From assembly GCA_024691425.1 (NCBI GenBank), contig JAILNQ010000056.1:1-64000 (forward strand): a stretch of 64,000 bases of DNA. The letters are read 5' to 3'. The notes below the pieces were generated by a model, which saw only the letters and a program-made list of their open reading frames with translations, was not told where the DNA came from and ran no database searches. Origin of the DNA: Lachnospiraceae bacterium (GTDB lineage Bacteria; Bacillota; Clostridia; Lachnospirales; Lachnospiraceae). This document shows positions 1 to 64,000 of this stretch, one piece after another. The first letter of the stretch is position 1. Every line of letters starts with the position of its first letter. The position numbers and the translations under genes were made by a program.

Positions 1-1
1 A

Positions 2-1324
2 GCTCTTGATGATTACATCGATCAGTATCCTGAGTTCAGAGACAAGTGGTTCACAAAGGAAGAGTGGGATAAGTTCCGTCAGCCCGACGGTCATATCTAC
101 TGGATCAATCCTTTCGGTAACACAAAGGGTGAGACAAAGCAGACAACTCATAACGACGAAGCATTCTGGATCCAGGTCCGCGTTCGTGAGTGGGCAGGAT
201 ATCCCAAGATCCAGACAATGGATCAGTACTTCGATCTTCTGGAGAAGTATATCGCTGAGAATCCTACAATGGAAGACGGCACAGAGAACATCGCTTACAC
301 GATCCTGTGCGAAGACTGGAGATATTTCTGTCTTGAAAATGCAGGACAGTTCCTTGCAGGATATCCCAATGACGGTTCCGTTATCGTTAACAAGTCAAAC
401 ATGACTATCGAGGACTACAACACAAGCGAAGATACTATCCAGTACTTCAAGAAACTCAATGAAGAATACAACAAGGGCTTCGTAGATCCCGAGTCATTCA
501 CACAGACATATGACGAATACATCGCTAAGCTTTCAACAGGCCGCGTTCTCGGTATGGTTGACCAGTGGTGGGATTTCGCATACACGGTTAATGATTCCTT
601 CAAGCAGTCAGGTCTTGACCTGAAGGGCTGCAACTATGTTCCTCTCGGCCTTACAACAAAGGAAGGCATGGAGAACAGATGGCATACATATGATGATACT
701 GTTAACCAGGCTTCAGGTATCGCTATCACAAAAGACTGTGCAGACGTTGACAAGGCATTCAAGTTCCTCGTTGACTGTGCAATGGATCAGGAACTTCATG
801 ATCTCAGATGGTGGGGCGTAAAGGATGTTGACTACAATGTTGACGAGAACGGCTTATACTATCGTACAGACGAGCAGAGAATAAACTGGGCTGACACATC
901 ATATCAGGCTAAGCACAGATGCCAGTACTCATACTTCCCTCAGTGGCATGGAACAAGTGATGACGGCAAGAACGCTAACAAGCCCGAAGAACAGCCTTCG
1001 GAGTTCATGGTTGACATGGCTGCTCCTCTTAAGGCCTGCTTCGATGCATACGGATATACAACATATCCTCAGTTCATCGGATCAGTTCAGGAGACAAACG
1101 GACCTTGGTTCCCGATGTACTCATACTCAAACAACTTCACAACAGAGACACCCGGTGGTGTAGCTTGGGCGAAGATGGGCGAGTGCAAGCACGAATGGCT
1201 TCCTAAGGTAGTTATGGCTAAAGACTTTGATAAGGGCTGGGGCGAATACATGGCAGCATATGAAGCATGCAAGCCTGAAGACTTCATCAAAGAAATGCAG
1301 GATATCCTTGACGGATTCAAATAA
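2..1324 (+). CDS. ABC transporter extracellular solute-binding protein (LplA-like, carbohydrate), 5'-truncated by window start
   Basis: Open frame runs from base 2 (ALDDYIDQYPEFRDKWFTKEEWDKFRQPDGHIYWINPFG...) into ORF 218-1324; followed by two LplB/YtcP-type permeases. Confidence 0.85.
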   Translation, partial: ALDDYIDQYPEFRDKWFTKEEWDKFRQPDGHIYWINPFGNTKGETKQTTHNDEAFWIQVRVREWAGYPKIQTMDQYFDLLEKYIAENPTMEDGTENIAYTILCEDWRYFCLENAGQFLAGYPNDGSVIVNKSNMTIEDYNTSEDTIQYFKKLNEEYNKGFVDPESFTQTYDEYIAKLSTGRVLGMVDQWWDFAYTVNDSFKQSGLDLKGCNYVPLGLTTKEGMENRWHTYDDTVNQASGIAITKDCADVDKAFKFLVDCAMDQELHDLRWWGVKDVDYNVDENGLYYRTDEQRINWADTSYQAKHRCQYSYFPQWHGTSDDGKNANKPEEQPSEFMVDMAAPLKACFDAYGYTTYPQFIGSVQETNGPWFPMYSYSNNFTTETPGGVAWAKMGECKHEWLPKVVMAKDFDKGWGEYMAAYEACKPEDFIKEMQDILDGFK

Positions 1325-1382
1325 TGCAGGTAGGAGGGACCCGTTGAAGACGGGAGAAACCTTCTGAAATATAATTAAGAAT

Positions 1383-1418
1383 AAGGCAGCAACACAGCGA
1401 CTGAGGTTGCTGCCTTTT
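1383..1418 (+). terminator. Intercistronic hairpin/attenuator between binding protein and permeases
   Basis: AAGGCAGCAAC-12 nt-GTTGCTGCCTT perfect 11-bp inverted repeat followed by TTTTCTT. Confidence 0.8.
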
Positions 1419-1442
1419 CTTAAGTTAAACAGGAGTTTTATT

Positions 1443-2384
1443 ATGGCTCAGGCAAAAACAGCAAAAAAGAAGATCAATAAATTCAGCCTGAAGGAGATGA
1501 AGAGGCAGACATTCCTCATGATCGTATCGTTCTTCATGGTTGTTTACGGAATAATATTTTATTACTGGCCTCTGACAGGCTGGCTCATGGCATTTGAAAA
1601 TTTCAAGCCTAAGAAGGGACTTCTCGGTTCAAAATTCGTCGGGCTTGATAAGTTTAAATTCCTTTTTGAGGATGATGTATTCATAAAAGTAATCAGAAAC
1701 ACGTTCGCGATGGGACTCATAAATCTCGTCTCGACAACGATCATGGCAGTGCTTTTTGCCATAATTCTTAACGAGGTAAGGCGTGCATGGATCAAGAAAC
1801 CGATCCAGACGATCTCATACCTGCCTCACTTCCTTTCATGGATCGTTGTTACCGGTATACTTCACGATTCACTTTCTGCATCCGGTATAGTAAACGATCT
1901 GCTTCTTAAATTCGGATTCGTAAATCAGGCAATCAATTTCTTCGCATTTCCCAAATATTTCTGGGGCATTGTCGCTTTCGCACAGTGCTGGAAGGAAACG
2001 GGATGGAACGCGATCATTTATCTTGCGGCGATAACGGCGATAGATCCTAACCTTTATGAGGCCGCATCGATCGATGGCGCAGACAGATTGCATAAGATAA
2101 GATATATAACGCTTCCGGGCATCAAGCCCACGTTCATGATACTTCTTCTTATGAACGTAGGTAACGTTCTTAACGCAGGGTTCGAAGTACAGTACCTTCT
2201 CGGAAACGGGCTTGTACAGTCGGTATCACAGACGATAGACATCTACGTGCTGAAATGGGGCATATCTCAGAATGACTACTCCCTCGGTACGGCGGCCGGC
2301 CTCTTCAAGAGTGCGGTCAGCATACTGCTCATAGTCATCGCTAACGAGATATCCAAGCGGTACGGCGAAGAAAGACTGTTCTAA
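1443..2384 (+). CDS. Carbohydrate ABC transporter permease (LplB-like)
   Basis: TM-rich; EAA loop 'YEAASIDGADRLHKIRYITLPGIKP'; ATG 1443 preceded by AGGAG. Confidence 0.88.
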   Translation: MAQAKTAKKKINKFSLKEMKRQTFLMIVSFFMVVYGIIFYYWPLTGWLMAFENFKPKKGLLGSKFVGLDKFKFLFEDDVFIKVIRNTFAMGLINLVSTTIMAVLFAIILNEVRRAWIKKPIQTISYLPHFLSWIVVTGILHDSLSASGIVNDLLLKFGFVNQAINFFAFPKYFWGIVAFAQCWKETGWNAIIYLAAITAIDPNLYEAASIDGADRLHKIRYITLPGIKPTFMILLLMNVGNVLNAGFEVQYLLGNGLVQSVSQTIDIYVLKWGISQNDYSLGTAAGLFKSAVSILLIVIANEISKRYGEERLF

Positions 2385-2396
2385 GGGGGATTCATC

Positions 2397-3308
2397 ATGA
2401 GAGAAGATAGTACGCATAAAAGTTACAAGATAAGAGGAACCGCGAGCGATAAGGTGCTTACCGTTGTCGTAATCATTTTCCTGTTATCGTTCACGGTCGT
2501 AACGCTATATCCCGTAATAAACACGGTTGCACTGTCATTCAATGACGGAATTGATGCGGTTCGCGGAGGGATTTACCTGATCCCGCGTAAGTTCTCAATG
2601 AAGAACTATAAGACGGTTATGGAAATGCAGAACATATGGACGGGAGCAAAGATAACGGTTTGCAGAACTGTCCTTGCAACGGTAACTTCGCTTATCGCTA
2701 ATGCTCTCCTTGCATTCGTAGTAAGCCGTAAGAGATTCCTGTTCAAGTCAGGTCTTTCACTTTTCTGGGTCATCACGATGTACGTTAACGGCGGAATGAT
2801 TCCGATATTCCTCCTTTACAAGAATCTCGGACTTACCGGAACGTTCCATGTTTATTGGATACCCGGTATGATAAGCGCTTTCAACATGCTTGTGATGAGA
2901 ACGTACATGGAAGGCATACCTGAAAGTCTTGAGGAATCCGCGCAGCTTGACGGAGCAGGATACTGGACGATTTTCGCGAGGATTATTTCCCCGCTGTGCA
3001 AACCGGTTTACGCTACAGTTGCATTGTTCATAGCTGTATGGCAGTGGAACTCATGGTTCGATGCGATGCTCTACAACCGTATGAAGACTGAGTATACGAC
3101 TCTTCAGTACGAGCTTATGAAACTGCTTTCGTCAGTCATGCAGCAGAGCGGAAGCGCAGAGAACGCAAAGAACGGTGCGGCGACGATCACGCCGGTCACA
3201 ATAAGGGCCGCGGCAACGGTAGTTACGATGCTTCCTATCGTCTGCCTGTATCCTTTCCTTCAGAGATACTTCGTTACCGGCCTTACCATCGGCGGTGTTA
3301 AGGAATGA
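2397..3308 (+). CDS. Carbohydrate ABC transporter permease (YtcP-like)
   Basis: TM-rich; EAA loop 'LEESAQLDGAGYWTIFARIISPLCKP'. Confidence 0.88.
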   Translation: MREDSTHKSYKIRGTASDKVLTVVVIIFLLSFTVVTLYPVINTVALSFNDGIDAVRGGIYLIPRKFSMKNYKTVMEMQNIWTGAKITVCRTVLATVTSLIANALLAFVVSRKRFLFKSGLSLFWVITMYVNGGMIPIFLLYKNLGLTGTFHVYWIPGMISAFNMLVMRTYMEGIPESLEESAQLDGAGYWTIFARIISPLCKPVYATVALFIAVWQWNSWFDAMLYNRMKTEYTTLQYELMKLLSSVMQQSGSAENAKNGAATITPVTIRAAATVVTMLPIVCLYPFLQRYFVTGLTIGGVKE

Positions 3309-4465
3309 CAGGTTCAAGTCTGAACGGAATATATATCAATTTTTTCGAAAAAGCGGGATATTCTCCCGAGGAGACCGACAAGAGGCTGGAGGAAATCTTC
3401 AGAACGCTTTTCTATGGCTCTGAGGACGAGAGGATATATCATCCGGTCGGCGATGATATGGGTTATATCGTCGATACCGGCAACATTGATGCAAGAACTG
3501 AGGGCATGTCATACGGAATGATGATGTGCGTGCAGCTGAATCATAAAGAGGAGTTCGACCGTATATGGAAGTGGGCCAGGACCTATATGTACATGGAGTC
3601 CGGCAGACATGCAGGGTTCTTCTGCTGGTCTAACGCTCTGGACGGCAGCAGGAATTCGGACGGTCCGGCTCCCGACGGAGAGGAATACTTTGCCATGGCG
3701 CTCCTGTTCGCTTCGCACCGCTGGGGTGACGGCGAAGGGATTTTCAATTATAGCCGGGAAGCCTGCGAGCTCCTTCACAGCATGATAAGAGAGGGCGAAG
3801 GCGAAAGAGGCCGGGGGATGTTTGATCGGGATAATTATCTGATCAGGTTCATTCCCGAGGTCGATTTCACGGATCCGTCATACCATCTTCCGCATTTTTA
3901 CGAACTGTTCTCGAAATGGGCATATCCCATGGACCGCACGTTTTATGCCAATGCAGCTTCTGCAAGCCGTAGTTTCTGGCATAAGGCATGCCATGAGATT
4001 TCGGGACTTTGCAGCGAGTATTCATATTATGACGGCACGCCGTACGAACAGGGCGCCGAAAAATGGGGAAAGCATGACTGGTATTATTCCGATGCTTACC
4101 GCACGATCATGAACATAGCGCTTGATCATATCTGGTTCGGAAGAGATAGCTGGCAGGAGGAAGAAGGCAAAAAGTTCTTAAGGTGCATGACTGAAAGCGT
4201 AGGCGCGGCCCGATGGGACAAGGTGCTTGACTGGGACGGAACCATAAGGGAAGAGGACGCGCTTCATCCCCTGGCCGTTATAGCTACAAATGCTACGGCT
4301 TCCGTGCTTATTGAAGAGAGCGGCACTAAAGATGCAGAAAATGCTCTGCAGGCGCTTAAACGATTCTGGGAAACGCCGCTTCGCACGGGCAACAGACGCT
4401 ACTACGACAACTGCCTTTACATGTTCTCATTCATGATCTTAAGCGGCAGATACAGAATCTGGTAG
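3305..4465 (+). CDS. Glycoside hydrolase family 8, Rex-like (reducing-end xylose-releasing exo-oligoxylanase)
   Basis: 'TEGMSYGMMMCVQLNHKEEFDRIWKWA', 'FCWSNALDGSRNSDGPAPDGEEYFAMALLFASHRWG' typical of GH8 Rex; no signal peptide; 4-nt overlap with upstream permease. Confidence 0.82.
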   Translation: MTGSSLNGIYINFFEKAGYSPEETDKRLEEIFRTLFYGSEDERIYHPVGDDMGYIVDTGNIDARTEGMSYGMMMCVQLNHKEEFDRIWKWARTYMYMESGRHAGFFCWSNALDGSRNSDGPAPDGEEYFAMALLFASHRWGDGEGIFNYSREACELLHSMIREGEGERGRGMFDRDNYLIRFIPEVDFTDPSYHLPHFYELFSKWAYPMDRTFYANAASASRSFWHKACHEISGLCSEYSYYDGTPYEQGAEKWGKHDWYYSDAYRTIMNIALDHIWFGRDSWQEEEGKKFLRCMTESVGAARWDKVLDWDGTIREEDALHPLAVIATNATASVLIEESGTKDAENALQALKRFWETPLRTGNRRYYDNCLYMFSFMILSGRYRIW

Positions 4466-4490
4466 ATGGATCAGATAAATGGATTAACAG

Positions 4491-4517
4491 CGCTCCGGCC
4501 GGTCGCCGGGGCGTTTT
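4491..4517 (+). terminator. Rho-independent terminator after GH8 gene
   Basis: CGCTCCGGC-5 nt-GCCGGGGCG (one T.G pair) then TTTT. Confidence 0.7.
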
Positions 4518-4559
4518 CTGTCGGCGAGCCTTCCGGAGAAAATCATGACCCTGCAGAGT

Positions 4560-4588
4560 TTGCGCGATATGGCACGGTGTGGTAATAT
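4560..4588 (+). promoter_or_regulatory. Candidate sigma-A promoter with extended -10
   Basis: TTGCGC (4560-4565), 17-bp spacer, TAATAT (4583-4588) preceded by TGG. Confidence 0.5.
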
Positions 4589-4589
4589 G

Positions 4590-5339
4590 TTATGCGGTAT
4601 GTGTAAAGACGGTAACGACAGAATCTGCCTTTTCGCGGTACGTATGTATGCTCTGGCGCTTGATGCGCCGGAAAGTTTCCTTGCGAAGTGGTATGAAAAG
4701 ATGCCGGAAGATCGGAAGGCCAGGGCGGACAGGTTCAGGCATGAGAGCGGAAGGAAGTGCTGCATCATCTCTTATGCGCTTCTTACCCATGCAGTCCGTG
4801 AACTTGCAAAAGATCTTGATGGAATATTTACCGTACCTTCCGGTCCGCTTCCGATCAAAGTATCCGAAGACGGAAAACCATACTTTGAAAACATCCCGGT
4901 ATGCTTCAATATTTCGCATTCAGGCGAAAGGGTTGCGGTTGCGCTCTCCCCGATGAACGTCGGATGTGATGTCGAGAGGAAAAGGAAGGATACGATAAAG
5001 ATCGCGGAGCGTTTTTTTTCGGCAGAGGAATACGAAAGACTGAAAAAAATATCGGATACGGAAGAGCAGAATGCCGAATTCACCCGCATGTGGACGCTGA
5101 AAGAAAGCGCAGTGAAATGCTGCGGAGAAGGAATACGGCATGAGTTCAGCGATTTTTCCGTAATGGATGCTAATGGAAATACATACGGAAGCATAAAGCT
5201 TTCCGGTTTTGATGAAACATATTACCTGAAAGAATACGAGGGTGACAGCATTTACAGCTACAGTGTCTGCAGCGCCTATGACATAATGGAAGATGAGATG
5301 AGACGCATCAGGATCGATGCGCAAGGAGCAATGAGATGA
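4590..5339 (+). CDS. 4'-phosphopantetheinyl transferase (Sfp family)
   Basis: 'ICFNISHSGERVAVALSPMNVGCDVERKRK' and 'FTRMWTLKESAVKCCGEGI' Sfp motifs; start uncertain (track starts at 4545). Confidence 0.85.
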   Translation, partial: LCGMCKDGNDRICLFAVRMYALALDAPESFLAKWYEKMPEDRKARADRFRHESGRKCCIISYALLTHAVRELAKDLDGIFTVPSGPLPIKVSEDGKPYFENIPVCFNISHSGERVAVALSPMNVGCDVERKRKDTIKIAERFFSAEEYERLKKISDTEEQNAEFTRMWTLKESAVKCCGEGIRHEFSDFSVMDANGNTYGSIKLSGFDETYYLKEYEGDSIYSYSVCSAYDIMEDEMRRIRIDAQGAMR

Positions 5340-6778
5340 GTGATGAATTCAAAATGAGCCAGAATGATGCAGAGTGCTTTGAGAACCGTCCCGTGACGAT
5401 GAATGAAGGTAACAACCTTCTTCAGATCGAGGAGCATATGTACATTCTTGATGACGTTGCAAAACCCAACGTCTTCAGGAATATGTTCCCGTACTCGGAA
5501 GTTCCGAAGATTCCTTTCAATGACAGGATCGTTCCTCATAACATGCCGAAGGATATATGGATAACCGATACGACTTTCCGTGACGGACAGCAGTCGAGAG
5601 CACCTTATACGACAGAGCAGATAGTCACTATATACGATTACCTTCACCGCCTCGGCGGACCGAACGGCATGATACGCGCGAGCGAATTCTTCCTTTATTC
5701 GAAGAAGGACAGGGATGCTGTCATGAAGTGCATGGAAAGGGGATACAAGTATCCGGAGGTCACGAGCTGGATAAGGGCGAGCAAAGAGGATTTCAAGCTC
5801 GTCAAGGAACTCGGGATGCCCGAGACCGGAATACTCGTCAGCTGCAGCGACTATCATATCTTCCTGAAGCTTAAGATGACAAGAAAGCAGGCAATGGACC
5901 ACTATTTAAGCGTCGTGCGTGACTGCCTTGAGGAAGGTATTTCGGTAAGATGCCATCTCGAGGACATCACAAGGGCGGACATATACGGATACGTTGTTCC
6001 GTTCTGTCTTGAGCTCATGAAGCTCATGGAAGAGTACAAGATACCGATCAAAGTCAGGGCATGCGATACGATGGGTTACGGCGTCAACTATCCCGGTGCT
6101 GTTATACCGAGAAGCGTGCAGGGAATAATCTATGCGATACATACGCATGCCGGAGTTCCGTGCGAGCTCATCGAATGGCACGGCCACAATGATTTTTACA
6201 AAGCGGTATCGAATTCGACGACGGCATGGCTGTACGGCTGCTGCGGTGTCAACACATCGCTTTTCGGAATCGGCGAACGTACCGGAAATACTCCGCTCGA
6301 GGCGATGGTGTTCGAGTATGCGCAGCTGCGCGGAACGCTGAACGGAATGGACACGAGAGTCATCACCGAGCTGGCCGAGTATTACGAGAAGGAGATCGGT
6401 TACGAGATTCCTCCCCGCACTCCTTTCGTCGGAAAGAATTTCAACGTTACGAGAGCCGGGATCCACGCGGACGGGCTTCTTAAGAACGAGGAGATATACA
6501 ACATATTCGATACGGAAAAATTCCTGAACAGGCCGGTTCTGTGCGCAGTTTCGAACACGTCAGGTCTTGCCGGGATAGCACATTGGATAAATACATACTA
6601 CAAGCTCAGCGAGGATAAGCATTATTCGAAAAATGACGATCTGATCATAGAGCTCAAGAAGTGGGTCGACGAGCAGTATGACGAAGGGCGCGTGACGGTG
6701 CTCACCGACGGCGAGCTCGTAGAGCAGATAGATATGACATGCAGCAAGCTCGGCGTACCAGTGCCTTCAGAACGCTGA
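5336..6778 (+). CDS. DRE-TIM metallolyase, probable Re-citrate synthase (isopropylmalate/homocitrate synthase-like)
   Basis: 'DIWITDTTFRDGQQSRAPYTTEQIVTIYDYLH', 'EWHGHNDFYKAVSNSTTAWLYG', 'GIGERTGNTPLEAM', 'FVGKNFNVTRAGIHADGLLKNEEIYNIFDTEKFLNRP' resemble clostridial Re-citrate synthase as I remember it. Confidence 0.75.
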   Translation: MSDEFKMSQNDAECFENRPVTMNEGNNLLQIEEHMYILDDVAKPNVFRNMFPYSEVPKIPFNDRIVPHNMPKDIWITDTTFRDGQQSRAPYTTEQIVTIYDYLHRLGGPNGMIRASEFFLYSKKDRDAVMKCMERGYKYPEVTSWIRASKEDFKLVKELGMPETGILVSCSDYHIFLKLKMTRKQAMDHYLSVVRDCLEEGISVRCHLEDITRADIYGYVVPFCLELMKLMEEYKIPIKVRACDTMGYGVNYPGAVIPRSVQGIIYAIHTHAGVPCELIEWHGHNDFYKAVSNSTTAWLYGCCGVNTSLFGIGERTGNTPLEAMVFEYAQLRGTLNGMDTRVITELAEYYEKEIGYEIPPRTPFVGKNFNVTRAGIHADGLLKNEEIYNIFDTEKFLNRPVLCAVSNTSGLAGIAHWINTYYKLSEDKHYSKNDDLIIELKKWVDEQYDEGRVTVLTDGELVEQIDMTCSKLGVPVPSER

Positions 6779-6842
6779 AAGAGCGTATAGCGCTGACGGT
6801 CTGCCGGGATATTTACGGCAGCTGAAAAAATATGAAAACATA

Positions 6843-6870
6843 TTGACACCTGCTTCGGCAGGTGTATAAT
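6843..6870 (+). promoter_or_regulatory. Promoter for metal efflux operon
   Basis: TTGACA (6843-6848), 16-bp spacer, TATAAT (6865-6870). Confidence 0.85.
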
Positions 6871-6878
6871 ATAATCAA

Positions 6879-6902
6879 ATATATGAATAAATGTTCATAT
6901 AT
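6879..6902 (+). promoter_or_regulatory. ArsR/SmtB-type operator
   Basis: aTATATGAATA-AA-TGTTCATATAt imperfect inverted repeat (one mismatch in 11+11), just downstream of the -10. Confidence 0.8.
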
Positions 6903-6925
6903 AAAAATAAAAAGGAGATATGATC

Positions 6926-7144
6926 ATGACAAAAACATACGGAATAGAAGTTGACTGTGCAAACTGCGCGAACAAAATGGAGCAGGCCGCAAAGGACACC
7001 GACGGAGTGAAGGACTGCACTGTCAATTTCATGGCTCTTAAGATGAACGTTGAGTTCGAGGAAGGCGCCGATGAGAAGAGCGTAATGCAGGCCGTGCTGA
7101 AGAACTGCAAGAAGGTTGAGGATGACTGCGAGATTTTCATCTGA
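6926..7144 (+). CDS. Heavy-metal-associated (HMA) domain protein
   Basis: 'YGIEVDCANCANKMEQAAKDTDGVKDCTVNFMALKMNVEF'; CxxC metal site; AGGAG upstream. Confidence 0.85.
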   Translation: MTKTYGIEVDCANCANKMEQAAKDTDGVKDCTVNFMALKMNVEFEEGADEKSVMQAVLKNCKKVEDDCEIFI

Positions 7145-7185
7145 CCATCACCGAAAATGATCGTTTTCCAAGGGAGATAGGACAA

Positions 7186-9099
7186 ATGAACCGGAAACAG
7201 AAGAAAGTACTCATAAGGATAATCGTATCTGCAGCCGTTACCGTCGCCTTGTCGATTGCATCAGGAGCTGTTGAAGCCTTTGCCGCATCTCATATCGGAG
7301 CGGGCGCGGCAGAATATGTTCTTTTCGCTCTCTATCTCATTCCCTACCTGATAATAGGCTATGACATACTGAAGAAGGCCGTAAAGGGCATAACAAAGGG
7401 ACAGGTGATGGACGAGAATTTCCTTATGGCCGTTGCGACCGTCGGAGCTATGGCGCTCGGAGAATACCGGGAAGGAGTCGCAGTAATGCTGTTCTACCAG
7501 ACCGGCGAGCTTTTCCAGTCTTATGCCGTAGGAAAGAGCAGACGCAATATTGCCGCGCTGATGGATATAAGACCTGACAGCGCGAATCTCGTGACCGAAG
7601 AGGACGGCTGCGAGGTTCTGAAGAAAGTCAGTCCCGATGAAGTGCCGGCAGGCAGCGTTATCACTGTCATCCCCGGAGAGAAGATACCGCTTGACGGTAC
7701 GGTTATATCCGGTGATTCATCGGTCGATACCAGCGCGCTTACCGGTGAGTCCGTACCGCGGACAGTTAGATGCGGCGACGAGGTTATAAGCGGATGCATA
7801 AACTTAAGCGGTGCCATCAATATAAGGACTTCGAAGGAATTCGGGGAATCGACTGTTTCCAGAATACTCGAGCTCGTTGAGAATGCAAGCTCGAGAAAAT
7901 CAAGATCAGAGAATTTCATCTCGAAATTCGCAAGATATTATACGCCGGCTGTATGCGGCCTTGCACTTGCGATAGCCGTTCTCCCGCCTGTGATCAACCT
8001 GATCATGGGAAATCCGGCGCTCTTTTCTGAATATATCTACAGGGCGCTGACGTTTCTCGTAATAAGCTGCCCGTGCGCGCTCGTTATCAGCATCCCGCTC
8101 GGATTTTTCGCCGGGATAGGCGGAGCTTCCCGCGCAGGAGTGCTTGTCAAGGGATCGAATTACATCGAAGCGCTCTCGAAAGCAGGAACCGTCATTTTTG
8201 ATAAGACCGGTACGCTCACTAAAGGAGTGTTCGAGGTCGTGGCGATACATAAAGACAGGATCGACGAAGATACGCTTCTTGAATATGCCGCATATGCGGA
8301 GGATTTCAGCACTCACCCGATAAGCAGGTCGATAATTGCCGCTTACGGTCACGATATCGACAGGAGCAGGATAGCTGATGTTAAAGAGAAGGCCGGAGAA
8401 GGCGTAAGCGCAACGGTATCCGGAAGAAGCGTTCTTGTCGGAAATGAGAAGCTCATGAAGGCGAACGGCATAGCCAGTTCGGACTGCAAGGACGGGGGCA
8501 CGATAGTGCATATCGCCGTTGACGGCGAATATGCCGGACATATTCATATTTCAGATGTCATAAAGGAAAATTCTGCAGAAGCGGTCAAAGGTTTACATAA
8601 CTTGGGGATCGCAAAGACAATAATGCTGACGGGCGATTCGGCCGAGGTTGCCGAGAATGTTGCAAAAACGCTTGATATCAGCGAGTTCCATGCCGGGCTC
8701 ATGCCGCAGGATAAAGTCAGCATCGTTGAGGATATACTGTCCAGCAGGCAGGAAAAGGGATGCGTCCTTTTCGTCGGTGACGGCATAAATGATGCTCCTG
8801 TTCTTACGAGAGCGGACATAGGGATCGCCATGGGCGCGCTCGGAAGCGATGCGGCGATCGAAGCTGCCGATGTAGTTCTGATGGATGACGATCCTGCCGG
8901 AATAGTAAAGGCGATAAAGATCGGCAGGAAGTGCATGAGGATCGTATACGAGAATATTTATTTCGCGATCGGCGTCAAGGTTATCTGCCTTATTCTTTCA
9001 GCTTTCGGCATCGCGAATATGTGGCTTGCTATTTTCGCGGATGTCGGAGTGATGGTGCTCGCGGTGCTGAACGCGATCAGGACTCTTAAGCCGGAATAG
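7186..9099 (+). CDS. Heavy-metal-translocating P-type ATPase (CadA/ZntA-like)
   Basis: 'FLVISCPCALVISIPLGFF' (CPC), 'IFDKTGTLTKG' phosphorylation motif, 'STHPISRSI', 'FVGDGINDAPVLTRADIGIAMG'. Confidence 0.93.
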   Translation: MNRKQKKVLIRIIVSAAVTVALSIASGAVEAFAASHIGAGAAEYVLFALYLIPYLIIGYDILKKAVKGITKGQVMDENFLMAVATVGAMALGEYREGVAVMLFYQTGELFQSYAVGKSRRNIAALMDIRPDSANLVTEEDGCEVLKKVSPDEVPAGSVITVIPGEKIPLDGTVISGDSSVDTSALTGESVPRTVRCGDEVISGCINLSGAINIRTSKEFGESTVSRILELVENASSRKSRSENFISKFARYYTPAVCGLALAIAVLPPVINLIMGNPALFSEYIYRALTFLVISCPCALVISIPLGFFAGIGGASRAGVLVKGSNYIEALSKAGTVIFDKTGTLTKGVFEVVAIHKDRIDEDTLLEYAAYAEDFSTHPISRSIIAAYGHDIDRSRIADVKEKAGEGVSATVSGRSVLVGNEKLMKANGIASSDCKDGGTIVHIAVDGEYAGHIHISDVIKENSAEAVKGLHNLGIAKTIMLTGDSAEVAENVAKTLDISEFHAGLMPQDKVSIVEDILSSRQEKGCVLFVGDGINDAPVLTRADIGIAMGALGSDAAIEAADVVLMDDDPAGIVKAIKIGRKCMRIVYENIYFAIGVKVICLILSAFGIANMWLAIFADVGVMVLAVLNAIRTLKPE

Positions 9100-9111
9100 G
9101 CCATATTTTGT

Positions 9112-9140
9112 TTGCTTTTATCACTGTCAGACTATATAAT
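9112..9140 (+). promoter_or_regulatory. Candidate promoter for arsR-family gene
   Basis: TTGCTT (9112-9117), 17-bp spacer, TATAAT (9135-9140). Confidence 0.55.
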
Positions 9141-9169
9141 CTTAAAAGCGGCTGTTACGGAGAAATGCA

Positions 9170-9475
9170 ATGGACAATGCGGATTTATGGGGCGGGCTCG
9201 CCGAACTTTTCAAGGTTTTCGGGGACAGTTCGAGGATCAGAATACTGTACAAGCTTCTTGAGAATGAATACTGCGTTCAGGATCTCGCGGATGATCTTGA
9301 CATGACTCAGTCTGCGGTATCGCATCAGCTCAAGATACTCAAGATGAGTAAGCTCGTAAAAAACCGCAGGGACGGCAGGCAGATTTTCTACAGCCTTGCG
9401 GATGATCATGTCAGCACGATACTGTCCATGGGCATGGAGCATCTGCAGGAAGGACTGTCGCACGATCATAAATAA
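9170..9475 (+). CDS. ArsR/SmtB-family metal-responsive repressor
   Basis: 'FGDSSRIRILYKLLENEYCVQDLADDLDMTQSAVSHQLKILKMSKLVKNRRDGRQIFYSLADDHV'. Confidence 0.92.
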   Translation: MDNADLWGGLAELFKVFGDSSRIRILYKLLENEYCVQDLADDLDMTQSAVSHQLKILKMSKLVKNRRDGRQIFYSLADDHVSTILSMGMEHLQEGLSHDHK

Positions 9476-9489
9476 AGCATGGACTGGCA

Positions 9490-11112
9490 ATGATAAAAGT
9501 ATTCTTGTGCGAAGATGAATTCGTCGTGCGCGAAGGCATCAAAAACAATATAGACTGGGCCGGCAACGGCTATGAATTCATAGGGGAAGCTTCCGATGGC
9601 GAGCTTGCCCTTCCTTTGATAAGAAAGCTTAAACCCGATGTCGTGATAACGGACATTAAGATGCCGTTCATGGACGGGCTTGAGCTTTCGCGCATTATAA
9701 GAAAAGAACTTCCGTATTCGGAAATAGTGATCCTGTCCGGGTACGAGGAATTCGATTATGCCAAGCAGGCCATTTCTATTGGAGTCGCTCAGTATCTGAC
9801 GAAGCCGATCTCCGGCGACGATCTTCTGCGAGAGCTCGATACCCTCAGGGAGAAAATCATAAAGAGCAAGGAAGAGAGCGCTCTGCGCGAACAGTTCCGA
9901 AAAGAAATGGAGGAGAACGACAGACGGGAGAGAAGCGAGCTTTTCAACTATCTCGTCTCAGGAAGCCTTTCAGTCACCGAGCTGCTTGACAGAGCCGGAA
10001 AGCTCGGTATGGATCTTTCTGCGATGTGGTACGGCATACTGCTTCTTTTTACGAAATCGGAACATCATGAGATCGAGGAATATTCAAAAAGTTCAGTAAC
10101 GATCGACGGAAGGATCAATGAGATAATCGAAGAGATGGGCTGCATCAGCTTCGACCGAGACCTCGAGGGCAAGGCGATACTTCTTATGGGAGATTCAAAA
10201 GAGACGCTCGAGGAAAAGCAGGCAGAGCTCATAGCAAGATTCGAGGAAGTCCTTTCCGATTATAGCCATGTTAGATACTGCGGCGGAATAGGCGGAAGCG
10301 TCAACCGGCTTTCAAGACTTAACGAGTCTTATGAGGAGGCAGGGCGTGCGCTTGCTAACAGGTTCTTCGTTACAGAGAACGGTTTCTTTGAGGCAGGTCA
10401 GCTGGGGCCGAGGGAGAGAGCCGACGAAAGCTTTGATATGAGCACAATAGACGCTCAGAGGATAGATAAGAGCAACGTGAACAAATTCCTCAAGCTCGGC
10501 AACCGCGACGAGATTCCTTTCTATGTCAGCGAGTTCATAAAAAGCGTCGGAGAGGATGCCTTCAAGTCATACATTTTCAGACAGTACATCGCTATGGATG
10601 TTTACTTCGCAGTATCGGGATTTGTTGAGGAACTGTCCCGCAAGAAGCAGACGGATGCGATCAGGGAAGTTACTAAGGAAGTTCTTGAAAATGTCGAGAC
10701 CGTAAGGGGGTACATCACAGAAATAATCGGCGAAGCGATACAGCGCCGCGATTCGGTTGCCACCAACCGCTATATGGAGATAGTTGATGAGGCTGTTAAG
10801 TATATAGAAGAGAATTATACGGACGAGGACCTTTCGCTGAATCTGCTCGCAAGCCACGTCAATGTATCGCCTAATCACCTGAGCACGATCTTTTCGCAGC
10901 AGACGGGCCAGACGTTCATAAAATACCTTACTGAATACAGGATGAACAAGGCTAAGGAGATGCTTAAGTGCACGAGCCTGCGTTCGAGCGAGATAAGCGA
11001 AGCGGTAGGATATAAGGATCCGCATTATTTCTCATACATGTTCAAGAAGACCGTCGGGATGACTCCGACCAAATACCGCGGCGGCCGTGAAAACGACGAG
11101 GAGGAAGGATGA
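9490..11112 (+). CDS. AraC-type DNA-binding response regulator (YesN-like)
   Basis: 'VFLCEDEFVVREGIKNNIDW', 'PDVVITDIKMPFMDGLELSRII', C-terminal AraC HTH 'LASHVNVSPNHLSTIFSQQTGQTFIKYLTEYRMNKAKEML'. Confidence 0.92.
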   Translation: MIKVFLCEDEFVVREGIKNNIDWAGNGYEFIGEASDGELALPLIRKLKPDVVITDIKMPFMDGLELSRIIRKELPYSEIVILSGYEEFDYAKQAISIGVAQYLTKPISGDDLLRELDTLREKIIKSKEESALREQFRKEMEENDRRERSELFNYLVSGSLSVTELLDRAGKLGMDLSAMWYGILLLFTKSEHHEIEEYSKSSVTIDGRINEIIEEMGCISFDRDLEGKAILLMGDSKETLEEKQAELIARFEEVLSDYSHVRYCGGIGGSVNRLSRLNESYEEAGRALANRFFVTENGFFEAGQLGPRERADESFDMSTIDAQRIDKSNVNKFLKLGNRDEIPFYVSEFIKSVGEDAFKSYIFRQYIAMDVYFAVSGFVEELSRKKQTDAIREVTKEVLENVETVRGYITEIIGEAIQRRDSVATNRYMEIVDEAVKYIEENYTDEDLSLNLLASHVNVSPNHLSTIFSQQTGQTFIKYLTEYRMNKAKEMLKCTSLRSSEISEAVGYKDPHYFSYMFKKTVGMTPTKYRGGRENDEEEG

Positions 11113-12548
11113 AGAAGATAAGAGAGTATTTCAGGAATACCTCTCTTGCGACTAAGATACGTATATCGTATCTTATTCTGGTCATTCCGCTCGTTCTTCT
11201 TCTTATTGTAAGTTTCTATCTGATGCGAAGCTCGTCGCAGAAATACAGCGACATGATAAGCTCTGCGGTTCTCGCAGGCGATTTTTCCCTTGACTTCAAA
11301 AAAGACTTCGACTATGAGACATATCTTCTTATAGTAGGAAACAAGACTGTTGACGAATCACCTCTGAAGGAAATGATCGATGAGGCGGACAAAGTTGTTG
11401 ACGGCCTTATCGACATCACGCCTGACGGGGACAACCTCGAAAGGCTGAAGGGTGTCAAGAAATATCTCAAGAACCTCAGAAAGTACGAGAACAGGATCGA
11501 GAGGAACCTCGTATCGGATGCCGAATATGACGCGAACATCGAGATATGGGAGAATGACGTACAGATCGTTACCGCCCTCATCAAGGAAGAGATATTTCAG
11601 TACGTTTTCTACGAGATAAGATATATGCAGAACGAAAAAGCGGAAATGGACAGGATGTATTCCCGGGCGATGACCGGAAGCATGATATCGTTCGCTTTCA
11701 TGACTCTGATGGTCATAGCTTTCTCGATATACCTGCCGGGAAGCTTCACGAAGCCTATCAAGGATCTTGTCGACGTTACTGACCGCGTTTCGAGAGGGGA
11801 CCTTACGGCACGGAGCGTCAATGATTCGCATGATGAGATCGGTGTTCTTTCAGTGTCAATGAACGAGATGATCGAGCAGATAAACGTGCTGCTTTCGCAG
11901 ATAACGAAAGAGCAGATAAGGATAAGGGAGGCCGAGCTTGAGCTTCTTCAGTCGCAGATAAATCCGCACTTCCTATATAATACGCTTGATACGATAATAT
12001 GGCTGGCTGAGGGCGGCGACCAGAAGAAGGTCGTTGATATGGTAAAGAGCCTTTCGGCGTTCTTCAGGACATCGCTTTCGAGAGGAAAGGACATAATAAC
12101 AATAAGGGACGAGCTCGTGCATGCAAAGAGCTATCTCGAGATACAGCAGTTCAGGTATCAGGACATTCTTGACTATGAGATCGATGTCAGTGAACAGTAC
12201 AGCGAATATACGATACCGAAGATAACGATACAGCCGCTCATAGAGAATGCCCTGTACCACGGCATAAAGAATAAGCGCGGCGGCGGCAGGATCGTTGTTT
12301 CGGCAAGGGATGAGGGCGATGATATCATCATAAGCGTTTCAGATAACGGAATCGGGATGACGCCTGAACGTCTTCATGAAGTTACATCCGGTCTCAATGG
12401 TGACCAGCCGTCCGATAATGCCATATACGGACTGTATAACGTCAATGAGAGAATCAAGCTCAAATTCGGCGATAAATACGGCATAACACTACATAGTGTA
12501 TATAACGAGGGGAGCACATGCAATATATTGTTGCCGAAGCGCGTGTAA
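11109..12548 (+). CDS. Sensor histidine kinase (YesM-like, HAMP + His_kinase)
   Basis: 'LLQSQINPHFLYNTLDTIIWLAEGGD' H-box, 'ITIQPLIENALYHGI', 'VSDNGIGMTPERL'; 4-nt overlap with regulator. Confidence 0.92.
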   Translation: MKKIREYFRNTSLATKIRISYLILVIPLVLLLIVSFYLMRSSSQKYSDMISSAVLAGDFSLDFKKDFDYETYLLIVGNKTVDESPLKEMIDEADKVVDGLIDITPDGDNLERLKGVKKYLKNLRKYENRIERNLVSDAEYDANIEIWENDVQIVTALIKEEIFQYVFYEIRYMQNEKAEMDRMYSRAMTGSMISFAFMTLMVIAFSIYLPGSFTKPIKDLVDVTDRVSRGDLTARSVNDSHDEIGVLSVSMNEMIEQINVLLSQITKEQIRIREAELELLQSQINPHFLYNTLDTIIWLAEGGDQKKVVDMVKSLSAFFRTSLSRGKDIITIRDELVHAKSYLEIQQFRYQDILDYEIDVSEQYSEYTIPKITIQPLIENALYHGIKNKRGGGRIVVSARDEGDDIIISVSDNGIGMTPERLHEVTSGLNGDQPSDNAIYGLYNVNERIKLKFGDKYGITLHSVYNEGSTCNILLPKRV

Positions 12549-12607
12549 AAAAATCAACCTCCCGCATAAAAAATCAAACTTAAGAAAAACAGCTCAATAA
12601 AAAATTC

Positions 12608-12639
12608 AACCATGGACGTATTTATGTTCATGGTTTTTT
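12608..12639 (+). terminator. Terminator after yesM-like gene
   Basis: AACCATGGAC-8 nt-GTTCATGGTT followed by TTTT. Confidence 0.8.
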
Positions 12640-12719
12640 GTTTCCGGAGATTTTAATATTGTTATCGTCGGGCAGAGGGATAGGCTCTTTGCCACAAAAT
12701 ATTCCAGGGAGGAAAACAA

Positions 12720-13832
12720 ATGAGAAAGAAAGTTTTAGCAGCTATCATGGCAGCAGCAATGGTTGCCCTTACGGCATGTGCAGCAGCTGCACCCGCTCCG
12801 GCACCCGCAGCTGAGCCCGCAGCAACAGAAGAAGCAGCTCCTGCTGAAGAAGAAGCGGCTCCTGCTGAAGAAGAAGCAGCTCCTGCAGAGGATGCAGGCG
12901 GACTCATCAAAGTTGGTTTCGCTCAGGTTGGACATGAGAGTGACTGGCGTACAGCTTCTACAAAGTCTTGTCAGGACGTTTTCTCAACAGAGAACGGATA
13001 TGACCTCAGCTTCGTAGACTGTGACAATGATGAAGCAGCTCAGAAGGAAGCAGTTCGTTCCTTCATCGAGCAGGGCGTTGACTACATCATCATCGACCCT
13101 ATCATCGCAACAGGTTGGGATACAGTTCTTACAGAGTGCGAAGACGCTGGTATTCCTGTAATCGTTATCGACAGAACTATCGACGACTCTGACAAGTATG
13201 TATCATGGGTTGGTTCTGACTTCCTTACAGAAGGTAAGGCAGCAGCTGAGTGGCTTAAGGCTTATGCAGCAGCTCAGGGCATCACAGAGATCAACGCTCT
13301 TATCATCCAGGGAACAATCGGTTCTTCAGCTCAGATCGGACGTACAGATGGATTCCAGGAAGTTGCTGACAGAGAAGGTTGGACAGTTCTTGACAAGCAG
13401 ACCGGTGATTTCACAGAGGCAGGCGGACAGGAAGTTATGGAGAGCTTCTGTAAGTCATATGCAGGCAAGTTCAACGTAGTAGTATGTGAGAACGATAACG
13501 AAGCATTCGGTGCTATGACAGCTATGGATAACGCTGGTGTTACATATGGTCCTGGCAACGACGTAATCCTTATCTCTTACGATGCATGTACAGCAGGTCT
13601 TGAGGACGTTAAGGCTGGCAAGATCACAGCAGACTTCGAGTGCAACCCTCTTGCAGCTCCTACAGTTGAAGGCGTTCTTCAGACTCTTCAGTCAGGCGGA
13701 ACACCTGAGAAGCAGATTCTTGTTCCCGATAACTGGTATGCACTTAAGGATCAGATCGTAGACTTCTCAGTTGACGGAAATGCTCAGTCAATGATCGAAG
13801 TTACTGATGATGTAATCGCAGCTCAGTACTAA
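12720..13832 (+). CDS. Sugar ABC transporter substrate-binding lipoprotein (YtfQ-like)
   Basis: Lipobox 'VALTACA', Ala/Pro/Glu linker, 'IKVGFAQVGHESDWRTASTKSCQDVF', 'PVIVIDRTI'. Confidence 0.88.
   Translation: MRKKVLAAIMAAAMVALTACAAAAPAPAPAAEPAATEEAAPAEEEAAPAEEEAAPAEDAGGLIKVGFAQVGHESDWRTASTKSCQDVFSTENGYDLSFVDCDNDEAAQKEAVRSFIEQGVDYIIIDPIIATGWDTVLTECEDAGIPVIVIDRTIDDSDKYVSWVGSDFLTEGKAAAEWLKAYAAAQGITEINALIIQGTIGSSAQIGRTDGFQEVADREGWTVLDKQTGDFTEAGGQEVMESFCKSYAGKFNVVVCENDNEAFGAMTAMDNAGVTYGPGNDVILISYDACTAGLEDVKAGKITADFECNPLAAPTVEGVLQTLQSGGTPEKQILVPDNWYALKDQIVDFSVDGNAQSMIEVTDDVIAAQY
12828..12890 (+). repeat. 3 x 21-bp tandem repeat encoding EEAAPAE linker
   Basis: gaagaagcagctcctgctgaa / gaagaagcggctcctgctgaa / gaagaagcagctcctgcagag. 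Confidence 0.9.
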
Positions 13833-13868
13833 AATCAGTCTAAAAGGGTATATACATAAAATATCCTC

Positions 13869-13897
13869 GGGAGCTCCCGCAATTCTCGGGAGCTCCC
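13869..13897 (+). other. Intercistronic hairpin with self-palindromic arms
   Basis: GGGAGCTCCCG-7 nt-CGGGAGCTCCC then TTT; each arm contains the palindrome GGGAGCTCCC. Confidence 0.75.
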
Positions 13898-13925
13898 TTT
13901 GTTAACAGGAGAAAGGAGAAAGTAC

Positions 13926-15437
13926 ATGGAAGAGAATGTTGTGCTGACTGCACGGGGCATATCGATGACATTTCCCGGCGTCAAGGCTCTGGACAATGTT
14001 GATTTCACATTGCGCAAGGGCGAGATCCATGCACTGATGGGAGAAAACGGAGCCGGAAAATCCACGCTCATCAAATGTCTCACCGGTATAAATGACTTTG
14101 AGGAAGGTGAGATAAGGATTGACGGCATAGATGGTCCGGTAAGAAATCATTCCACTAGAGATGCGCAGAACAAAGGCATTTCAACCGTTTATCAGGAGGT
14201 CAATCTCTGTCCGAATCTTTCCGTTGCGGAGAATCTTTTCATCGGACGTGAGCCTCTGACAAAGCTTCATACCATCGACCGGAAATCATATAACAAGCGC
14301 TCCATGAAGATCATGGATGATCTCGGTATTTCAGTCGATGTCACGCAGAATCTGGAAAATTATTCCCTTGCGATTCAGCAGATGGTTGCAATAGCGAGGG
14401 CTGTAGATATGGATTGTAAAGTGCTTATCCTTGATGAGCCCACATCATCGCTGGATGATGAAGAAGTTGAAAAGCTCTTCAATCTGATGAGAAGGCTCAA
14501 GGAAAAAGGAGTAGGCATTATTTTCGTTACGCATTTCCTTGAACAGGTTTATGCGGTTTGCGACAGGATCACGGTTCTTCGGAACGGAAAATATGTCGGC
14601 GAATATCCGATAGCTGAGCTTCCGAGAGTGAAACTGGTTGCGGCTATGATGGGTAAGGATCTCGATGATCTTGCGGAGATCAAGAAAGAAGAGAAGGATT
14701 ATTCCAAGGAGCCGATGGAGATCGCAGCAAAGGGACTTTCGCATGCCGGCACGATCAAACCGTTCGACCTCAATATACATAAGGGAGAGGTTGTCGGCAT
14801 CGGAGGACTTCTCGGTTCAGGAAGATCAGAGCTCGCAAGATGCATATACGGCGCGGACAAGGCACAGACCGGTTCGCTCGACGTGGACGGCAAGCAGGTC
14901 AAGATCAACCAGCCGATCGATGCGATGAACAAAGGAATGGGAATGCTTCCCGATGACAGAAAGGCAGAAGGAATCATTGCAGACCTTTCGGTAAGAGAGA
15001 ACATTATACTTGCGCTCCAGGCAAAGAGAGGAATGTTCAAACAGCTCTCAAGAGCGCAGCAGGAAGAAATCGCGGACAGATATATAGACCTTATAAACAT
15101 CAAGACATCGAGCAAGGATACTCTTGTAAAGCAGCTCTCTGGCGGTAATCAGCAGAAGGTTATTCTTGCGAGGTGGCTTGCAACAGATCCTGATTTTCTG
15201 ATTCTTGATGAGCCTACGCGAGGCATCGATGTAGGTACGAAGTCAGAGATACAGAAGCTCATAGTCAAGCTGGCCAGCGAAGGCAAGAGCGTTCTGTTCA
15301 TTTCTTCCGAGATAGAAGAGATGCTCCGTACATGCAGCCGGATGGTCATCATGCGTGACGGACAGAAAGTTGGAGAGATAGATCATGATCTTTCACAGGA
15401 AGGTGTCATGAAAGCGATAGCGGGAGGTGAGTCATAA
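13926..15437 (+). CDS. Sugar ABC transporter ATP-binding protein (two ABC domains, YtfR/RbsA-like)
   Basis: Walker A 'GENGAGKSTLIKCLTG', second domain 'LSGGNQQKVILARWLATDPDFLILDEPTRGIDVGTK'. Confidence 0.93.
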   Translation: MEENVVLTARGISMTFPGVKALDNVDFTLRKGEIHALMGENGAGKSTLIKCLTGINDFEEGEIRIDGIDGPVRNHSTRDAQNKGISTVYQEVNLCPNLSVAENLFIGREPLTKLHTIDRKSYNKRSMKIMDDLGISVDVTQNLENYSLAIQQMVAIARAVDMDCKVLILDEPTSSLDDEEVEKLFNLMRRLKEKGVGIIFVTHFLEQVYAVCDRITVLRNGKYVGEYPIAELPRVKLVAAMMGKDLDDLAEIKKEEKDYSKEPMEIAAKGLSHAGTIKPFDLNIHKGEVVGIGGLLGSGRSELARCIYGADKAQTGSLDVDGKQVKINQPIDAMNKGMGMLPDDRKAEGIIADLSVRENIILALQAKRGMFKQLSRAQQEEIADRYIDLINIKTSSKDTLVKQLSGGNQQKVILARWLATDPDFLILDEPTRGIDVGTKSEIQKLIVKLASEGKSVLFISSEIEEMLRTCSRMVIMRDGQKVGEIDHDLSQEGVMKAIAGGES

Positions 15438-16516
15438 TGAAAGCATGGAATAAGATCAAATCATGGCCGCTGCTTCTCCCGATTATAGCTCTCATACTTG
15501 TAATGACTGTCAATATCATTCATGATGCAGCAACAGGCGTCAATCCGATGTCGTTCTTCGCTATTTCCTTAAGAGAAACGACAACGAACGGAACGATCCT
15601 GTACGGACGTATCATCGATATCATTAACAGAGGTTCAGAGGTCGCGATACTTGCCATAGGAATGACGCTCGTTGTTTCGGCATCGGCAGGAACCGATATT
15701 TCGGTAGGATCCGTAATGAGTCTGTGCGCGAGCTTCATGTGCATGAACCTCGCCGGCTACGGAGTATCATCGACGACCACACTGGCTAAGCCTCTTGTAG
15801 TTGGTCTTCTCGCAGCAGTGCTCATGGGAGTTGTCTGCGGAGCTTTCAACGGAACGCTTGTTGCGCATCTGTCCATTCAGCCGATGGTAGCAACGCTGAT
15901 CCTTTATTCGGCGGCTCGTGCTATAGGACTTCTTCTTTGCAACGACCTTATCGTTTATGTCAGGAACCCATCGTTCGCTTTCATAGGAGCGTTTCTCGGC
16001 CCGATACCTACACCGATATTCATAACGGCTTTCTGCATCATCATAGTTTCCATAGTGCTCAAGAAAACAGCGCTCGGAATGTACATACAGTCGGTCGGTA
16101 TCAATGCAAAGGCCAGCCGTATCGCGGGACTTAACTCGAAGCTCCTCATATTCTTAGCCTACACGCTCTGCGGAGCGTTCGCGGCTATCGCCGGAATAGT
16201 TGCCTCATCGAGAATAACATCTGCCGATTCCAACAACATCGGTCTCTACCTTGAAATGGATGCGATCCTTTCGGTTGCTCTCGGCGGCAACAGCCTCGGC
16301 GGCGGTAAGTTCAACCTTGCCGGTTCGATAATCGGTGCCTATACCATCCAGGCGATAACAACGACGCTTTATGCGCTCGGTGTTTCATCGATCCAGGCTC
16401 CGGTATATAAGGCCATCATAGTCATAATCATAGTTGTTATAGAGGCACCGCCTTTCAAGGCATACATCAGAAAATTCGCCGCTTCACGTGCTGCGGCAAA
16501 GGGGGTGAAGGCATGA
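15437..16516 (+). CDS. Sugar ABC transporter permease (YtfT-like)
   Basis: TM-rich; 'GTDISVGSVMSLCA', 'YTLCGAFAAIAGIVASSRI', 'ILSVALGGNSLGGG'. Confidence 0.88.
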   Translation: MKAWNKIKSWPLLLPIIALILVMTVNIIHDAATGVNPMSFFAISLRETTTNGTILYGRIIDIINRGSEVAILAIGMTLVVSASAGTDISVGSVMSLCASFMCMNLAGYGVSSTTTLAKPLVVGLLAAVLMGVVCGAFNGTLVAHLSIQPMVATLILYSAARAIGLLLCNDLIVYVRNPSFAFIGAFLGPIPTPIFITAFCIIIVSIVLKKTALGMYIQSVGINAKASRIAGLNSKLLIFLAYTLCGAFAAIAGIVASSRITSADSNNIGLYLEMDAILSVALGGNSLGGGKFNLAGSIIGAYTIQAITTTLYALGVSSIQAPVYKAIIVIIIVVIEAPPFKAYIRKFAASRAAAKGVKA

Positions 16517-17547
16517 ACAACAAGTTTAAGGCAATGAAGAGCTTCAACAGCAATACAATCCTGCTCATCATTACGATCGTTCTGTTCGTCGTCCTCTATG
16601 CAGGCGGATGTATAGCATACGGAGCAAAGGGATTCACGCACTTCCAGACATTCCTTAACATACTCATCACGAACGCCGGACTTATCTGCGTTGCCTGCGG
16701 CATGACCTGCGTAATGCTCACGGGCGGAATAGATATCTCAGTAGGCGCATTGATCGCCATGGACTGCATGATGCTCGCGGTCGGCATGTCAAAGGGCATA
16801 GGAGCTATTCCGATGGTTCTCCTCGTGCTGGTCGTAGGAGTCATATTCGGTGCAGTGCAGGGATTCCTGGTAGGATATCTGGAGATACAGCCGTTCATCG
16901 TGTCGATGGCGGGAATGTTCTTCTGCAGAGGAATGACCGCAGTAATATGTACCGATCAGGTTTCAATTACAGAGAAGATCAATGCTACGTTCTATAAGTG
17001 GGCGAACAGCAAGGTCACGATACCGTTCGGCGGATACGTTAACAACAAAGGCAAATACATGGCGCCTTATGTAAGACCTGGCGTTATAGTAGCGCTGCTT
17101 GTTCTTGTAGTCATATTCATCATGCTGAGATATACAAAATTCGGACGTTCGCTATACGCGGTCGGCGGAAGCGCACAGTCGGCAGCCATGATGGGACTTA
17201 ACGTCAAGAAGATCAAGATGGGTGCATATATGCTTTCATCAATCCTCTGCTCGATAGGCGGCGTATGTTACTGCCTGAATACGATGGCAGGCTCCGTTAC
17301 ACAGGCGCTCGGACTTGAGATGGACGCAATATCATCTGCAGTCATAGGCGGAACACTTCTTACCGGAGGTGTCGGAAACGTCATCGGCTCGTTCTTCGGA
17401 GTGCTCATTAACGGAACGATATCATCTATCGTTAAGACGAACGGAAAGCTGGCCAGCTCATGGCCTAACATCCTTACAGCCGCTCTGCTGTTCGTATTCA
17501 TCGTAATCCAGAGCATATTCGCGGCTTTAAGAGCAAGAAGAAAGTAA
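16513..17547 (+). CDS. Sugar ABC transporter permease (YjfF-like)
   Basis: TM-rich; 'GGIDISVGALIAMDC', 'SSAVIGGTLLTGGVGNVIGS'. Confidence 0.88.
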   Translation: MNNKFKAMKSFNSNTILLIITIVLFVVLYAGGCIAYGAKGFTHFQTFLNILITNAGLICVACGMTCVMLTGGIDISVGALIAMDCMMLAVGMSKGIGAIPMVLLVLVVGVIFGAVQGFLVGYLEIQPFIVSMAGMFFCRGMTAVICTDQVSITEKINATFYKWANSKVTIPFGGYVNNKGKYMAPYVRPGVIVALLVLVVIFIMLRYTKFGRSLYAVGGSAQSAAMMGLNVKKIKMGAYMLSSILCSIGGVCYCLNTMAGSVTQALGLEMDAISSAVIGGTLLTGGVGNVIGSFFGVLINGTISSIVKTNGKLASSWPNILTAALLFVFIVIQSIFAALRARRK

Positions 17548-17564
17548 GAGCATCAGAAGGCAAA

Positions 17565-18626
17565 ATGAAATCAAGGCTGGCAAATGCCATATCTATAATT
17601 CTGATAATATGCCTGTTATGTCTTCTGGCCGGGTGCAGTGCCCGGCCGGAGGGCATGGAGGGTTCCGGCGACATTAAGGATGACGATCTGATTGTCGTCG
17701 GTTTTTCGCAGGTCGGTTCCGAATCCTATTGGAGAAACGTCAATTCCGAATCAATGAAGTCTGTTTTTTCTAAAGACAACGGATACAGGCTGATATTTGA
17801 GGATGCTCAGCAGAAGCAGACGAACCAGATCACAGCGATCCGCAGCTTTATCCAGAGAGAAGTCGATTATATCGTTCTTGCGCCTGTCGTGGAGACAGGC
17901 TGGGATACCGTGCTTTCCGAAGCGAAGGAAGCAAATATTCCTGTCATTATCGTTGACAGGAGAGTGGACGTTGATGATGAAAGTCTCTTCACATGCTGGG
18001 TCGGCTCGGACTTCGAGCTCGAAGGCAAGATGGTCTGCATGTGGATGTCCAAGTTCTTCAATCTGAAAGGGATAAGCCCTGATAAGATACACGTTGCCGA
18101 TATTCAGGGGACACTCGGGAGCAGCGCTCAGCTCGGGCGTACAAAAGGCTTCCAGGAGATGGCAAAGATGTACGGCTGGGACGTGGTCGCGTATGAAGAG
18201 GGCGAATTCACGAAGAGTAAGGGCAAGGAGGCCATGTCGGTCATCCTCCGTTCTCATGATGATGTGAACGTGGTATACTGTGAGAATGACAGCGAAGCGC
18301 TCGGTGCCATCGAGGTTCTTGAAGCATCGGGCAGAAAATGCGGAAACGACATTGAAAACGGAGAAGTCATGATCGTGTCGTTCGACGGTTTCAATGAAGA
18401 GGCCAGGGCGGCAGTTGCGGCCGGAAAGATCTCGTGCATAGGAGAATGCAATCCGATGCACGGTCCGAGGGTCGAGTCGATCATAAGAAAACTTGAGGCG
18501 GGTGAACAGCCCGAGAAACTGCAGTACGTCCTCGAAGGGATTTTCTCTGACACATCGGAAATAGAAACAGTCATGATAAGCGGGCAGGAACGTGCTGTCA
18601 CGGTGATCACGGACAAGGATTTATAA
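17565..18626 (+). CDS. Second YtfQ-like substrate-binding lipoprotein
   Basis: Lipobox 'LLCLLAGCS'; 'LIVVGFSQVGSESYWRNVNSESMKSVFSKDNGYRLIF' parallels the product of 12720-13832. Confidence 0.87.
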   Translation: MKSRLANAISIILIICLLCLLAGCSARPEGMEGSGDIKDDDLIVVGFSQVGSESYWRNVNSESMKSVFSKDNGYRLIFEDAQQKQTNQITAIRSFIQREVDYIVLAPVVETGWDTVLSEAKEANIPVIIVDRRVDVDDESLFTCWVGSDFELEGKMVCMWMSKFFNLKGISPDKIHVADIQGTLGSSAQLGRTKGFQEMAKMYGWDVVAYEEGEFTKSKGKEAMSVILRSHDDVNVVYCENDSEALGAIEVLEASGRKCGNDIENGEVMIVSFDGFNEEARAAVAAGKISCIGECNPMHGPRVESIIRKLEAGEQPEKLQYVLEGIFSDTSEIETVMISGQERAVTVITDKDL

Positions 18627-18647
18627 CAGTCAGAAAGGAAAAGTGCA

Positions 18648-20240
18648 ATGGATGCAAAAAATCTCATAGCTGAAGGAAAATCATATCTCGGTATCGAATT
18701 CGGTTCAACAAGAATAAAGGGCGTGGTCATTGATGACTGCGGAACCGTGCTCGCAACTGGCGGACACTCTTGGGAGAACAGGCTCGAGGACGGCATATGG
18801 ACATACACGCTCGATGATATCTGGGGCGGCCTCAAGGACTGCTACAGCGATCTGCTTGGGGACATAAAGGATAAATACGGCATCATGCCGACAAAATTCG
18901 CATCGATAGGTTTTTCGGCGATGATGCACGGATACCTTGCATTTGATAAGGACGGCAAGCTTCTCGTTCCGTTCAGGACATGGAGAAATACGATAACAGA
19001 GGAAGCTGCGGCAGCTCTTACGAAGGAATTTTCTTTCAACATTCCTCAGAGATGGAGCATCGCGCACCTTTATCAGGCTATCCTGAACAAGGAAGAGCAT
19101 GTTAAGGATATCGATTTTGTTACTACTCTTGCAGGATACGTTCACTATATGATGACCGGGAAAAGAGTCCTCGGTGTCGGTGATGCATCCGGAATGTTCC
19201 CGATCGATTCGTCAACTAAGGATTATGACGAGACGATGGTAAAGAAGTTCGATGCTCTTGTTGCTCCGTGTGGGTTCGGATGGAATCTGCGCGGGATATT
19301 CCCGAAGTCGATCTCGGCCGGAGAGGATGCGGGAACTCTTACTGCTGAGGGAGCAAAGCTTCTTGATCCTTCAGGCAGTCTCGAGGCAGGCATTCCCGTA
19401 TGTCCTCCTGAAGGAGATGCCGGTACAGGAATGGTAGCTACGAATTCAGTCGGCCTAAGGACGGGTAATACTTCCGCGGGAACAAGCGTTTTCGCAATGG
19501 TCGTTCTTGAAAAGCCTCTCTCAAAAGTATATGAGCAGATCGACATGGTTACGACTCCCGACGGAGCCGCGGTTGCCATGGTTCACTGCAACAACTGCAC
19601 TAGCGAGATAAACGCATGGGCAAACCTCTTCAAAGAGTTCGGTGAGATGATGGGCATGAACGTGGACATGAACGAGCTGTTCACGAAACTCTACAGCAAG
19701 GCGCTTGACGGCGACAGCGACTGCGGAGGTCTTATGTCCTATAACTATATTTCAGGTGAGCCTGTAACAGGATTCGACAAGGGAGCACCGCTCTTTGTCA
19801 GAACGGCGGAATCGAAGTTCAATCTCGGAAATGTCATGAGAATGCACCTTTATTCCGCACTTGCGGCGCTCAAGTCAGGACTCGATATCCTTATCAATGA
19901 TGAAGGAGTTAAGGTTGACAAGATGTACGGTCATGGCGGATACTTTAAGACGAAAGGTGTCGGGCAGGCATTCGCGGCTGCTGCGATACATGCACCTGTT
20001 TCTGTCATGGACACGGCCGGAGAGGGCGGACCGTGGGGAATGGCGATACTTGCATCCTTTGCTGACGGAAGAAAAGATGGAGAGAATCTTGAAGATTTCC
20101 TCGCACGCAAGATTTTCGCGGATGCAAAGGGAAGCACTCTCGAGCCTTCGGCAGAAGACGAGAAGGGCTTCGACAGCTTCATGAAGACTTACATCGACGG
20201 ATTGAAGATTGAACGCGCAGCAGTGGAGGTACTTTTATAA
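18648..20240 (+). CDS. FGGY-family carbohydrate kinase (ribulokinase-like)
   Basis: '[20 protein letters not shown]', '[19 protein letters not shown]', '[42 protein letters not shown]'; adjacent to araD. Confidence 0.85.
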
Positions 20241-20935
20241 TGCTGGAAGAATTAAAGAAAAGAGTATATGAAGCCAATATGATGCTCCCGAAGTACGGAC
20301 TCGTTACATTCACATGGGGCAATGTTTCGGAGATAGACAGAGAATCAGGTCTGTTCGTTATAAAGCCGAGCGGAGTTGATTATGATAAGCTCTCACCCGA
20401 AGACATGGTAGTCATGGATCTTGAAGGGAACAGAGTTGAAGGAAAATATAAGCCTTCAAGCGATACTCCGACTCATTTAGAGCTTTACAAGGCTTATCCC
20501 GAAATCGGCGGAATAGTCCATACGCATTCGAGCTATGCGACGAGCTGGGCTCAGGCCGGAAGAAGCATTCCGTGCTACGGCACGACTCACGCCGACTACA
20601 TCTATGGTGAGGTTCCGTGCGTAAGATGTCTTACGAAAGAGGAGATCGATAGCGCATACGAGACGAATACAGGACTTCTCATAATAGATGAGTTCAAGCG
20701 CATGAACAAGGATGTTACGGCAGTTCCTGCAGTTCTGTGCAAGAATCACGGTCCTTTCGCATGGGGAAAAGATGCTCATGAGGCAGTTCATAACGCTGTC
20801 GTGCTCGAAGAGGTTGCAAAGATGGCATACCGTGCCGAGACGATCAATCCTGATATAAAGCCTGCACCGCAGGAGCTTCAGGACAAGCATTATTACAGGA
20901 AACACGGCGCTAACGCATACTACGGACAGAACTAG
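20240..20935 (+). CDS. araD: L-ribulose-5-phosphate 4-epimerase
   Basis: '[31 protein letters not shown]', '[33 protein letters not shown]'. Confidence 0.92.
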
Positions 20936-20968
20936 CAGATGCATACAGGCGCTGATGAGGAGAAATCG

Positions 20969-21406
20969 ATGTTCGATCAGACCGCATCAATGTTTGACGG
21001 CTTCAGGACGAGGCTGAAGAAGATCAAGAAGAAAACATATGAAGAAAGATTCGCATCGTTCTTTACCGAGAACAGGGCATGCTTCGAAGATATGCTCCAG
21101 TATGTTAAAGGCAGGGAGGATGCTGAAACGGCGGCCTCGGAGGTTGCGAACATATTCGCAGAGAATGTCTTTTCTGAATATGCGTCCGGAGGAAAGCTTC
21201 CCGGCGGGATCAGAATGGATCTTTCTCTGTTCATGATCTACTTTGTTTTCCCTTCGATACTCAAGATCGAGGATGCCAATTCAAAGATGCTGTGCGATGC
21301 CATCAGGAATGAATGGCGGGAACGTACGGACAACCCGGACTACGATTACACAACGTATGAGGATCTGCATGGATCGTTTCAGGAAAAGCTTTTCGGACTA
21401 TTCTAG
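20969..21406 (+). CDS. Hypothetical protein (~146 aa)
   Basis: ORF with AGGAG upstream of ATG 20969; no family recognised. Confidence 0.65.
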   Translation: MFDQTASMFDGFRTRLKKIKKKTYEERFASFFTENRACFEDMLQYVKGREDAETAASEVANIFAENVFSEYASGGKLPGGIRMDLSLFMIYFVFPSILKIEDANSKMLCDAIRNEWRERTDNPDYDYTTYEDLHGSFQEKLFGLF

Positions 21407-23585
21407 TCTTGCAGTCACGGCTTTCGTGATAATCTGTTTACTGCTTATCAAAGATACCGGAACAGCTGCGGCCATCCGATGGCTCGCAGCTGTCTTTTCA
21501 GTATCTTTTTTTCTGCACCCGTATTTCCCTAAAGGACGCATGAACTATCTGGACGAAGGGTTCGGGCTCTGTTTCGGGACTGGACTTTTCCTTGGCTTTT
21601 ATCTGGCGTGGACTCTTTCCGCGCTTGGCCTGTGCGAGTTCGGGGACATAGTCATATTTGCGTCTCTTGCAGTGCTTGCGGCAGGAGGTTTTGTATATAA
21701 AAAAGCCACCGGATCCGCCTATGTCACGAAAGAGGAGTTCATAAGATTTTTCCGGGGCTTTGCAATATTTGCGGTGATATTCCTTGCATTCTTCTGGATA
21801 ATCGGCTTCAACCCTTCGGTAGATCCCGGAACAGAAAACTACATGGATTTTGGCTTCATGCAGGCTATTTACCGTCAGAAGGCGGCATTTCCTGATGACA
21901 TATGGATGAGCGGCACGAAGCTTAATTATTATTTCCTCGGCCAGTCTGCCGCAGTGTATTTATGCAGGCTTGCACTCACGACTCCGGAATACGGATATAA
22001 CATGATGCTCGCGACTTTCTCGGGAATGGTTTTCCTTATGGTTTTCGAGATCGTATCGGGCGTATCATCCGTTCTCCTTAAAGACTTTCCGCATAAGGAT
22101 AGATGCGTTGCTGCCGGTGGGATTTTCGGCGGCAGCCTTGCGGCATTTGCCGCAAACACTCACTGGATCGTTTACGGTGTCCTGATGAAAGGCCTTCAGG
22201 TCATTCTCGGGACTTCTCCGTCATACTCTTACTGGTTCCCGGACGGGACCGTATATATCAATACCGCGACAGGCGATCCTGACAACGGCAAGAACGAGTT
22301 CCCGGCATACTCTGTTGTACTCGGCGACCTTCATGCGCATGTTATTAACCTGATATTTGTTCTTCCGCTGCTCGCCATTCTGTTCGGAACATGTTTTTCA
22401 GATAAAGAGCCGGAAGAGAAGAATGCTCTTAAGAAGAGGATATATGCGCTCGCTCTTATATCGCTTCTTCTGGCGTTTTATAAAGGGAGCAATTACTGGG
22501 ACTTTGCCATATACTACGTCATTACCGGTGCAGTGATCGTATTCTGTGACCTCAAGACATACGGCCGGAAGTTATATGCCATCCTTCGCATAGCGGCAGA
22601 GGCTATCGGGGTAACGGCTGCTTCTGTAATATTCGCGCTCCCGTTCACGCTGAATTTCGTGAAGATGGAGTCAGGTGCCGCTTTATGCGAAAAACATTCG
22701 CCTGCAGGAAAACTCGCGGTTCTCTGGCTCATTCCTGTTGCAGCAGCAGTGTGTCTTATGGTATTTCTCTATACCGAAAAGAAGGACGGGGGACAAGTAA
22801 TGCCGGTATGCAGGACGGGACTTCTCGCATTTTCTCTGTGCACGATAGGTCTTGTTGCTGTTCCGGAGTTCGTCTATGTAAAGGATATATACGAAGGCGA
22901 TAACAGCAGGTTCAATACGATGTTCAAGCTGACTTATCAGGCGTTCACTCTCTTTGCGATCATCGCGGGCATTCTTTTTGTATATCTTCTGTACCGGCGG
23001 GTTATGGATTCTGACTCATCACTGGTAAAATCACTGCTTATCGCTAGCGCTGTCATCGGTGTTCTTTCGGTCAGTTATCTGCCTTATGCAATAAACCAGT
23101 GGTACGGCAATGTATTTGCAGCCGAAAGGAGACAGGGAATATCGTCGCTTGAATGCTTAAGACCGGATGATGTGTACGGATTCGAAATGGAAGCCTATGA
23201 TGTTCTGATGCAGGATGAACGTAAGAATATCAATATCGTGGAAGCCTCCGGCGACAGCTACTCGCATGAGAGTGCCCTATCAGTATATACGGGTGCGTGC
23301 ACGCCGGCAGGGTGGTACGTTCATGAGTGGATGTGGCACAACGATCCAGAGCCTATACGTGACAGGGCTGAAAGGGTAACGTATTTCTACACGGCAGGAA
23401 ACGAGGAATACTGCAGGAATTTCATCAAGCTGTATGAGATCGACTATATACTCGTAGGCCCCGCGGAAGTGAGCAGATATCCGGTCAATATTAACGGATT
23501 TTACAAGTTGGGTGATGTATGCCTCAGCGAGATCTGGCAGGATAATGAACTTGCCCTTATAAAGGTCGACAGATCAAGGCTCTGA
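21369..23585 (+). CDS. DUF2298/YYY-domain polytopic membrane protein
   Basis: 'NPSVDPGTENYMDFGFMQAIYRQKAAFPDDIWMSGTKLNYYFLGQ', 'GKNEFPAYSVVLGDLHAHVINLIFVLPLLAI', 'GDNSRFNTMFKLTYQAF'; likely ATG 21369, overlapping the previous ORF by 38 nt. Confidence 0.72.
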   Translation: MDRFRKSFSDYSSLAVTAFVIICLLLIKDTGTAAAIRWLAAVFSVSFFLHPYFPKGRMNYLDEGFGLCFGTGLFLGFYLAWTLSALGLCEFGDIVIFASLAVLAAGGFVYKKATGSAYVTKEEFIRFFRGFAIFAVIFLAFFWIIGFNPSVDPGTENYMDFGFMQAIYRQKAAFPDDIWMSGTKLNYYFLGQSAAVYLCRLALTTPEYGYNMMLATFSGMVFLMVFEIVSGVSSVLLKDFPHKDRCVAAGGIFGGSLAAFAANTHWIVYGVLMKGLQVILGTSPSYSYWFPDGTVYINTATGDPDNGKNEFPAYSVVLGDLHAHVINLIFVLPLLAILFGTCFSDKEPEEKNALKKRIYALALISLLLAFYKGSNYWDFAIYYVITGAVIVFCDLKTYGRKLYAILRIAAEAIGVTAASVIFALPFTLNFVKMESGAALCEKHSPAGKLAVLWLIPVAAAVCLMVFLYTEKKDGGQVMPVCRTGLLAFSLCTIGLVAVPEFVYVKDIYEGDNSRFNTMFKLTYQAFTLFAIIAGILFVYLLYRRVMDSDSSLVKSLLIASAVIGVLSVSYLPYAINQWYGNVFAAERRQGISSLECLRPDDVYGFEMEAYDVLMQDERKNINIVEASGDSYSHESALSVYTGACTPAGWYVHEWMWHNDPEPIRDRAERVTYFYTAGNEEYCRNFIKLYEIDYILVGPAEVSRYPVNINGFYKLGDVCLSEIWQDNELALIKVDRSRL

Positions 23586-23588
23586 AAC

Positions 23589-23616
23589 TTGTTTTAATAT
23601 GCCGATGTGGTATAAT
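23589..23616 (+). promoter_or_regulatory. Promoter with extended -10 for FIST gene
   Basis: TTGTTT-16 bp-TATAAT with TGG immediately before the -10. Confidence 0.65.
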
Positions 23617-23659
23617 ATTAAGGGTTTTTCTTGTTTTTTGAGAGAAGGTATTTCGGGTT

Positions 23660-24784
23660 ATGAAAAGATGCTATATTGCCCAGGCTGAGGATAAGATCGG
23701 CACCAATGCATATCCTCAGATCCTAGAACAGCTTACGGAAAACGGCGAGCTCATCAAGCCGGTTCTTGTTTTATTCACTTCTGATAATGCGAATTTCGGA
23801 TGGTATTCCCGCATGCTTTCAAATTCATTTCCTGATGCGTCGGTCATCGGAATGACATCGGACGTGTTCTTTTCGGGCAAAGGAACCGGAAGGGCAGGCC
23901 TCAGCGTTCTTGCAGTGACGTCCGGTATCTCTGTTTCGACAGGCGTCCTGTTCGAAGCGAGCAGATATCCGAAACATAGCAGCGATTCGATAATCCAGGC
24001 TTTCGAAAAGATAGAGAAAGAGAACACGATCTGTCTCGAGTTCAACGCTTCGCCGGGCAACTGCGAAGAGCTCGTAATGGATACATTTGCAGAGATCATG
24101 GACGGCGCGGATGTGCCGATTTTCGGTGCTTCGGCATCTACTGCCGAAAATCCCGACAGACCTTCGTCTGTTTCACTTAACGGAATACTCTACATGGATG
24201 CATGCGTGTTCGCGTTCATACATAATGAGAACGGACGCATAGGTATCATAAAGGAGAACATGTTCACTCCGACTGAGCATTTCTTCACGGCTACGGATGT
24301 TGACTGTGATGCAAGAAAGGTATATGAGTTCGATCACAAGAGCGCGGCAGGGGTTGTGGCGTCAGCCATGCAGATACATGAAGAGGAGCTGAGGACGAGT
24401 TCGTTTTTCCATCCGCTCGGCAGGATGGCGGACGGTGACATGAGTGTGATCGCAGTGCGCGATCAGTTTCCTGACGGAAGCATGAGCTTCTTTTCAAGGA
24501 TATACAATCAGACGAGGGTTACGCTGCTGAAACCGATAGAACCTGTTGAGGATGTATGGGAAAGTACGGCGTCTTCTGTGCACGGACTCATCCCTGATCT
24601 GTCTTTTGCAATCATAGTCAACTGCGTCTCAAGGACGAGATACTTCATGGAAACAGGCAAAATGAGAGACTTCAATGACTTTCTGGCCAAGGAGTACGGA
24701 GATTTCATAGGGTTTTCCGGACATGGAGAGCAGTATGATTACAGGCATCTTAACCAGATAATGCTCATCGCGGCGTTCGAATAA
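23660..24784 (+). CDS. FIST (FIST_N/FIST_C) signal-transduction sensor protein
   Basis: 'VLVLFTSDNANFGWYSRMLSNSFPDASVIGMTSDVFFSGKG', 'CLEFNASPGNCEELVMDTFAEIMDGADVPIFGASAS', C-terminal 'GFSGHGEQYDYRHLNQIMLIAAFE'. Confidence 0.78.
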   Translation: MKRCYIAQAEDKIGTNAYPQILEQLTENGELIKPVLVLFTSDNANFGWYSRMLSNSFPDASVIGMTSDVFFSGKGTGRAGLSVLAVTSGISVSTGVLFEASRYPKHSSDSIIQAFEKIEKENTICLEFNASPGNCEELVMDTFAEIMDGADVPIFGASASTAENPDRPSSVSLNGILYMDACVFAFIHNENGRIGIIKENMFTPTEHFFTATDVDCDARKVYEFDHKSAAGVVASAMQIHEEELRTSSFFHPLGRMADGDMSVIAVRDQFPDGSMSFFSRIYNQTRVTLLKPIEPVEDVWESTASSVHGLIPDLSFAIIVNCVSRTRYFMETGKMRDFNDFLAKEYGDFIGFSGHGEQYDYRHLNQIMLIAAFE

Positions 24785-24826
24785 ACCCCAGATAAGAGCC
24801 AGGTGAACACAGAAAGGTGTGTCACA

Positions 24827-27394
24827 ATGAGAAGATACAACGAAGGAATGATTTTCACAAATGATAAATGTGTTGCATGCAACCACTGCGTGCATGTGTG
24901 TCCTGCCATGGGAGCTAATGTCTCCGCGAATGATGAGGGCAGGATCAGCATTGACGTTTCTGACAAAAACTGCATTCACTGCGGAAGGTGCGTAAAGGAA
25001 TGCGCTCATGGTGCAAGGCAGTATCTTGACAGCTTCGAGGATCTTCTCAAGGATCTGAAAAGGGGAATGGAAGTATCTGTCATAGTTGACCCGACTTTCG
25101 CAGTTGCCTATGGCACAGAAAGGGCAAGACAGGTATTCGGTTACCTTAAGTCCATTGGGTTCAAAGGAATATATGACGGAGCCGCAGGCGGCGACATAAG
25201 CATATACTATCACATAAAGTACTTAAGAGAGCATATGGACAAAGACGGAACATGCGATAAGTTCTTTGCGCATACGTGTCCGGGTTTTTCGAATTATGTT
25301 TCGAGATATGCCCCGGAAGCTCTCGGCAGATTCATTCCGGTCCAGCTGCCGAACGTCTGTGCCGCGATCTATTACCGCAAATATGAGAAAGTCACCGGAA
25401 GGTTTGCGCTTCTTTCGCCGTGCACGGCTATCTTTGATGAATTCAATTCGTTCACCTCGGGAAGAAACATAAACTATCTCATAGGATTTTCAACGCTTCT
25501 CGATTATATCGGCGAGCGTGACATATCCTCGTTTGATTCGGGATACGATATCGAATGGAACGGCATGGGAGCGGTCATTTGCGAGAACAATGCTTTCGCT
25601 TTTGCTGTGTCCAGCTATTTCCCGCCCAAATATCTGTTCAAGACGAGCAGCGGTATAGACGGAAAGCTTGAAAGAGTGCTGGGTTCTTCCGGAGTCATGA
25701 AGATGGACTGTCATCCGACAATGGTGACGGTTGATATGTGCAGGACAGGGTGCATAGACGGTCCGGCCATAAACAGGGAGTCGATCGACATGCACAAGTC
25801 GGTTCCTGAATATGCCAGGGTTTATGCTGAAGGCATGAAATCTGAAGGAGACGGACAGCTGTCTCCGGATGAACGGTTCAAAAAGCTCGAAGAAAAATTC
25901 GCGGCTCTTAACTTCATAGACTTCGGCTGGGAAGGCGAGGAGGATTATCACCAGAAATGTTCTGTGCCTGATAACGTTGTTGAAGAGATCTTTGCATCCA
26001 TGCATAAGGATTCTGACGTCAAGAAGGAACTTGACTGTCAGGCATGCGGCTACAAGTCGTGTTACGAGATGGTCTGCGCCGTTGCTAACGGCTACTCGAG
26101 GATTGAGGACTGTGTGCACTATCTCAATGATGACATGAAGATCAAACTCGGGATCGATCAGCTTACAGGCCTTTATAACCAGAGGGGATTCGTCAAGGAG
26201 GCCACTAAGCTCGTAAGAGAAAATCCCGATAAGAGATATATTCTCGCCGTTGGCGACATTAACGGTCTCGGAGGTCTGAATGACCTTTATAACAACAACG
26301 GGGGAGACATAGCGATCTCATATGTCGCCAAAGTGCTTGAGGAGTTCGCGGATACGAGAGGACTTTGCGCGAGACTCGGAGGCGGAAGCTTCGGATGCAT
26401 ATTTGAGAATACTGCAGAGAACATTGAAAAATTCAAGAAGGACACGCAGATTTCGATCGCGCATCTCGGGCTTGAATATCCTCTTTCACTCAAGTTCGGT
26501 TTCTATGAGATAAATGACATGTCAACGAACATGAACAGGATGCTGCTGTATGCGACCTATGCGTTCAGGACGACAAAGGACAGGAGCCGGAATACATATG
26601 TTCTTTACTCCGAGGAAATGTCGAAGAGTATGTCGGTTGAAGCCGAGGTAACGCAGAAGATGAAACCGGCTATGGAAAACGGGGAATTCGTCATTTATCT
26701 TCAGCCGAAATTCGATCATAATACGGGGAAAATGGTAGGCGCCGAGGCACTTTCAAGGTGGATAAAGCCTGATGGCGGTGTAGTGAGCCCCGGGGTGTTC
26801 ATCCCTGTTTTTGAGAAGAACGGGTATATAACTGAACTTGACAAGCATGTCTGGCGGCGTTCATTTGAGATGATCACAGACTGGGTCAATATGGGACAGA
26901 AGGCAGTGCCTGTTTCTGTCAACATTTCAAGGATAAGCCTGCTCGACGAGGGGGTCGTCACTTACATAGGCAGGCTCGGAACGTTCTATCCTTCTGCAAA
27001 AGAGTTCATCCAGTTCGAGATAACTGAGAGCGCATATGCAGGGAATACGGATGAGATATTCGAACGCGTTCAGAAAATCCGCGACATGGGCTTCAAGGTA
27101 AACATGGATGATTTCGGAAGCGGTTATTCCTCGCTCAATCTTCTTAAAGATGCGCCGATAGATATCGTCAAGCTCGATATGGGGTTCCTGCGCGGCGAGA
27201 AAAACATGGACAGAGGAAACGTCATAATATCCTCTGTCGTCAACATGACGAAGAAGCTCGGATTCGATATAGTGGCAGAGGGCGTGGAAACAAAGGAACA
27301 GGCGGATACGCTCTGCGATATGGGCTGCAGCGTGATCCAGGGATATTATTACGCAAAACCCATGCCGGAGGATGAATTCTTCAGGTTGCTGTAA
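24827..27394 (+). CDS. 2x[4Fe-4S] ferredoxin + [FeFe]-hydrogenase-like domain + PF04060-type Fe-S motif + degenerate GGDEF + EAL
   Basis: 'CVACNHCVHVCPAMGAN', 'CIHCGRCVKECAHGA', 'AHTCPGFSNYVSRYAPE', 'LLSPCTAIFDEFN', 'VDMCRTGCIDGPAINR', 'CQACGYKSCYEMVCAVANGYSRIEDC', 'ARLGGGSFGCIFE', 'GAEALSRWIKPDGG', 'MDDFGSGYSSL', 'VAEGVETKEQ'. Confidence 0.87.
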   Translation: MRRYNEGMIFTNDKCVACNHCVHVCPAMGANVSANDEGRISIDVSDKNCIHCGRCVKECAHGARQYLDSFEDLLKDLKRGMEVSVIVDPTFAVAYGTERARQVFGYLKSIGFKGIYDGAAGGDISIYYHIKYLREHMDKDGTCDKFFAHTCPGFSNYVSRYAPEALGRFIPVQLPNVCAAIYYRKYEKVTGRFALLSPCTAIFDEFNSFTSGRNINYLIGFSTLLDYIGERDISSFDSGYDIEWNGMGAVICENNAFAFAVSSYFPPKYLFKTSSGIDGKLERVLGSSGVMKMDCHPTMVTVDMCRTGCIDGPAINRESIDMHKSVPEYARVYAEGMKSEGDGQLSPDERFKKLEEKFAALNFIDFGWEGEEDYHQKCSVPDNVVEEIFASMHKDSDVKKELDCQACGYKSCYEMVCAVANGYSRIEDCVHYLNDDMKIKLGIDQLTGLYNQRGFVKEATKLVRENPDKRYILAVGDINGLGGLNDLYNNNGGDIAISYVAKVLEEFADTRGLCARLGGGSFGCIFENTAENIEKFKKDTQISIAHLGLEYPLSLKFGFYEINDMSTNMNRMLLYATYAFRTTKDRSRNTYVLYSEEMSKSMSVEAEVTQKMKPAMENGEFVIYLQPKFDHNTGKMVGAEALSRWIKPDGGVVSPGVFIPVFEKNGYITELDKHVWRRSFEMITDWVNMGQKAVPVSVNISRISLLDEGVVTYIGRLGTFYPSAKEFIQFEITESAYAGNTDEIFERVQKIRDMGFKVNMDDFGSGYSSLNLLKDAPIDIVKLDMGFLRGEKNMDRGNVIISSVVNMTKKLGFDIVAEGVETKEQADTLCDMGCSVIQGYYYAKPMPEDEFFRLL

Positions 27395-27416
27395 CAATGA
27401 TCCATAAGGTTGTTTC

Positions 27417-27441
27417 GGGGCGATAGTTATCGCCCCTTTTT
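27417..27441 (+). terminator. Rho-independent terminator
   Basis: GGGGCGATAGTTATCGCCCC followed by TTTTTG. Confidence 0.88.
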
Positions 27442-27443
27442 GT

Positions 27444-27471
27444 TTTACAAAATCGTAAATTATGATAAAAT
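27444..27471 (+). promoter_or_regulatory. Candidate promoter for lipoprotein gene
   Basis: TTTACA (27444-27449), 16-bp spacer, TAAAAT (27466-27471) with TGA before it. Confidence 0.6.
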
Positions 27472-27480
27472 ACATTATGT

Positions 27481-28893
27481 ATGCGTATTCGGAGTAATAT
27501 AATTGTTCTAACGCTTATAATGATTGCCTCATTCAGTTTGGGCGCCTGCGGGGAAAAGTCCGCAATGACGCCTGTTTTGGATACTGTTACGGAACAGGAA
27601 CCAATCAGTGAATATGCCAAAGAGGAAGATGACACCTCAGATTATGATGAGACGGCCAGAAGGATTGCAAGAAATCAGGCGCACACGCTTGATCCGGACA
27701 ACCTTCCCCGCGACATAGTGAGGATGGCAGGACTATGCGATGCCCTCAATATGGCGTGCGTGGAACAGAGGAGCCCTTACGGGATAAAAGACAGCGATCT
27801 GATCTGGCACAGCGTGCATGTATATGTCTGCGGCAATGAAGACAAGGATATGGGCTTTGAGATCGTCGGTGACAGGATCTATGTCAAGCCTGAGACGGTG
27901 AACAGCATAATCTATGCAATGTTCGGAGAATTAGAGGACATTCCTGATCTTCCGGAAGAAGATGCCGGCACTGAAGACGGACATGGAAGTCCTATCGGTA
28001 TCAGCAATGACCTGAATTACAGCTTCACGCTCGGCGACCGCGGCACTTCATCTTGCGAGATAAGAAACGTTATGGAATTTACCGACGGCTCTCTTGAACT
28101 CGAGGAGGCATTGGTTGATTCTGAAACCGGCGAAGAGATCGTGGACTTCGTATATACGATGCGCATCAATACAAGAAATACGATGACATCGGCGCTGTTC
28201 GGCTATGAGATAACAGGGGCGCGCCCTGCCGATAAGGTGACTTCGGACAAGATGAACGGGATGCCGTTCCTCCTTCCTGTTGTACAGCTGTATGGATATG
28301 ATTCGTATGACAGCGAAGATGTGAGATACAACGAGGTTCAGGAGATTTTATATTTCTGTGCCTATGCCGATAATGTTCCCGGAATGGATGAACTGAATGC
28401 CCGTATATCCCATGAGATTATGGAGTATGCGAATGCTCCGCTCGATGAGCAGTCATGGCTGAGCATCATTTCATACCCGCTCACGACTGAGAACTACGTT
28501 CAGTTTGCCGTAACTTACGCGACATATCCTGCGGATACTGGTGATCCGGAAATACGCTGCTACAATTATGACAAGAAAAAGCGCAGGGCAATGGATCATA
28601 ATGATGCGCTGATTCTTTGCGGTATGAATGATCATGAAATGACCGAAAAGGTTGTCGGACTGTGGAGGAAGATGGGCGGCGATCCAAACGATGATATATC
28701 GTACAGGGGATTTATCGTAAGGGCCGACGATTCCGTAGATGTATTTTTCAAGGCCGGCAGCACTCTTATCGCATATAACAGCGTCAAAGATGAACTGCGG
28801 TATGCAGCTCGCGATGAAGAATTAATACCCGGTGATGAAACCGATAATATAAAACCGGAACTCACACACGGACGAAAAGGACAGATGAACTGA
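27481..28893 (+). CDS. Hypothetical lipoprotein (470 aa)
   Basis: Signal peptide and lipobox 'MRIRSNIIVLTLIMIASFSLGACGEKS'; otherwise unrecognised. Confidence 0.75.
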   Translation: MRIRSNIIVLTLIMIASFSLGACGEKSAMTPVLDTVTEQEPISEYAKEEDDTSDYDETARRIARNQAHTLDPDNLPRDIVRMAGLCDALNMACVEQRSPYGIKDSDLIWHSVHVYVCGNEDKDMGFEIVGDRIYVKPETVNSIIYAMFGELEDIPDLPEEDAGTEDGHGSPIGISNDLNYSFTLGDRGTSSCEIRNVMEFTDGSLELEEALVDSETGEEIVDFVYTMRINTRNTMTSALFGYEITGARPADKVTSDKMNGMPFLLPVVQLYGYDSYDSEDVRYNEVQEILYFCAYADNVPGMDELNARISHEIMEYANAPLDEQSWLSIISYPLTTENYVQFAVTYATYPADTGDPEIRCYNYDKKKRRAMDHNDALILCGMNDHEMTEKVVGLWRKMGGDPNDDISYRGFIVRADDSVDVFFKAGSTLIAYNSVKDELRYAARDEELIPGDETDNIKPELTHGRKGQMN

Positions 28894-30194
28894 TGTCTGA
28901 CAGAAAAGAACCGAACAGATTCGGTAAGGATTTTGAAAAAGCCTGGTCACAGGGAATGGAGAACAATGACTGGTCTTTTCTCAACGAAGTAATTGTAAAG
29001 AGCGTTGACAATTTCCTTGATAACGTCGGCGACAGAATGAATGATGCAATGGGAAACAATTCCCGGGCAACGCCCCTGTCGCAGAGAAAAGAGAGCTTTG
29101 AAGGGAATACTCAGACCGCCAGGGCGCAGAGAGCGCTTCACGCGGAGAGACAGCGTGAGAGGGAGAGACTGGAAAGGCAGCGGCGCGAGAGGGAGGCGGC
29201 AAAGCGCGAAAGGCAGAGGCAAGCCGCGCAGAGAAGGAACCCCTCAACGCAGCTCGGATTTCCATACAGGAACTCTACGGCGGGCTCCACAGCCCTTATC
29301 GTTACAGGCGGTATAGGTGCAGGGGTCACAGGAGTGGGGCTTCTTAATACGCTCATTACTTCGGCCTTGGCAGGAAGCTTAGCGGTCGGACCGCTATCGG
29401 TGCTGACCGTGATAGTGGCCGTTTTCGGATGGATGCTCGGCAAGGGAATGAGGTCAAACAGTACGTCGAAGCTTGCGAAACGTTATGCTGAGGTCATCGG
29501 GCAAAGACAGTACATAGACATAAAGACACTTGCACTTTCGCTCGGAAAATCAGAGAGAAAGGTTGTCAGAGAGATAAAGAAGTTTTTATCGCGCGGATAC
29601 TTTCCGCAGGGCCATCTGGACAGGAACTGTACGGTATTCATCCTGACGGATGAAGTCTTCAATCATTATCTCGAGCTTGAGACAAAAGACAGCAGCATGA
29701 TCGTGGATACGACGGGCAGATACGAGGATGAACAGGAGTTCCCGACGCTCTCGCCGGAAGAATCCGCCGAGCTTTCGAGGATGATAAAAGAGGGCAATGA
29801 ATACATAACGAGATTCCATTCGCTCAATGATGAAATACCGGGCATAGAGATTTCTGCTAAGCTTGACAGGCTCGAAGGACTGCTGCGCGAGATTTTTGTG
29901 AGAGTAAAAGAACACCCGGATCAGATGTCCAGGATTCATGAACTGATGGAATATTACCTGCCGACGGCAGTAAAACTCGTTGATGCATACAGGGAGTATG
30001 ACAGAGTGAGCGAGCCGGGAAAGGAAATACTCTCAGCGAAGCAGGATATAGAGAATACTCTTGATACTATCAATTCCGCACTCGGAAAGCTTCTTAACAG
30101 GCTGTTCAAGGACTCGGTGCTTGACGTGACGACTGATGCACAGGTGCTCAAAACCGTCCTTGCACAGAAAGGTTTATCAAGCGAGGTTAAATAG
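28893..30194 (+). CDS. XpaC-like protein (5-bromo-4-chloroindolyl phosphate hydrolysis protein family)
   Basis: Arg/Glu-rich N-terminus, TM hairpin 'ALIVTGGIGAGVTGVGLLNTLITSALAG', 'GQRQYIDIKTLALSLGKSERKVVREIKKFLSRGYFPQGHLD'; immediately upstream of a TelA homolog. Confidence 0.72.
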   Translation: MSDRKEPNRFGKDFEKAWSQGMENNDWSFLNEVIVKSVDNFLDNVGDRMNDAMGNNSRATPLSQRKESFEGNTQTARAQRALHAERQRERERLERQRREREAAKRERQRQAAQRRNPSTQLGFPYRNSTAGSTALIVTGGIGAGVTGVGLLNTLITSALAGSLAVGPLSVLTVIVAVFGWMLGKGMRSNSTSKLAKRYAEVIGQRQYIDIKTLALSLGKSERKVVREIKKFLSRGYFPQGHLDRNCTVFILTDEVFNHYLELETKDSSMIVDTTGRYEDEQEFPTLSPEESAELSRMIKEGNEYITRFHSLNDEIPGIEISAKLDRLEGLLREIFVRVKEHPDQMSRIHELMEYYLPTAVKLVDAYREYDRVSEPGKEILSAKQDIENTLDTINSALGKLLNRLFKDSVLDVTTDAQVLKTVLAQKGLSSEVK

Positions 30195-30227
30195 CGGAAT
30201 GATACAGAATACGAAAGGAGACATGAA

Positions 30228-31415
30228 ATGAGTGAAGTAATTGATGCACAGGTAATTGACGGACAGGCAGTGGAGGGAGCAAGCTCCGTGACGGTAGCTG
30301 ACGTAAAGCCGGCTGATCCTCTGGCAGATCTTCTTGCTAACCCGCCGAAGGCAGAGATCGTTGAGACGAATGAGGAGGATCTTTCTCCCGAGGACAGAAA
30401 AACTGTCGAACAGTTCATGTCGCAGATAGATATAAAGAATTCGCAGCTGGTGCTCCAGTACGGTGCGGCGGCTCAGAAGAATGTTGCGGATTTCTCCGAG
30501 GGCGCGCTTGCAAGCGTAAAGACGAAGGACATGGGAGAGATCGGTTCCATGCTTACCGGCGTCGTAACGGAACTCAAAGGTTTTTCGGTTGAGGAGCAGA
30601 AGGGCGGCTTCCTAGGATTTTTCAAGAAGACCGGAAATCAGCTTACAAGCCTGAAAGCAAAATACGATAAGGCCGAAGTAAATGTCAACAAGATCTGCAA
30701 GGCAATGGAAGGACATCAGCAGGTTCTTCTCAAGGACGTTGCGATGCTCGACAAGATGTATGAGGAGAATCTCGACTATTTCAAGCAGCTGAGTCTCTAT
30801 ATAATAGCCGGCAAGAAGAAGCTTGAAGAAGCGAAGCAGACCGAACTTCCCAGGCTTCTCGCGAAGGCAGAGGAGACCGGGCTCCAGGAAGATTCACAGG
30901 AGGCAAGGGACTACGCTTCCATGATCGAGAGATTCGAAAAGAAGATTTATGATCTTGAGCTTACACGCAACATCTCAATGCAGATGGCTCCGCAGATCCG
31001 TCTGATCCAGAGCAATGACACGGTAATGGCTGAGAAGATCCAGTCAACTTTAGTGAACACGATCCCGCTCTGGAAAAGCCAGATGGTCATCGCCATCGGT
31101 CTTGACCATTCTCAGGATGCGGCAAGGGCGCAGCGCGAAGTCACCGACATGACGAACGAGCTGCTCAAGAAGAATGCGGAGGCACTCAAGGTTGCATCGA
31201 TCGAATCCGCAAAGGAAAGCGAGAGAGGAATCGTGGATATAGAAACTCTTACGACTACGAATCAGATGCTCATCGAGACGTTTGATGAAGTCATGAAGAT
31301 ACAGGCCGACGGCAGGGCCAAGAGGCAGGCTGCCGAGACGGAGCTCGTACGTATCGAGACCGAGATGAAAGATAAAATTCTTCAGATCAGCAAGGAAAGC
31401 CTGAAAGTTGATTAG
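30228..31415 (+). CDS. Toxic anion resistance protein (TelA/KlaA family)
   Basis: 'QIDIKNSQLVLQYGAAAQKNVADFSEGALASVKTKDMGEIGSMLTGVVTELKGF', 'WKSQMVIAIGLDHSQDAARAQREVTDMTNELLKKNAEAL'. Confidence 0.88.
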   Translation: MSEVIDAQVIDGQAVEGASSVTVADVKPADPLADLLANPPKAEIVETNEEDLSPEDRKTVEQFMSQIDIKNSQLVLQYGAAAQKNVADFSEGALASVKTKDMGEIGSMLTGVVTELKGFSVEEQKGGFLGFFKKTGNQLTSLKAKYDKAEVNVNKICKAMEGHQQVLLKDVAMLDKMYEENLDYFKQLSLYIIAGKKKLEEAKQTELPRLLAKAEETGLQEDSQEARDYASMIERFEKKIYDLELTRNISMQMAPQIRLIQSNDTVMAEKIQSTLVNTIPLWKSQMVIAIGLDHSQDAARAQREVTDMTNELLKKNAEALKVASIESAKESERGIVDIETLTTTNQMLIETFDEVMKIQADGRAKRQAAETELVRIETEMKDKILQISKESLKVD

Positions 31416-33333
31416 TTTTGTTTATTTTGATTACTGTGCGCTCATAGTAGAGATTCTTCTTGTAATCTCGCTCATAGTCAGAAAGATGATGAGAGGGCGT
31501 GTTAACAGATGGGCTTTCGCGCTTCTTGTTGATATCATCATTTCAACGATAGGGGATATTGCCGCGTTAGAGCTTGAGACGCTGGGCCCCGGAAACATAA
31601 TCTGGAAGTATATTGCCAATACCGTATGCCTTCTCGGAACGACGATGACTTCCGTGATTTTCTGCGGCTATCTTTTTGCGATGATCGGGATATGGCATAA
31701 GGTCCGGGAGAAGAAGCATCTCGTGTATCTGTTCAACATCCCGGCGGCTGTCATCGTTACGCTGTTTGTTGTCGTAAATCCGTTCACGAAGATCGTCTTC
31801 TTCATCGACGGAGCGGGAGACTATCAGAGAGGACCGATCTTTTACGTTCTTTACGGCATCGCCTATATGTATACGGTTGTCGGATACTGTGAGCTCATAA
31901 AATATCGGAGGCTCTTCAACCGCCTGAAGCTTATCAGCGTTTTCATGGTGTTTTTCATCATGATCGCCGCGAGCATATATCAGGCGATGAAGCCGCTTCA
32001 TAATGTGCAGCTTTTCTTCACCGCGGCAGCGTTTGTTATCATCGTTTTCGGTGTTCTGTCACCGGAGGAGAGGCTTCACGGTTCTACTGGGCTTTATTCC
32101 ATGAACGCCTACATTCAGGACATAAACAAGTACCATAATCTCGGAACCCCGATAGGCGTTACTCTTTCAGTCATGACGAACTACAATGCGTTGATAGAGA
32201 TGCTCGGTTATTTCACGGTCCAGGCCATTATTATCGATATAGCCAGAAGACTTGAGAAATGGGCTTACGAGAGCAGAGTGGATGTCGATCTTTACTATCT
32301 CGGCGGCGGAAGGTTTGCCGTGATCGCGGACGAGAGATACAAGGAAAACGTTCTTACGATATCGCAGGGCGTCAATGCCGTTCTCACTAAAGAAGCCGAA
32401 GTCGGTGAGATGCTCGTCAAGGTAATGAACAATGTCTGTTACATAGGCATGCCGAAAGACATAGATGATCCTGACTTCCTGTTTTCTTTTGACGGAAGGC
32501 TTGAGACTGAAGTATACAGCGGAGAGCTGCGGTATGCCGAAAAGCTCTTCGACAAAAAGCGCTTTGAACTGCGCCGCGATATTTCGAAAGTCATTGACAG
32601 GGCGTTCACCGAAAAACGGTTCAGTCTTCATTTTCAGCCGATCTATTCGGTGAAGGATAAAAGGTATGTCAGAGCAGAGGCTTTTCTGCGGCTGAATGAT
32701 CCGGATTTCGGCGAGATAAAGCCGGATCTGCTGATCCAGGAAGCTGAAAAGACTAATTTGGTTCATGCCGTTACCGTTTTTGTAATAGAAGAGGTGTGCA
32801 GATTCATTTCAATGCCCGAATTTCTTCTGCTCGGGTTCGAATTCGTTGAGATCAATCTGTCTCCGGCACAGTGCATGTGGTCTGATCTTCTTCCGGTTCT
32901 TCTGTCTTCGGTGAAGAACTGCAACGTTCAGCCCAAGAATATCTGCTTCAACATCACAGATGTTGAAAGCCCGGAACTGTTCTCGAAGATGAAGGATAAC
33001 ATAGATGCTCTCGCCCAGATCGGATTCATCATATACATGGATGATTTCGGAGCAGGGATTTTCGAAGTCGAGCGTATTGCAAAGATGCCGCTTTCCGGCA
33101 TCAAGCTCGATCGGGTTTTTGTCAAAGAGGGGCTTAAGAGCGAAAATATGGCGGTATTCGAGGGAAGTCTGCGCATGATTTCCGACCTTGAGATCGATTC
33201 CGTTGCCGTCGGAGTTGAAGATGAGGATATGGAAACGCGTCTTATCGACCTTAAATGCAATTACTTGCAGGGATATTATTTCTGCAGACCGCTAGAGAAA
33301 AAGGAGCTCATCAGATTCATTCTGATGGGATAA
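31408..33333 (+). CDS. Membrane protein with degenerate GGDEF and degenerate EAL domains (TTG start)
   Basis: Multiple N-terminal TMs; 'YLGGGRFAVIADE' at GGDEF position; 'RAEAFLRLNDPDFG' (EAF), 'YMDDFGAGIFEVERIAKMPLSGIKLDRVFV', 'AVGVEDEDM' where EGVE expected. Confidence 0.82.
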   Translation: MISFVYFDYCALIVEILLVISLIVRKMMRGRVNRWAFALLVDIIISTIGDIAALELETLGPGNIIWKYIANTVCLLGTTMTSVIFCGYLFAMIGIWHKVREKKHLVYLFNIPAAVIVTLFVVVNPFTKIVFFIDGAGDYQRGPIFYVLYGIAYMYTVVGYCELIKYRRLFNRLKLISVFMVFFIMIAASIYQAMKPLHNVQLFFTAAAFVIIVFGVLSPEERLHGSTGLYSMNAYIQDINKYHNLGTPIGVTLSVMTNYNALIEMLGYFTVQAIIIDIARRLEKWAYESRVDVDLYYLGGGRFAVIADERYKENVLTISQGVNAVLTKEAEVGEMLVKVMNNVCYIGMPKDIDDPDFLFSFDGRLETEVYSGELRYAEKLFDKKRFELRRDISKVIDRAFTEKRFSLHFQPIYSVKDKRYVRAEAFLRLNDPDFGEIKPDLLIQEAEKTNLVHAVTVFVIEEVCRFISMPEFLLLGFEFVEINLSPAQCMWSDLLPVLLSSVKNCNVQPKNICFNITDVESPELFSKMKDNIDALAQIGFIIYMDDFGAGIFEVERIAKMPLSGIKLDRVFVKEGLKSENMAVFEGSLRMISDLEIDSVAVGVEDEDMETRLIDLKCNYLQGYYFCRPLEKKELIRFILMG

Positions 33334-33339
33334 GAGTTA

Positions 33340-35273
33340 TGGCAAATGACATAGCTGCATATGATTATTGTGCATTCATACTGCTTCTGATCGTTGCCGT
33401 GTATTATTTCCGCACCAGTGTGCACAGTACGCTCAGGGTAAGAATAATGTCGCTCATAGTTGCCTGCACCGTTGCGGCTTCGCTCAGCGATGCGATCAGG
33501 GTGAGGTTTGCAGGGCTTGCTTCTGTATCTGATTTCAGATTCATGAACGTGAATTTCGCATATTATCTTTTCCTGTCTTTCATTCCGCCTCTCTATCTTC
33601 TTTACGTGATCGCTTCGACAGATATGTGGCACAGGATCAGGAATCTGGTCACGACTGTTGTTGTGTTCTCGATTCCGCTCGTATTTTATGTTGCAGTGCT
33701 TGTGATCAATTTCTTCAGGCCGCTCGCATTCGAGACCGGAGCCGGAGAGGAGCTTATCATTCACTGGGGCGGGTATCTGGGCTATATCACCTACCTGTTC
33801 TATATTTTCACGGCAATGGCTTTCATCAAGAGAAACATAAGGCCGATAGACAGCAGAAGATACACTGTGCTGATCGCTCCCATCTATATGGTGCTTTTCG
33901 CGATGACGATAGGCATTGTTGCAACGAGACATCATATTGTCTGCTTTTCTGTAGCGATATGTATTCTGATGCTCGTGCTGATAAACAGGAGGGTAGAGGA
34001 TTCAATAGATGTGGTGACAGGAATGCATACGTTCAAAGTGTTTGCCGAGGACATGGATACGAATTTCAAAACCGGCAAGCAGATGGAGATCATTCTTCTC
34101 AACATTTCGAATTTCACATACGCGCTCAGGACTGTCGGGTATGATGCTATGCTTAAGATGATGTCTCCCGTATCATCGGAGATACTGCGGCTCATGCGCA
34201 GATATCATGCGCAGTTCATGTGTTACTATAACGGAGACGGAAATTTTGCGATTGAGCTGTCCAAAAAGCATTTCGCATATGCACATGAGATCGCAGATGA
34301 GATATGCCGTTCGATCCGTCAGAACATCCGCATGGAAGTTGCTGATTTTGAACTTGCGATAAATACCTGTCTCGTGAACTGTCCTGATGATATTTCGGAC
34401 GTTGATTCTCTGTTCATGCTGATAGCAGATCTGGAGTTGGCCGCACCGGGAAGCAAGGTTCTGTCTGCATCAAGCATTACGGAAACAAAGGAATTCTCCA
34501 TGAAGAAAGAGATGACCACTATAATAGACAGGGCGCTTGCCAATCACTACTTCTCAGTATTCTATCAGCCGATCTATGATACCAAGGAAAAGAAATTCAC
34601 ATCCGCGGAAGCGCTGCTGCGTCTCCGCGATCCGAAATACGGATATATTTCTCCGAACCTTTTCATACCGCTCGCCGAAAAGAGCGGGGCGATACATGCA
34701 CTCGGAAGCTTTGTGCTCGAGGAGGTCGTAAAGTTCATCGCTTCGCCGGATTTTGCACCGCTGAATGTCGATTATATAGAGATAAACCTTTCAGCCATGC
34801 AGTGCCTGAGGGGTGATCTGTCTGAAGAGATCATATCGCTTCTGCAGAAGTATGATGTCGATCCGTCGAAGATCAATCTCGAGGTAACTGAAACCGCGAG
34901 CGTATACTCGCAGTCGAAAATGTACAGGAATATTTCAACGCTTTCCGAGTACGGACTCACGTTCTCGCTCGATGATTTCGGGACAGGTTATTCGAACCTG
35001 ATGAGAATTGCCTCTCTTCCGCTTGATATAGTGAAACTGGACAGAGTGTTCGTGCTCATGGAGGAGAGCGGAGGACATCACGTTATCATAAAGAATCTGA
35101 TCGAAATGCTGAAGAACATGAATCTGAAAGTGCTTGTCGAAGGTGTAGAGACGGAGGAGATGTTTGATTCGTTCATGCAGATGGGTGTTGATGAGATCCA
35201 GGGATTCTATTTCTCGAGACCGCTCACAAAATCGGCATTTATACGGTTCATCAAAGAGAAAATGACCGCGTGA
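33340..35273 (+). CDS. Membrane GGDEF-like + EAL protein (predicted active c-di-GMP phosphodiesterase)
   Basis: N-terminal TMs; 'YNGDGNFAIEL' degenerate GGDEF; intact 'SAEALLRLRDPKYG', 'IEINLSAMQ', 'LEVTETAS', 'LDDFGTGYSNL', 'VKLDRVFV', 'LVEGVETEEM', 'IQGFYFSRPL'. Confidence 0.85.
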
Positions 35274-35282
35274 TTTATTGAG

Positions 35283-35311
35283 TTGGAAAATCGCGGGATT
35301 TCTGATATTAT
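35283..35311 (+). promoter_or_regulatory. Candidate promoter upstream of HDOD gene
   Basis: TTGGAA (35283-35288), 17-bp spacer, TATTAT (35306-35311) with TGA before it. Confidence 0.45.
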
Positions 35312-35335
35312 AATAATTGATAGGAGGGCAATAAA

Positions 35336-36574
35336 ATGCTTGCTGCACTTATTCCATTATTTGACGAAAATACTGCTGTGCGTGCTTATTCCCTTTTTGC
35401 ACAGAAGAAAAACTACCTTCTTAATCCGAGTCTTCTCGGAACCGGATCTTTAGACGGAGCCGGCGCGATACTCGGACTTGAGGTCGTTGAGAGCCTGGGC
35501 GCGGGAACGCTGGCGGATAATCAGGAAGTGTTCGTTGAGCTTTCGAACGTATCGATGTTCTCACCGATTGAGGAGAGCTGCTCGATGCCGCATGAAAAAG
35601 TCGTGCTTCTCTTTGACCGTTCGGTTCCTGCACAACCAATGTACATTAAGAGGCTTCAGCAGCTCAAGTTCATGGGATACAAGCTTGCGATCAGAAATCT
35701 TCCGATAGAGCAGTTCGAGGAATACGGTCCGATACTCAAGCTTCTTGATTACATCATGCTTGACTACAAGAAGATAAACATGGTTGCTGCAAGAAATTTC
35801 TTCACCAAGGTTTATCCGGGACTTAAGATGATAGCCGTTAACGTAGATTCGCTCGAGGATTTCGAAGAGCTTTCTAAGGGTCAGGCGTATTCGCTTTACG
35901 AAGGAGATTTCTACAGGCTTCCTGTTACAAAGGGCTCAACTCAGGTTGCACCTCTGAAGGTCAACTATTTAGAGCTTCTCAAGATAGTCAACAATCCGGA
36001 TTTCGAGCTCACGAAGGCCGCCGATATAATCGGCCGTGATACGGCGCTCGTTATCGAGCTTCTGCGTATGGTCAACCACATGACAGTTAATTCGCAGATC
36101 ACATCGATAAGACATGCTGCCGCGATGCTCGGGCAGAGGGAACTCAAGAAATGGATCAATGCCGTTGTTTCCCATCAGCTCTGCGCGGACAAGCCGAATG
36201 AGATCACGCGTCTGTCGCTTCTGCGTGCAAAGTTCGCCGAGAATCTTGCGCCGGTATTTGAGATGGCTGCGCTTTCATCAGAGCTTTTCCTGATGGGACT
36301 GTTTTCGGTACTTGATATAATCCTTGATAAGCCGATGAAGGAAGCACTTGCGATGGTCAATGTCTCAAAAGAGATAACTGATGCGCTCGTCGAAAAGAAG
36401 GGTGACATGGCAAAGGTGCTCGATTTCATTGAATGCTATGAACTTGCTTCATGGTCCGAACTGTCAAGGCAGATGATCCTCTTCGACATCAAGGAAGGCC
36501 CCGTATATGATTCATATGTAGATGCGCTTTCATGGTACAGAGATCTGTTCGGTGACAAGGAAGACAAGAAATAA
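35336..36574 (+). CDS. YuxH-like protein: degenerate EAL-like N-terminus + HDOD domain
   Basis: 'NYLELLKIVNNPDFELTKAADIIGRDTALVIELLRMVNHMTVNSQITSIRHAAAMLGQRELKKWINAVV' HDOD signature. Confidence 0.83.
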   Translation: MLAALIPLFDENTAVRAYSLFAQKKNYLLNPSLLGTGSLDGAGAILGLEVVESLGAGTLADNQEVFVELSNVSMFSPIEESCSMPHEKVVLLFDRSVPAQPMYIKRLQQLKFMGYKLAIRNLPIEQFEEYGPILKLLDYIMLDYKKINMVAARNFFTKVYPGLKMIAVNVDSLEDFEELSKGQAYSLYEGDFYRLPVTKGSTQVAPLKVNYLELLKIVNNPDFELTKAADIIGRDTALVIELLRMVNHMTVNSQITSIRHAAAMLGQRELKKWINAVVSHQLCADKPNEITRLSLLRAKFAENLAPVFEMAALSSELFLMGLFSVLDIILDKPMKEALAMVNVSKEITDALVEKKGDMAKVLDFIECYELASWSELSRQMILFDIKEGPVYDSYVDALSWYRDLFGDKEDKK

Positions 36575-36583
36575 CTAAAAGCT

Positions 36584-36877
36584 ATGATGGGGTATGAGAT
36601 AACATCAATTGAAGATAACCGGATCTTCATCAAGCACGATTACCGTGATGAACTGGATGGATTCATAATGCTGCTGAAGAGCATAGAAGGGGATGTCAAC
36701 GGCAGGATCATTCAGATGGATGGAGATGATATCCAGTACATGATCCAGAACGACCCTTACGATCTCGTCTTCAGATGGGATGTCAATTTCGGGACTGCGG
36801 TCATAGTCCCGGAGGGGAGCAGCATCGAAGGGGTCGTGAGGATGCTAGAATCCCATTTTGATAAGCTTAATAACTGA
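36584..36877 (+). CDS. Small hypothetical protein (97 aa)
   Basis: Complete ORF between HDOD gene and a terminator; no family recognised. Confidence 0.55.
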   Translation: MMGYEITSIEDNRIFIKHDYRDELDGFIMLLKSIEGDVNGRIIQMDGDDIQYMIQNDPYDLVFRWDVNFGTAVIVPEGSSIEGVVRMLESHFDKLNN

Positions 36878-36883
36878 CATAAG

Positions 36884-36918
36884 GCTCCTTCGGAACGCGG
36901 AGGAGCTTTTCATTTTTT
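36884..36918 (+). terminator. Rho-independent terminator upstream of priA
   Basis: GCTCCTTC-7 nt-GGAGGAGC then TTTTCATTTTTTC. Confidence 0.75.
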
Positions 36919-36924
36919 CAGGGT

Positions 36925-39156
36925 ATGAGAGATCTTTTTGCAGACATAATCGTTGATATATCGCACGAGAATTTAGACCATACGTTTTCGTACAGAGTTC
37001 CCGATGAGCTTGCGGACAGGGTTGCCATAGGCAGCCGCGTCCTTATTCCGTTCGGAAAAAGCAACAGGGAGATTGCCGGCTTTGTGCTCGGCCTTTCCGA
37101 TAAGGCCAAATTCGATCCGGCGAAAATCAAGAACATCATATCCGTCCTCGGCGATGAATCGCTCGTTGAACAGAAACTTATAATGCTTGCGTACTGGATG
37201 AAGGAAAGGTACGGTTCAACGATGAACAGGGCACTTTCGACCGTTCTTCCGATCAAGAAGAATGTTAAGGCCAAGGAGAAGCGCGATGTCGTACTGCTGC
37301 TTTCCGATGATGAGGCAGAAGAAGCCTTAGTGCAGTTTCGGAAGAAGGGAAATGTTGCTCGTGAAAGGCTGATGGCAGAGCTCATCAAGGAAAAGAGCAT
37401 CGACTACCGGCTCGTTACCGGAAAGCTCAACATATCCGCGGCAACACTCCGGGCGCTTGTAAAGCAGAAGATGATAGACATCGTTTCCGAGCGCGTCTAC
37501 CGCAATACAGTAAAATCTTCCGGAACGGTCCAAAAAGTGATGCTGAGCAGCGAGCAGAAGAAGATATATGATGATTTTTCCGATGATTATTCGCACGGCG
37601 CAAGAGGCACATACCTGATTTTCGGTGTGACTGGATCGGGGAAGACCGAAGTGTACATGGAAATGATCGAAAAGGTAGTTGCGGCCGGAAAGCAGGTCAT
37701 AGTGCTGATTCCCGAGATCTCTCTGACGTACCAGACGGTCATGAGATTCTACAGAAGATTCGGAGACCGGGTATCAACGCTTCATTCCCGTCTTTCGGAC
37801 GGTGAAAAGTATGATCAGTTCGAAAGGGCGAAAAAGCATGAGATAGATATAATGATAGGTCCAAGATCGGCTCTTTTCACTCCGTTCGACAACCTCGGCC
37901 TCATAGTCATAGATGAAGAGCATGAGCACACTTACAAGAGCGATCAGATGCCCAGATATCATGCCAGGGATGTTGCGATAAAACTTGCTGAGCTCCACGG
38001 TGCATCCGTTGTGCTCGGAAGCGCGACACCGTCGGTTGAATCATACTATGCGGCAAAAAAAGGCGAATACAAGCTCTATACGCTGAAAGAGCGCGCAAAA
38101 TCAGCAGCATTGCCATCCGTTCATATCGTTGACCTTCGCGAAGAGCTGAGGGATGGGAACAGAACGATGTTCTCGAAGAAGCTGAGGGATGCCATAGAGG
38201 AGCGCCTGGTAAAAAAAGAGCAGGTGATGCTTTTTGTCAACAGACGCGGACTCGGCGGATGTGTTTCCTGCAGATCGTGCGGAGAGCCGGTGAAATGCCC
38301 TCACTGCGATGTATCTCTTACAAGGCATTTCAACGGAAAACTGAAATGCCACTACTGCGGGTATGAGCAGCTTGTTGTGAAGAAGTGCGGCAAGTGCCAG
38401 AGCACCCTGATAGGTCCGATGGGGTCGGGAATCGGAACCGAGGCCGTAGAACAGCAGATAAAATCGATGTTTCCTTATGCTGCGGTACTGAGGATGGATG
38501 CCGATACGACGAAACAGAAGGGCGATTATGAATCGATACTGTCCACATTTGCGAACCGTGAGGCAGATATACTCATCGGGACGCAGATGATCGTTAAGGG
38601 ACATGATTTTCCGTATGTCACGCTCGTCGGGATAATGGCGGCCGACATGTCATTGAATGCCAATGATTACAGGGCCGGGGAGAGAACATTCCAGCTTCTT
38701 GTTCAGGCGGCCGGCAGAGCCGGAAGGGATCTGCGTCCTGGAGAGGTGCTGATCCAGACATACAGGCCGGATAATTATGCGATATCTGCAGCAATTTCGC
38801 AGGATTACGAAGCATTCTTCGATGAAGAGTTCGGATACCGGCAGCTTCTTATGTATCCTCCTGCAGGGCATATGCTTGCCATAATGACTGAAAGCAAGGA
38901 AGAGAATGAGTGCATGGTTATGGCTGCTTCGTTGGCAGGAGCCATCCGTGATGGTATAATAGGAAAGGCATCTGTGATCGGCCCGACGGCGGCTTCGATA
39001 AGCAAGCTCAAGGATGTTTACAGACAGATGATCTACGTTAAGAGCATGGAAATAGATACTCTTAAAGCCATAAAAGACAGGGCAGAAGAGTTTTCTGAAA
39101 AAACGGATGGGGGAGCGCGCATAAGCTTCGACCTCGATCCGATGAACGGTTATTGA
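36925..39156 (+). CDS. priA: Primosomal protein N' (replication restart helicase)
   Basis: 'YLIFGVTGSGKTEVYMEMIEKVV', 'IVIDEEHEHTYKSDQMPRYHARDVA', cysteine-rich 'CVSCRSCGEPVKCPHCDVSLTRH...CHYCGY'. Confidence 0.95.
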   Translation: MRDLFADIIVDISHENLDHTFSYRVPDELADRVAIGSRVLIPFGKSNREIAGFVLGLSDKAKFDPAKIKNIISVLGDESLVEQKLIMLAYWMKERYGSTMNRALSTVLPIKKNVKAKEKRDVVLLLSDDEAEEALVQFRKKGNVARERLMAELIKEKSIDYRLVTGKLNISAATLRALVKQKMIDIVSERVYRNTVKSSGTVQKVMLSSEQKKIYDDFSDDYSHGARGTYLIFGVTGSGKTEVYMEMIEKVVAAGKQVIVLIPEISLTYQTVMRFYRRFGDRVSTLHSRLSDGEKYDQFERAKKHEIDIMIGPRSALFTPFDNLGLIVIDEEHEHTYKSDQMPRYHARDVAIKLAELHGASVVLGSATPSVESYYAAKKGEYKLYTLKERAKSAALPSVHIVDLREELRDGNRTMFSKKLRDAIEERLVKKEQVMLFVNRRGLGGCVSCRSCGEPVKCPHCDVSLTRHFNGKLKCHYCGYEQLVVKKCGKCQSTLIGPMGSGIGTEAVEQQIKSMFPYAAVLRMDADTTKQKGDYESILSTFANREADILIGTQMIVKGHDFPYVTLVGIMAADMSLNANDYRAGERTFQLLVQAAGRAGRDLRPGEVLIQTYRPDNYAISAAISQDYEAFFDEEFGYRQLLMYPPAGHMLAIMTESKEENECMVMAASLAGAIRDGIIGKASVIGPTAASISKLKDVYRQMIYVKSMEIDTLKAIKDRAEEFSEKTDGGARISFDLDPMNGY

Positions 39157-39166
39157 AGGAGGAAAT

Positions 39167-39703
39167 ATGGCACTTCGACAGATAAGAGAATTAGGAGATC
39201 CGTGCCTTGGCAAGGTGTGCAAGCCGGTTAAGGAAGTAAACGGCAGAACAAAGGATCTCATCGGGGACCTGCTCGATACGATGTATGAAGCTGAAGGCGT
39301 CGGGCTTGCCGCGCCGCAGGTCGGAATACTTAAGAGAATTGCGGTGATCGATGCAGGAGAGGATTATCAGGACGAGCCGCTCATACTCATAAATCCTGAA
39401 GTGATCGAAGTCAGCGGGGAGCAGACCGATTACGAGGGCTGCCTCAGCGTGCCCGGAAAAGTCGGAAGGGTAACAAGACCTGACCATGTAAAGATCAAGG
39501 CATACGATATGGACATGAACGAGTACATCGCCGAAGGGGATGCGCTTCTTGCGAGAGCGATGCTCCATGAGATAGAGCATCTTGACGGACATATGTACGT
39601 CGAGAAAGTCAGCGGACCGCTCCTTACGAATGAGGAATTTGCGGAACTGTTAAAGGAGCAGGAAGAGGCTGAACAGGCAGAGTCTGGGGAAGATAAGTCA
39701 TGA
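39167..39703 (+). CDS. def: Peptide deformylase
   Basis: 'EGVGLAAPQVGILKRIAVID', 'YEGCLSVPG', 'LLARAMLHEIEHLDGHMYVEKV'. Confidence 0.95.
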   Translation: MALRQIRELGDPCLGKVCKPVKEVNGRTKDLIGDLLDTMYEAEGVGLAAPQVGILKRIAVIDAGEDYQDEPLILINPEVIEVSGEQTDYEGCLSVPGKVGRVTRPDHVKIKAYDMDMNEYIAEGDALLARAMLHEIEHLDGHMYVEKVSGPLLTNEEFAELLKEQEEAEQAESGEDKS

Positions 39704-40638
39704 AGATTCTTTTTATGGGAACACCGGATTTTGCCGAGCATATTCTTGCGGCCATCTGTGATAGTAAAGAGCATGAAGTAGTTGCAGCAGTCACGCAGCC
39801 TGACCGTCCGAAAGGAAGGAGCGGCACGTTAGTGGCAAGTCCTGTAAAGGAATATGCGTCATCTCATGGGATCAGGGTGCTCCAGCCCGTGAAGATCAGA
39901 CAGAGCGAAGAGATCAAAAAGCTCCGTGAAATAGATGCTGACATATATGTGGTCGCAGCCTTCGGACAGATTCTTCCTCCGGAAGTGCTTTCGATCCCGA
40001 AGAAGGGATGCGTCAACGTGCACGCTTCGCTCCTTCCTGAATACAGAGGGGCTGCGCCTATACAGAGGGCGATAATGGACGGCAGAAAAGTCACCGGTGT
40101 GACCGTGCAGCAGATGAACGAGGGAGTGGATACAGGTGATATCATCTCGACCGTAGAGGTTGCGATCGATCCTGATGAAACCGGTGAATCACTGTTTGAT
40201 AAACTCAAGGAAGCCGGAGCGCAGCTCATAGTCAGGACACTAAGAGACATTGAAAGCGCAGAAGCGTCATTTACACCGCAGGATGAATCAAAAGCCACAT
40301 ATGCCGGAATGCTGAAGAAGGAAATGGGGCTTATAGACTTTACGAAAACGGCTGATGAGATCGAAAGACTCGTGCGGGCTTTTTCTCCCTGGCCGGGGAC
40401 ATACACGTATCTTGGAAAGAAGATGCTGAAGATCAAAAAATGCCGCGTTGTACCTGGAGGTGGAAAACCGGGCGAGGTCATATCGGTGTCAAAGGATGAG
40501 ATCGCGGTGGCCTGTGCGGAAAATGCGCTTGCTGTGACTGTTGTGCAGCTTGAAGGAAAAAGAGAAATGACAGTGCATGATTTTCTCCTCGGCAGCAGCA
40601 TAAAGACCGGAACAATGCTGGGAAATACGGCACAGTAG
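39700..40638 (+). CDS. fmt: Methionyl-tRNA formyltransferase
   Basis: 'ILFMGTPDFAEHILAAICDSKEHEVVAAVTQPDRPKGR', 'NVHASLLPEYRGAAPIQRAIMDG'. Confidence 0.95.
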   Translation: MKILFMGTPDFAEHILAAICDSKEHEVVAAVTQPDRPKGRSGTLVASPVKEYASSHGIRVLQPVKIRQSEEIKKLREIDADIYVVAAFGQILPPEVLSIPKKGCVNVHASLLPEYRGAAPIQRAIMDGRKVTGVTVQQMNEGVDTGDIISTVEVAIDPDETGESLFDKLKEAGAQLIVRTLRDIESAEASFTPQDESKATYAGMLKKEMGLIDFTKTADEIERLVRAFSPWPGTYTYLGKKMLKIKKCRVVPGGGKPGEVISVSKDEIAVACAENALAVTVVQLEGKREMTVHDFLLGSSIKTGTMLGNTAQ

Positions 40639-40671
40639 AAGGATGTTCAAGAAAAAAGGAAGGTGGAGCGT

Positions 40672-41403
40672 ATGGGAATGAATTCACTTATGAACACGGC
40701 ATACGGAGGCGGAATCTATGGCATGAGCTATCTGCTCGTTATTATCGGAGCGGTTCTGTGCCTTATCACTTCCGGCATGGTAAAATCAACGTTCAATAAA
40801 TATTCTAAGGTGCTTGCTTCATCGGGAGTTACAGGAAGAGAAGTTGCAGAGGCCATTCTCAAGAAGGAAGGCATATATGATGTAAGGGTCGAGAGAGTTG
40901 CCGGCAGTCTTACAGACAATTTCAATCCAAGCACTAAAATAGTCAACCTGTCGGAATCTGTGTATGACGTTCCGAGCGTGGCGGCGATAAGTGTTGCGGC
41001 GCATGAATGCGGTCATGCGATGCAGCATAATGAATCATATTTTCCGCTGAAGATCAGAAGCTCGATACTTCCGGCAGCGAATTTCGGATCGAAGTACGGT
41101 CTGTGGATCGTCCTTCTCGGGCTTTTCATTTCCTTCTTCCGTCCGCTCGTATTCATCGGCGTGGTGCTGTTCGCATTCGGTGTGCTTTTCCAGATAGTAA
41201 CGCTGCCCGTGGAATTCGATGCATCAAGAAGAGCGCTGGAGACAGTATCTGAGATGGGAATTCTTTCTGAAGATGAAATGACAGGCGCAAGGAAGGTGCT
41301 GAAGAGTGCGGCTATGACATATGTCGCATCAGCGGCGGCATCGATACTGTCGCTTCTTCGCCTGATACTCATAGCACGTGGAGGAAGAGGCAGACGTGAC
41401 TGA
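40672..41403 (+). CDS. Zinc metallopeptidase (YugP family)
   Basis: 'AAISVAAHECGHAMQHNESYFPLKIRSSILPAANFGSK'; TM segments. Confidence 0.9.
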   Translation: MGMNSLMNTAYGGGIYGMSYLLVIIGAVLCLITSGMVKSTFNKYSKVLASSGVTGREVAEAILKKEGIYDVRVERVAGSLTDNFNPSTKIVNLSESVYDVPSVAAISVAAHECGHAMQHNESYFPLKIRSSILPAANFGSKYGLWIVLLGLFISFFRPLVFIGVVLFAFGVLFQIVTLPVEFDASRRALETVSEMGILSEDEMTGARKVLKSAAMTYVASAAASILSLLRLILIARGGRGRRD

Positions 41404-42718
41404 TGTTCGCACTATCGCGTATAATGCACTTCTTATGGTTGAGGACGGCCGTGCGGCGAATTCGCTCGCTTCGGACGTCCTCGACAAATATTCATATCTT
41501 GATGGAGTTGACAGAGCGTTCCTGAAAAGGCTTATCGAGGGAACGATCGAGAGAAGGATATCGATAGATTATATTCTTGATCAGTACAGCAAGGTTCCGG
41601 CCGCGAAAATGAAGAAAATGGTCAGGACTCTTCTTCGTCTTGGCACGTATCAGCTGATCTACATGGACGCTGTAGCGGATCACGCCGCAGTCAGCGAGAC
41701 CGTGAAGATCGCGAAGAAGACGAAAGTGCGGGCCCTGTCAGGATACATAAATGCGGTGCTCCGCAAGATTTCTGCCGAAAGAGATAATATCGTCTGGCCG
41801 TCAGAAAACGATCCGGTAAAATACCTTTCGGTTAAGTACTCATGTCCCGAGTGGATAGTAGATAAGCTCATAAATGAGCAGGGGCGAGAAAATGCTTTAA
41901 CCGTTCTTGAACTGTCGGTAAGCGTAAGACCTGTTGCGGCAAGAGTGAACATATCAAAGGGTACGGCAGAAGAAGCGCTCGGGCTATGCCACGGACGGCC
42001 GTCCGAAGTAATGGAAAATGCCATAGTGCTGACTGAGTATGATAATATCGCTGATATTCCGGCCGTTAAGGAAGGAAGGATCTGCGTGCAGGATATAAGC
42101 TCCATGCTCGTATGCGCCCTTGCCGGAATAAAGAAAGATCACACGGTGCTCGATGTGTGCGCATCCCCTGGCGGAAAGACGGTTCATGCGGCGGATCTTG
42201 CCGCAAGCGGAAAAGTCATTGCATGCGATGTTTCGCAAAAGAAGATCGACAGGATCCGGGAGAATGCCGACAGGTGCGGATTTTCGAACATAGAGACAAG
42301 AATATGCGATTCATCGGTATTTTCTGATAGCTTTGCTGAGTATGCGGACGTTGTGATCGCGGATGTTCCATGCTCCGGGCTCGGAGTCATGGGCAGGAAG
42401 AACGATATAAAGTACAATCTGACACAAAGCTCGATCGATGATCTTGTCGTGCTTCAGAGAAAGATACTTGAAAATGCCTCGCGGTATGTTAAACCCGGAG
42501 GGATTCTGATGTTCTCGACATGCACGGTGTCTTTGACCGAAAATCAGGAGAACATGCGGTTTCTTACCGAGGAGTGCGGCCTATGTCCTGTTGATTTTTA
42601 TGATGAGCTGCCCCTAAAGCTTAAAGATGATTCTGCCAGAAGCGGGTATATTCAGCTTTATGGCGATGGCGGCGCAACGGACGGATTTTTCATCGGAAAG
42701 CTGGTGAAAAGAACATGA
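41396..42718 (+). CDS. rsmB: 16S rRNA (cytosine-967-C5)-methyltransferase
   Basis: NusB-like N-terminus 'AFLKRLIEGTIERRISIDYIL'; 'LDVCASPGGKTVHAA', 'ADVPCSGLGVMGRKNDIKYN', 'GGILMFSTCTVSLTENQENM'. Confidence 0.93.
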   Translation: MTDVRTIAYNALLMVEDGRAANSLASDVLDKYSYLDGVDRAFLKRLIEGTIERRISIDYILDQYSKVPAAKMKKMVRTLLRLGTYQLIYMDAVADHAAVSETVKIAKKTKVRALSGYINAVLRKISAERDNIVWPSENDPVKYLSVKYSCPEWIVDKLINEQGRENALTVLELSVSVRPVAARVNISKGTAEEALGLCHGRPSEVMENAIVLTEYDNIADIPAVKEGRICVQDISSMLVCALAGIKKDHTVLDVCASPGGKTVHAADLAASGKVIACDVSQKKIDRIRENADRCGFSNIETRICDSSVFSDSFAEYADVVIADVPCSGLGVMGRKNDIKYNLTQSSIDDLVVLQRKILENASRYVKPGGILMFSTCTVSLTENQENMRFLTEECGLCPVDFYDELPLKLKDDSARSGYIQLYGDGGATDGFFIGKLVKRT

Positions 42719-43770
42719 AACCTGACATCAGATCATGCACATATGATGAGCTTGCCGGATGGATAACCTCGATCGGTGAAAAGCCGTACAGGGCCGGCCA
42801 GATATTCGGATGGCTTCACGCAAAGAAAGTGCCGGACATAGAATCCATGACGGACATTTCAAAGGATCTGCGCCGTAAGATAGCCGATCAGTGGATGATA
42901 CATGAGGTCACGCCAGTAAAAGTGCTCGTATCCAAGGCGGACGGAACGCGCAAATATCTGCACAAGCTCAGCGACGGCAACATAATCGAGACGGTGCTTC
43001 TTAAATACGATTACGGAAACAGTGTCTGCATCAGTTCCCAGGTCGGATGCCGAATGGGATGCAGGTTCTGTGCGTCAACGATCGACGGGCTTGTAAGAGG
43101 GCTTCTGCCGGGAGAGATGGCCGCACAGGTTTATTCGGTTGAAAAGGATATCGGGGAGAGAGTAAGTCACATAGTCGTCATGGGCAGCGGCGAGCCGCTC
43201 GATAATTACGATAATTTCACGGATTTTCTTGATATCATCACGGACAGCAGGGGAGCAGACATAAGCGGACGGAACATCACGGCCAGCACATGCGGAATCG
43301 TGCCGAAGATCCGGGAGCTTGCCGACAGGAAATATACGCTTACGCTCGCGCTTTCGCTCCATGCGGTAACTGACGGGAAAAGAAGGCAGATCATGCCTAT
43401 AGCCGCGAAATATCCGCTCGATGAGGTGCTTTCGGCATGCAGATACTACCGGGATGTCACGGGACGGAGAATAACGCTTGAATACAGCCTTATAGACGGC
43501 TTTAATGACGGCGATGAGGACGCTCGCGGACTGATCCGGATAGCAGGCGGACTCGGTGCCCATGTAAACCTTATTCCGGTTAATCCGATAGAGGAGAGAA
43601 AATACCGCGCCACAAGCGGAAAAACCGCCTTTGCGCTCAAAAATAAACTTGAAAAAAACAGGATAAATGTTACTATAAGAAGGGAAATGGGGCGCGATAT
43701 AAGCGGTGCCTGCGGGCAGCTGCGGCGCAGCTTCATAAGTGATGACGGTTCAGGAGACCACAATGTTTAA
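42715..43770 (+). CDS. rlmN: 23S rRNA (adenine-2503-C2)-methyltransferase, radical SAM
   Basis: 'SSQVGCRMGCRFCASTIDGLVRGLLPGEM', 'VVMGSGEPLDNYDN', 'REMGRDISGACGQLRR'. Confidence 0.95.
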   Translation: MKPDIRSCTYDELAGWITSIGEKPYRAGQIFGWLHAKKVPDIESMTDISKDLRRKIADQWMIHEVTPVKVLVSKADGTRKYLHKLSDGNIIETVLLKYDYGNSVCISSQVGCRMGCRFCASTIDGLVRGLLPGEMAAQVYSVEKDIGERVSHIVVMGSGEPLDNYDNFTDFLDIITDSRGADISGRNITASTCGIVPKIRELADRKYTLTLALSLHAVTDGKRRQIMPIAAKYPLDEVLSACRYYRDVTGRRITLEYSLIDGFNDGDEDARGLIRIAGGLGAHVNLIPVNPIEERKYRATSGKTAFALKNKLEKNRINVTIRREMGRDISGACGQLRRSFISDDGSGDHNV

Positions 43771-44497
43771 AACCTATTCAATGACAGATATCGGAAGAAA
43801 GAGGAAACTCAATCAGGATACTGTCTATTCATGCGAACATCCTCTCGGAAATCTGAATAATCTTTTCATCGTCGCCGACGGGATGGGAGGACATAAGGCC
43901 GGTGATTATGCTTCTGCATATACGGTAAAGGCAATAGAGCGCGAGGTCGAGGTGTGCGAGGACAAGTCGCCGGTAAAGATACTCCGCGAGGCCATTACAG
44001 TTGCGAACATGGAAATATATGAGAAGGCAGGCAGCGAAGCTGATTTTGCCGGAATGGGTACTACTGTTGTTGCAGCTACCATTTCGGATGATACGCTCTA
44101 TGTCGCGAATGTCGGCGACAGCCGTCTGTATCTTATCGATAAGTCGATCACGCAGATCACGAAGGATCATTCCCTCGTGGCTGAACTTGTGCGCAAAGGC
44201 TCGCTTGATGAAAGCCAGGCGAAAGCCCATCCTGACAAGAATATCATCACAAGGGCTATAGGAGCCGCACCTAAGGTTGAAATCGATTTCTTTGAGGTTG
44301 AGCTCAGTGTCGGCGACATCATACTGATGTGTACTGACGGGCTTACGAATATGGTTGACGATGACGAGATACTCCGCATCGTCCGTACAGGCATGGATGT
44401 TGCGGATATTGCGGAAAACCTTATCAAGATGGCCAACCACAACGGCGGGAAGGATAATATAGGGGTTGTTATCATTGAGGCCGTGGAGGAGAGATAA
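43763..44497 (+). CDS. prpC: PP2C-family protein phosphatase
   Basis: 'DIGRKRKLNQDTVY', 'FIVADGMGGHKAGDYAS', 'MGTTVVAATISDDTLYVANVGDSRLYLI'. Confidence 0.93.
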   Translation: MFKTYSMTDIGRKRKLNQDTVYSCEHPLGNLNNLFIVADGMGGHKAGDYASAYTVKAIEREVEVCEDKSPVKILREAITVANMEIYEKAGSEADFAGMGTTVVAATISDDTLYVANVGDSRLYLIDKSITQITKDHSLVAELVRKGSLDESQAKAHPDKNIITRAIGAAPKVEIDFFEVELSVGDIILMCTDGLTNMVDDDEILRIVRTGMDVADIAENLIKMANHNGGKDNIGVVIIEAVEER

Positions 44498-46759
44498 ATG
44501 CTTGAGTTCGGAACATTTTTAGGGGATAGATACGAAATACTCGAATTGATAGGCAGCGGCGGAATGGCCGATGTCTATAAAGCGAAGTGCCATAAACTCA
44601 ACAGATTCGTTGCGATCAAAGTATTAAAGCCGGAGTTTTCTTCAGACTCGGGTTTCGTATCAAAGTTCAAAGCGGAAGCGCAGGCCGCGGCAGGTCTCAT
44701 GCATCCGAACATCGTCAATGTCTATGACGTCGGCGAAGAGCGCAGGATGTATTATTTTGTAATGGAGCTTGTCGAAGGCATAACCTTAAAGCACTACATC
44801 GAAAAGAAGATCAGGCTTACCGCGAAGGAAGCCGTCAGCATTGCGATCCAGGTTTCGATGGGTATTGAGGCTGCGCACAACAACGGTATCATCCACCGCG
44901 ACATCAAACCGCAGAACATCATCATTTCCAAGGAAGGAAAAGTCAAAGTCGCTGATTTCGGTATCGCTAAAGCAGCAACAAGCAATACCGTTACTTCGCA
45001 TGCGATGGGATCTGTGCATTATACGTCTCCGGAGCAGGCCAGAGGTGGATATTCCGATGCCAAGAGCGACATTTATTCGATAGGTATCACACTGTTTGAA
45101 ATGATAACAGGGCATGTGCCGTTTGACGGTGAGACAACTGTAGCCGTCGCGATCAAACATATACAGGAGGAGATGCCTTCTCCGAGAGTGTATGTACCCG
45201 ACGTTCCGATAAGCGTTGAGCAGATAATTGCAAAGTGCTGTCAGAAAAATCCCGACAGAAGGTACGCGAATGTCGGACAGCTTATCCGCGATCTGAAGCA
45301 TTCACTGACGAACCCTGATGAGGAGTTCGTCGTGTTCAATGAACCCGCTTCAGAAGGCGGCACTAAGAACATATCCGAATCCGAGAAGATGCAGATCAGG
45401 AAGCAGACATCCGCTCCGATCCCAGCCATCGCAGAGGAGAACATCGCACCGCCGAGAAAGCCGGCACAGTATGAGAACGATATGGAACCTGGATTAGATG
45501 ACGATGATGACTTTGAGGATGTGTTCGGGATCAGTAACAAGAAGCAGCCGAAGGCTGAGCGCAGCGCGCCCGCAAGAGAGCCTTCGAAGAAGAGAGAATC
45601 AAGAGATCCGAGGGACGCAAGGGATGTAAAACAAAAGAGCAGAAAGGGCGATCCTCCCGCAAAGAAACAGAATTCTTACAGAGTCAGGGAAGACGATTAT
45701 TATGATGATGACGGTCTCGATGATGATGTTGATCCTAAGATGGAAAAGGCCGTCACGATACTGCTCGTTGTTGCCGCGATCATAATAACGATAATCGCTA
45801 TTGTAGTTATAGGTAAAGTGTTCGGTATGTTCTCCGGCTCATCAGGCGATGATGAAGAAGAGCTTAAGATCGAGACCTCGGCAGGAACAACGATAGTACC
45901 GAATGTCGTCGGAATGAGCGTGGCAGAGGCAAGTGATGCTCTAACAAAGGCAGGGCTCACGGCGAAGGCCACTTACAGCGAGTCTACCGAATATGACAAG
46001 GATTACATAGTATCTCAGGATATAGCAGGAAATACCGAGGTTGAAAGCGGCACGGTCCTCAATCTTGTTGTTTCGTCCGGTAAAGTTGTTGGAGTTACGG
46101 TTCCGGATGTCGTAGGCTATACAGAAGCAGAGGCAAAGGTGATGCTCGATAATGAGGGCTTTGCGATGCAGAAACAGCTTCAGGAGAGCGACAGCGTTGA
46201 AAAGGGTATGGTAATATCCCAGAATCCTCTCGGAGCCACGACTGCGGCGAAGGGAAGCCAGGTTACCGTTGTCATCAGTTCCGGAAAGAACATCGAGCAG
46301 ATAACGATGCCTGATCTTGTCGGAAAGACCGAAGAAGAGGCAAAGGTTCTCATAGACGAGGAAGGACTTTCGATAGGGACTGTCGCAGAAGAGGATTCAG
46401 ATACAGTCGATAAAGGAAAAGTCATTTCTCAGGCACCCGCGGCCGGCGGAATGGTCGACAAGGGAACGGCCGTTGACCTCAAGGTCAGCCTCGGGAAGAA
46501 GATAAAAACATATTCCTGCTCTGTTGATGTCGGCTCACCCGCTAACTTCATGGAAGGGTCCGAGGCAGTGATCGTGCTTATGAGCCCGGCCGGCGAAGAA
46601 CTCGGAAGATTTTCAACGACGACATTCCCGTATACTGTTTCAAAGAGCGGGATAAGCGATATTTCAGCAGGAATTGTTACGATAACGTATCTGTCCGCGG
46701 AAGGCACGTGGGAGACCACTAATCCTGTTGCGGTAACGTTCACGGAAGAAGCTGAATAA
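44498..46759 (+). CDS. prkC: Serine/threonine protein kinase with three PASTA repeats
   Basis: 'GGMADVYKAKCHKLNRFVAIKVLKPEF', 'IIHRDIKPQNIIISKEGKVKVADFGIAKAA'; TM, three PASTA units 'VPNVVGM', 'VPDVVGY', 'MPDLVGK'. Confidence 0.95.
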   Translation: MLEFGTFLGDRYEILELIGSGGMADVYKAKCHKLNRFVAIKVLKPEFSSDSGFVSKFKAEAQAAAGLMHPNIVNVYDVGEERRMYYFVMELVEGITLKHYIEKKIRLTAKEAVSIAIQVSMGIEAAHNNGIIHRDIKPQNIIISKEGKVKVADFGIAKAATSNTVTSHAMGSVHYTSPEQARGGYSDAKSDIYSIGITLFEMITGHVPFDGETTVAVAIKHIQEEMPSPRVYVPDVPISVEQIIAKCCQKNPDRRYANVGQLIRDLKHSLTNPDEEFVVFNEPASEGGTKNISESEKMQIRKQTSAPIPAIAEENIAPPRKPAQYENDMEPGLDDDDDFEDVFGISNKKQPKAERSAPAREPSKKRESRDPRDARDVKQKSRKGDPPAKKQNSYRVREDDYYDDDGLDDDVDPKMEKAVTILLVVAAIIITIIAIVVIGKVFGMFSGSSGDDEEELKIETSAGTTIVPNVVGMSVAEASDALTKAGLTAKATYSESTEYDKDYIVSQDIAGNTEVESGTVLNLVVSSGKVVGVTVPDVVGYTEAEAKVMLDNEGFAMQKQLQESDSVEKGMVISQNPLGATTAAKGSQVTVVISSGKNIEQITMPDLVGKTEEEAKVLIDEEGLSIGTVAEEDSDTVDKGKVISQAPAAGGMVDKGTAVDLKVSLGKKIKTYSCSVDVGSPANFMEGSEAVIVLMSPAGEELGRFSTTTFPYTVSKSGISDISAGIVTITYLSAEGTWETTNPVAVTFTEEAE

Positions 46760-47631
46760 TGCATGGACGTATCATAAAAGGTGTCGGAGGATTCTATTAT
46801 GTTCATACCGACAGAGGAATATACACCTGCCATGCAAAGGGCCTGTTGAGACTTGACGGCAGAAGGCCGCTTGTAGGCGATATAGTTGATATCGATATAG
46901 TTCCCGATGAGGAGATGGTTGCGAATATCTCCGGGATACATGAGCGAAAGAACACCCTGATCCGGCCTAATGTCGCGAATGTAGACCAGACACTCATCAT
47001 CTTCTCGCTCGTAAGGCCTGAACCTAATTTCGTCACATGCGATAAAATGATACTCCAGTACCTGACTCAGGATATCGAGGTGCTGCTGTGTTTCAACAAG
47101 GAAGACCTTGCGGACGACAATCTGGCCGAGTCCGTGGCAGATGATTACAGGAACTGCGGATGCCGCCTGTTCGTTACGAGCGCTAAAGAAAAAGAGGGAA
47201 TTACAGAACTATCGCAAGCACTTACCGGCAGAACGACGGTTGTTTCGGGACCTTCCGGAGTCGGAAAATCATCGCTTATAAACTGCCTTACAGGGAATGA
47301 TTCGGCGGCTACCGGCGAGATATCCGAAAAGCTTGCAAGAGGAAAGCATACTACAAGGCATTCCGAGATCATTCCGATAATGGAAAATACATACATAATT
47401 GACACGCCGGGATTCGGTTCCTTTGATCTTTTCGATATAAAACCGGAAGATCTGACGGACTATTACGAGGAGTTTCGAGACGCTGCGGCGTGTCGTTTTA
47501 TGCCATGCTCACATACGCATGAACCGGGATGCGCCATCAAAGAGGCGGTAGCAGCCGGCAGCATTTCAAAAAGAAGATACGATAACTATGTGTACATTTA
47601 CGATGAGCTGAACAGGATGAGGAGGCACTGA
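46759..47631 (+). CDS. rsgA: Ribosome small-subunit-dependent GTPase A
   Basis: Permuted GTPase: 'VVSGPSGVGKSSLINCLTG', 'RGKHTTRHSEI', 'IIDTPGFGSFDL', zinc motif 'CRFMPCSHTHEPGC'. Confidence 0.95.
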   Translation: MHGRIIKGVGGFYYVHTDRGIYTCHAKGLLRLDGRRPLVGDIVDIDIVPDEEMVANISGIHERKNTLIRPNVANVDQTLIIFSLVRPEPNFVTCDKMILQYLTQDIEVLLCFNKEDLADDNLAESVADDYRNCGCRLFVTSAKEKEGITELSQALTGRTTVVSGPSGVGKSSLINCLTGNDSAATGEISEKLARGKHTTRHSEIIPIMENTYIIDTPGFGSFDLFDIKPEDLTDYYEEFRDAAACRFMPCSHTHEPGCAIKEAVAAGSISKRRYDNYVYIYDELNRMRRH

Positions 47632-47632
47632 A

Positions 47633-48298
47633 ATGATCATCTTATCACCTTCAATACTTGCCGCGGACTTTACGATCCTCGGGGAGCAGATGAAGAAGGC
47701 TGAGGCCGGAGGCAATGAATACTTTCACTTTGACGTTATGGACGGGATGTTCGTTCCGAACATTTCCTTCGGGCTGCCGGTGCTTTCGTCTTTAAGAAAA
47801 GCAACCGAGAAAGTGCTCGATGTCCATCTTATGATCGAGGCTCCTGAAAGATATGTTGACAGATTCATCGATGCAGGTGCCGATATCATTACGGTCCATC
47901 AGGAAGCATGCGTTCCTCTTGTTGAAACGCTGGAGAAGATACACAAAAGAGGGAAGCGTGCAGGGATTGCAGTAAAGCCGCATACAGGAGTCGGTGCGCT
48001 TGAACCGTATCTCCATCTTGCGGATATGTTCCTCATCATGACCGTGGAGCCGGGATTCGGCGGACAGAAATACATGGAAATGTGCACTGACAAGATCAGG
48101 ACGCTCCGGGGTATGCTGAATGAAAAGGGACTTGATGCCGACATTCAGGTCGATGGAGGCATTACACGTGAAAATGTCAGAACCGTTCTTGATGCGGGAG
48201 CGAACGTCATAGTAATGGGCTCTTCCGTGTTCGGCGGAGACATTACGGACAATTCGGCATATTTTACGCGCCTTTTTTCGGAGTATGACAATAAGTAA
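47633..48298 (+). CDS. rpe: Ribulose-phosphate 3-epimerase
   Basis: 'LSPSILAADFTILGEQ', 'FHFDVMDGMFVPNISFG', 'VDGGITRENVRTVLDAGANVIVMGSSVFG'. Confidence 0.95.
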   Translation: MIILSPSILAADFTILGEQMKKAEAGGNEYFHFDVMDGMFVPNISFGLPVLSSLRKATEKVLDVHLMIEAPERYVDRFIDAGADIITVHQEACVPLVETLEKIHKRGKRAGIAVKPHTGVGALEPYLHLADMFLIMTVEPGFGGQKYMEMCTDKIRTLRGMLNEKGLDADIQVDGGITRENVRTVLDAGANVIVMGSSVFGGDITDNSAYFTRLFSEYDNK

Positions 48299-48323
48299 GG
48301 GGATTTAAAAAGGGAGAGGTTCT

Positions 48324-49250
48324 ATGAAAAACTATATCAAGATAGCCCGTCCGGATCACTGGGTTAAAAACGTATTTATCATGCCCGGAATCGCGATAGC
48401 GATTCTGCTGACTGATTTTACGTTCTCGGGCGGCATGATCGTTAAGTTCATTATCGGTTTTATGGCAACATGCTTCATAGCCTCAGCGAATTATGTCATA
48501 AACGAATGGCTTGATGCCGAGTTCGACAAGTATCATCCGACCAAGAAGAACAGACCGGTTGTATCCGAGAACATGAAGCTATCACTCGTTCTTACGGAAT
48601 ATGCGGTGCTGATCGCAGCAGGGCTTATCCTGTCATATTTTGTCTGTATGCCTTTCATGTACATGGAGATATGGCTCCTTATTATGGGTGTTCTTTATAA
48701 CGTGAAGCCGATCAGGACGAAGGACATACCTTATCTTGATGTTCTTTCAGAATCGATAAACAATATGATACGGCTGCTGCTCGGATGGTTCATAATAACG
48801 CAGGAGTTTCAGCCTCCTATAAGCATACTTATCGGATACTGGTTTGCAGGCGCATTCTTAATGGCTACGAAACGGTTTGCTGAATACAGGATGATAGGAG
48901 ACCCTTCGGTAGCCGGTCTGTACAGAAAGAGCTTCGCGCATTATTCGGAAACGAGTCTTCTCGTATCATCATTCTTTTATGCTATGTGCGCAACGTTTTT
49001 CATCGGCGTGTTCATGATAAAATACAGGATGGAATACATCATCGCGATGCCGTTCGTCTTCGGGCTTTTCTGCTTCTATCTCTACATAGCGTTCAAGCCT
49101 GATTCGGCCGTACAGAAGCCGGAGAAGCTCTATAAGGAAAAATCGCTCCTCATATACATCGCAGTCCTTACGGTCATTCTGCTCGCACTGACGTTCATTG
49201 ATATACCGATGCCTTCATACTGGGTAAACCCGACACTGTTCGGAGTGTGA
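48324..49250 (+). CDS. UbiA-family prenyltransferase, decaprenyl-phosphate phosphoribosyltransferase-like
   Basis: 'IKIARPDHWVKNVFIMPG', Asp-rich motif 'NEWLDAEFDKYHPTKKNRP', 'YNVKPIRTKDIPYLDVLSESINNMIRLLLGW'. Confidence 0.82.
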   Translation: MKNYIKIARPDHWVKNVFIMPGIAIAILLTDFTFSGGMIVKFIIGFMATCFIASANYVINEWLDAEFDKYHPTKKNRPVVSENMKLSLVLTEYAVLIAAGLILSYFVCMPFMYMEIWLLIMGVLYNVKPIRTKDIPYLDVLSESINNMIRLLLGWFIITQEFQPPISILIGYWFAGAFLMATKRFAEYRMIGDPSVAGLYRKSFAHYSETSLLVSSFFYAMCATFFIGVFMIKYRMEYIIAMPFVFGLFCFYLYIAFKPDSAVQKPEKLYKEKSLLIYIAVLTVILLALTFIDIPMPSYWVNPTLFGV

Positions 49251-49891
49251 TGATGAGAAGAGCTTTAAGCGGCTATAGCATATATGTTTTTGATGTTGAC
49301 GGGACGCTTTACGATCAGCCGAAGCTACGGACGATCATGGCTATACGGCTGATGATGCATTATCTTCTTCATCCCTTTTCGGCAAAGGAGCTTTTCGCTC
49401 TTTCGCATTTCAGGAAAGTAAAGGACGGATGGACAGAAAATTCATCGGAAGATGATATCATCAAAAAGACTGCAGAAGATATGAACATGCCTGCCGACAA
49501 GGTTAAGAGCACGGTCAGAAAATGGATATATGATGAACCGCTTCTGGTCATATCAAGAACAAAGGATACAAAGCTTATCACATGGATGAATAAGCTGAGA
49601 GCCGACGGAAAGAAAGTCGTTACCCTTTCCGATTATCCTTCGGAGGATAAGCTTGAAGCATTAGGAGTTACAGCTGACAGACAGTACTCACCGGATGATG
49701 AGCGCATTGATGAACTGAAGCCGTCGCCTAAGGGACTTAAGGTGATAATGGAAGATTACAGCGCAGACCCCGCAGAGGTTCTTATGATAGGGGACCGTAT
49801 GGAAAAGGACGGAAAGTGCGCCGAGGGCGCATCTGTTGATTTTCTCATTCTTGAAAGGAAGGTCAGCAGGAGGAAGAGTTATGAAGAATAA
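49250..49891 (+). CDS. HAD-superfamily hydrolase
   Basis: 'IYVFDVDGTLYDQ', 'VVTLSDYPSEDKLEALGV', 'VLMIGDRMEKDGKCA'. Confidence 0.85.
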   Translation: MMRRALSGYSIYVFDVDGTLYDQPKLRTIMAIRLMMHYLLHPFSAKELFALSHFRKVKDGWTENSSEDDIIKKTAEDMNMPADKVKSTVRKWIYDEPLLVISRTKDTKLITWMNKLRADGKKVVTLSDYPSEDKLEALGVTADRQYSPDDERIDELKPSPKGLKVIMEDYSADPAEVLMIGDRMEKDGKCAEGASVDFLILERKVSRRKSYEE

Positions 49892-50264
49892 CATCAAGTA
49901 CATGCTGATACTGCATCTTTTTCTGGCCATTTATTCGCTTACGGGAGTGGCATCGAAGTATGCCGCCGGTGAGGAGTTTCTGTCATTCCGGTTCATTCTG
50001 TTCTATGGGATAGTTCTTTTCGGACTTTTTCTTTATGCATGCGCGTGGCAGCAGATAATAAAGCATATGCCGCTCATAAGCGCATACGCGAACAGGGGCG
50101 TGACGGTCATCTGGGGAATAATCTGGGGATACTTTCTTTTTGATGAGGCGGTCACCGTACGGAAGATAATAGGAGCCGCCATAATAATCGGCGGGATAGT
50201 TGCTATAGTTACCGCCGATGCGGCAGAGGAAGAAAAGGCAAAAGAGGCTGGAAATGAAGAGTGA
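49881..50264 (+). CDS. Half-size EamA/SMR-family membrane protein
   Basis: ~127 aa, 4 predicted TMs, C-terminal 'LFDEAVTVRKIIGAAIIIGGIVAIV'. Confidence 0.75.
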   Translation: MKNNIKYMLILHLFLAIYSLTGVASKYAAGEEFLSFRFILFYGIVLFGLFLYACAWQQIIKHMPLISAYANRGVTVIWGIIWGYFLFDEAVTVRKIIGAAIIIGGIVAIVTADAAEEEKAKEAGNEE

Positions 50265-51858
50265 GATAAAACTGCTCGACTGCACTCTCAGGGACGGGGG
50301 CTACCTTAACGACTGGGAGTTCGGAAAAAGCAATATCGTCAATATATTCGAGCGTCTTGTCAGCGCGAAGGTTGATATCATCGAGACGGGATTCCTTGAT
50401 GACAGACGCGAGTTCGATGAGAACAGAACGATCTTCCCTGATACGGCGAGCGCAGAAAAGATATACGGCAAGCTTGATAAGGGAGATTCTATGGTCGTCG
50501 GGATGATCGACTATGGAACATGCTCGGCTGATAACTTAGCGCCCTGCAGCGAAAGCTTCCTTGACGGCATAAGAGTCATCTTCAAGAAGCATAGGATGCA
50601 TGAAGCAATCGATTTCTGCAGGATGGTGAAGGAAAAGGGTTACAACGTCTTTGTTCAGGCCGTGTCGATAACTAGCTATGATGATGATGAGTTCGATGAG
50701 CTGTTAGGCCTCGTCAACGGTCTTGAACCGTATGCGTTCTCGCTGGTCGATACATACGGACTGCTCCACAAAGGACAGCTCAGGCACTACTTTGACATAG
50801 CATGCGCGGATCTTAAGCCTTCGATAGGAATCGGCTATCATGCGCATAACAACTTTCAGCTGGCATATGCTAACTGCATCGAGCTTATCGATGATCCGCC
50901 CCACGACCGTATGCTCATTGTCGACGGCACGCTTTACGGAATGGGCAAGAGCGCGGGCAATACGCCGATAGAACTGCTCGTGATGCACATGAACTCCAAT
51001 CACGGCGGGAAATATCACAACAGCCAGATATTGGAAGCTATAGAGGTGACGATCCTTGATCTTTACAGAAGGATAGGGTGGGGATACTCATTCAAGTTCT
51101 TCCTTGCCGCATCGCATGACTGCCATCCGAACTACGTGAACTATCTCATGGATACGGGCAAGCTTTCGGTCAAGTCGATAAATGAGATACTTGATTCGCT
51201 TGAAGGCGAGAAGAAGCTTCTTTACGACAGAGATTACATAAAGGATCTGTATTTCCTCTATCAGAAACAGCACTGTGCGGATTCCGATTCCGTCTCAGAT
51301 CTGATTGAGGCTCTTTCCGGCGCGGATGTGCTCATAATGGGCCCGGGAAAAAACATCTATGCCGAGAGGGAAAAGGTACTTGCATACCTTTCAAAGAAAC
51401 GCATAACTATATCGATCAATTTCATTCCCGAGGAGTATGAAGTCGACTATGTCTTCATGAGCAATGCGAAGCGCTATGTTCAGCTGAGCTCGGCGCTCAT
51501 TGAGCAGAAGGAAAAATCAAAACTCATCGCAACCTCGAACATCACGAGGACGCACGGGGAATTCGACTATACGCTGAATTACGGCGCGCTTCTTGATGAA
51601 GAGGCTCTGATGCCGGATAATCCGCTCATCATGCTTCTTCGCGTTCTTAAGAAGGCAGGGGTATCGGCTATAGGACTTGCCGGGTTTGACGGATACAGGG
51701 AAACAAGTGTTTCGAATTACGTCAATCCGAACATGGAGTATTCGTACAGCAGCAAGGAAGCCGAAAACATAAACGAGGATACGGTAAGAGGAATACGCAA
51801 GCTTGAGCTTGCCGTTGAACCGGTTTTCGTTACGGAGAGCTTATATGAGAAACTATGA
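50254..51858 (+). CDS. DRE-TIM aldolase (HMGL-like, 4-hydroxy-2-oxovalerate aldolase-like) with C-terminal extension
   Basis: 'LLDCTLRDGGYLNDWEFGK', 'DIIETGFLD', 'FSLVDTYGLL', 'GYHAHNNFQLAYAN'; extra ~190-aa C-terminal domain 'DVLIMGPGKNIYAEREKV'. Confidence 0.83.
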   Translation: MKSEIKLLDCTLRDGGYLNDWEFGKSNIVNIFERLVSAKVDIIETGFLDDRREFDENRTIFPDTASAEKIYGKLDKGDSMVVGMIDYGTCSADNLAPCSESFLDGIRVIFKKHRMHEAIDFCRMVKEKGYNVFVQAVSITSYDDDEFDELLGLVNGLEPYAFSLVDTYGLLHKGQLRHYFDIACADLKPSIGIGYHAHNNFQLAYANCIELIDDPPHDRMLIVDGTLYGMGKSAGNTPIELLVMHMNSNHGGKYHNSQILEAIEVTILDLYRRIGWGYSFKFFLAASHDCHPNYVNYLMDTGKLSVKSINEILDSLEGEKKLLYDRDYIKDLYFLYQKQHCADSDSVSDLIEALSGADVLIMGPGKNIYAEREKVLAYLSKKRITISINFIPEEYEVDYVFMSNAKRYVQLSSALIEQKEKSKLIATSNITRTHGEFDYTLNYGALLDEEALMPDNPLIMLLRVLKKAGVSAIGLAGFDGYRETSVSNYVNPNMEYSYSSKEAENINEDTVRGIRKLELAVEPVFVTESLYEKL

Positions 51859-52498
51859 TGCAGTGATCTTTGACCTTGACGGAACGCTTCTTGATACGTC
51901 AGAAGGCGTGTGTGCATCTGTAGCGCATGCGATAGAGACGCTGTGTCTCGAACCGCTCGGCCAGGATGTTCTGAAGACCTTCATCGGACCGCCGATACAG
52001 AAGTCATTTGCACGCATATATAATATGACACCTGAAGAAGCAGCCGGTGCGGCCGCGATCTTCCGCGACACATATAAGGATAAGGATCTTCTGCGGGCCG
52101 TGCCGTATGAAGGGATAGTTGATACGATAAAGGCGCTCTCTAAGGCCGGGATAAAGACCGCGGTCGCTACATACAAAAGGCAGGATTATACGATGCGGCT
52201 CCTTACGCATTTCGGATTTGACAAGATATGCGACAGCATATGCGGCTCTGATGCCGAAGGAAAGCTGACCAAAAAGGATATAATCGTGAACGCTATGCAT
52301 TCTGTCGGAGTTACTGACAAGTCGCGCGCGCTTATGGTCGGGGACAGCGATAATGATGCAATAGGTGCGGCCGAGATCGGGATGCCGTTTCTCGGAGTAA
52401 CATACGGATTCGGCTTTCCGGACAGTACATCGCTTGATGATTTCGAACCGATAGGGGCAGCATCTTCCCCTGAAGATATACTAAGGTATGTGCTATGA
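51845..52498 (+). CDS. HAD-superfamily hydrolase (Gph-like)
   Basis: 'AVIFDLDGTLLDTSEGV', 'FIGPPIQKSFARIY', 'ALMVGDSDNDAIGAAEIGMPFLGVTYGFG'. Confidence 0.88.
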   Translation: MRNYDAVIFDLDGTLLDTSEGVCASVAHAIETLCLEPLGQDVLKTFIGPPIQKSFARIYNMTPEEAAGAAAIFRDTYKDKDLLRAVPYEGIVDTIKALSKAGIKTAVATYKRQDYTMRLLTHFGFDKICDSICGSDAEGKLTKKDIIVNAMHSVGVTDKSRALMVGDSDNDAIGAAEIGMPFLGVTYGFGFPDSTSLDDFEPIGAASSPEDILRYVL

Positions 52499-54312
52499 AG
52501 ATAAAGGTTTCTGAATACATTGCGGATTTTTTCGTGAAGATGGGCGTTAAAGATGTCTTCATGATAACGGGCGGCGGCGCGATGCACCTTAATGATGCGT
52601 TAGGGCATAAGAGCGAGCTTGTCTGTACTTATGATCATCATGAACAGGCATGCGCCATCGCGGCCGAGGGCTATGCAAGGCTCACCGGGAAAATCGCACC
52701 GGTCTGCGTAACGAGCGGCCCCGGAGGAACTAATGCGATCACCGGCGTGGTAGGAGCATGGCAGGATTCCATACCGATGTTCGTGATCTCCGGACAGGTG
52801 AAATGCGAAACGACCACATGGTCGACTCTGGTTCCCCTGCGTCAGCTCGGTGACCAGGAATTCCAGATAATCGACTCGGTTAAGAACATGACGAAATATG
52901 CCGTCATGATCACCGATAAGAACACGATAAGGTATCATCTCGAAAAGGCATGGTTCCTGTGCAATAACGGCCGCAAAGGCCCTGTATGGCTCGATATCCC
53001 ACTTGACATCCAGGCAGCGATCGTTGAAACAGATGAGCTTCCCGGATATGAAGAGGATGATACCGAAAATCCCGTATACGACAGAAATGTCACAGAGCGG
53101 ATTTTCGAAAAGCTGAAAGAGTCCAGGCGTCCAGTGATCCTTGCGGGAACGGGAATAAACGTTGCAGGGGCGCGGGAGGAATTCATAAACTGTGCTGAAG
53201 CGCTCGGTATTCCTGTGCTAACGGCATGGAACGCTCATGATGTCATGCCTACGGATCATCCGCTGTTCTGCGGAAAGCCCGGAACGGTAGGGCTTCGCGG
53301 CGGCAACTTCATAGCTCAGAGTGCCGACCTTCTTCTCGTGCTCGGCTGCAGGATGAACATCAGGATCATCAGCTACAACAAGCATGAGTTTGCAAAGGAC
53401 GCATTCAAGATAGCAGTCGATATAGATGAGAACGAGCTTAAGAAGCCTACAGTAAAAATCGACATGCCGGTACATGCCGACGTACGTTCTGTCATGTCCG
53501 ACATAGCAAGATATGCAAAAGAGAACGGATATGAAGTCGGCGATGTACACTCTGCATGGCTTCGGCGTGCACGTGATGTCAACGGAAGATATCCGGCCGT
53601 CATTGAAAGCTACAGGCATACGGAAAAACTCAATCCCTATGTATTTCTTGAAGCGATGTTCGGCTGTCTCGAGGAAGGCGATGTTACCGTTACCGGAAAC
53701 GGCGGGGCATGCGTTATGGGCTTCCAGACGGCTGTCATAAAAAAGGGACAGAGAATTTTCACCAATTCAGGCTGCGCGGCTATGGGCTACGGCTTCCCTG
53801 CGGCGCTCGGTGCGGCAGTTGCAAGAAGGACGTTTGAAAACGGCAGGCGCGTTATCTGTCTTGACGGTGACGGAAGCTTCATGATGAACCTTCAGGAGCT
53901 TCAGACCGTAAAATACAACAGACTGAACTTAAAGATAATCATTCTCAGCAACAACGGTTACCATTCGATAAGACAGACACAGAGCAATCTGTTCGCCGGA
54001 CGGCCGCTGATCGGTGTGTGTGACGGTAACGGTGTTTCATTCCCGGATTTCTCGAAAGTAGCTCATGCTTTTGATATTCCGTATCTTCTCGTGGACAGCG
54101 AGGAAAATATTGAAAAGAAGATAAAAGAAGCGTTAGAATGCCCTGGACCGGTAATGATAGAGGCTGCGGTCGACGAAGGTCAGAACTTCGAGCCGAAGCT
54201 GTCATCGAAAGTCCACGAGGACGGCACGATAACATCTGCGGCAAACGATGATATGTTCCCGTTCCTTCCGAAGGAAGAATACGAGGCAGTAAAAGCTTAT
54301 CTGAAAGGATGA
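52495..54312 (+). CDS. Thiamine-pyrophosphate-dependent enzyme, acetolactate-synthase-like
   Basis: 'MKIKVSEYIADFFVKMGVKDVFMITGGGAMHLNDALG', 'CVTSGPGGTNAITGVVGAWQDSIPMFVISGQ', ThDP motif 'ICLDGDGSFMMNLQELQTVKYNRLNLKIIILSNNGY'. Confidence 0.9.
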   Translation: MKIKVSEYIADFFVKMGVKDVFMITGGGAMHLNDALGHKSELVCTYDHHEQACAIAAEGYARLTGKIAPVCVTSGPGGTNAITGVVGAWQDSIPMFVISGQVKCETTTWSTLVPLRQLGDQEFQIIDSVKNMTKYAVMITDKNTIRYHLEKAWFLCNNGRKGPVWLDIPLDIQAAIVETDELPGYEEDDTENPVYDRNVTERIFEKLKESRRPVILAGTGINVAGAREEFINCAEALGIPVLTAWNAHDVMPTDHPLFCGKPGTVGLRGGNFIAQSADLLLVLGCRMNIRIISYNKHEFAKDAFKIAVDIDENELKKPTVKIDMPVHADVRSVMSDIARYAKENGYEVGDVHSAWLRRARDVNGRYPAVIESYRHTEKLNPYVFLEAMFGCLEEGDVTVTGNGGACVMGFQTAVIKKGQRIFTNSGCAAMGYGFPAALGAAVARRTFENGRRVICLDGDGSFMMNLQELQTVKYNRLNLKIIILSNNGYHSIRQTQSNLFAGRPLIGVCDGNGVSFPDFSKVAHAFDIPYLLVDSEENIEKKIKEALECPGPVMIEAAVDEGQNFEPKLSSKVHEDGTITSAANDDMFPFLPKEEYEAVKAYLKG

Positions 54313-54315
54313 AAT

Positions 54316-55251
54316 ATGAGCAGGATATCAATAATCATTCCCGTATACTACAATGCAGACACACTCATGCTTCTTTATGAGGACATGAAGGCGAAGATTC
54401 TGCCGGATCTCGGGGATTACGAAATAGTCATGGTTGATGACGGCTCCGGTGACGATTCGTGGAAAGTCATGAACGATATCAGGGACATGGATGAGAACGT
54501 AAAGCTCGTCCGGCTGTCACGCAATTTCGGTGAGCATGCCGCGCTCCTTGCGGGTTTTGCTAACTGCTCGGGCGACTGCGCGGTCACGAAGCAGGCGGAC
54601 CTTCAGGAAGATTCGGAGCTCATAGTACGGCTTTACGACAAATGGAAAGATGGCAACAAGGTTGTTCTCGCGGTACGAGAGGAGAGGGATGAGCCTGCAG
54701 TCAAGAAGTTCTTTGCGAACCTCTATTATTCAATAGTGCGCAAGACGATAGACAAGAAAATGCCGAAGGGCGGGTTCGACTGCTATCTGCTCGACCGTCA
54801 GGCGATAGAAGTGCTCCTTCGCCTCGACGAGAAAAATTCATCGCTTTCGCTTCAGGTTCTGTGGATGGGCTTTAAGTCTGACAACGTCTATTTCCACAGA
54901 AAGGACAGGGAAGTAGGAGAATCCCGCTGGACTTTCTCTAAGAAATTCAAGCTCGTGCTCGATTCTATGATGAGCTTTTCATATTTCCCGATCAAGTTCA
55001 TGTCGGGATTCGGAGTCGTGATGGCGATTCTTGCATTCATCTGGATAATAGAAGTCCTTATAGAGTTCTTCGTAACAGGAACGCCTGTAAGGGGCTGGTC
55101 GACTCTGATGTGCCTCGTGCTTTTCTCAACAGGCATCATTCTTCTCATGCTCGGCGTGCTCGGAGAGTATCTGTGGAGAACGCTCGATGCAACGAGAAAC
55201 AGGCCGGTGTACATTGTTGACTGCGTTAAAGAGGCGGGTAAGAAGGAATGA
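54316..55251 (+). CDS. Family 2 glycosyltransferase with C-terminal TMs (polyprenyl-phosphate sugar synthase, GtrB/ArnC-like)
   Basis: 'RISIIIPVYYNADTL', 'YEIVMVDDGSGDDSW', 'VRLSRNFGEHAALLAGF', 'KQADLQEDSELI'; two C-terminal TMs. Confidence 0.88.
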   Translation: MSRISIIIPVYYNADTLMLLYEDMKAKILPDLGDYEIVMVDDGSGDDSWKVMNDIRDMDENVKLVRLSRNFGEHAALLAGFANCSGDCAVTKQADLQEDSELIVRLYDKWKDGNKVVLAVREERDEPAVKKFFANLYYSIVRKTIDKKMPKGGFDCYLLDRQAIEVLLRLDEKNSSLSLQVLWMGFKSDNVYFHRKDREVGESRWTFSKKFKLVLDSMMSFSYFPIKFMSGFGVVMAILAFIWIIEVLIEFFVTGTPVRGWSTLMCLVLFSTGIILLMLGVLGEYLWRTLDATRNRPVYIVDCVKEAGKKE

Positions 55252-55586
55252 TAACGACCTATATATTCATTTTCCTGTTTTCGTCTTTCATTTCCGCGCT
55301 TTCGCAGATCCTGCTTAAGACAGCGGCAAAAAGACAGTACAGCTCCTGGATATATGAGTATCTCAACATCAGGGTAATATGCGCTTACGGAATATTCTTC
55401 CTTGCATCCCTTATCACGGTGTACTGCTATAAAGTTATACCTCTTTCCATAGGCGCGATGCTCGAAGCAAGCGGATACGTGTTCGTGACCGTACTCGGAA
55501 GAGTGATACTGAAGGAAAAAGTTTCAAGGCAGAAAATCATAGGCATGGCGCTTGTAATACTCGGTGTCATAGTCATCGCAGTCTGA
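55248..55586 (+). CDS. Half-size SMR/EamA-like membrane protein
   Basis: 112 aa, 4 predicted TMs, 'VIPLSIGAMLEASGYVFVTVLGRVILKEKVSRQKIIGMALVILGVIVIAV'. Confidence 0.8.
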   Translation: MITTYIFIFLFSSFISALSQILLKTAAKRQYSSWIYEYLNIRVICAYGIFFLASLITVYCYKVIPLSIGAMLEASGYVFVTVLGRVILKEKVSRQKIIGMALVILGVIVIAV

Positions 55587-55591
55587 AAGAT

Positions 55592-57391
55592 ATGATTAAG
55601 TTTCTGAAAAAGAACTATGTATATATTTGTTTTCTCATATGCTTCTTATTGCTCCTTTGGCGCTCGTTCTTAGGCTTCTGCTGGACGGACGAGAGCTTTT
55701 ACGTTTCGACTGCGGACAGGTTCTTCAGAGGAGATGTTCCCCTTGTCGATGAATGGTACAGAACTCAGCTTTCATCGCTTATCATGCTTCCTTTTTATGC
55801 GCTGTATGTTCTGATCACGGGCGGAAATGCCGGGATCATTCTTTACTTCCGTATTCTCTATCTCGTTTTCTCAGCTTCCGTCTCGGCGGTATATTTCATA
55901 GTGCTGAAAAAGGAGCGCCCCGTATATATTGCAGGTGCTGCAGCTCTTTTCGTCATGTGTTATGCGCATCTTAACAATGCCACATTCTCATATTACATGC
56001 TGTCGGAGCTTTTCCTAGCGCTCGCTCTGATACTCATATATGACTGCAGAAGGTCAGAAAACATGGCAGTGCTTGTGTGCTCCGGAGTATTCATCGCCCT
56101 CTCGGTGCTCAGCATGCCCGCATTTGCCATCGGTTACGTCATCGTGCTGATCCTTGCAGCGGCAGTGCTTGTCGTATCCTTTATCAGATCGGTTCCTGAA
56201 AAGATAAGGAACATGATAGACGGTGCGTTCATCAGAAAAGCACTTCTTTTCACGTTCATAGGAATTCTCATTCCAGCTTTTATTTTTGCTGCGTACATGA
56301 TGAGCCGTGCGGATTTTTCCCGTCTGTTTGAAACGCTCCCGTATGCGCTCGTTGACAGGGAACATAGCAACACATTCGGATATTACATAAGAAAGCCGCA
56401 CAGGAGCCTTATGGAAGTATACGGTTTGTGGACATACTGTTCGTACATTCTCATTGCCATATGTGCAATTTTCGGAAGATGGCTGAAAAAACGTCCTTTC
56501 TGCTATTTCGCCGTTCTTGCCGATATTGTGATATTTGCAGCGATGGCCATACGCTCGTTCGGGCATACCGGATACATACAGGCTGCGTTCTTTATGTTCA
56601 TGATCCCGGTGTTTTTCATATCCGAGAAGAAGGATAGCGCGTTGTTTTCGCTCATGGCCGTACCGTCTGTTCTCGTCGCGCTCATATACTGTTTCGCTTC
56701 GAGCGATTTTCTGTATGTAATGGCGATAGGCTTTGCGATAAGTTCGGGTGCGGGTGTCTGCGTGCTCTATGATTTTGCTGAAGGAAATCTTGCATCATCT
56801 GACGGAAATACGGCGCTGAAGACGGCGGTGAAGGCGGGGATTGTTATTGCATGCGCATACAGTCTCTGCATCACTTTCTATCTCAGGATCAAGAACGTGT
56901 ACAGGGATGCGCCGATATGGAGGCTCAGCTGTGCCATACAAGAGGGTGTTGCAAAAGGTCTTTATACAACCAAAGAGCACCTTGAGCTTTATAATGATGT
57001 CTGCTCGGTCATTGATGAATACTTAAGCGATACTGAGCATTTTGAGATCATCAGCGGCAATCCCGACGGAAACGTTCTTTTCTCGAAAATCCTTCCGTGG
57101 GGATATGCGGCCTCCTCTCTCGACTGCGGCTATCCGACGACATGGAGGGCAACGGCCTACGACGAGGAGCAGCTGGAAAAATACTACGGCATTAACACTG
57201 ATGCCGTCCCTGATGTTATAATAGTGCTCGACAGCGTGTACGGTTCATATGATGCCGCGGGGGATACGGAGGATGATCATATCCCGAATCTCGATGAGAT
57301 GAGCGGTTACTGGAAAGATTACATAGCTAAGAACGGATTTACCGAGACGCCTGTAAAGTGCGGAAAGCTTTACTGCAGACCGAAGAAATAG
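55592..57391 (+). CDS. Polytopic membrane protein, GT-C/ArnT-like glycosyltransferase candidate
   Basis: ~600 aa, many TMs, first periplasmic-loop acidic motif 'FCWTDESFYVSTADRFFRGDVPLVDEWYRTQ'. Confidence 0.65.
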   Translation: MIKFLKKNYVYICFLICFLLLLWRSFLGFCWTDESFYVSTADRFFRGDVPLVDEWYRTQLSSLIMLPFYALYVLITGGNAGIILYFRILYLVFSASVSAVYFIVLKKERPVYIAGAAALFVMCYAHLNNATFSYYMLSELFLALALILIYDCRRSENMAVLVCSGVFIALSVLSMPAFAIGYVIVLILAAAVLVVSFIRSVPEKIRNMIDGAFIRKALLFTFIGILIPAFIFAAYMMSRADFSRLFETLPYALVDREHSNTFGYYIRKPHRSLMEVYGLWTYCSYILIAICAIFGRWLKKRPFCYFAVLADIVIFAAMAIRSFGHTGYIQAAFFMFMIPVFFISEKKDSALFSLMAVPSVLVALIYCFASSDFLYVMAIGFAISSGAGVCVLYDFAEGNLASSDGNTALKTAVKAGIVIACAYSLCITFYLRIKNVYRDAPIWRLSCAIQEGVAKGLYTTKEHLELYNDVCSVIDEYLSDTEHFEIISGNPDGNVLFSKILPWGYAASSLDCGYPTTWRATAYDEEQLEKYYGINTDAVPDVIIVLDSVYGSYDAAGDTEDDHIPNLDEMSGYWKDYIAKNGFTETPVKCGKLYCRPKK

Positions 57392-57426
57392 CTGATACAG
57401 CGTAATAAAGGACGGAAGGAAAAGAA

Positions 57427-58527
57427 ATGATACCTGTAAATGAACTTGTAAGAGGATTCAGGCTTTACCAGAAAGAATATGAGGATAAGGCGCTCGAGGT
57501 ATTGAGAAGCGGATGGTATGTTCTCGGAAAGGAAGTATCATCATTTGAAGAAGAGTTCGCAACCGCACTCGGAAAAGGATGCTCGTGTGCGGGAGTTGAT
57601 AACGGGCTCGATGCGATCACGCTCGGACTTGAGGCCGCGGGGATAAAAGAGGGCGACGAAGTTATCGTGCAGGCAAACGGATACATTGCCACGATGCTCG
57701 GAATAATGCAGTGCGGGGCAGTGCCGGTTTTCGTTGAGCCGGATGAATACTATCAGCTTGATGCCGACAGGATAGAGGATGCGATTACGCCTGCAACGAA
57801 GGCAGTACTGGTCACGCATCTTTACGGTCAGGCGACGCGCATGGATGCTGTAACTGCTATATGCAAAAAGCATGATCTTGCTCTCTTCGAGGACTGCGCA
57901 CAGTCACACTTTGCACCATACAAAGGTGTCAATACGGGACTTTTCGGCAAGGCTTCTTTCTTCAGTTTTTATCCGACGAAAAATCTCGGGGCGTTCGGCG
58001 ACGGGGGCGCCGTTGTATCGACGGATCCCGCGATCATAGAAAAGGTCAAGGTGCTCAGGAACTACGGCAGCGACAGGAGATATCACAACATAGAGATAGC
58101 CGGCAATATGAGGCTAGATGAGATACAGGCGGGACTTCTTAGGGTAAGGCTTTCACATATGGATGAGCTTCTTGCGAACAGGCGTCACATCGCCTCCCGG
58201 TATCTTTCCGAAATAAAAAACCCGAAGATCACTCTGCCGCTTATAGCCGATGGCTGCGATCATACATGGTATCAGTTCATTGTCCGTGCGGATGATCAGA
58301 GCGCATTCATGTCATTCCTCAAGTCTGAAGGAGTTGCAACTGATATTTCCTGGCAGGTGCCGCCGTACCTTCAGCCGTGCATGAAGGAGAAGTTCGGATA
58401 TAAGAGCGGTGATTTTCCCGTAACGGAAGAGCTGTGCGCGCATATCGTTACGCTTCCCATGATGGAGTTCATGGAAGAGGATGAGATAACGAAAGTCATC
58501 GATGCGGTAAACCGTTATAAGTCATAG
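57427..58527 (+). CDS. DegT/DnrJ/EryC1/StrS-family PLP-dependent sugar aminotransferase
   Basis: 'GVDNGLDAITLGLEAAGIKEGDEVIVQANGYIATMLGI', 'ALFEDCAQSHFA', 'FSFYPTKNLGAFGDGGAVVSTD', 'RLDEIQAGLLRVRL'. Confidence 0.92.
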   Translation: MIPVNELVRGFRLYQKEYEDKALEVLRSGWYVLGKEVSSFEEEFATALGKGCSCAGVDNGLDAITLGLEAAGIKEGDEVIVQANGYIATMLGIMQCGAVPVFVEPDEYYQLDADRIEDAITPATKAVLVTHLYGQATRMDAVTAICKKHDLALFEDCAQSHFAPYKGVNTGLFGKASFFSFYPTKNLGAFGDGGAVVSTDPAIIEKVKVLRNYGSDRRYHNIEIAGNMRLDEIQAGLLRVRLSHMDELLANRRHIASRYLSEIKNPKITLPLIADGCDHTWYQFIVRADDQSAFMSFLKSEGVATDISWQVPPYLQPCMKEKFGYKSGDFPVTEELCAHIVTLPMMEFMEEDEITKVIDAVNRYKS

Positions 58528-58564
58528 AGTTTTCATCCCAAAATCGAAAAACCAAAAACACCTA

Positions 58565-58593
58565 TTGACAAGGTAGGTAAATAAGTATATGCT
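58565..58593 (+). promoter_or_regulatory. Promoter for Rrf2-family gene
   Basis: TTGACA (58565-58570), 17-bp spacer, TATGCT (58588-58593). Confidence 0.7.
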
Positions 58594-58621
58594 TTAGAGC
58601 AAAAGTGAGGGCAGGCATATG

Positions 58622-59029
58622 ATGATTTCAACCAAGGGGCGTTATGCCTTAAGAGTCATGGCTCGGCTTGCTGAAAGCGGCGAGGGGGAGCTAATTCCTC
58701 TTAAAGACATAGCGAGCGATCAGGGTATAAGTCTTAAATATCTTGAAAGCATAATGCACATACTTGTAAAGAGCAAGCTCGTTGAGGGAGCCTCCGGCAA
58801 GGGAGGCGGATACAGGCTTACAAGACCGGCAGAAAAATATACCCTCGGTGAGGTGCTTAGGATAACTGAAGGCACGCTCGATCCTGTAGCCTGTGCGGCG
58901 ATCGAAGGCGAGTACTGTGCGAAATCCGAGCACTGCAGAACGTTTCCGATGTGGAAGGAGCTTTCGGACCTTATAAACGGATTCCTTGACAGCCGTACGG
59001 TTGCGGACCTTGTTTGCCGAAAAGACTGA
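58622..59029 (+). CDS. Rrf2-family transcriptional regulator
   Basis: 'MISTKGRYALRVMARLAE', 'DIASDQGISLKYLESIMHILVKSKLVEGASGKGGGYRLTR', 'CAAIEGEYCAKSEHCRTFPMW'. Confidence 0.92.
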   Translation: MISTKGRYALRVMARLAESGEGELIPLKDIASDQGISLKYLESIMHILVKSKLVEGASGKGGGYRLTRPAEKYTLGEVLRITEGTLDPVACAAIEGEYCAKSEHCRTFPMWKELSDLINGFLDSRTVADLVCRKD

Positions 59030-59061
59030 ACTGTGTTATATTTTGTCGGGCAGGACTAGGC

Positions 59062-60138
59062 ATGAAACGAGTTATTGCAGGCATGTCGGGCGGCGTCGAC
59101 AGCGCGGTTGCGGCATTGCTTCTTAAACAATCCGGATATGATGTTATCGGTGTGACGTTGAGGACGTGGCAGTCTGATGGGACAGGTGAGAGCAGATGCT
59201 GCGAAATTGCGGATGCCGAGGCGGCGGCGAAGCAGATCGGGATTCCGTATCACAGCTTCAACTGTACATCGGTTTTCGAGGATAAAGTCATTGAGCCGTT
59301 TGTCTGCGCATATCTTGAAGGCCGGACTCCGAATCCGTGCATTGAATGCAACAGGTATGTCAAATGGGAAATGATGGCATACTATGCGAAGGTGCTCGAT
59401 GCAGACTATATAGCAACAGGCCATTATGCGAATGCCGTAAAGCTCGATAACGGCAGATACACGGTAAGAACTGCGGATCATGCGGCCAAAGATCAGACAT
59501 ACATGCTCTATAAGCTTACGCAGGAGCAGCTGTCGAGAACGTTGATGCCGCTCGGAAAACTCACAAAAGAAGAGGTAAGGCAAATAGCGGCCGAAAACGG
59601 CATAGGCGTTGCGGCAAAACCGGACTCTCAGGAAATATGTTTTGTACCGGATGATGATTATGCAGGTTTCATCGAGAAACGTCAGGAAGATCTGCCCGGT
59701 GAAGGTGATTTTGTGAACGAATCTGGCGAAGTGCTCGGAAAGCACAGAGGCATAATACACTATACCGTCGGTCAGCGCAAAGGCCTCGGAATATCAGCAG
59801 GACATCCTCTGTATGTCAGCAGGATAGACAGTAAAAAGAATGAAGTAGTCCTTTCGGATGAGGAAGCGCTCTTTGCCAGAACGGTCGTATGTTCAGATGT
59901 GAATTTCCTTAGCATTCCCGGAATCGGGAAAGGTGAGAAAATAAGCTGCAGTGCCCGGATAAGGTATCATCATACCCCGGCACCTGCAACGGCCGAAATG
60001 AAAGATGACAGGCTCGTGATCACGTTTGATGAGTCGGTAAGGGCCGCGGCCCCCGGACAGTCGGCCGTGATGTATGACCTGGATGGATGTGTTATCGGCG
60101 GAGGCATTATAGTAGGTGCCTGCGATCAGATAGATTGA
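59062..60138 (+). CDS. mnmA: tRNA-specific 2-thiouridylase
   Basis: 'MSGGVDSAVAALLLKQSGYDVIGVTLRTW', 'NPCIECNRYVKWE', 'KPDSQEICFVPDDDYAGFI', 'HYTVGQRKGLGI'. Confidence 0.95.
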   Translation: MKRVIAGMSGGVDSAVAALLLKQSGYDVIGVTLRTWQSDGTGESRCCEIADAEAAAKQIGIPYHSFNCTSVFEDKVIEPFVCAYLEGRTPNPCIECNRYVKWEMMAYYAKVLDADYIATGHYANAVKLDNGRYTVRTADHAAKDQTYMLYKLTQEQLSRTLMPLGKLTKEEVRQIAAENGIGVAAKPDSQEICFVPDDDYAGFIEKRQEDLPGEGDFVNESGEVLGKHRGIIHYTVGQRKGLGISAGHPLYVSRIDSKKNEVVLSDEEALFARTVVCSDVNFLSIPGIGKGEKISCSARIRYHHTPAPATAEMKDDRLVITFDESVRAAAPGQSAVMYDLDGCVIGGGIIVGACDQID

Positions 60139-60160
60139 ACAATAGCAGGAGGTAGAGATT

Positions 60161-60970
60161 ATGAAGAAAAGAATTCTGGTTTTATCAGCAGTCATCGTGC
60201 TTGCGCTTTCAGCGCTGCTTTCTGGCTGCGCAACGAAGTCTGCAGGAGATAAGGTCATCAAGATCGGTGCTACGGTAACCCCGCATTCCGAGATACTTGA
60301 GAAGGTTAAGGAGAACCTTGCTTCAAGCGGATATACGCTTGATATCGTTATCTACAATGATTATGTTCTTCCTAATACCGCGCTTGAGGACGGTGAGCTT
60401 GATGCTAACTTCTTCCAGCATATGCCTTATCTGGATGATTTCAACAAGGAGAACGGCACGCACATCGTAAGCGTTGCTCCGATCCACTTTGAGCCTATGG
60501 GAATTTATGCAGGCAAAACGGCCAGCATAGATGAAATGACAGAAGGCGCTACGGTTGCAGTTCCCAATGATACGACGAATGAAGCAAGAGCGCTCCTTCT
60601 TCTTGAGGCGAACGGTCTCATCAAGCTCAAAGATGGAGCAGGCATCTCGGCAACGGTGCTTGATATCGATCATAACCCTCTCGGACTCAACATCGAGGAG
60701 CTTGAGGCGGCTCAGGTTCCTAAGGCTATTCAGGACGTTGATCTTGCAGTCGTTAACGGTAACTATGCTATTGAGGCAGGCCTTGCAGATCCTATCGCAG
60801 TTGAGGCTTCAGATTCGCTCGCTGCGGATACTTACGCGAACATCATCTGCGTAAAGGAAGGAAACGAGAATACGGAGAAGACGAAAGCACTCGTTGATGC
60901 AATTCTTCAGGACAACATCAGGGATTTCATCAATTCGTCATATAAGGGCGCTGTAGTTCCGGTATTCTGA
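60161..60970 (+). CDS. metQ: Methionine ABC transporter substrate-binding lipoprotein (NlpA family)
   Basis: Lipobox 'SALLSGCA'; 'IKIGATVTPHSEILEKVKENL', 'DANFFQHMPYLDDFNKENGT'. Confidence 0.93.
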   Translation: MKKRILVLSAVIVLALSALLSGCATKSAGDKVIKIGATVTPHSEILEKVKENLASSGYTLDIVIYNDYVLPNTALEDGELDANFFQHMPYLDDFNKENGTHIVSVAPIHFEPMGIYAGKTASIDEMTEGATVAVPNDTTNEARALLLLEANGLIKLKDGAGISATVLDIDHNPLGLNIEELEAAQVPKAIQDVDLAVVNGNYAIEAGLADPIAVEASDSLAADTYANIICVKEGNENTEKTKALVDAILQDNIRDFINSSYKGAVVPVF

Positions 60971-61000
60971 TAAATTCACTGCAGAATACTTGTAAATGCT

Positions 61001-61030
61001 GAAACAGGATGTCATATGGCATCCTGTTTC
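61001..61030 (+). other. Intercistronic hairpin between metQ and metN
   Basis: GAAACAGGATG-8 nt-CATCCTGTTTC perfect 11-bp inverted repeat; no good T-run. Confidence 0.75.
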
Positions 61031-61098
61031 GTTGTTTGCCATAAATGCCCATACATGATATCTTATATCTGTATGATTTTTTAGACAGGAGCTATCAG

Positions 61099-62100
61099 AT
61101 GATAAGGCTTGAAAACGTTACAAAAGTATTTGAAACAAAAGAAGGCAGCATCACTGCGGCCGACCATGTCAATCTCGAGGTGAAGGACGGAGAGATCTTC
61201 GGCATCATAGGGTTTTCAGGTGCGGGGAAATCAACTCTCGTCAGGTGTCTCAATCTTCTTGAACGCCCGAGCGAAGGAGAGGTGTGGTTCGGGGATCTGA
61301 ACCTTACCAAAGCGAGCGAGAAGGAACTGCGTGAGGCAAGAAGAAGCATCGGCATGATCTTCCAGCAGTTCAACCTGCTTTCGCAGAGGAATGTGATAGA
61401 CAACATATGCTATCCGCTCGAGATAGCCGGAGTTGACAAGAAGAGTGCGAAAGAGAAGGCTAGAGAGCTTTTAGATATAGTTGATCTTCGCGATAAGGAG
61501 AAAGCTTATCCGGCACAGCTTTCAGGAGGACAGAAGCAGAGGGTAGCGATCGCAAGGGCTCTTGCGACCGACCCGAAAGTTCTTCTGTGCGATGAGGCTA
61601 CAAGCGCTCTCGACCCGCTCACGACAAGAAATATTTTAGAGCTTTTGAAGGACATTAACAGGAAACTCGGCGTAACGATCGTCATCATCACTCATGAGAT
61701 GAGAGTGGTCGAGCAGATATGCGACCGTGTCGCGGTCATGAGCGACGGCGTCGTGGAAGAGAGCGGAACCGTCGGTGAGATATTCCGTAATCCGAAGTCA
61801 GAGACGGCGAGAAAACTTGTTATGCCCGAACAGTCTTCACAGGTCCGCATTCCCACGAAGGATTTCATAAGAATAGTATTCGACGGACAGTCGTCATATG
61901 AGCCGGTGCTTTCGCAGCTTGTCCTTCATACCGGAATGGAACTCAGCATCTTAGGCGCGAGCACGGAGGATATCGGCGGAAGTGCATACGGACAGCTGCT
62001 CATAGAAAAACCTTCTGATGAGCAGAAACTCAAGGAAATAGAGGAATTCCTGAAGAGCAAAGGTGTTCACGCGGAAGCGGTAAGCCTGAAAACTGAATGA
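61099..62100 (+). CDS. metN: Methionine ABC transporter ATP-binding protein
   Basis: 'GIIGFSGAGKSTLVRCLNLLERPSEGEVWFGD', 'LSGGQKQRVAIARALATDPKVLLCDEATSALDP'; C-terminal NIL domain. Confidence 0.95.
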   Translation: MIRLENVTKVFETKEGSITAADHVNLEVKDGEIFGIIGFSGAGKSTLVRCLNLLERPSEGEVWFGDLNLTKASEKELREARRSIGMIFQQFNLLSQRNVIDNICYPLEIAGVDKKSAKEKARELLDIVDLRDKEKAYPAQLSGGQKQRVAIARALATDPKVLLCDEATSALDPLTTRNILELLKDINRKLGVTIVIITHEMRVVEQICDRVAVMSDGVVEESGTVGEIFRNPKSETARKLVMPEQSSQVRIPTKDFIRIVFDGQSSYEPVLSQLVLHTGMELSILGASTEDIGGSAYGQLLIEKPSDEQKLKEIEEFLKSKGVHAEAVSLKTE

Positions 62101-62151
62101 TAATTTCCAGTTGGTTACGCTGGACTATAAATGAAAACGGAGGCAGTATAA

Positions 62152-62814
62152 ATGGATGAAAAACTGATAGGGCTCCTTGCGGGCGGCATAGGAGAAACAT
62201 TCTACATGGTCGTAGTATCTACGCTTGCGGCCTATATCATAGGAATACCGCTAGGCGTTCTCGTATATGTCACGGGTGAAGGCGGCATACGCCAGAACAA
62301 GCCGGTGAATATGGTGTTCAGTCTTATCATAAACGTAGTGAGGTCTGTTCCGTTCCTTATTCTTCTCGTTGCGATACTTCCGTTCACAAGACTGATCGTC
62401 GGTACGACGATAGGTTCGACAGCTTCGATAGTGCCGCTTGTAGTCGCAGCCGCACCTTTTGTTGCAAGAATGGTCGAGTCGTCGCTGAAAGAAGTGGATC
62501 TTGGCGTCATAGAGGCTGCAAAGGCTATGGGATCGACAGACTGGCAGATCATCTGGAAGGTGCTTTTGCCTGAGGCGAGGCCTTCGCTTCTGCTCGGAAT
62601 GACGATCGCCTTCGCGACGATACTCGGATATTCCGCTATGGCAGGATTCGTCGGCGGCGGAGGATTAGGCGCGATCGCGGTCAACTACGGATATTACAGA
62701 TACCAGACAGGCGTCATGCTCATAACGGTTGCTCTTTTAGTGCTCATCGTCCAGATTTTCCAGGAGGGCGGTCTGAAGCTCGTGAACCGTATAGACAGAA
62801 GGATGAGATCCTGA
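62152..62814 (+). CDS. metI: Methionine ABC transporter permease
   Basis: 'INVVRSVPFLILLVAILPFTRLIVGTTIGSTASIVPLVVAAAPFVARMVESSLKEVDLGVIEAAKAMGS'. Confidence 0.95.
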   Translation: MDEKLIGLLAGGIGETFYMVVVSTLAAYIIGIPLGVLVYVTGEGGIRQNKPVNMVFSLIINVVRSVPFLILLVAILPFTRLIVGTTIGSTASIVPLVVAAAPFVARMVESSLKEVDLGVIEAAKAMGSTDWQIIWKVLLPEARPSLLLGMTIAFATILGYSAMAGFVGGGGLGAIAVNYGYYRYQTGVMLITVALLVLIVQIFQEGGLKLVNRIDRRMRS

Positions 62815-62843
62815 TAAGAGATCACCGAACGAAAGGAAAAGAT

Positions 62844-64000
62844 ATGCGTAGACTTGCTGCAAAAGGAAATATGAATGAAAGGATAGATGTGGTCCTTCGC
62901 AAGTTCCGTTCAAGGATGACGTCGTATCCTCCGGGAATGTGTCCTATAACTCTTTACAGGTCGCTTCTGCAGATATCGATGAACCAGTCATGCGGAAAGT
63001 GCGTACCGTGCAGGGACGGTCTTTATGAAGTTGATCTTATGCTGAAGGACGTTCTTGAGGGAAATGCCACGAAAGAAACACTTTCCGAGATTGAAAGCAA
63101 GTGCTTGATGATCGCGGAATCGGCCGACTGTGCCGTCGGTGTCGTCGGCGCTCAGCTGATCCTTGATTCCCTTATCGAATTCGAGGATGAATACCAGAGC
63201 CATATCGAGAGGGGACGCTGCATCGGAAATGCTTCGCAGACCATACCGTGTGTTACGCTCTGCCCGGCTCATGTGGACGTTCCCGGCTATATCGCCATGA
63301 TAAAGGAAGAGGATTATGCCGGTGCGGTGAAAGTGATCAGGCAGCGCAATCCTTTCCCGACTGCATGCGCGCACGTATGCGAGCATCCGTGCGAAAATAA
63401 GTGCCGCCGCACGCTCGTCGATGCTCCGTTGAACATAAGAGGTCTCAAAAAATATGCCGTGGATTCTGCTCCTGCGGATACGGTTACCACACCCGAAGCA
63501 AATGTCTCAACGGGCAGGAAGATCGCAGTTGTAGGCGGAGGACCTTCAGGAATGACGGCCGCATATTTCCTTGCGCTAATGGGGCATTCGGTTGCGATCT
63601 TCGAAGAACATGAAAAACTCGGGGGAATGTTACGCTATGGAATACCGGAGTACCGTCTTCCGAAAGTACGGCTCGATCAGGATATAAACGCGATACTTTC
63701 TGCCGGCGATATAACGGTTAAGACAGGGACGAAGATCGGGAAGGATATCACGCTTCAGCAGCTGAAGGACGGATATGATGCGGTCTATATAGGAATAGGA
63801 GCTCAGCTCGGGAACAGAATGCCTATGGAGAACGCCGATGCGAAGAACGTGATCCCTGCGGCTGATTTTCTCCAGGATGTCGCAAACGGAAATTCACCGG
63901 ATCTTACGGGGAAGAAAGTTGCGCTGATCGGCGGCGGGAACGTTGCGATGGATGCGGCGCGCACGGCAGTAAGACTCGGTGCCGAGAGCGTTCATGTGTT
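62844..64000 (+). CDS. FAD/NAD(P) oxidoreductase: NuoF-like [4Fe-4S] N-terminus fused to GltD/NfnB-like glutamate-synthase small-subunit domain; 3'-truncated by window end
   Basis: 'MNQSCGKCVPCRDGLYEVDLML', 'CVTLCPAHVDVPGYIAMIKEEDYAGAVKVIRQRNPFPTACAHVCEHPCENKCRR', 'IAVVGGGPSGMTAAYFLALMGHSVAIFEEHEKLGGMLRYGIPEYRLPK'; frame open to the window end. Confidence 0.88.
   Translation, partial: MRRLAAKGNMNERIDVVLRKFRSRMTSYPPGMCPITLYRSLLQISMNQSCGKCVPCRDGLYEVDLMLKDVLEGNATKETLSEIESKCLMIAESADCAVGVVGAQLILDSLIEFEDEYQSHIERGRCIGNASQTIPCVTLCPAHVDVPGYIAMIKEEDYAGAVKVIRQRNPFPTACAHVCEHPCENKCRRTLVDAPLNIRGLKKYAVDSAPADTVTTPEANVSTGRKIAVVGGGPSGMTAAYFLALMGHSVAIFEEHEKLGGMLRYGIPEYRLPKVRLDQDINAILSAGDITVKTGTKIGKDITLQQLKDGYDAVYIGIGAQLGNRMPMENADAKNVIPAADFLQDVANGNSPDLTGKKVALIGGGNVAMDAARTAVRLGAESVHV

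Follow-up and report, generated by a model that had tools for sequence, protein, structure and literature searches.

Does a closely packed block of ten genes in a Lachnospiraceae genome make one unusual sugar, or does it serve several sugar routes at once? The block lies in the window, i.e., the whole stretch of 64,000 nucleotides analysed here, which belongs to contig C88 of a draft genome of 2.56 Mb. A first-pass annotation had read it as a single pathway, in which an unusual sugar is built by C-C bond chemistry, aminated, loaded onto a polyprenyl carrier and transferred outside the membrane. The reading favoured here, with a probability of about 0.55, is a composite operon of three modules (lipid-linked ribose, i.e., Und-P-ribose; loading, flipping and transfer of an amino sugar; and a branched-sugar donor) that decorates a cell-surface polymer outside the membrane. 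It is built on gene presence, order and conservation, on the partners of each module and on family or fold kinship, and all the enzymatic steps are predicted from protein families and gene context.

Organisation of the Locus

The + strand carries all ten open reading frames (ORFs), at 48324-58527 and in the order first described, and the assigned families hold in profile, PDB and fold matches. They are listed below with their predicted roles and the basis for each.

48324..49250, + strand: UbiA, predicted polyprenyl-phosphate 5-phosphoribosyltransferase, DPPRS/PPPRS-like (PF01040, Rv3806c kinship, motifs)
49247..49891, + strand: HADa, HAD phosphatase, likely to remove the 5′-phosphate from polyprenyl-P-ribose-5-P (PF00702/PF13419, DVDGT, proximity to UbiA)
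49881..50264, + strand: SMRa, first half of a putative heterodimeric SMR flippase, ArnE/F-like (EamA, ArnE/EbrB matches below cut-off; adjacency to SMRb)
50254..51858, + strand: ALD, HMGL/4-hydroxy-2-oxo-acid aldolase with a C-terminal MptE/SteA-like domain, a weak match (PF00682, 3dxi/DmpG)
51845..52498, + strand: HADb, HAD phosphatase of the branched-sugar triad (PF13419, 3e-32; linkage to ALD)
52495..54312, + strand: THDP, predicted YerE-like ThDP carboligase (three TPP domains; JanthE 8rph)
54316..55251, + strand: GT2, GtrB/ArnC-like undecaprenyl-phosphate glycosyltransferase with dTDP-3-amino-3,6-dideoxyhexose as predicted donor (GtrB/ArnC structures; DegT/FdtA neighbours)
55248..55586, + strand: SMRb, second half of the putative SMR flippase (EamA/EbrA/ArnE matches; paralogue of SMRa)
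55592..57391, + strand: GTC, GT-C fold glycosyltransferase with a C-terminal soluble domain, outside any sequence family (AlphaFold, Foldseek)
57427..58527, + strand: DegT, QdtB/FdtB-like sugar 3-aminotransferase (PDB QdtB 3frk)

The starts at 49881 for SMRa and 51845 for HADb (both ATG) are better than those of the longest ORFs, and ALD starts near 50254. Neighbouring genes either share 4-14 bp or are separated by 3-35 bp, which makes a single transcript likely. Because the preceding gene, rpe, ends at 48298, only 25 bp 5′ of the block, transcription may begin farther upstream. A promoter scan did no better than in shuffled sequences (22 versus 21.8); a terminator scan gave 21 versus 14.7 in shuffles, with none directly 3′ of DegT.

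Conservation in Rumen Lachnospiraceae

With UbiA as the query, GTDB genomes yielded 74 loci. The operon is found in 11 other rumen Lachnospiraceae genomes, hence in 12 genomes with the window, and in all of them it occupies one site, 3′ of the PASTA kinase gene (prkC), rsgA and rpe. The complete ten-gene set is carried by L052, L055, L056, L058, L060, L081 and L121, the last being cut at UbiA by a contig end, while a contig end cuts L053 after THDP. In L057, a YfhO protein occupies the place of the GT-C protein; DegT is displaced from the site in L054 (genome G193), and both GT-C and DegT are missing from it in L061. The recurrence of this gene order in 11 other genomes is more than chance, and the neighbourhood comparison bears out the expectation that the block is kept together in relatives.

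Five further loci (L062, L063, L064, L074 and L119) have the UbiA-HAD pair but none of the remaining eight genes; wherever the upstream flank is readable, the pair occupies the same site. Since the pair can stand alone there, the eight genes were probably added later to an older UbiA-HADa pair, if the order of events is read correctly from these loci.

A Predicted Route to Lipid-Linked Ribose

UbiA belongs to PF01040 (4.6e-25). Its top NCBIfam model is decaprenyl-phosphate phosphoribosyltransferase, below the equivalog cut-off, and its only PDB relative is 8j8j, the mycobacterial DPPRS Rv3806c. A loop II of the form N-E-x2-D-x3-D-x2-H is present in 69/69 homologues, most of which also retain the KR(F/Y)AE motif. 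Compared with the loop II N-D-x2-D-x3-D of DPPRS/PPPRS, the N and the third and fourth positions are kept, whereas the first D is replaced by E in 69/69 homologues. The Glu of the operon UbiA stands at the position of D248, a change of which cuts the activity of a characterised synthase (PMC11127046). In characterised synthases this stretch reads Asn-Asp, and the residue that differs in UbiA (Asn-Glu) is required for full activity, an observation that counts against the ribose module.

It was shown by Kelly et al. 2024 (PMC11127046) that a UbiA domain together with a HAD domain produces polyprenyl-P-ribofuranose. HADa matches PF00702/PF13419 with an intact DVDGT (DxDGT is intact in both HAD proteins of the operon), and a HADa-like gene lies at most two genes from UbiA in 47/68 loci, other HADs being found in some of the remainder. 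The earlier parallel with DPPR synthase and its phosphatase finds some support in the sole PDB relative, the retained motifs and the HAD adjacency. By homology, the substrate of UbiA is predicted to be PRPP, which would make this a third sugar route: UbiA would form polyprenyl-P-ribose-5-P and HADa would remove the 5′-phosphate. The ten genes include no DprE1/2-type epimerase, and arabinose is accordingly not the favoured sugar.

Proposed Loading, Flipping and Transfer of an Amino Sugar

GT2 matches the PDB structures of GtrB sll0501 (1.6e-56) and ArnC (1e-38), and possesses a DLQED sequence (DxQxD motif) and two C-terminal TM segments. Its orthologues (66-72%) at 20 loci outside the genus are accompanied by a QdtB-like DegT in 19/20 cases and by FdtA in 18/20, nearly always side by side. 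The DegT of the operon has QdtB 3frk as its nearest PDB structure (3.8e-97). Assignment as RfbH or ArnB was rejected, RfbH being a separate gene and QdtB the nearest relative. A DegT orthologue is present in 12/12 operon genomes, in two of them at a different locus; RmlB is found in 11/12 and FdtA in 9/12. FdtA stands close to RfbG in these genomes, and wherever the gene order was read its neighbours include a hexapeptide acyltransferase but not DegT. The L216 cluster, ordered WbqC-SMRa-SMRb-YfhO-RmlD-DegT-FdtA-GT2, is a compact version of the amino-sugar system of the operon. DegT is missing from the site in two operon genomes, an observation that counts against the three-module reading.

SMRa (127 aa) and SMRb (112 aa) are of SMR/EamA size and are distant paralogues; SMRa has EamA and ArnE/EbrB matches below cut-off, and SMRb matches EamA/EbrA/ArnE. 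Although four genes separate them in the operon, SMRa adjoins SMRb in L097, in L216 and in about 19/20 further loci, where GT2, DegT or YfhO genes are frequent companions. Travelling as adjacent pairs, the two proteins are predicted to form, probably, one heterodimeric flippase, and two independent flippases were rejected on the same ground.

The membrane protein GTC (599 aa) has no sequence match in Pfam, NCBIfam or PDB. Its AlphaFold model (pLDDT 77.8, from a ten-sequence alignment) has Foldseek relatives among the oligosaccharyltransferases (STT3/PglB, the best matches), AftA and ArnT (E 2.2e-06, probability 1.0, TM-scores 0.37-0.45), and a DE motif near residue 33 is invariant. The model thus supports a GT-C fold. 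In L042, L200 and L201, GTC homologues adjoin the ALD-HADb-THDP triad or ThDP genes; in L195, GT2-DegT is the neighbour. These mixed neighbours, like the presence of a single GT-C protein for two or three lipid-linked sugars, count against the three-module reading.

Extracytoplasmic transfer of the Gtr/Arn type had been proposed for this part of the block, and the GtrB/ArnC matches, the SMR pair and the modelled fold lend it support: a GT2 with C-terminal TM segments and DxQxD, a candidate small flippase and a GT-C fold are all present as judged from sequence and fold. In the proposed route, DegT, with FdtA and RmlA/RmlB in trans, would make dTDP-3-amino-3,6-dideoxyhexose, whose sugar GT2 would load onto undecaprenyl phosphate; the SMRa/SMRb heterodimer would flip the lipid-linked amino sugar, and the GT-C protein would attach it to an extracellular polymer or protein.

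A Probable Branched-Sugar Cassette

ALD is an HMGL-like protein (PF00682, 8.8e-23) with an extra C-terminal domain. It matches PDB 3dxi and DmpG by sequence and by fold, and its LRDG and the HxH (HxHN) metal site are invariant. The C-terminal domain has weak MptE/SteA-like profile matches (E 0.069/1.1); in the fold search, the barrel alone was found among the matches listed and this domain had none. THDP has three TPP domains, HHE and GDG...NN motifs (a canonical GDG, against CDG in JanthE) and JanthE 8rph as its best PDB match (5.3e-107), well above AHAS. Acetolactate synthase was rejected for THDP, which reaches 334 of 538 bits, below the equivalog cut-offs, and is nearer to JanthE. In a tree, the ThDP enzymes of the operon form one clade nested within the triad clade of RfbFGH-linked ThDP enzymes.

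The company kept by the triad was examined at 19 further loci in Lachnospiraceae whose long ALD shows an identity of 48% or more, RfbF, RfbG and RfbH being named by curated NCBIfam cut-offs applied to representatives. THDP is present in 18/19 of these loci, HADb in 14/19, and RfbF, RfbG or RfbH in 11/19. Across 299 genomes, RfbH occurs in 22/24 with ALD versus 77/275 without it (Fisher p=7e-10, an optimistic value since the species are related). RfbH loci with a ThDP gene carry a YerF-like SDR, which is absent from nearly all RfbH loci lacking that gene (one exception, L186).

In the operon genomes, RfbF, the SDR and RfbH lie together, away from the triad, in L151, L153, L155 and L160; in L157, L158 and L194, RfbF was not seen or the gene order around SDR/RfbH is altered. 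RfbG lies at yet another locus. Three of the 12 operon genomes, which are incomplete drafts, have no RfbG above cut-off, 3/12 have no RfbH and two have neither, which counts against the branched-sugar module. The SDRs of these genomes group among ThDP-linked SDRs in a tree of weak resolution.

Altogether, ALD-HADb-THDP would constitute a YerE-like branched-sugar cassette, linked in relatives to the genes for CDP-3,6-dideoxy-4-ketoglucose, and families and gene context support the claim that aldolase and ThDP enzyme build an unusual sugar by forming C-C bonds. According to the review PMC12247030, ErwE prefers or needs 4-hydroxy-2-oxo acids; as such acids are the product of a DmpG-like aldolase, ALD may be the donor supplier for THDP. 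ALD would join pyruvate to a probably phosphorylated aldehyde, HADb would dephosphorylate the resulting 4-hydroxy-2-oxo acid, and THDP would decarboxylate it and place the acyl group on the ketone of CDP-3,6-dideoxy-4-ketoglucose. This predicted acceptor, a keto-deoxysugar from CDP-glucose genes that are linked in relatives and in trans in most operon genomes, would be supplied by RfbF/RfbG/RfbH, and a YerF-like SDR in trans would reduce the branch. The acceptor pathway of the branched-sugar module is elsewhere in the genome.

Alternative Readings

The strongest rival concerns the target. That glycoproteins (S-layer, pilin or other secreted proteins) rather than a cell-wall polymer receive the products is fairly unlikely. 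The top NCBIfam model of GT2, far below cut-off, is PgfS, the glycosyltransferase of the streptococcal Pgf system, and the best fold matches of GTC are oligosaccharyltransferases; however, the TM-scores of these matches reach only 0.37-0.45, and the protein that replaces GTC in one genome, YfhO, belongs to a family that modifies teichoic acids (PMC8035078).

It is unlikely that a single pathway runs through the operon, with aldolase and ThDP enzyme building a sugar that DegT aminates, GT2 loads, the SMR proteins flip and the GT-C protein transfers. All the genes share one operon kept in 12 genomes, the triad or its ThDP gene has a GTC homologue as neighbour at the three loci noted above, and the SMR pair adjoins RfbF/RfbH-ThDP genes in L239 and RfbF/RfbH in L244. 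Yet GT2 orthologues accompany DegT and FdtA with no triad nearby, triad loci are as a rule devoid of GT2 orthologues or QdtB-like DegT, and both modules occur in only 5/24 triad genomes, two of which belong to the genus of the operon. As GT2 and DegT track a dTDP-amino sugar and the triad tracks a CDP-branched sugar, with PRPP as the predicted substrate of UbiA, the sequence of steps on one sugar proposed in the first-pass annotation is not supported.

Still less likely is a mainly Citrobacter-like ribofuranosylation system, in which the GT-C protein would use the UbiA product while the other genes serve other loci. UbiA and HADa do head the operon, the arabinosyltransferase AftA is among the fold relatives of GTC, and UbiA and the SMR pair share one locus, L097. 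However, UbiA-HADa stands at the site without SMR or GT-C genes in L062-L064 and L119, the other GTC loci read (L042, L195-L204) contain no UbiA-like gene in comparison with the operon proteins, and GT2 lies immediately 5′ of SMRb-GTC. Finally, recruitment of THDP away from CDP sugars to branch the amino-sugar keto intermediate, or the lipid-linked pentose, giving one new branched amino sugar that the operon alone would make, load, flip and transfer, is improbable.

Significance and Comparison with Known Systems

The composite three-module operon would place rare sugars on the surfaces of abundant, mostly uncultured rumen bacteria. It ties YerE-like enzymes to a likely source of their long donors, namely a 4-hydroxy-2-oxo-acid aldolase plus a phosphatase; the enzymes of this step are not named in the parts of the review consulted. 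It further predicts a GT-C family outside any sequence model, and a widespread Gram-positive counterpart of ArnC/ArnEF/ArnT for 3-amino-3,6-dideoxyhexoses, with FdtA, DegT, GT2 and an obligate SMR pair as predicted markers. The combination had been described as unfamiliar, and no such locus was found in the papers searched (mainly open-access journal articles) on clusters of aldolase with YerE, on FdtA/QdtB sugars and on GT-C systems of Lachnospiraceae; each module is of a described kind. The departures from these kinds are that three modules are joined, that four genes part the two SMR genes and that an aldolase and a HAD protein would supply a YerE-like enzyme.

The ArnB-ArnC-ArnE/F-ArnT system likewise comprises a DegT enzyme, an undecaprenyl-phosphate GT2, two SMR flippase halves and a GT-C transferase. 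The operon differs in its Gram-positive host, its split SMR genes, a QdtB-like DegT with an FdtA partner (hexose 3-amination) instead of ArnB, the absence of formylation or deformylation genes and a GT-C protein devoid of detectable sequence similarity to ArnT. The Arn system proper was not matched, the NCBIfam models ArnB, ArnC and ArnE scoring far below cut-off and ArnA/ArnD being absent from the operon.

CsbB-GtcA-YfhO and other Gram-positive three-component systems follow the same logic of GT2, small flippase and GT-C protein (PMC8035078), and in L057 and L216 a YfhO protein stands in for the GT-C protein; members of the YfhO family add sugars to lipoteichoic or wall teichoic acid of Bacillus, Staphylococcus and Listeria (PMC8035078). 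In contrast to these systems, the operon has an SMR pair, not a GtrA-type GtcA, and its predicted sugar is an amino-deoxysugar, not GlcNAc, Glc or Gal.

The QdtA-QdtB (FdtA-FdtB) pathways to dTDP-3-amino-3,6-dideoxyhexoses share with the operon genomes a DegT closest to QdtB and, in most of them, FdtA; here, however, FdtA is unlinked, and GT2 orthology suggests loading onto undecaprenyl phosphate. The Citrobacter ORF15/14/12 pentofuranose route (PMC11127046) and the mycobacterial DPPRS route also combine a UbiA-type phosphoribosyltransferase with a HAD phosphatase, whereas the operon has separate UbiA and HAD genes, an NE rather than ND motif and neither MATE flippase nor epimerase; use of the ribose donor by the GT-C protein is hypothetical. 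The YerE/ErwE/JanthE pathways (PMC12247030) likewise employ a YerE-like ThDP enzyme, which in relatives is accompanied by RfbF/G/H and a YerF-like reductase; the operon adds an adjoining dedicated aldolase with an extra domain and a HAD phosphatase, and its genus keeps the CDP-sugar genes at separate loci.

Gene company of UbiA and HADa

Two loci encoding UbiA, the polyprenyl-phosphate phosphoribosyltransferase-like protein, and its HAD phosphatase partner HADa also carry a gene for a B12-binding radical SAM protein, which lies at L066:16943-18412 in one and, flanked by UbiA and HADa, at L067:10941-12392 in the other. Genes of equal length (approximately 483 aa) occupy the equal position at seven more Lachnospiraceae loci (L068, L069, L071, L073 and L078-L080). 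The radical SAM gene and these equal-length genes suggest that the lipid-linked pentose undergoes additional modification.

At L097:10001-19136, UbiA shares its locus with the two putative flippase halves, SMRa and SMRb, side by side, with proteins resembling an FAD amine oxidase and a uridine kinase, and with an MBOAT acyltransferase. At L064:11654-13519, the genes after UbiA-HADa encode an IspD/TarI-like cytidylyltransferase and a TarJ-like zinc dehydrogenase, possibly a CDP-ribitol pair.

Variation within the operon and its genomes

At one locus, a YfhO-family protein (L057:17293-19302) occupies the position of the GT-C gene, the rest of the operon being intact. One operon genome, G306, has a divergent ThDP gene in addition to the operon's own; at L161:3480-13438 it is accompanied by RfbF, RfbH and RfbG-like genes. 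A Cpn60 chaperonin paralogue adjoins RfbG and FdtA at L150:8774-10396 and recurs at the equal position in L191, L192 and L193, in several operon genomes.

The C-terminal domain of the aldolase (window:51274-51855) is kept in all long aldolase members and bears a weak likeness to the thiamin pyrophosphokinase-like domains of MptE/SteA.
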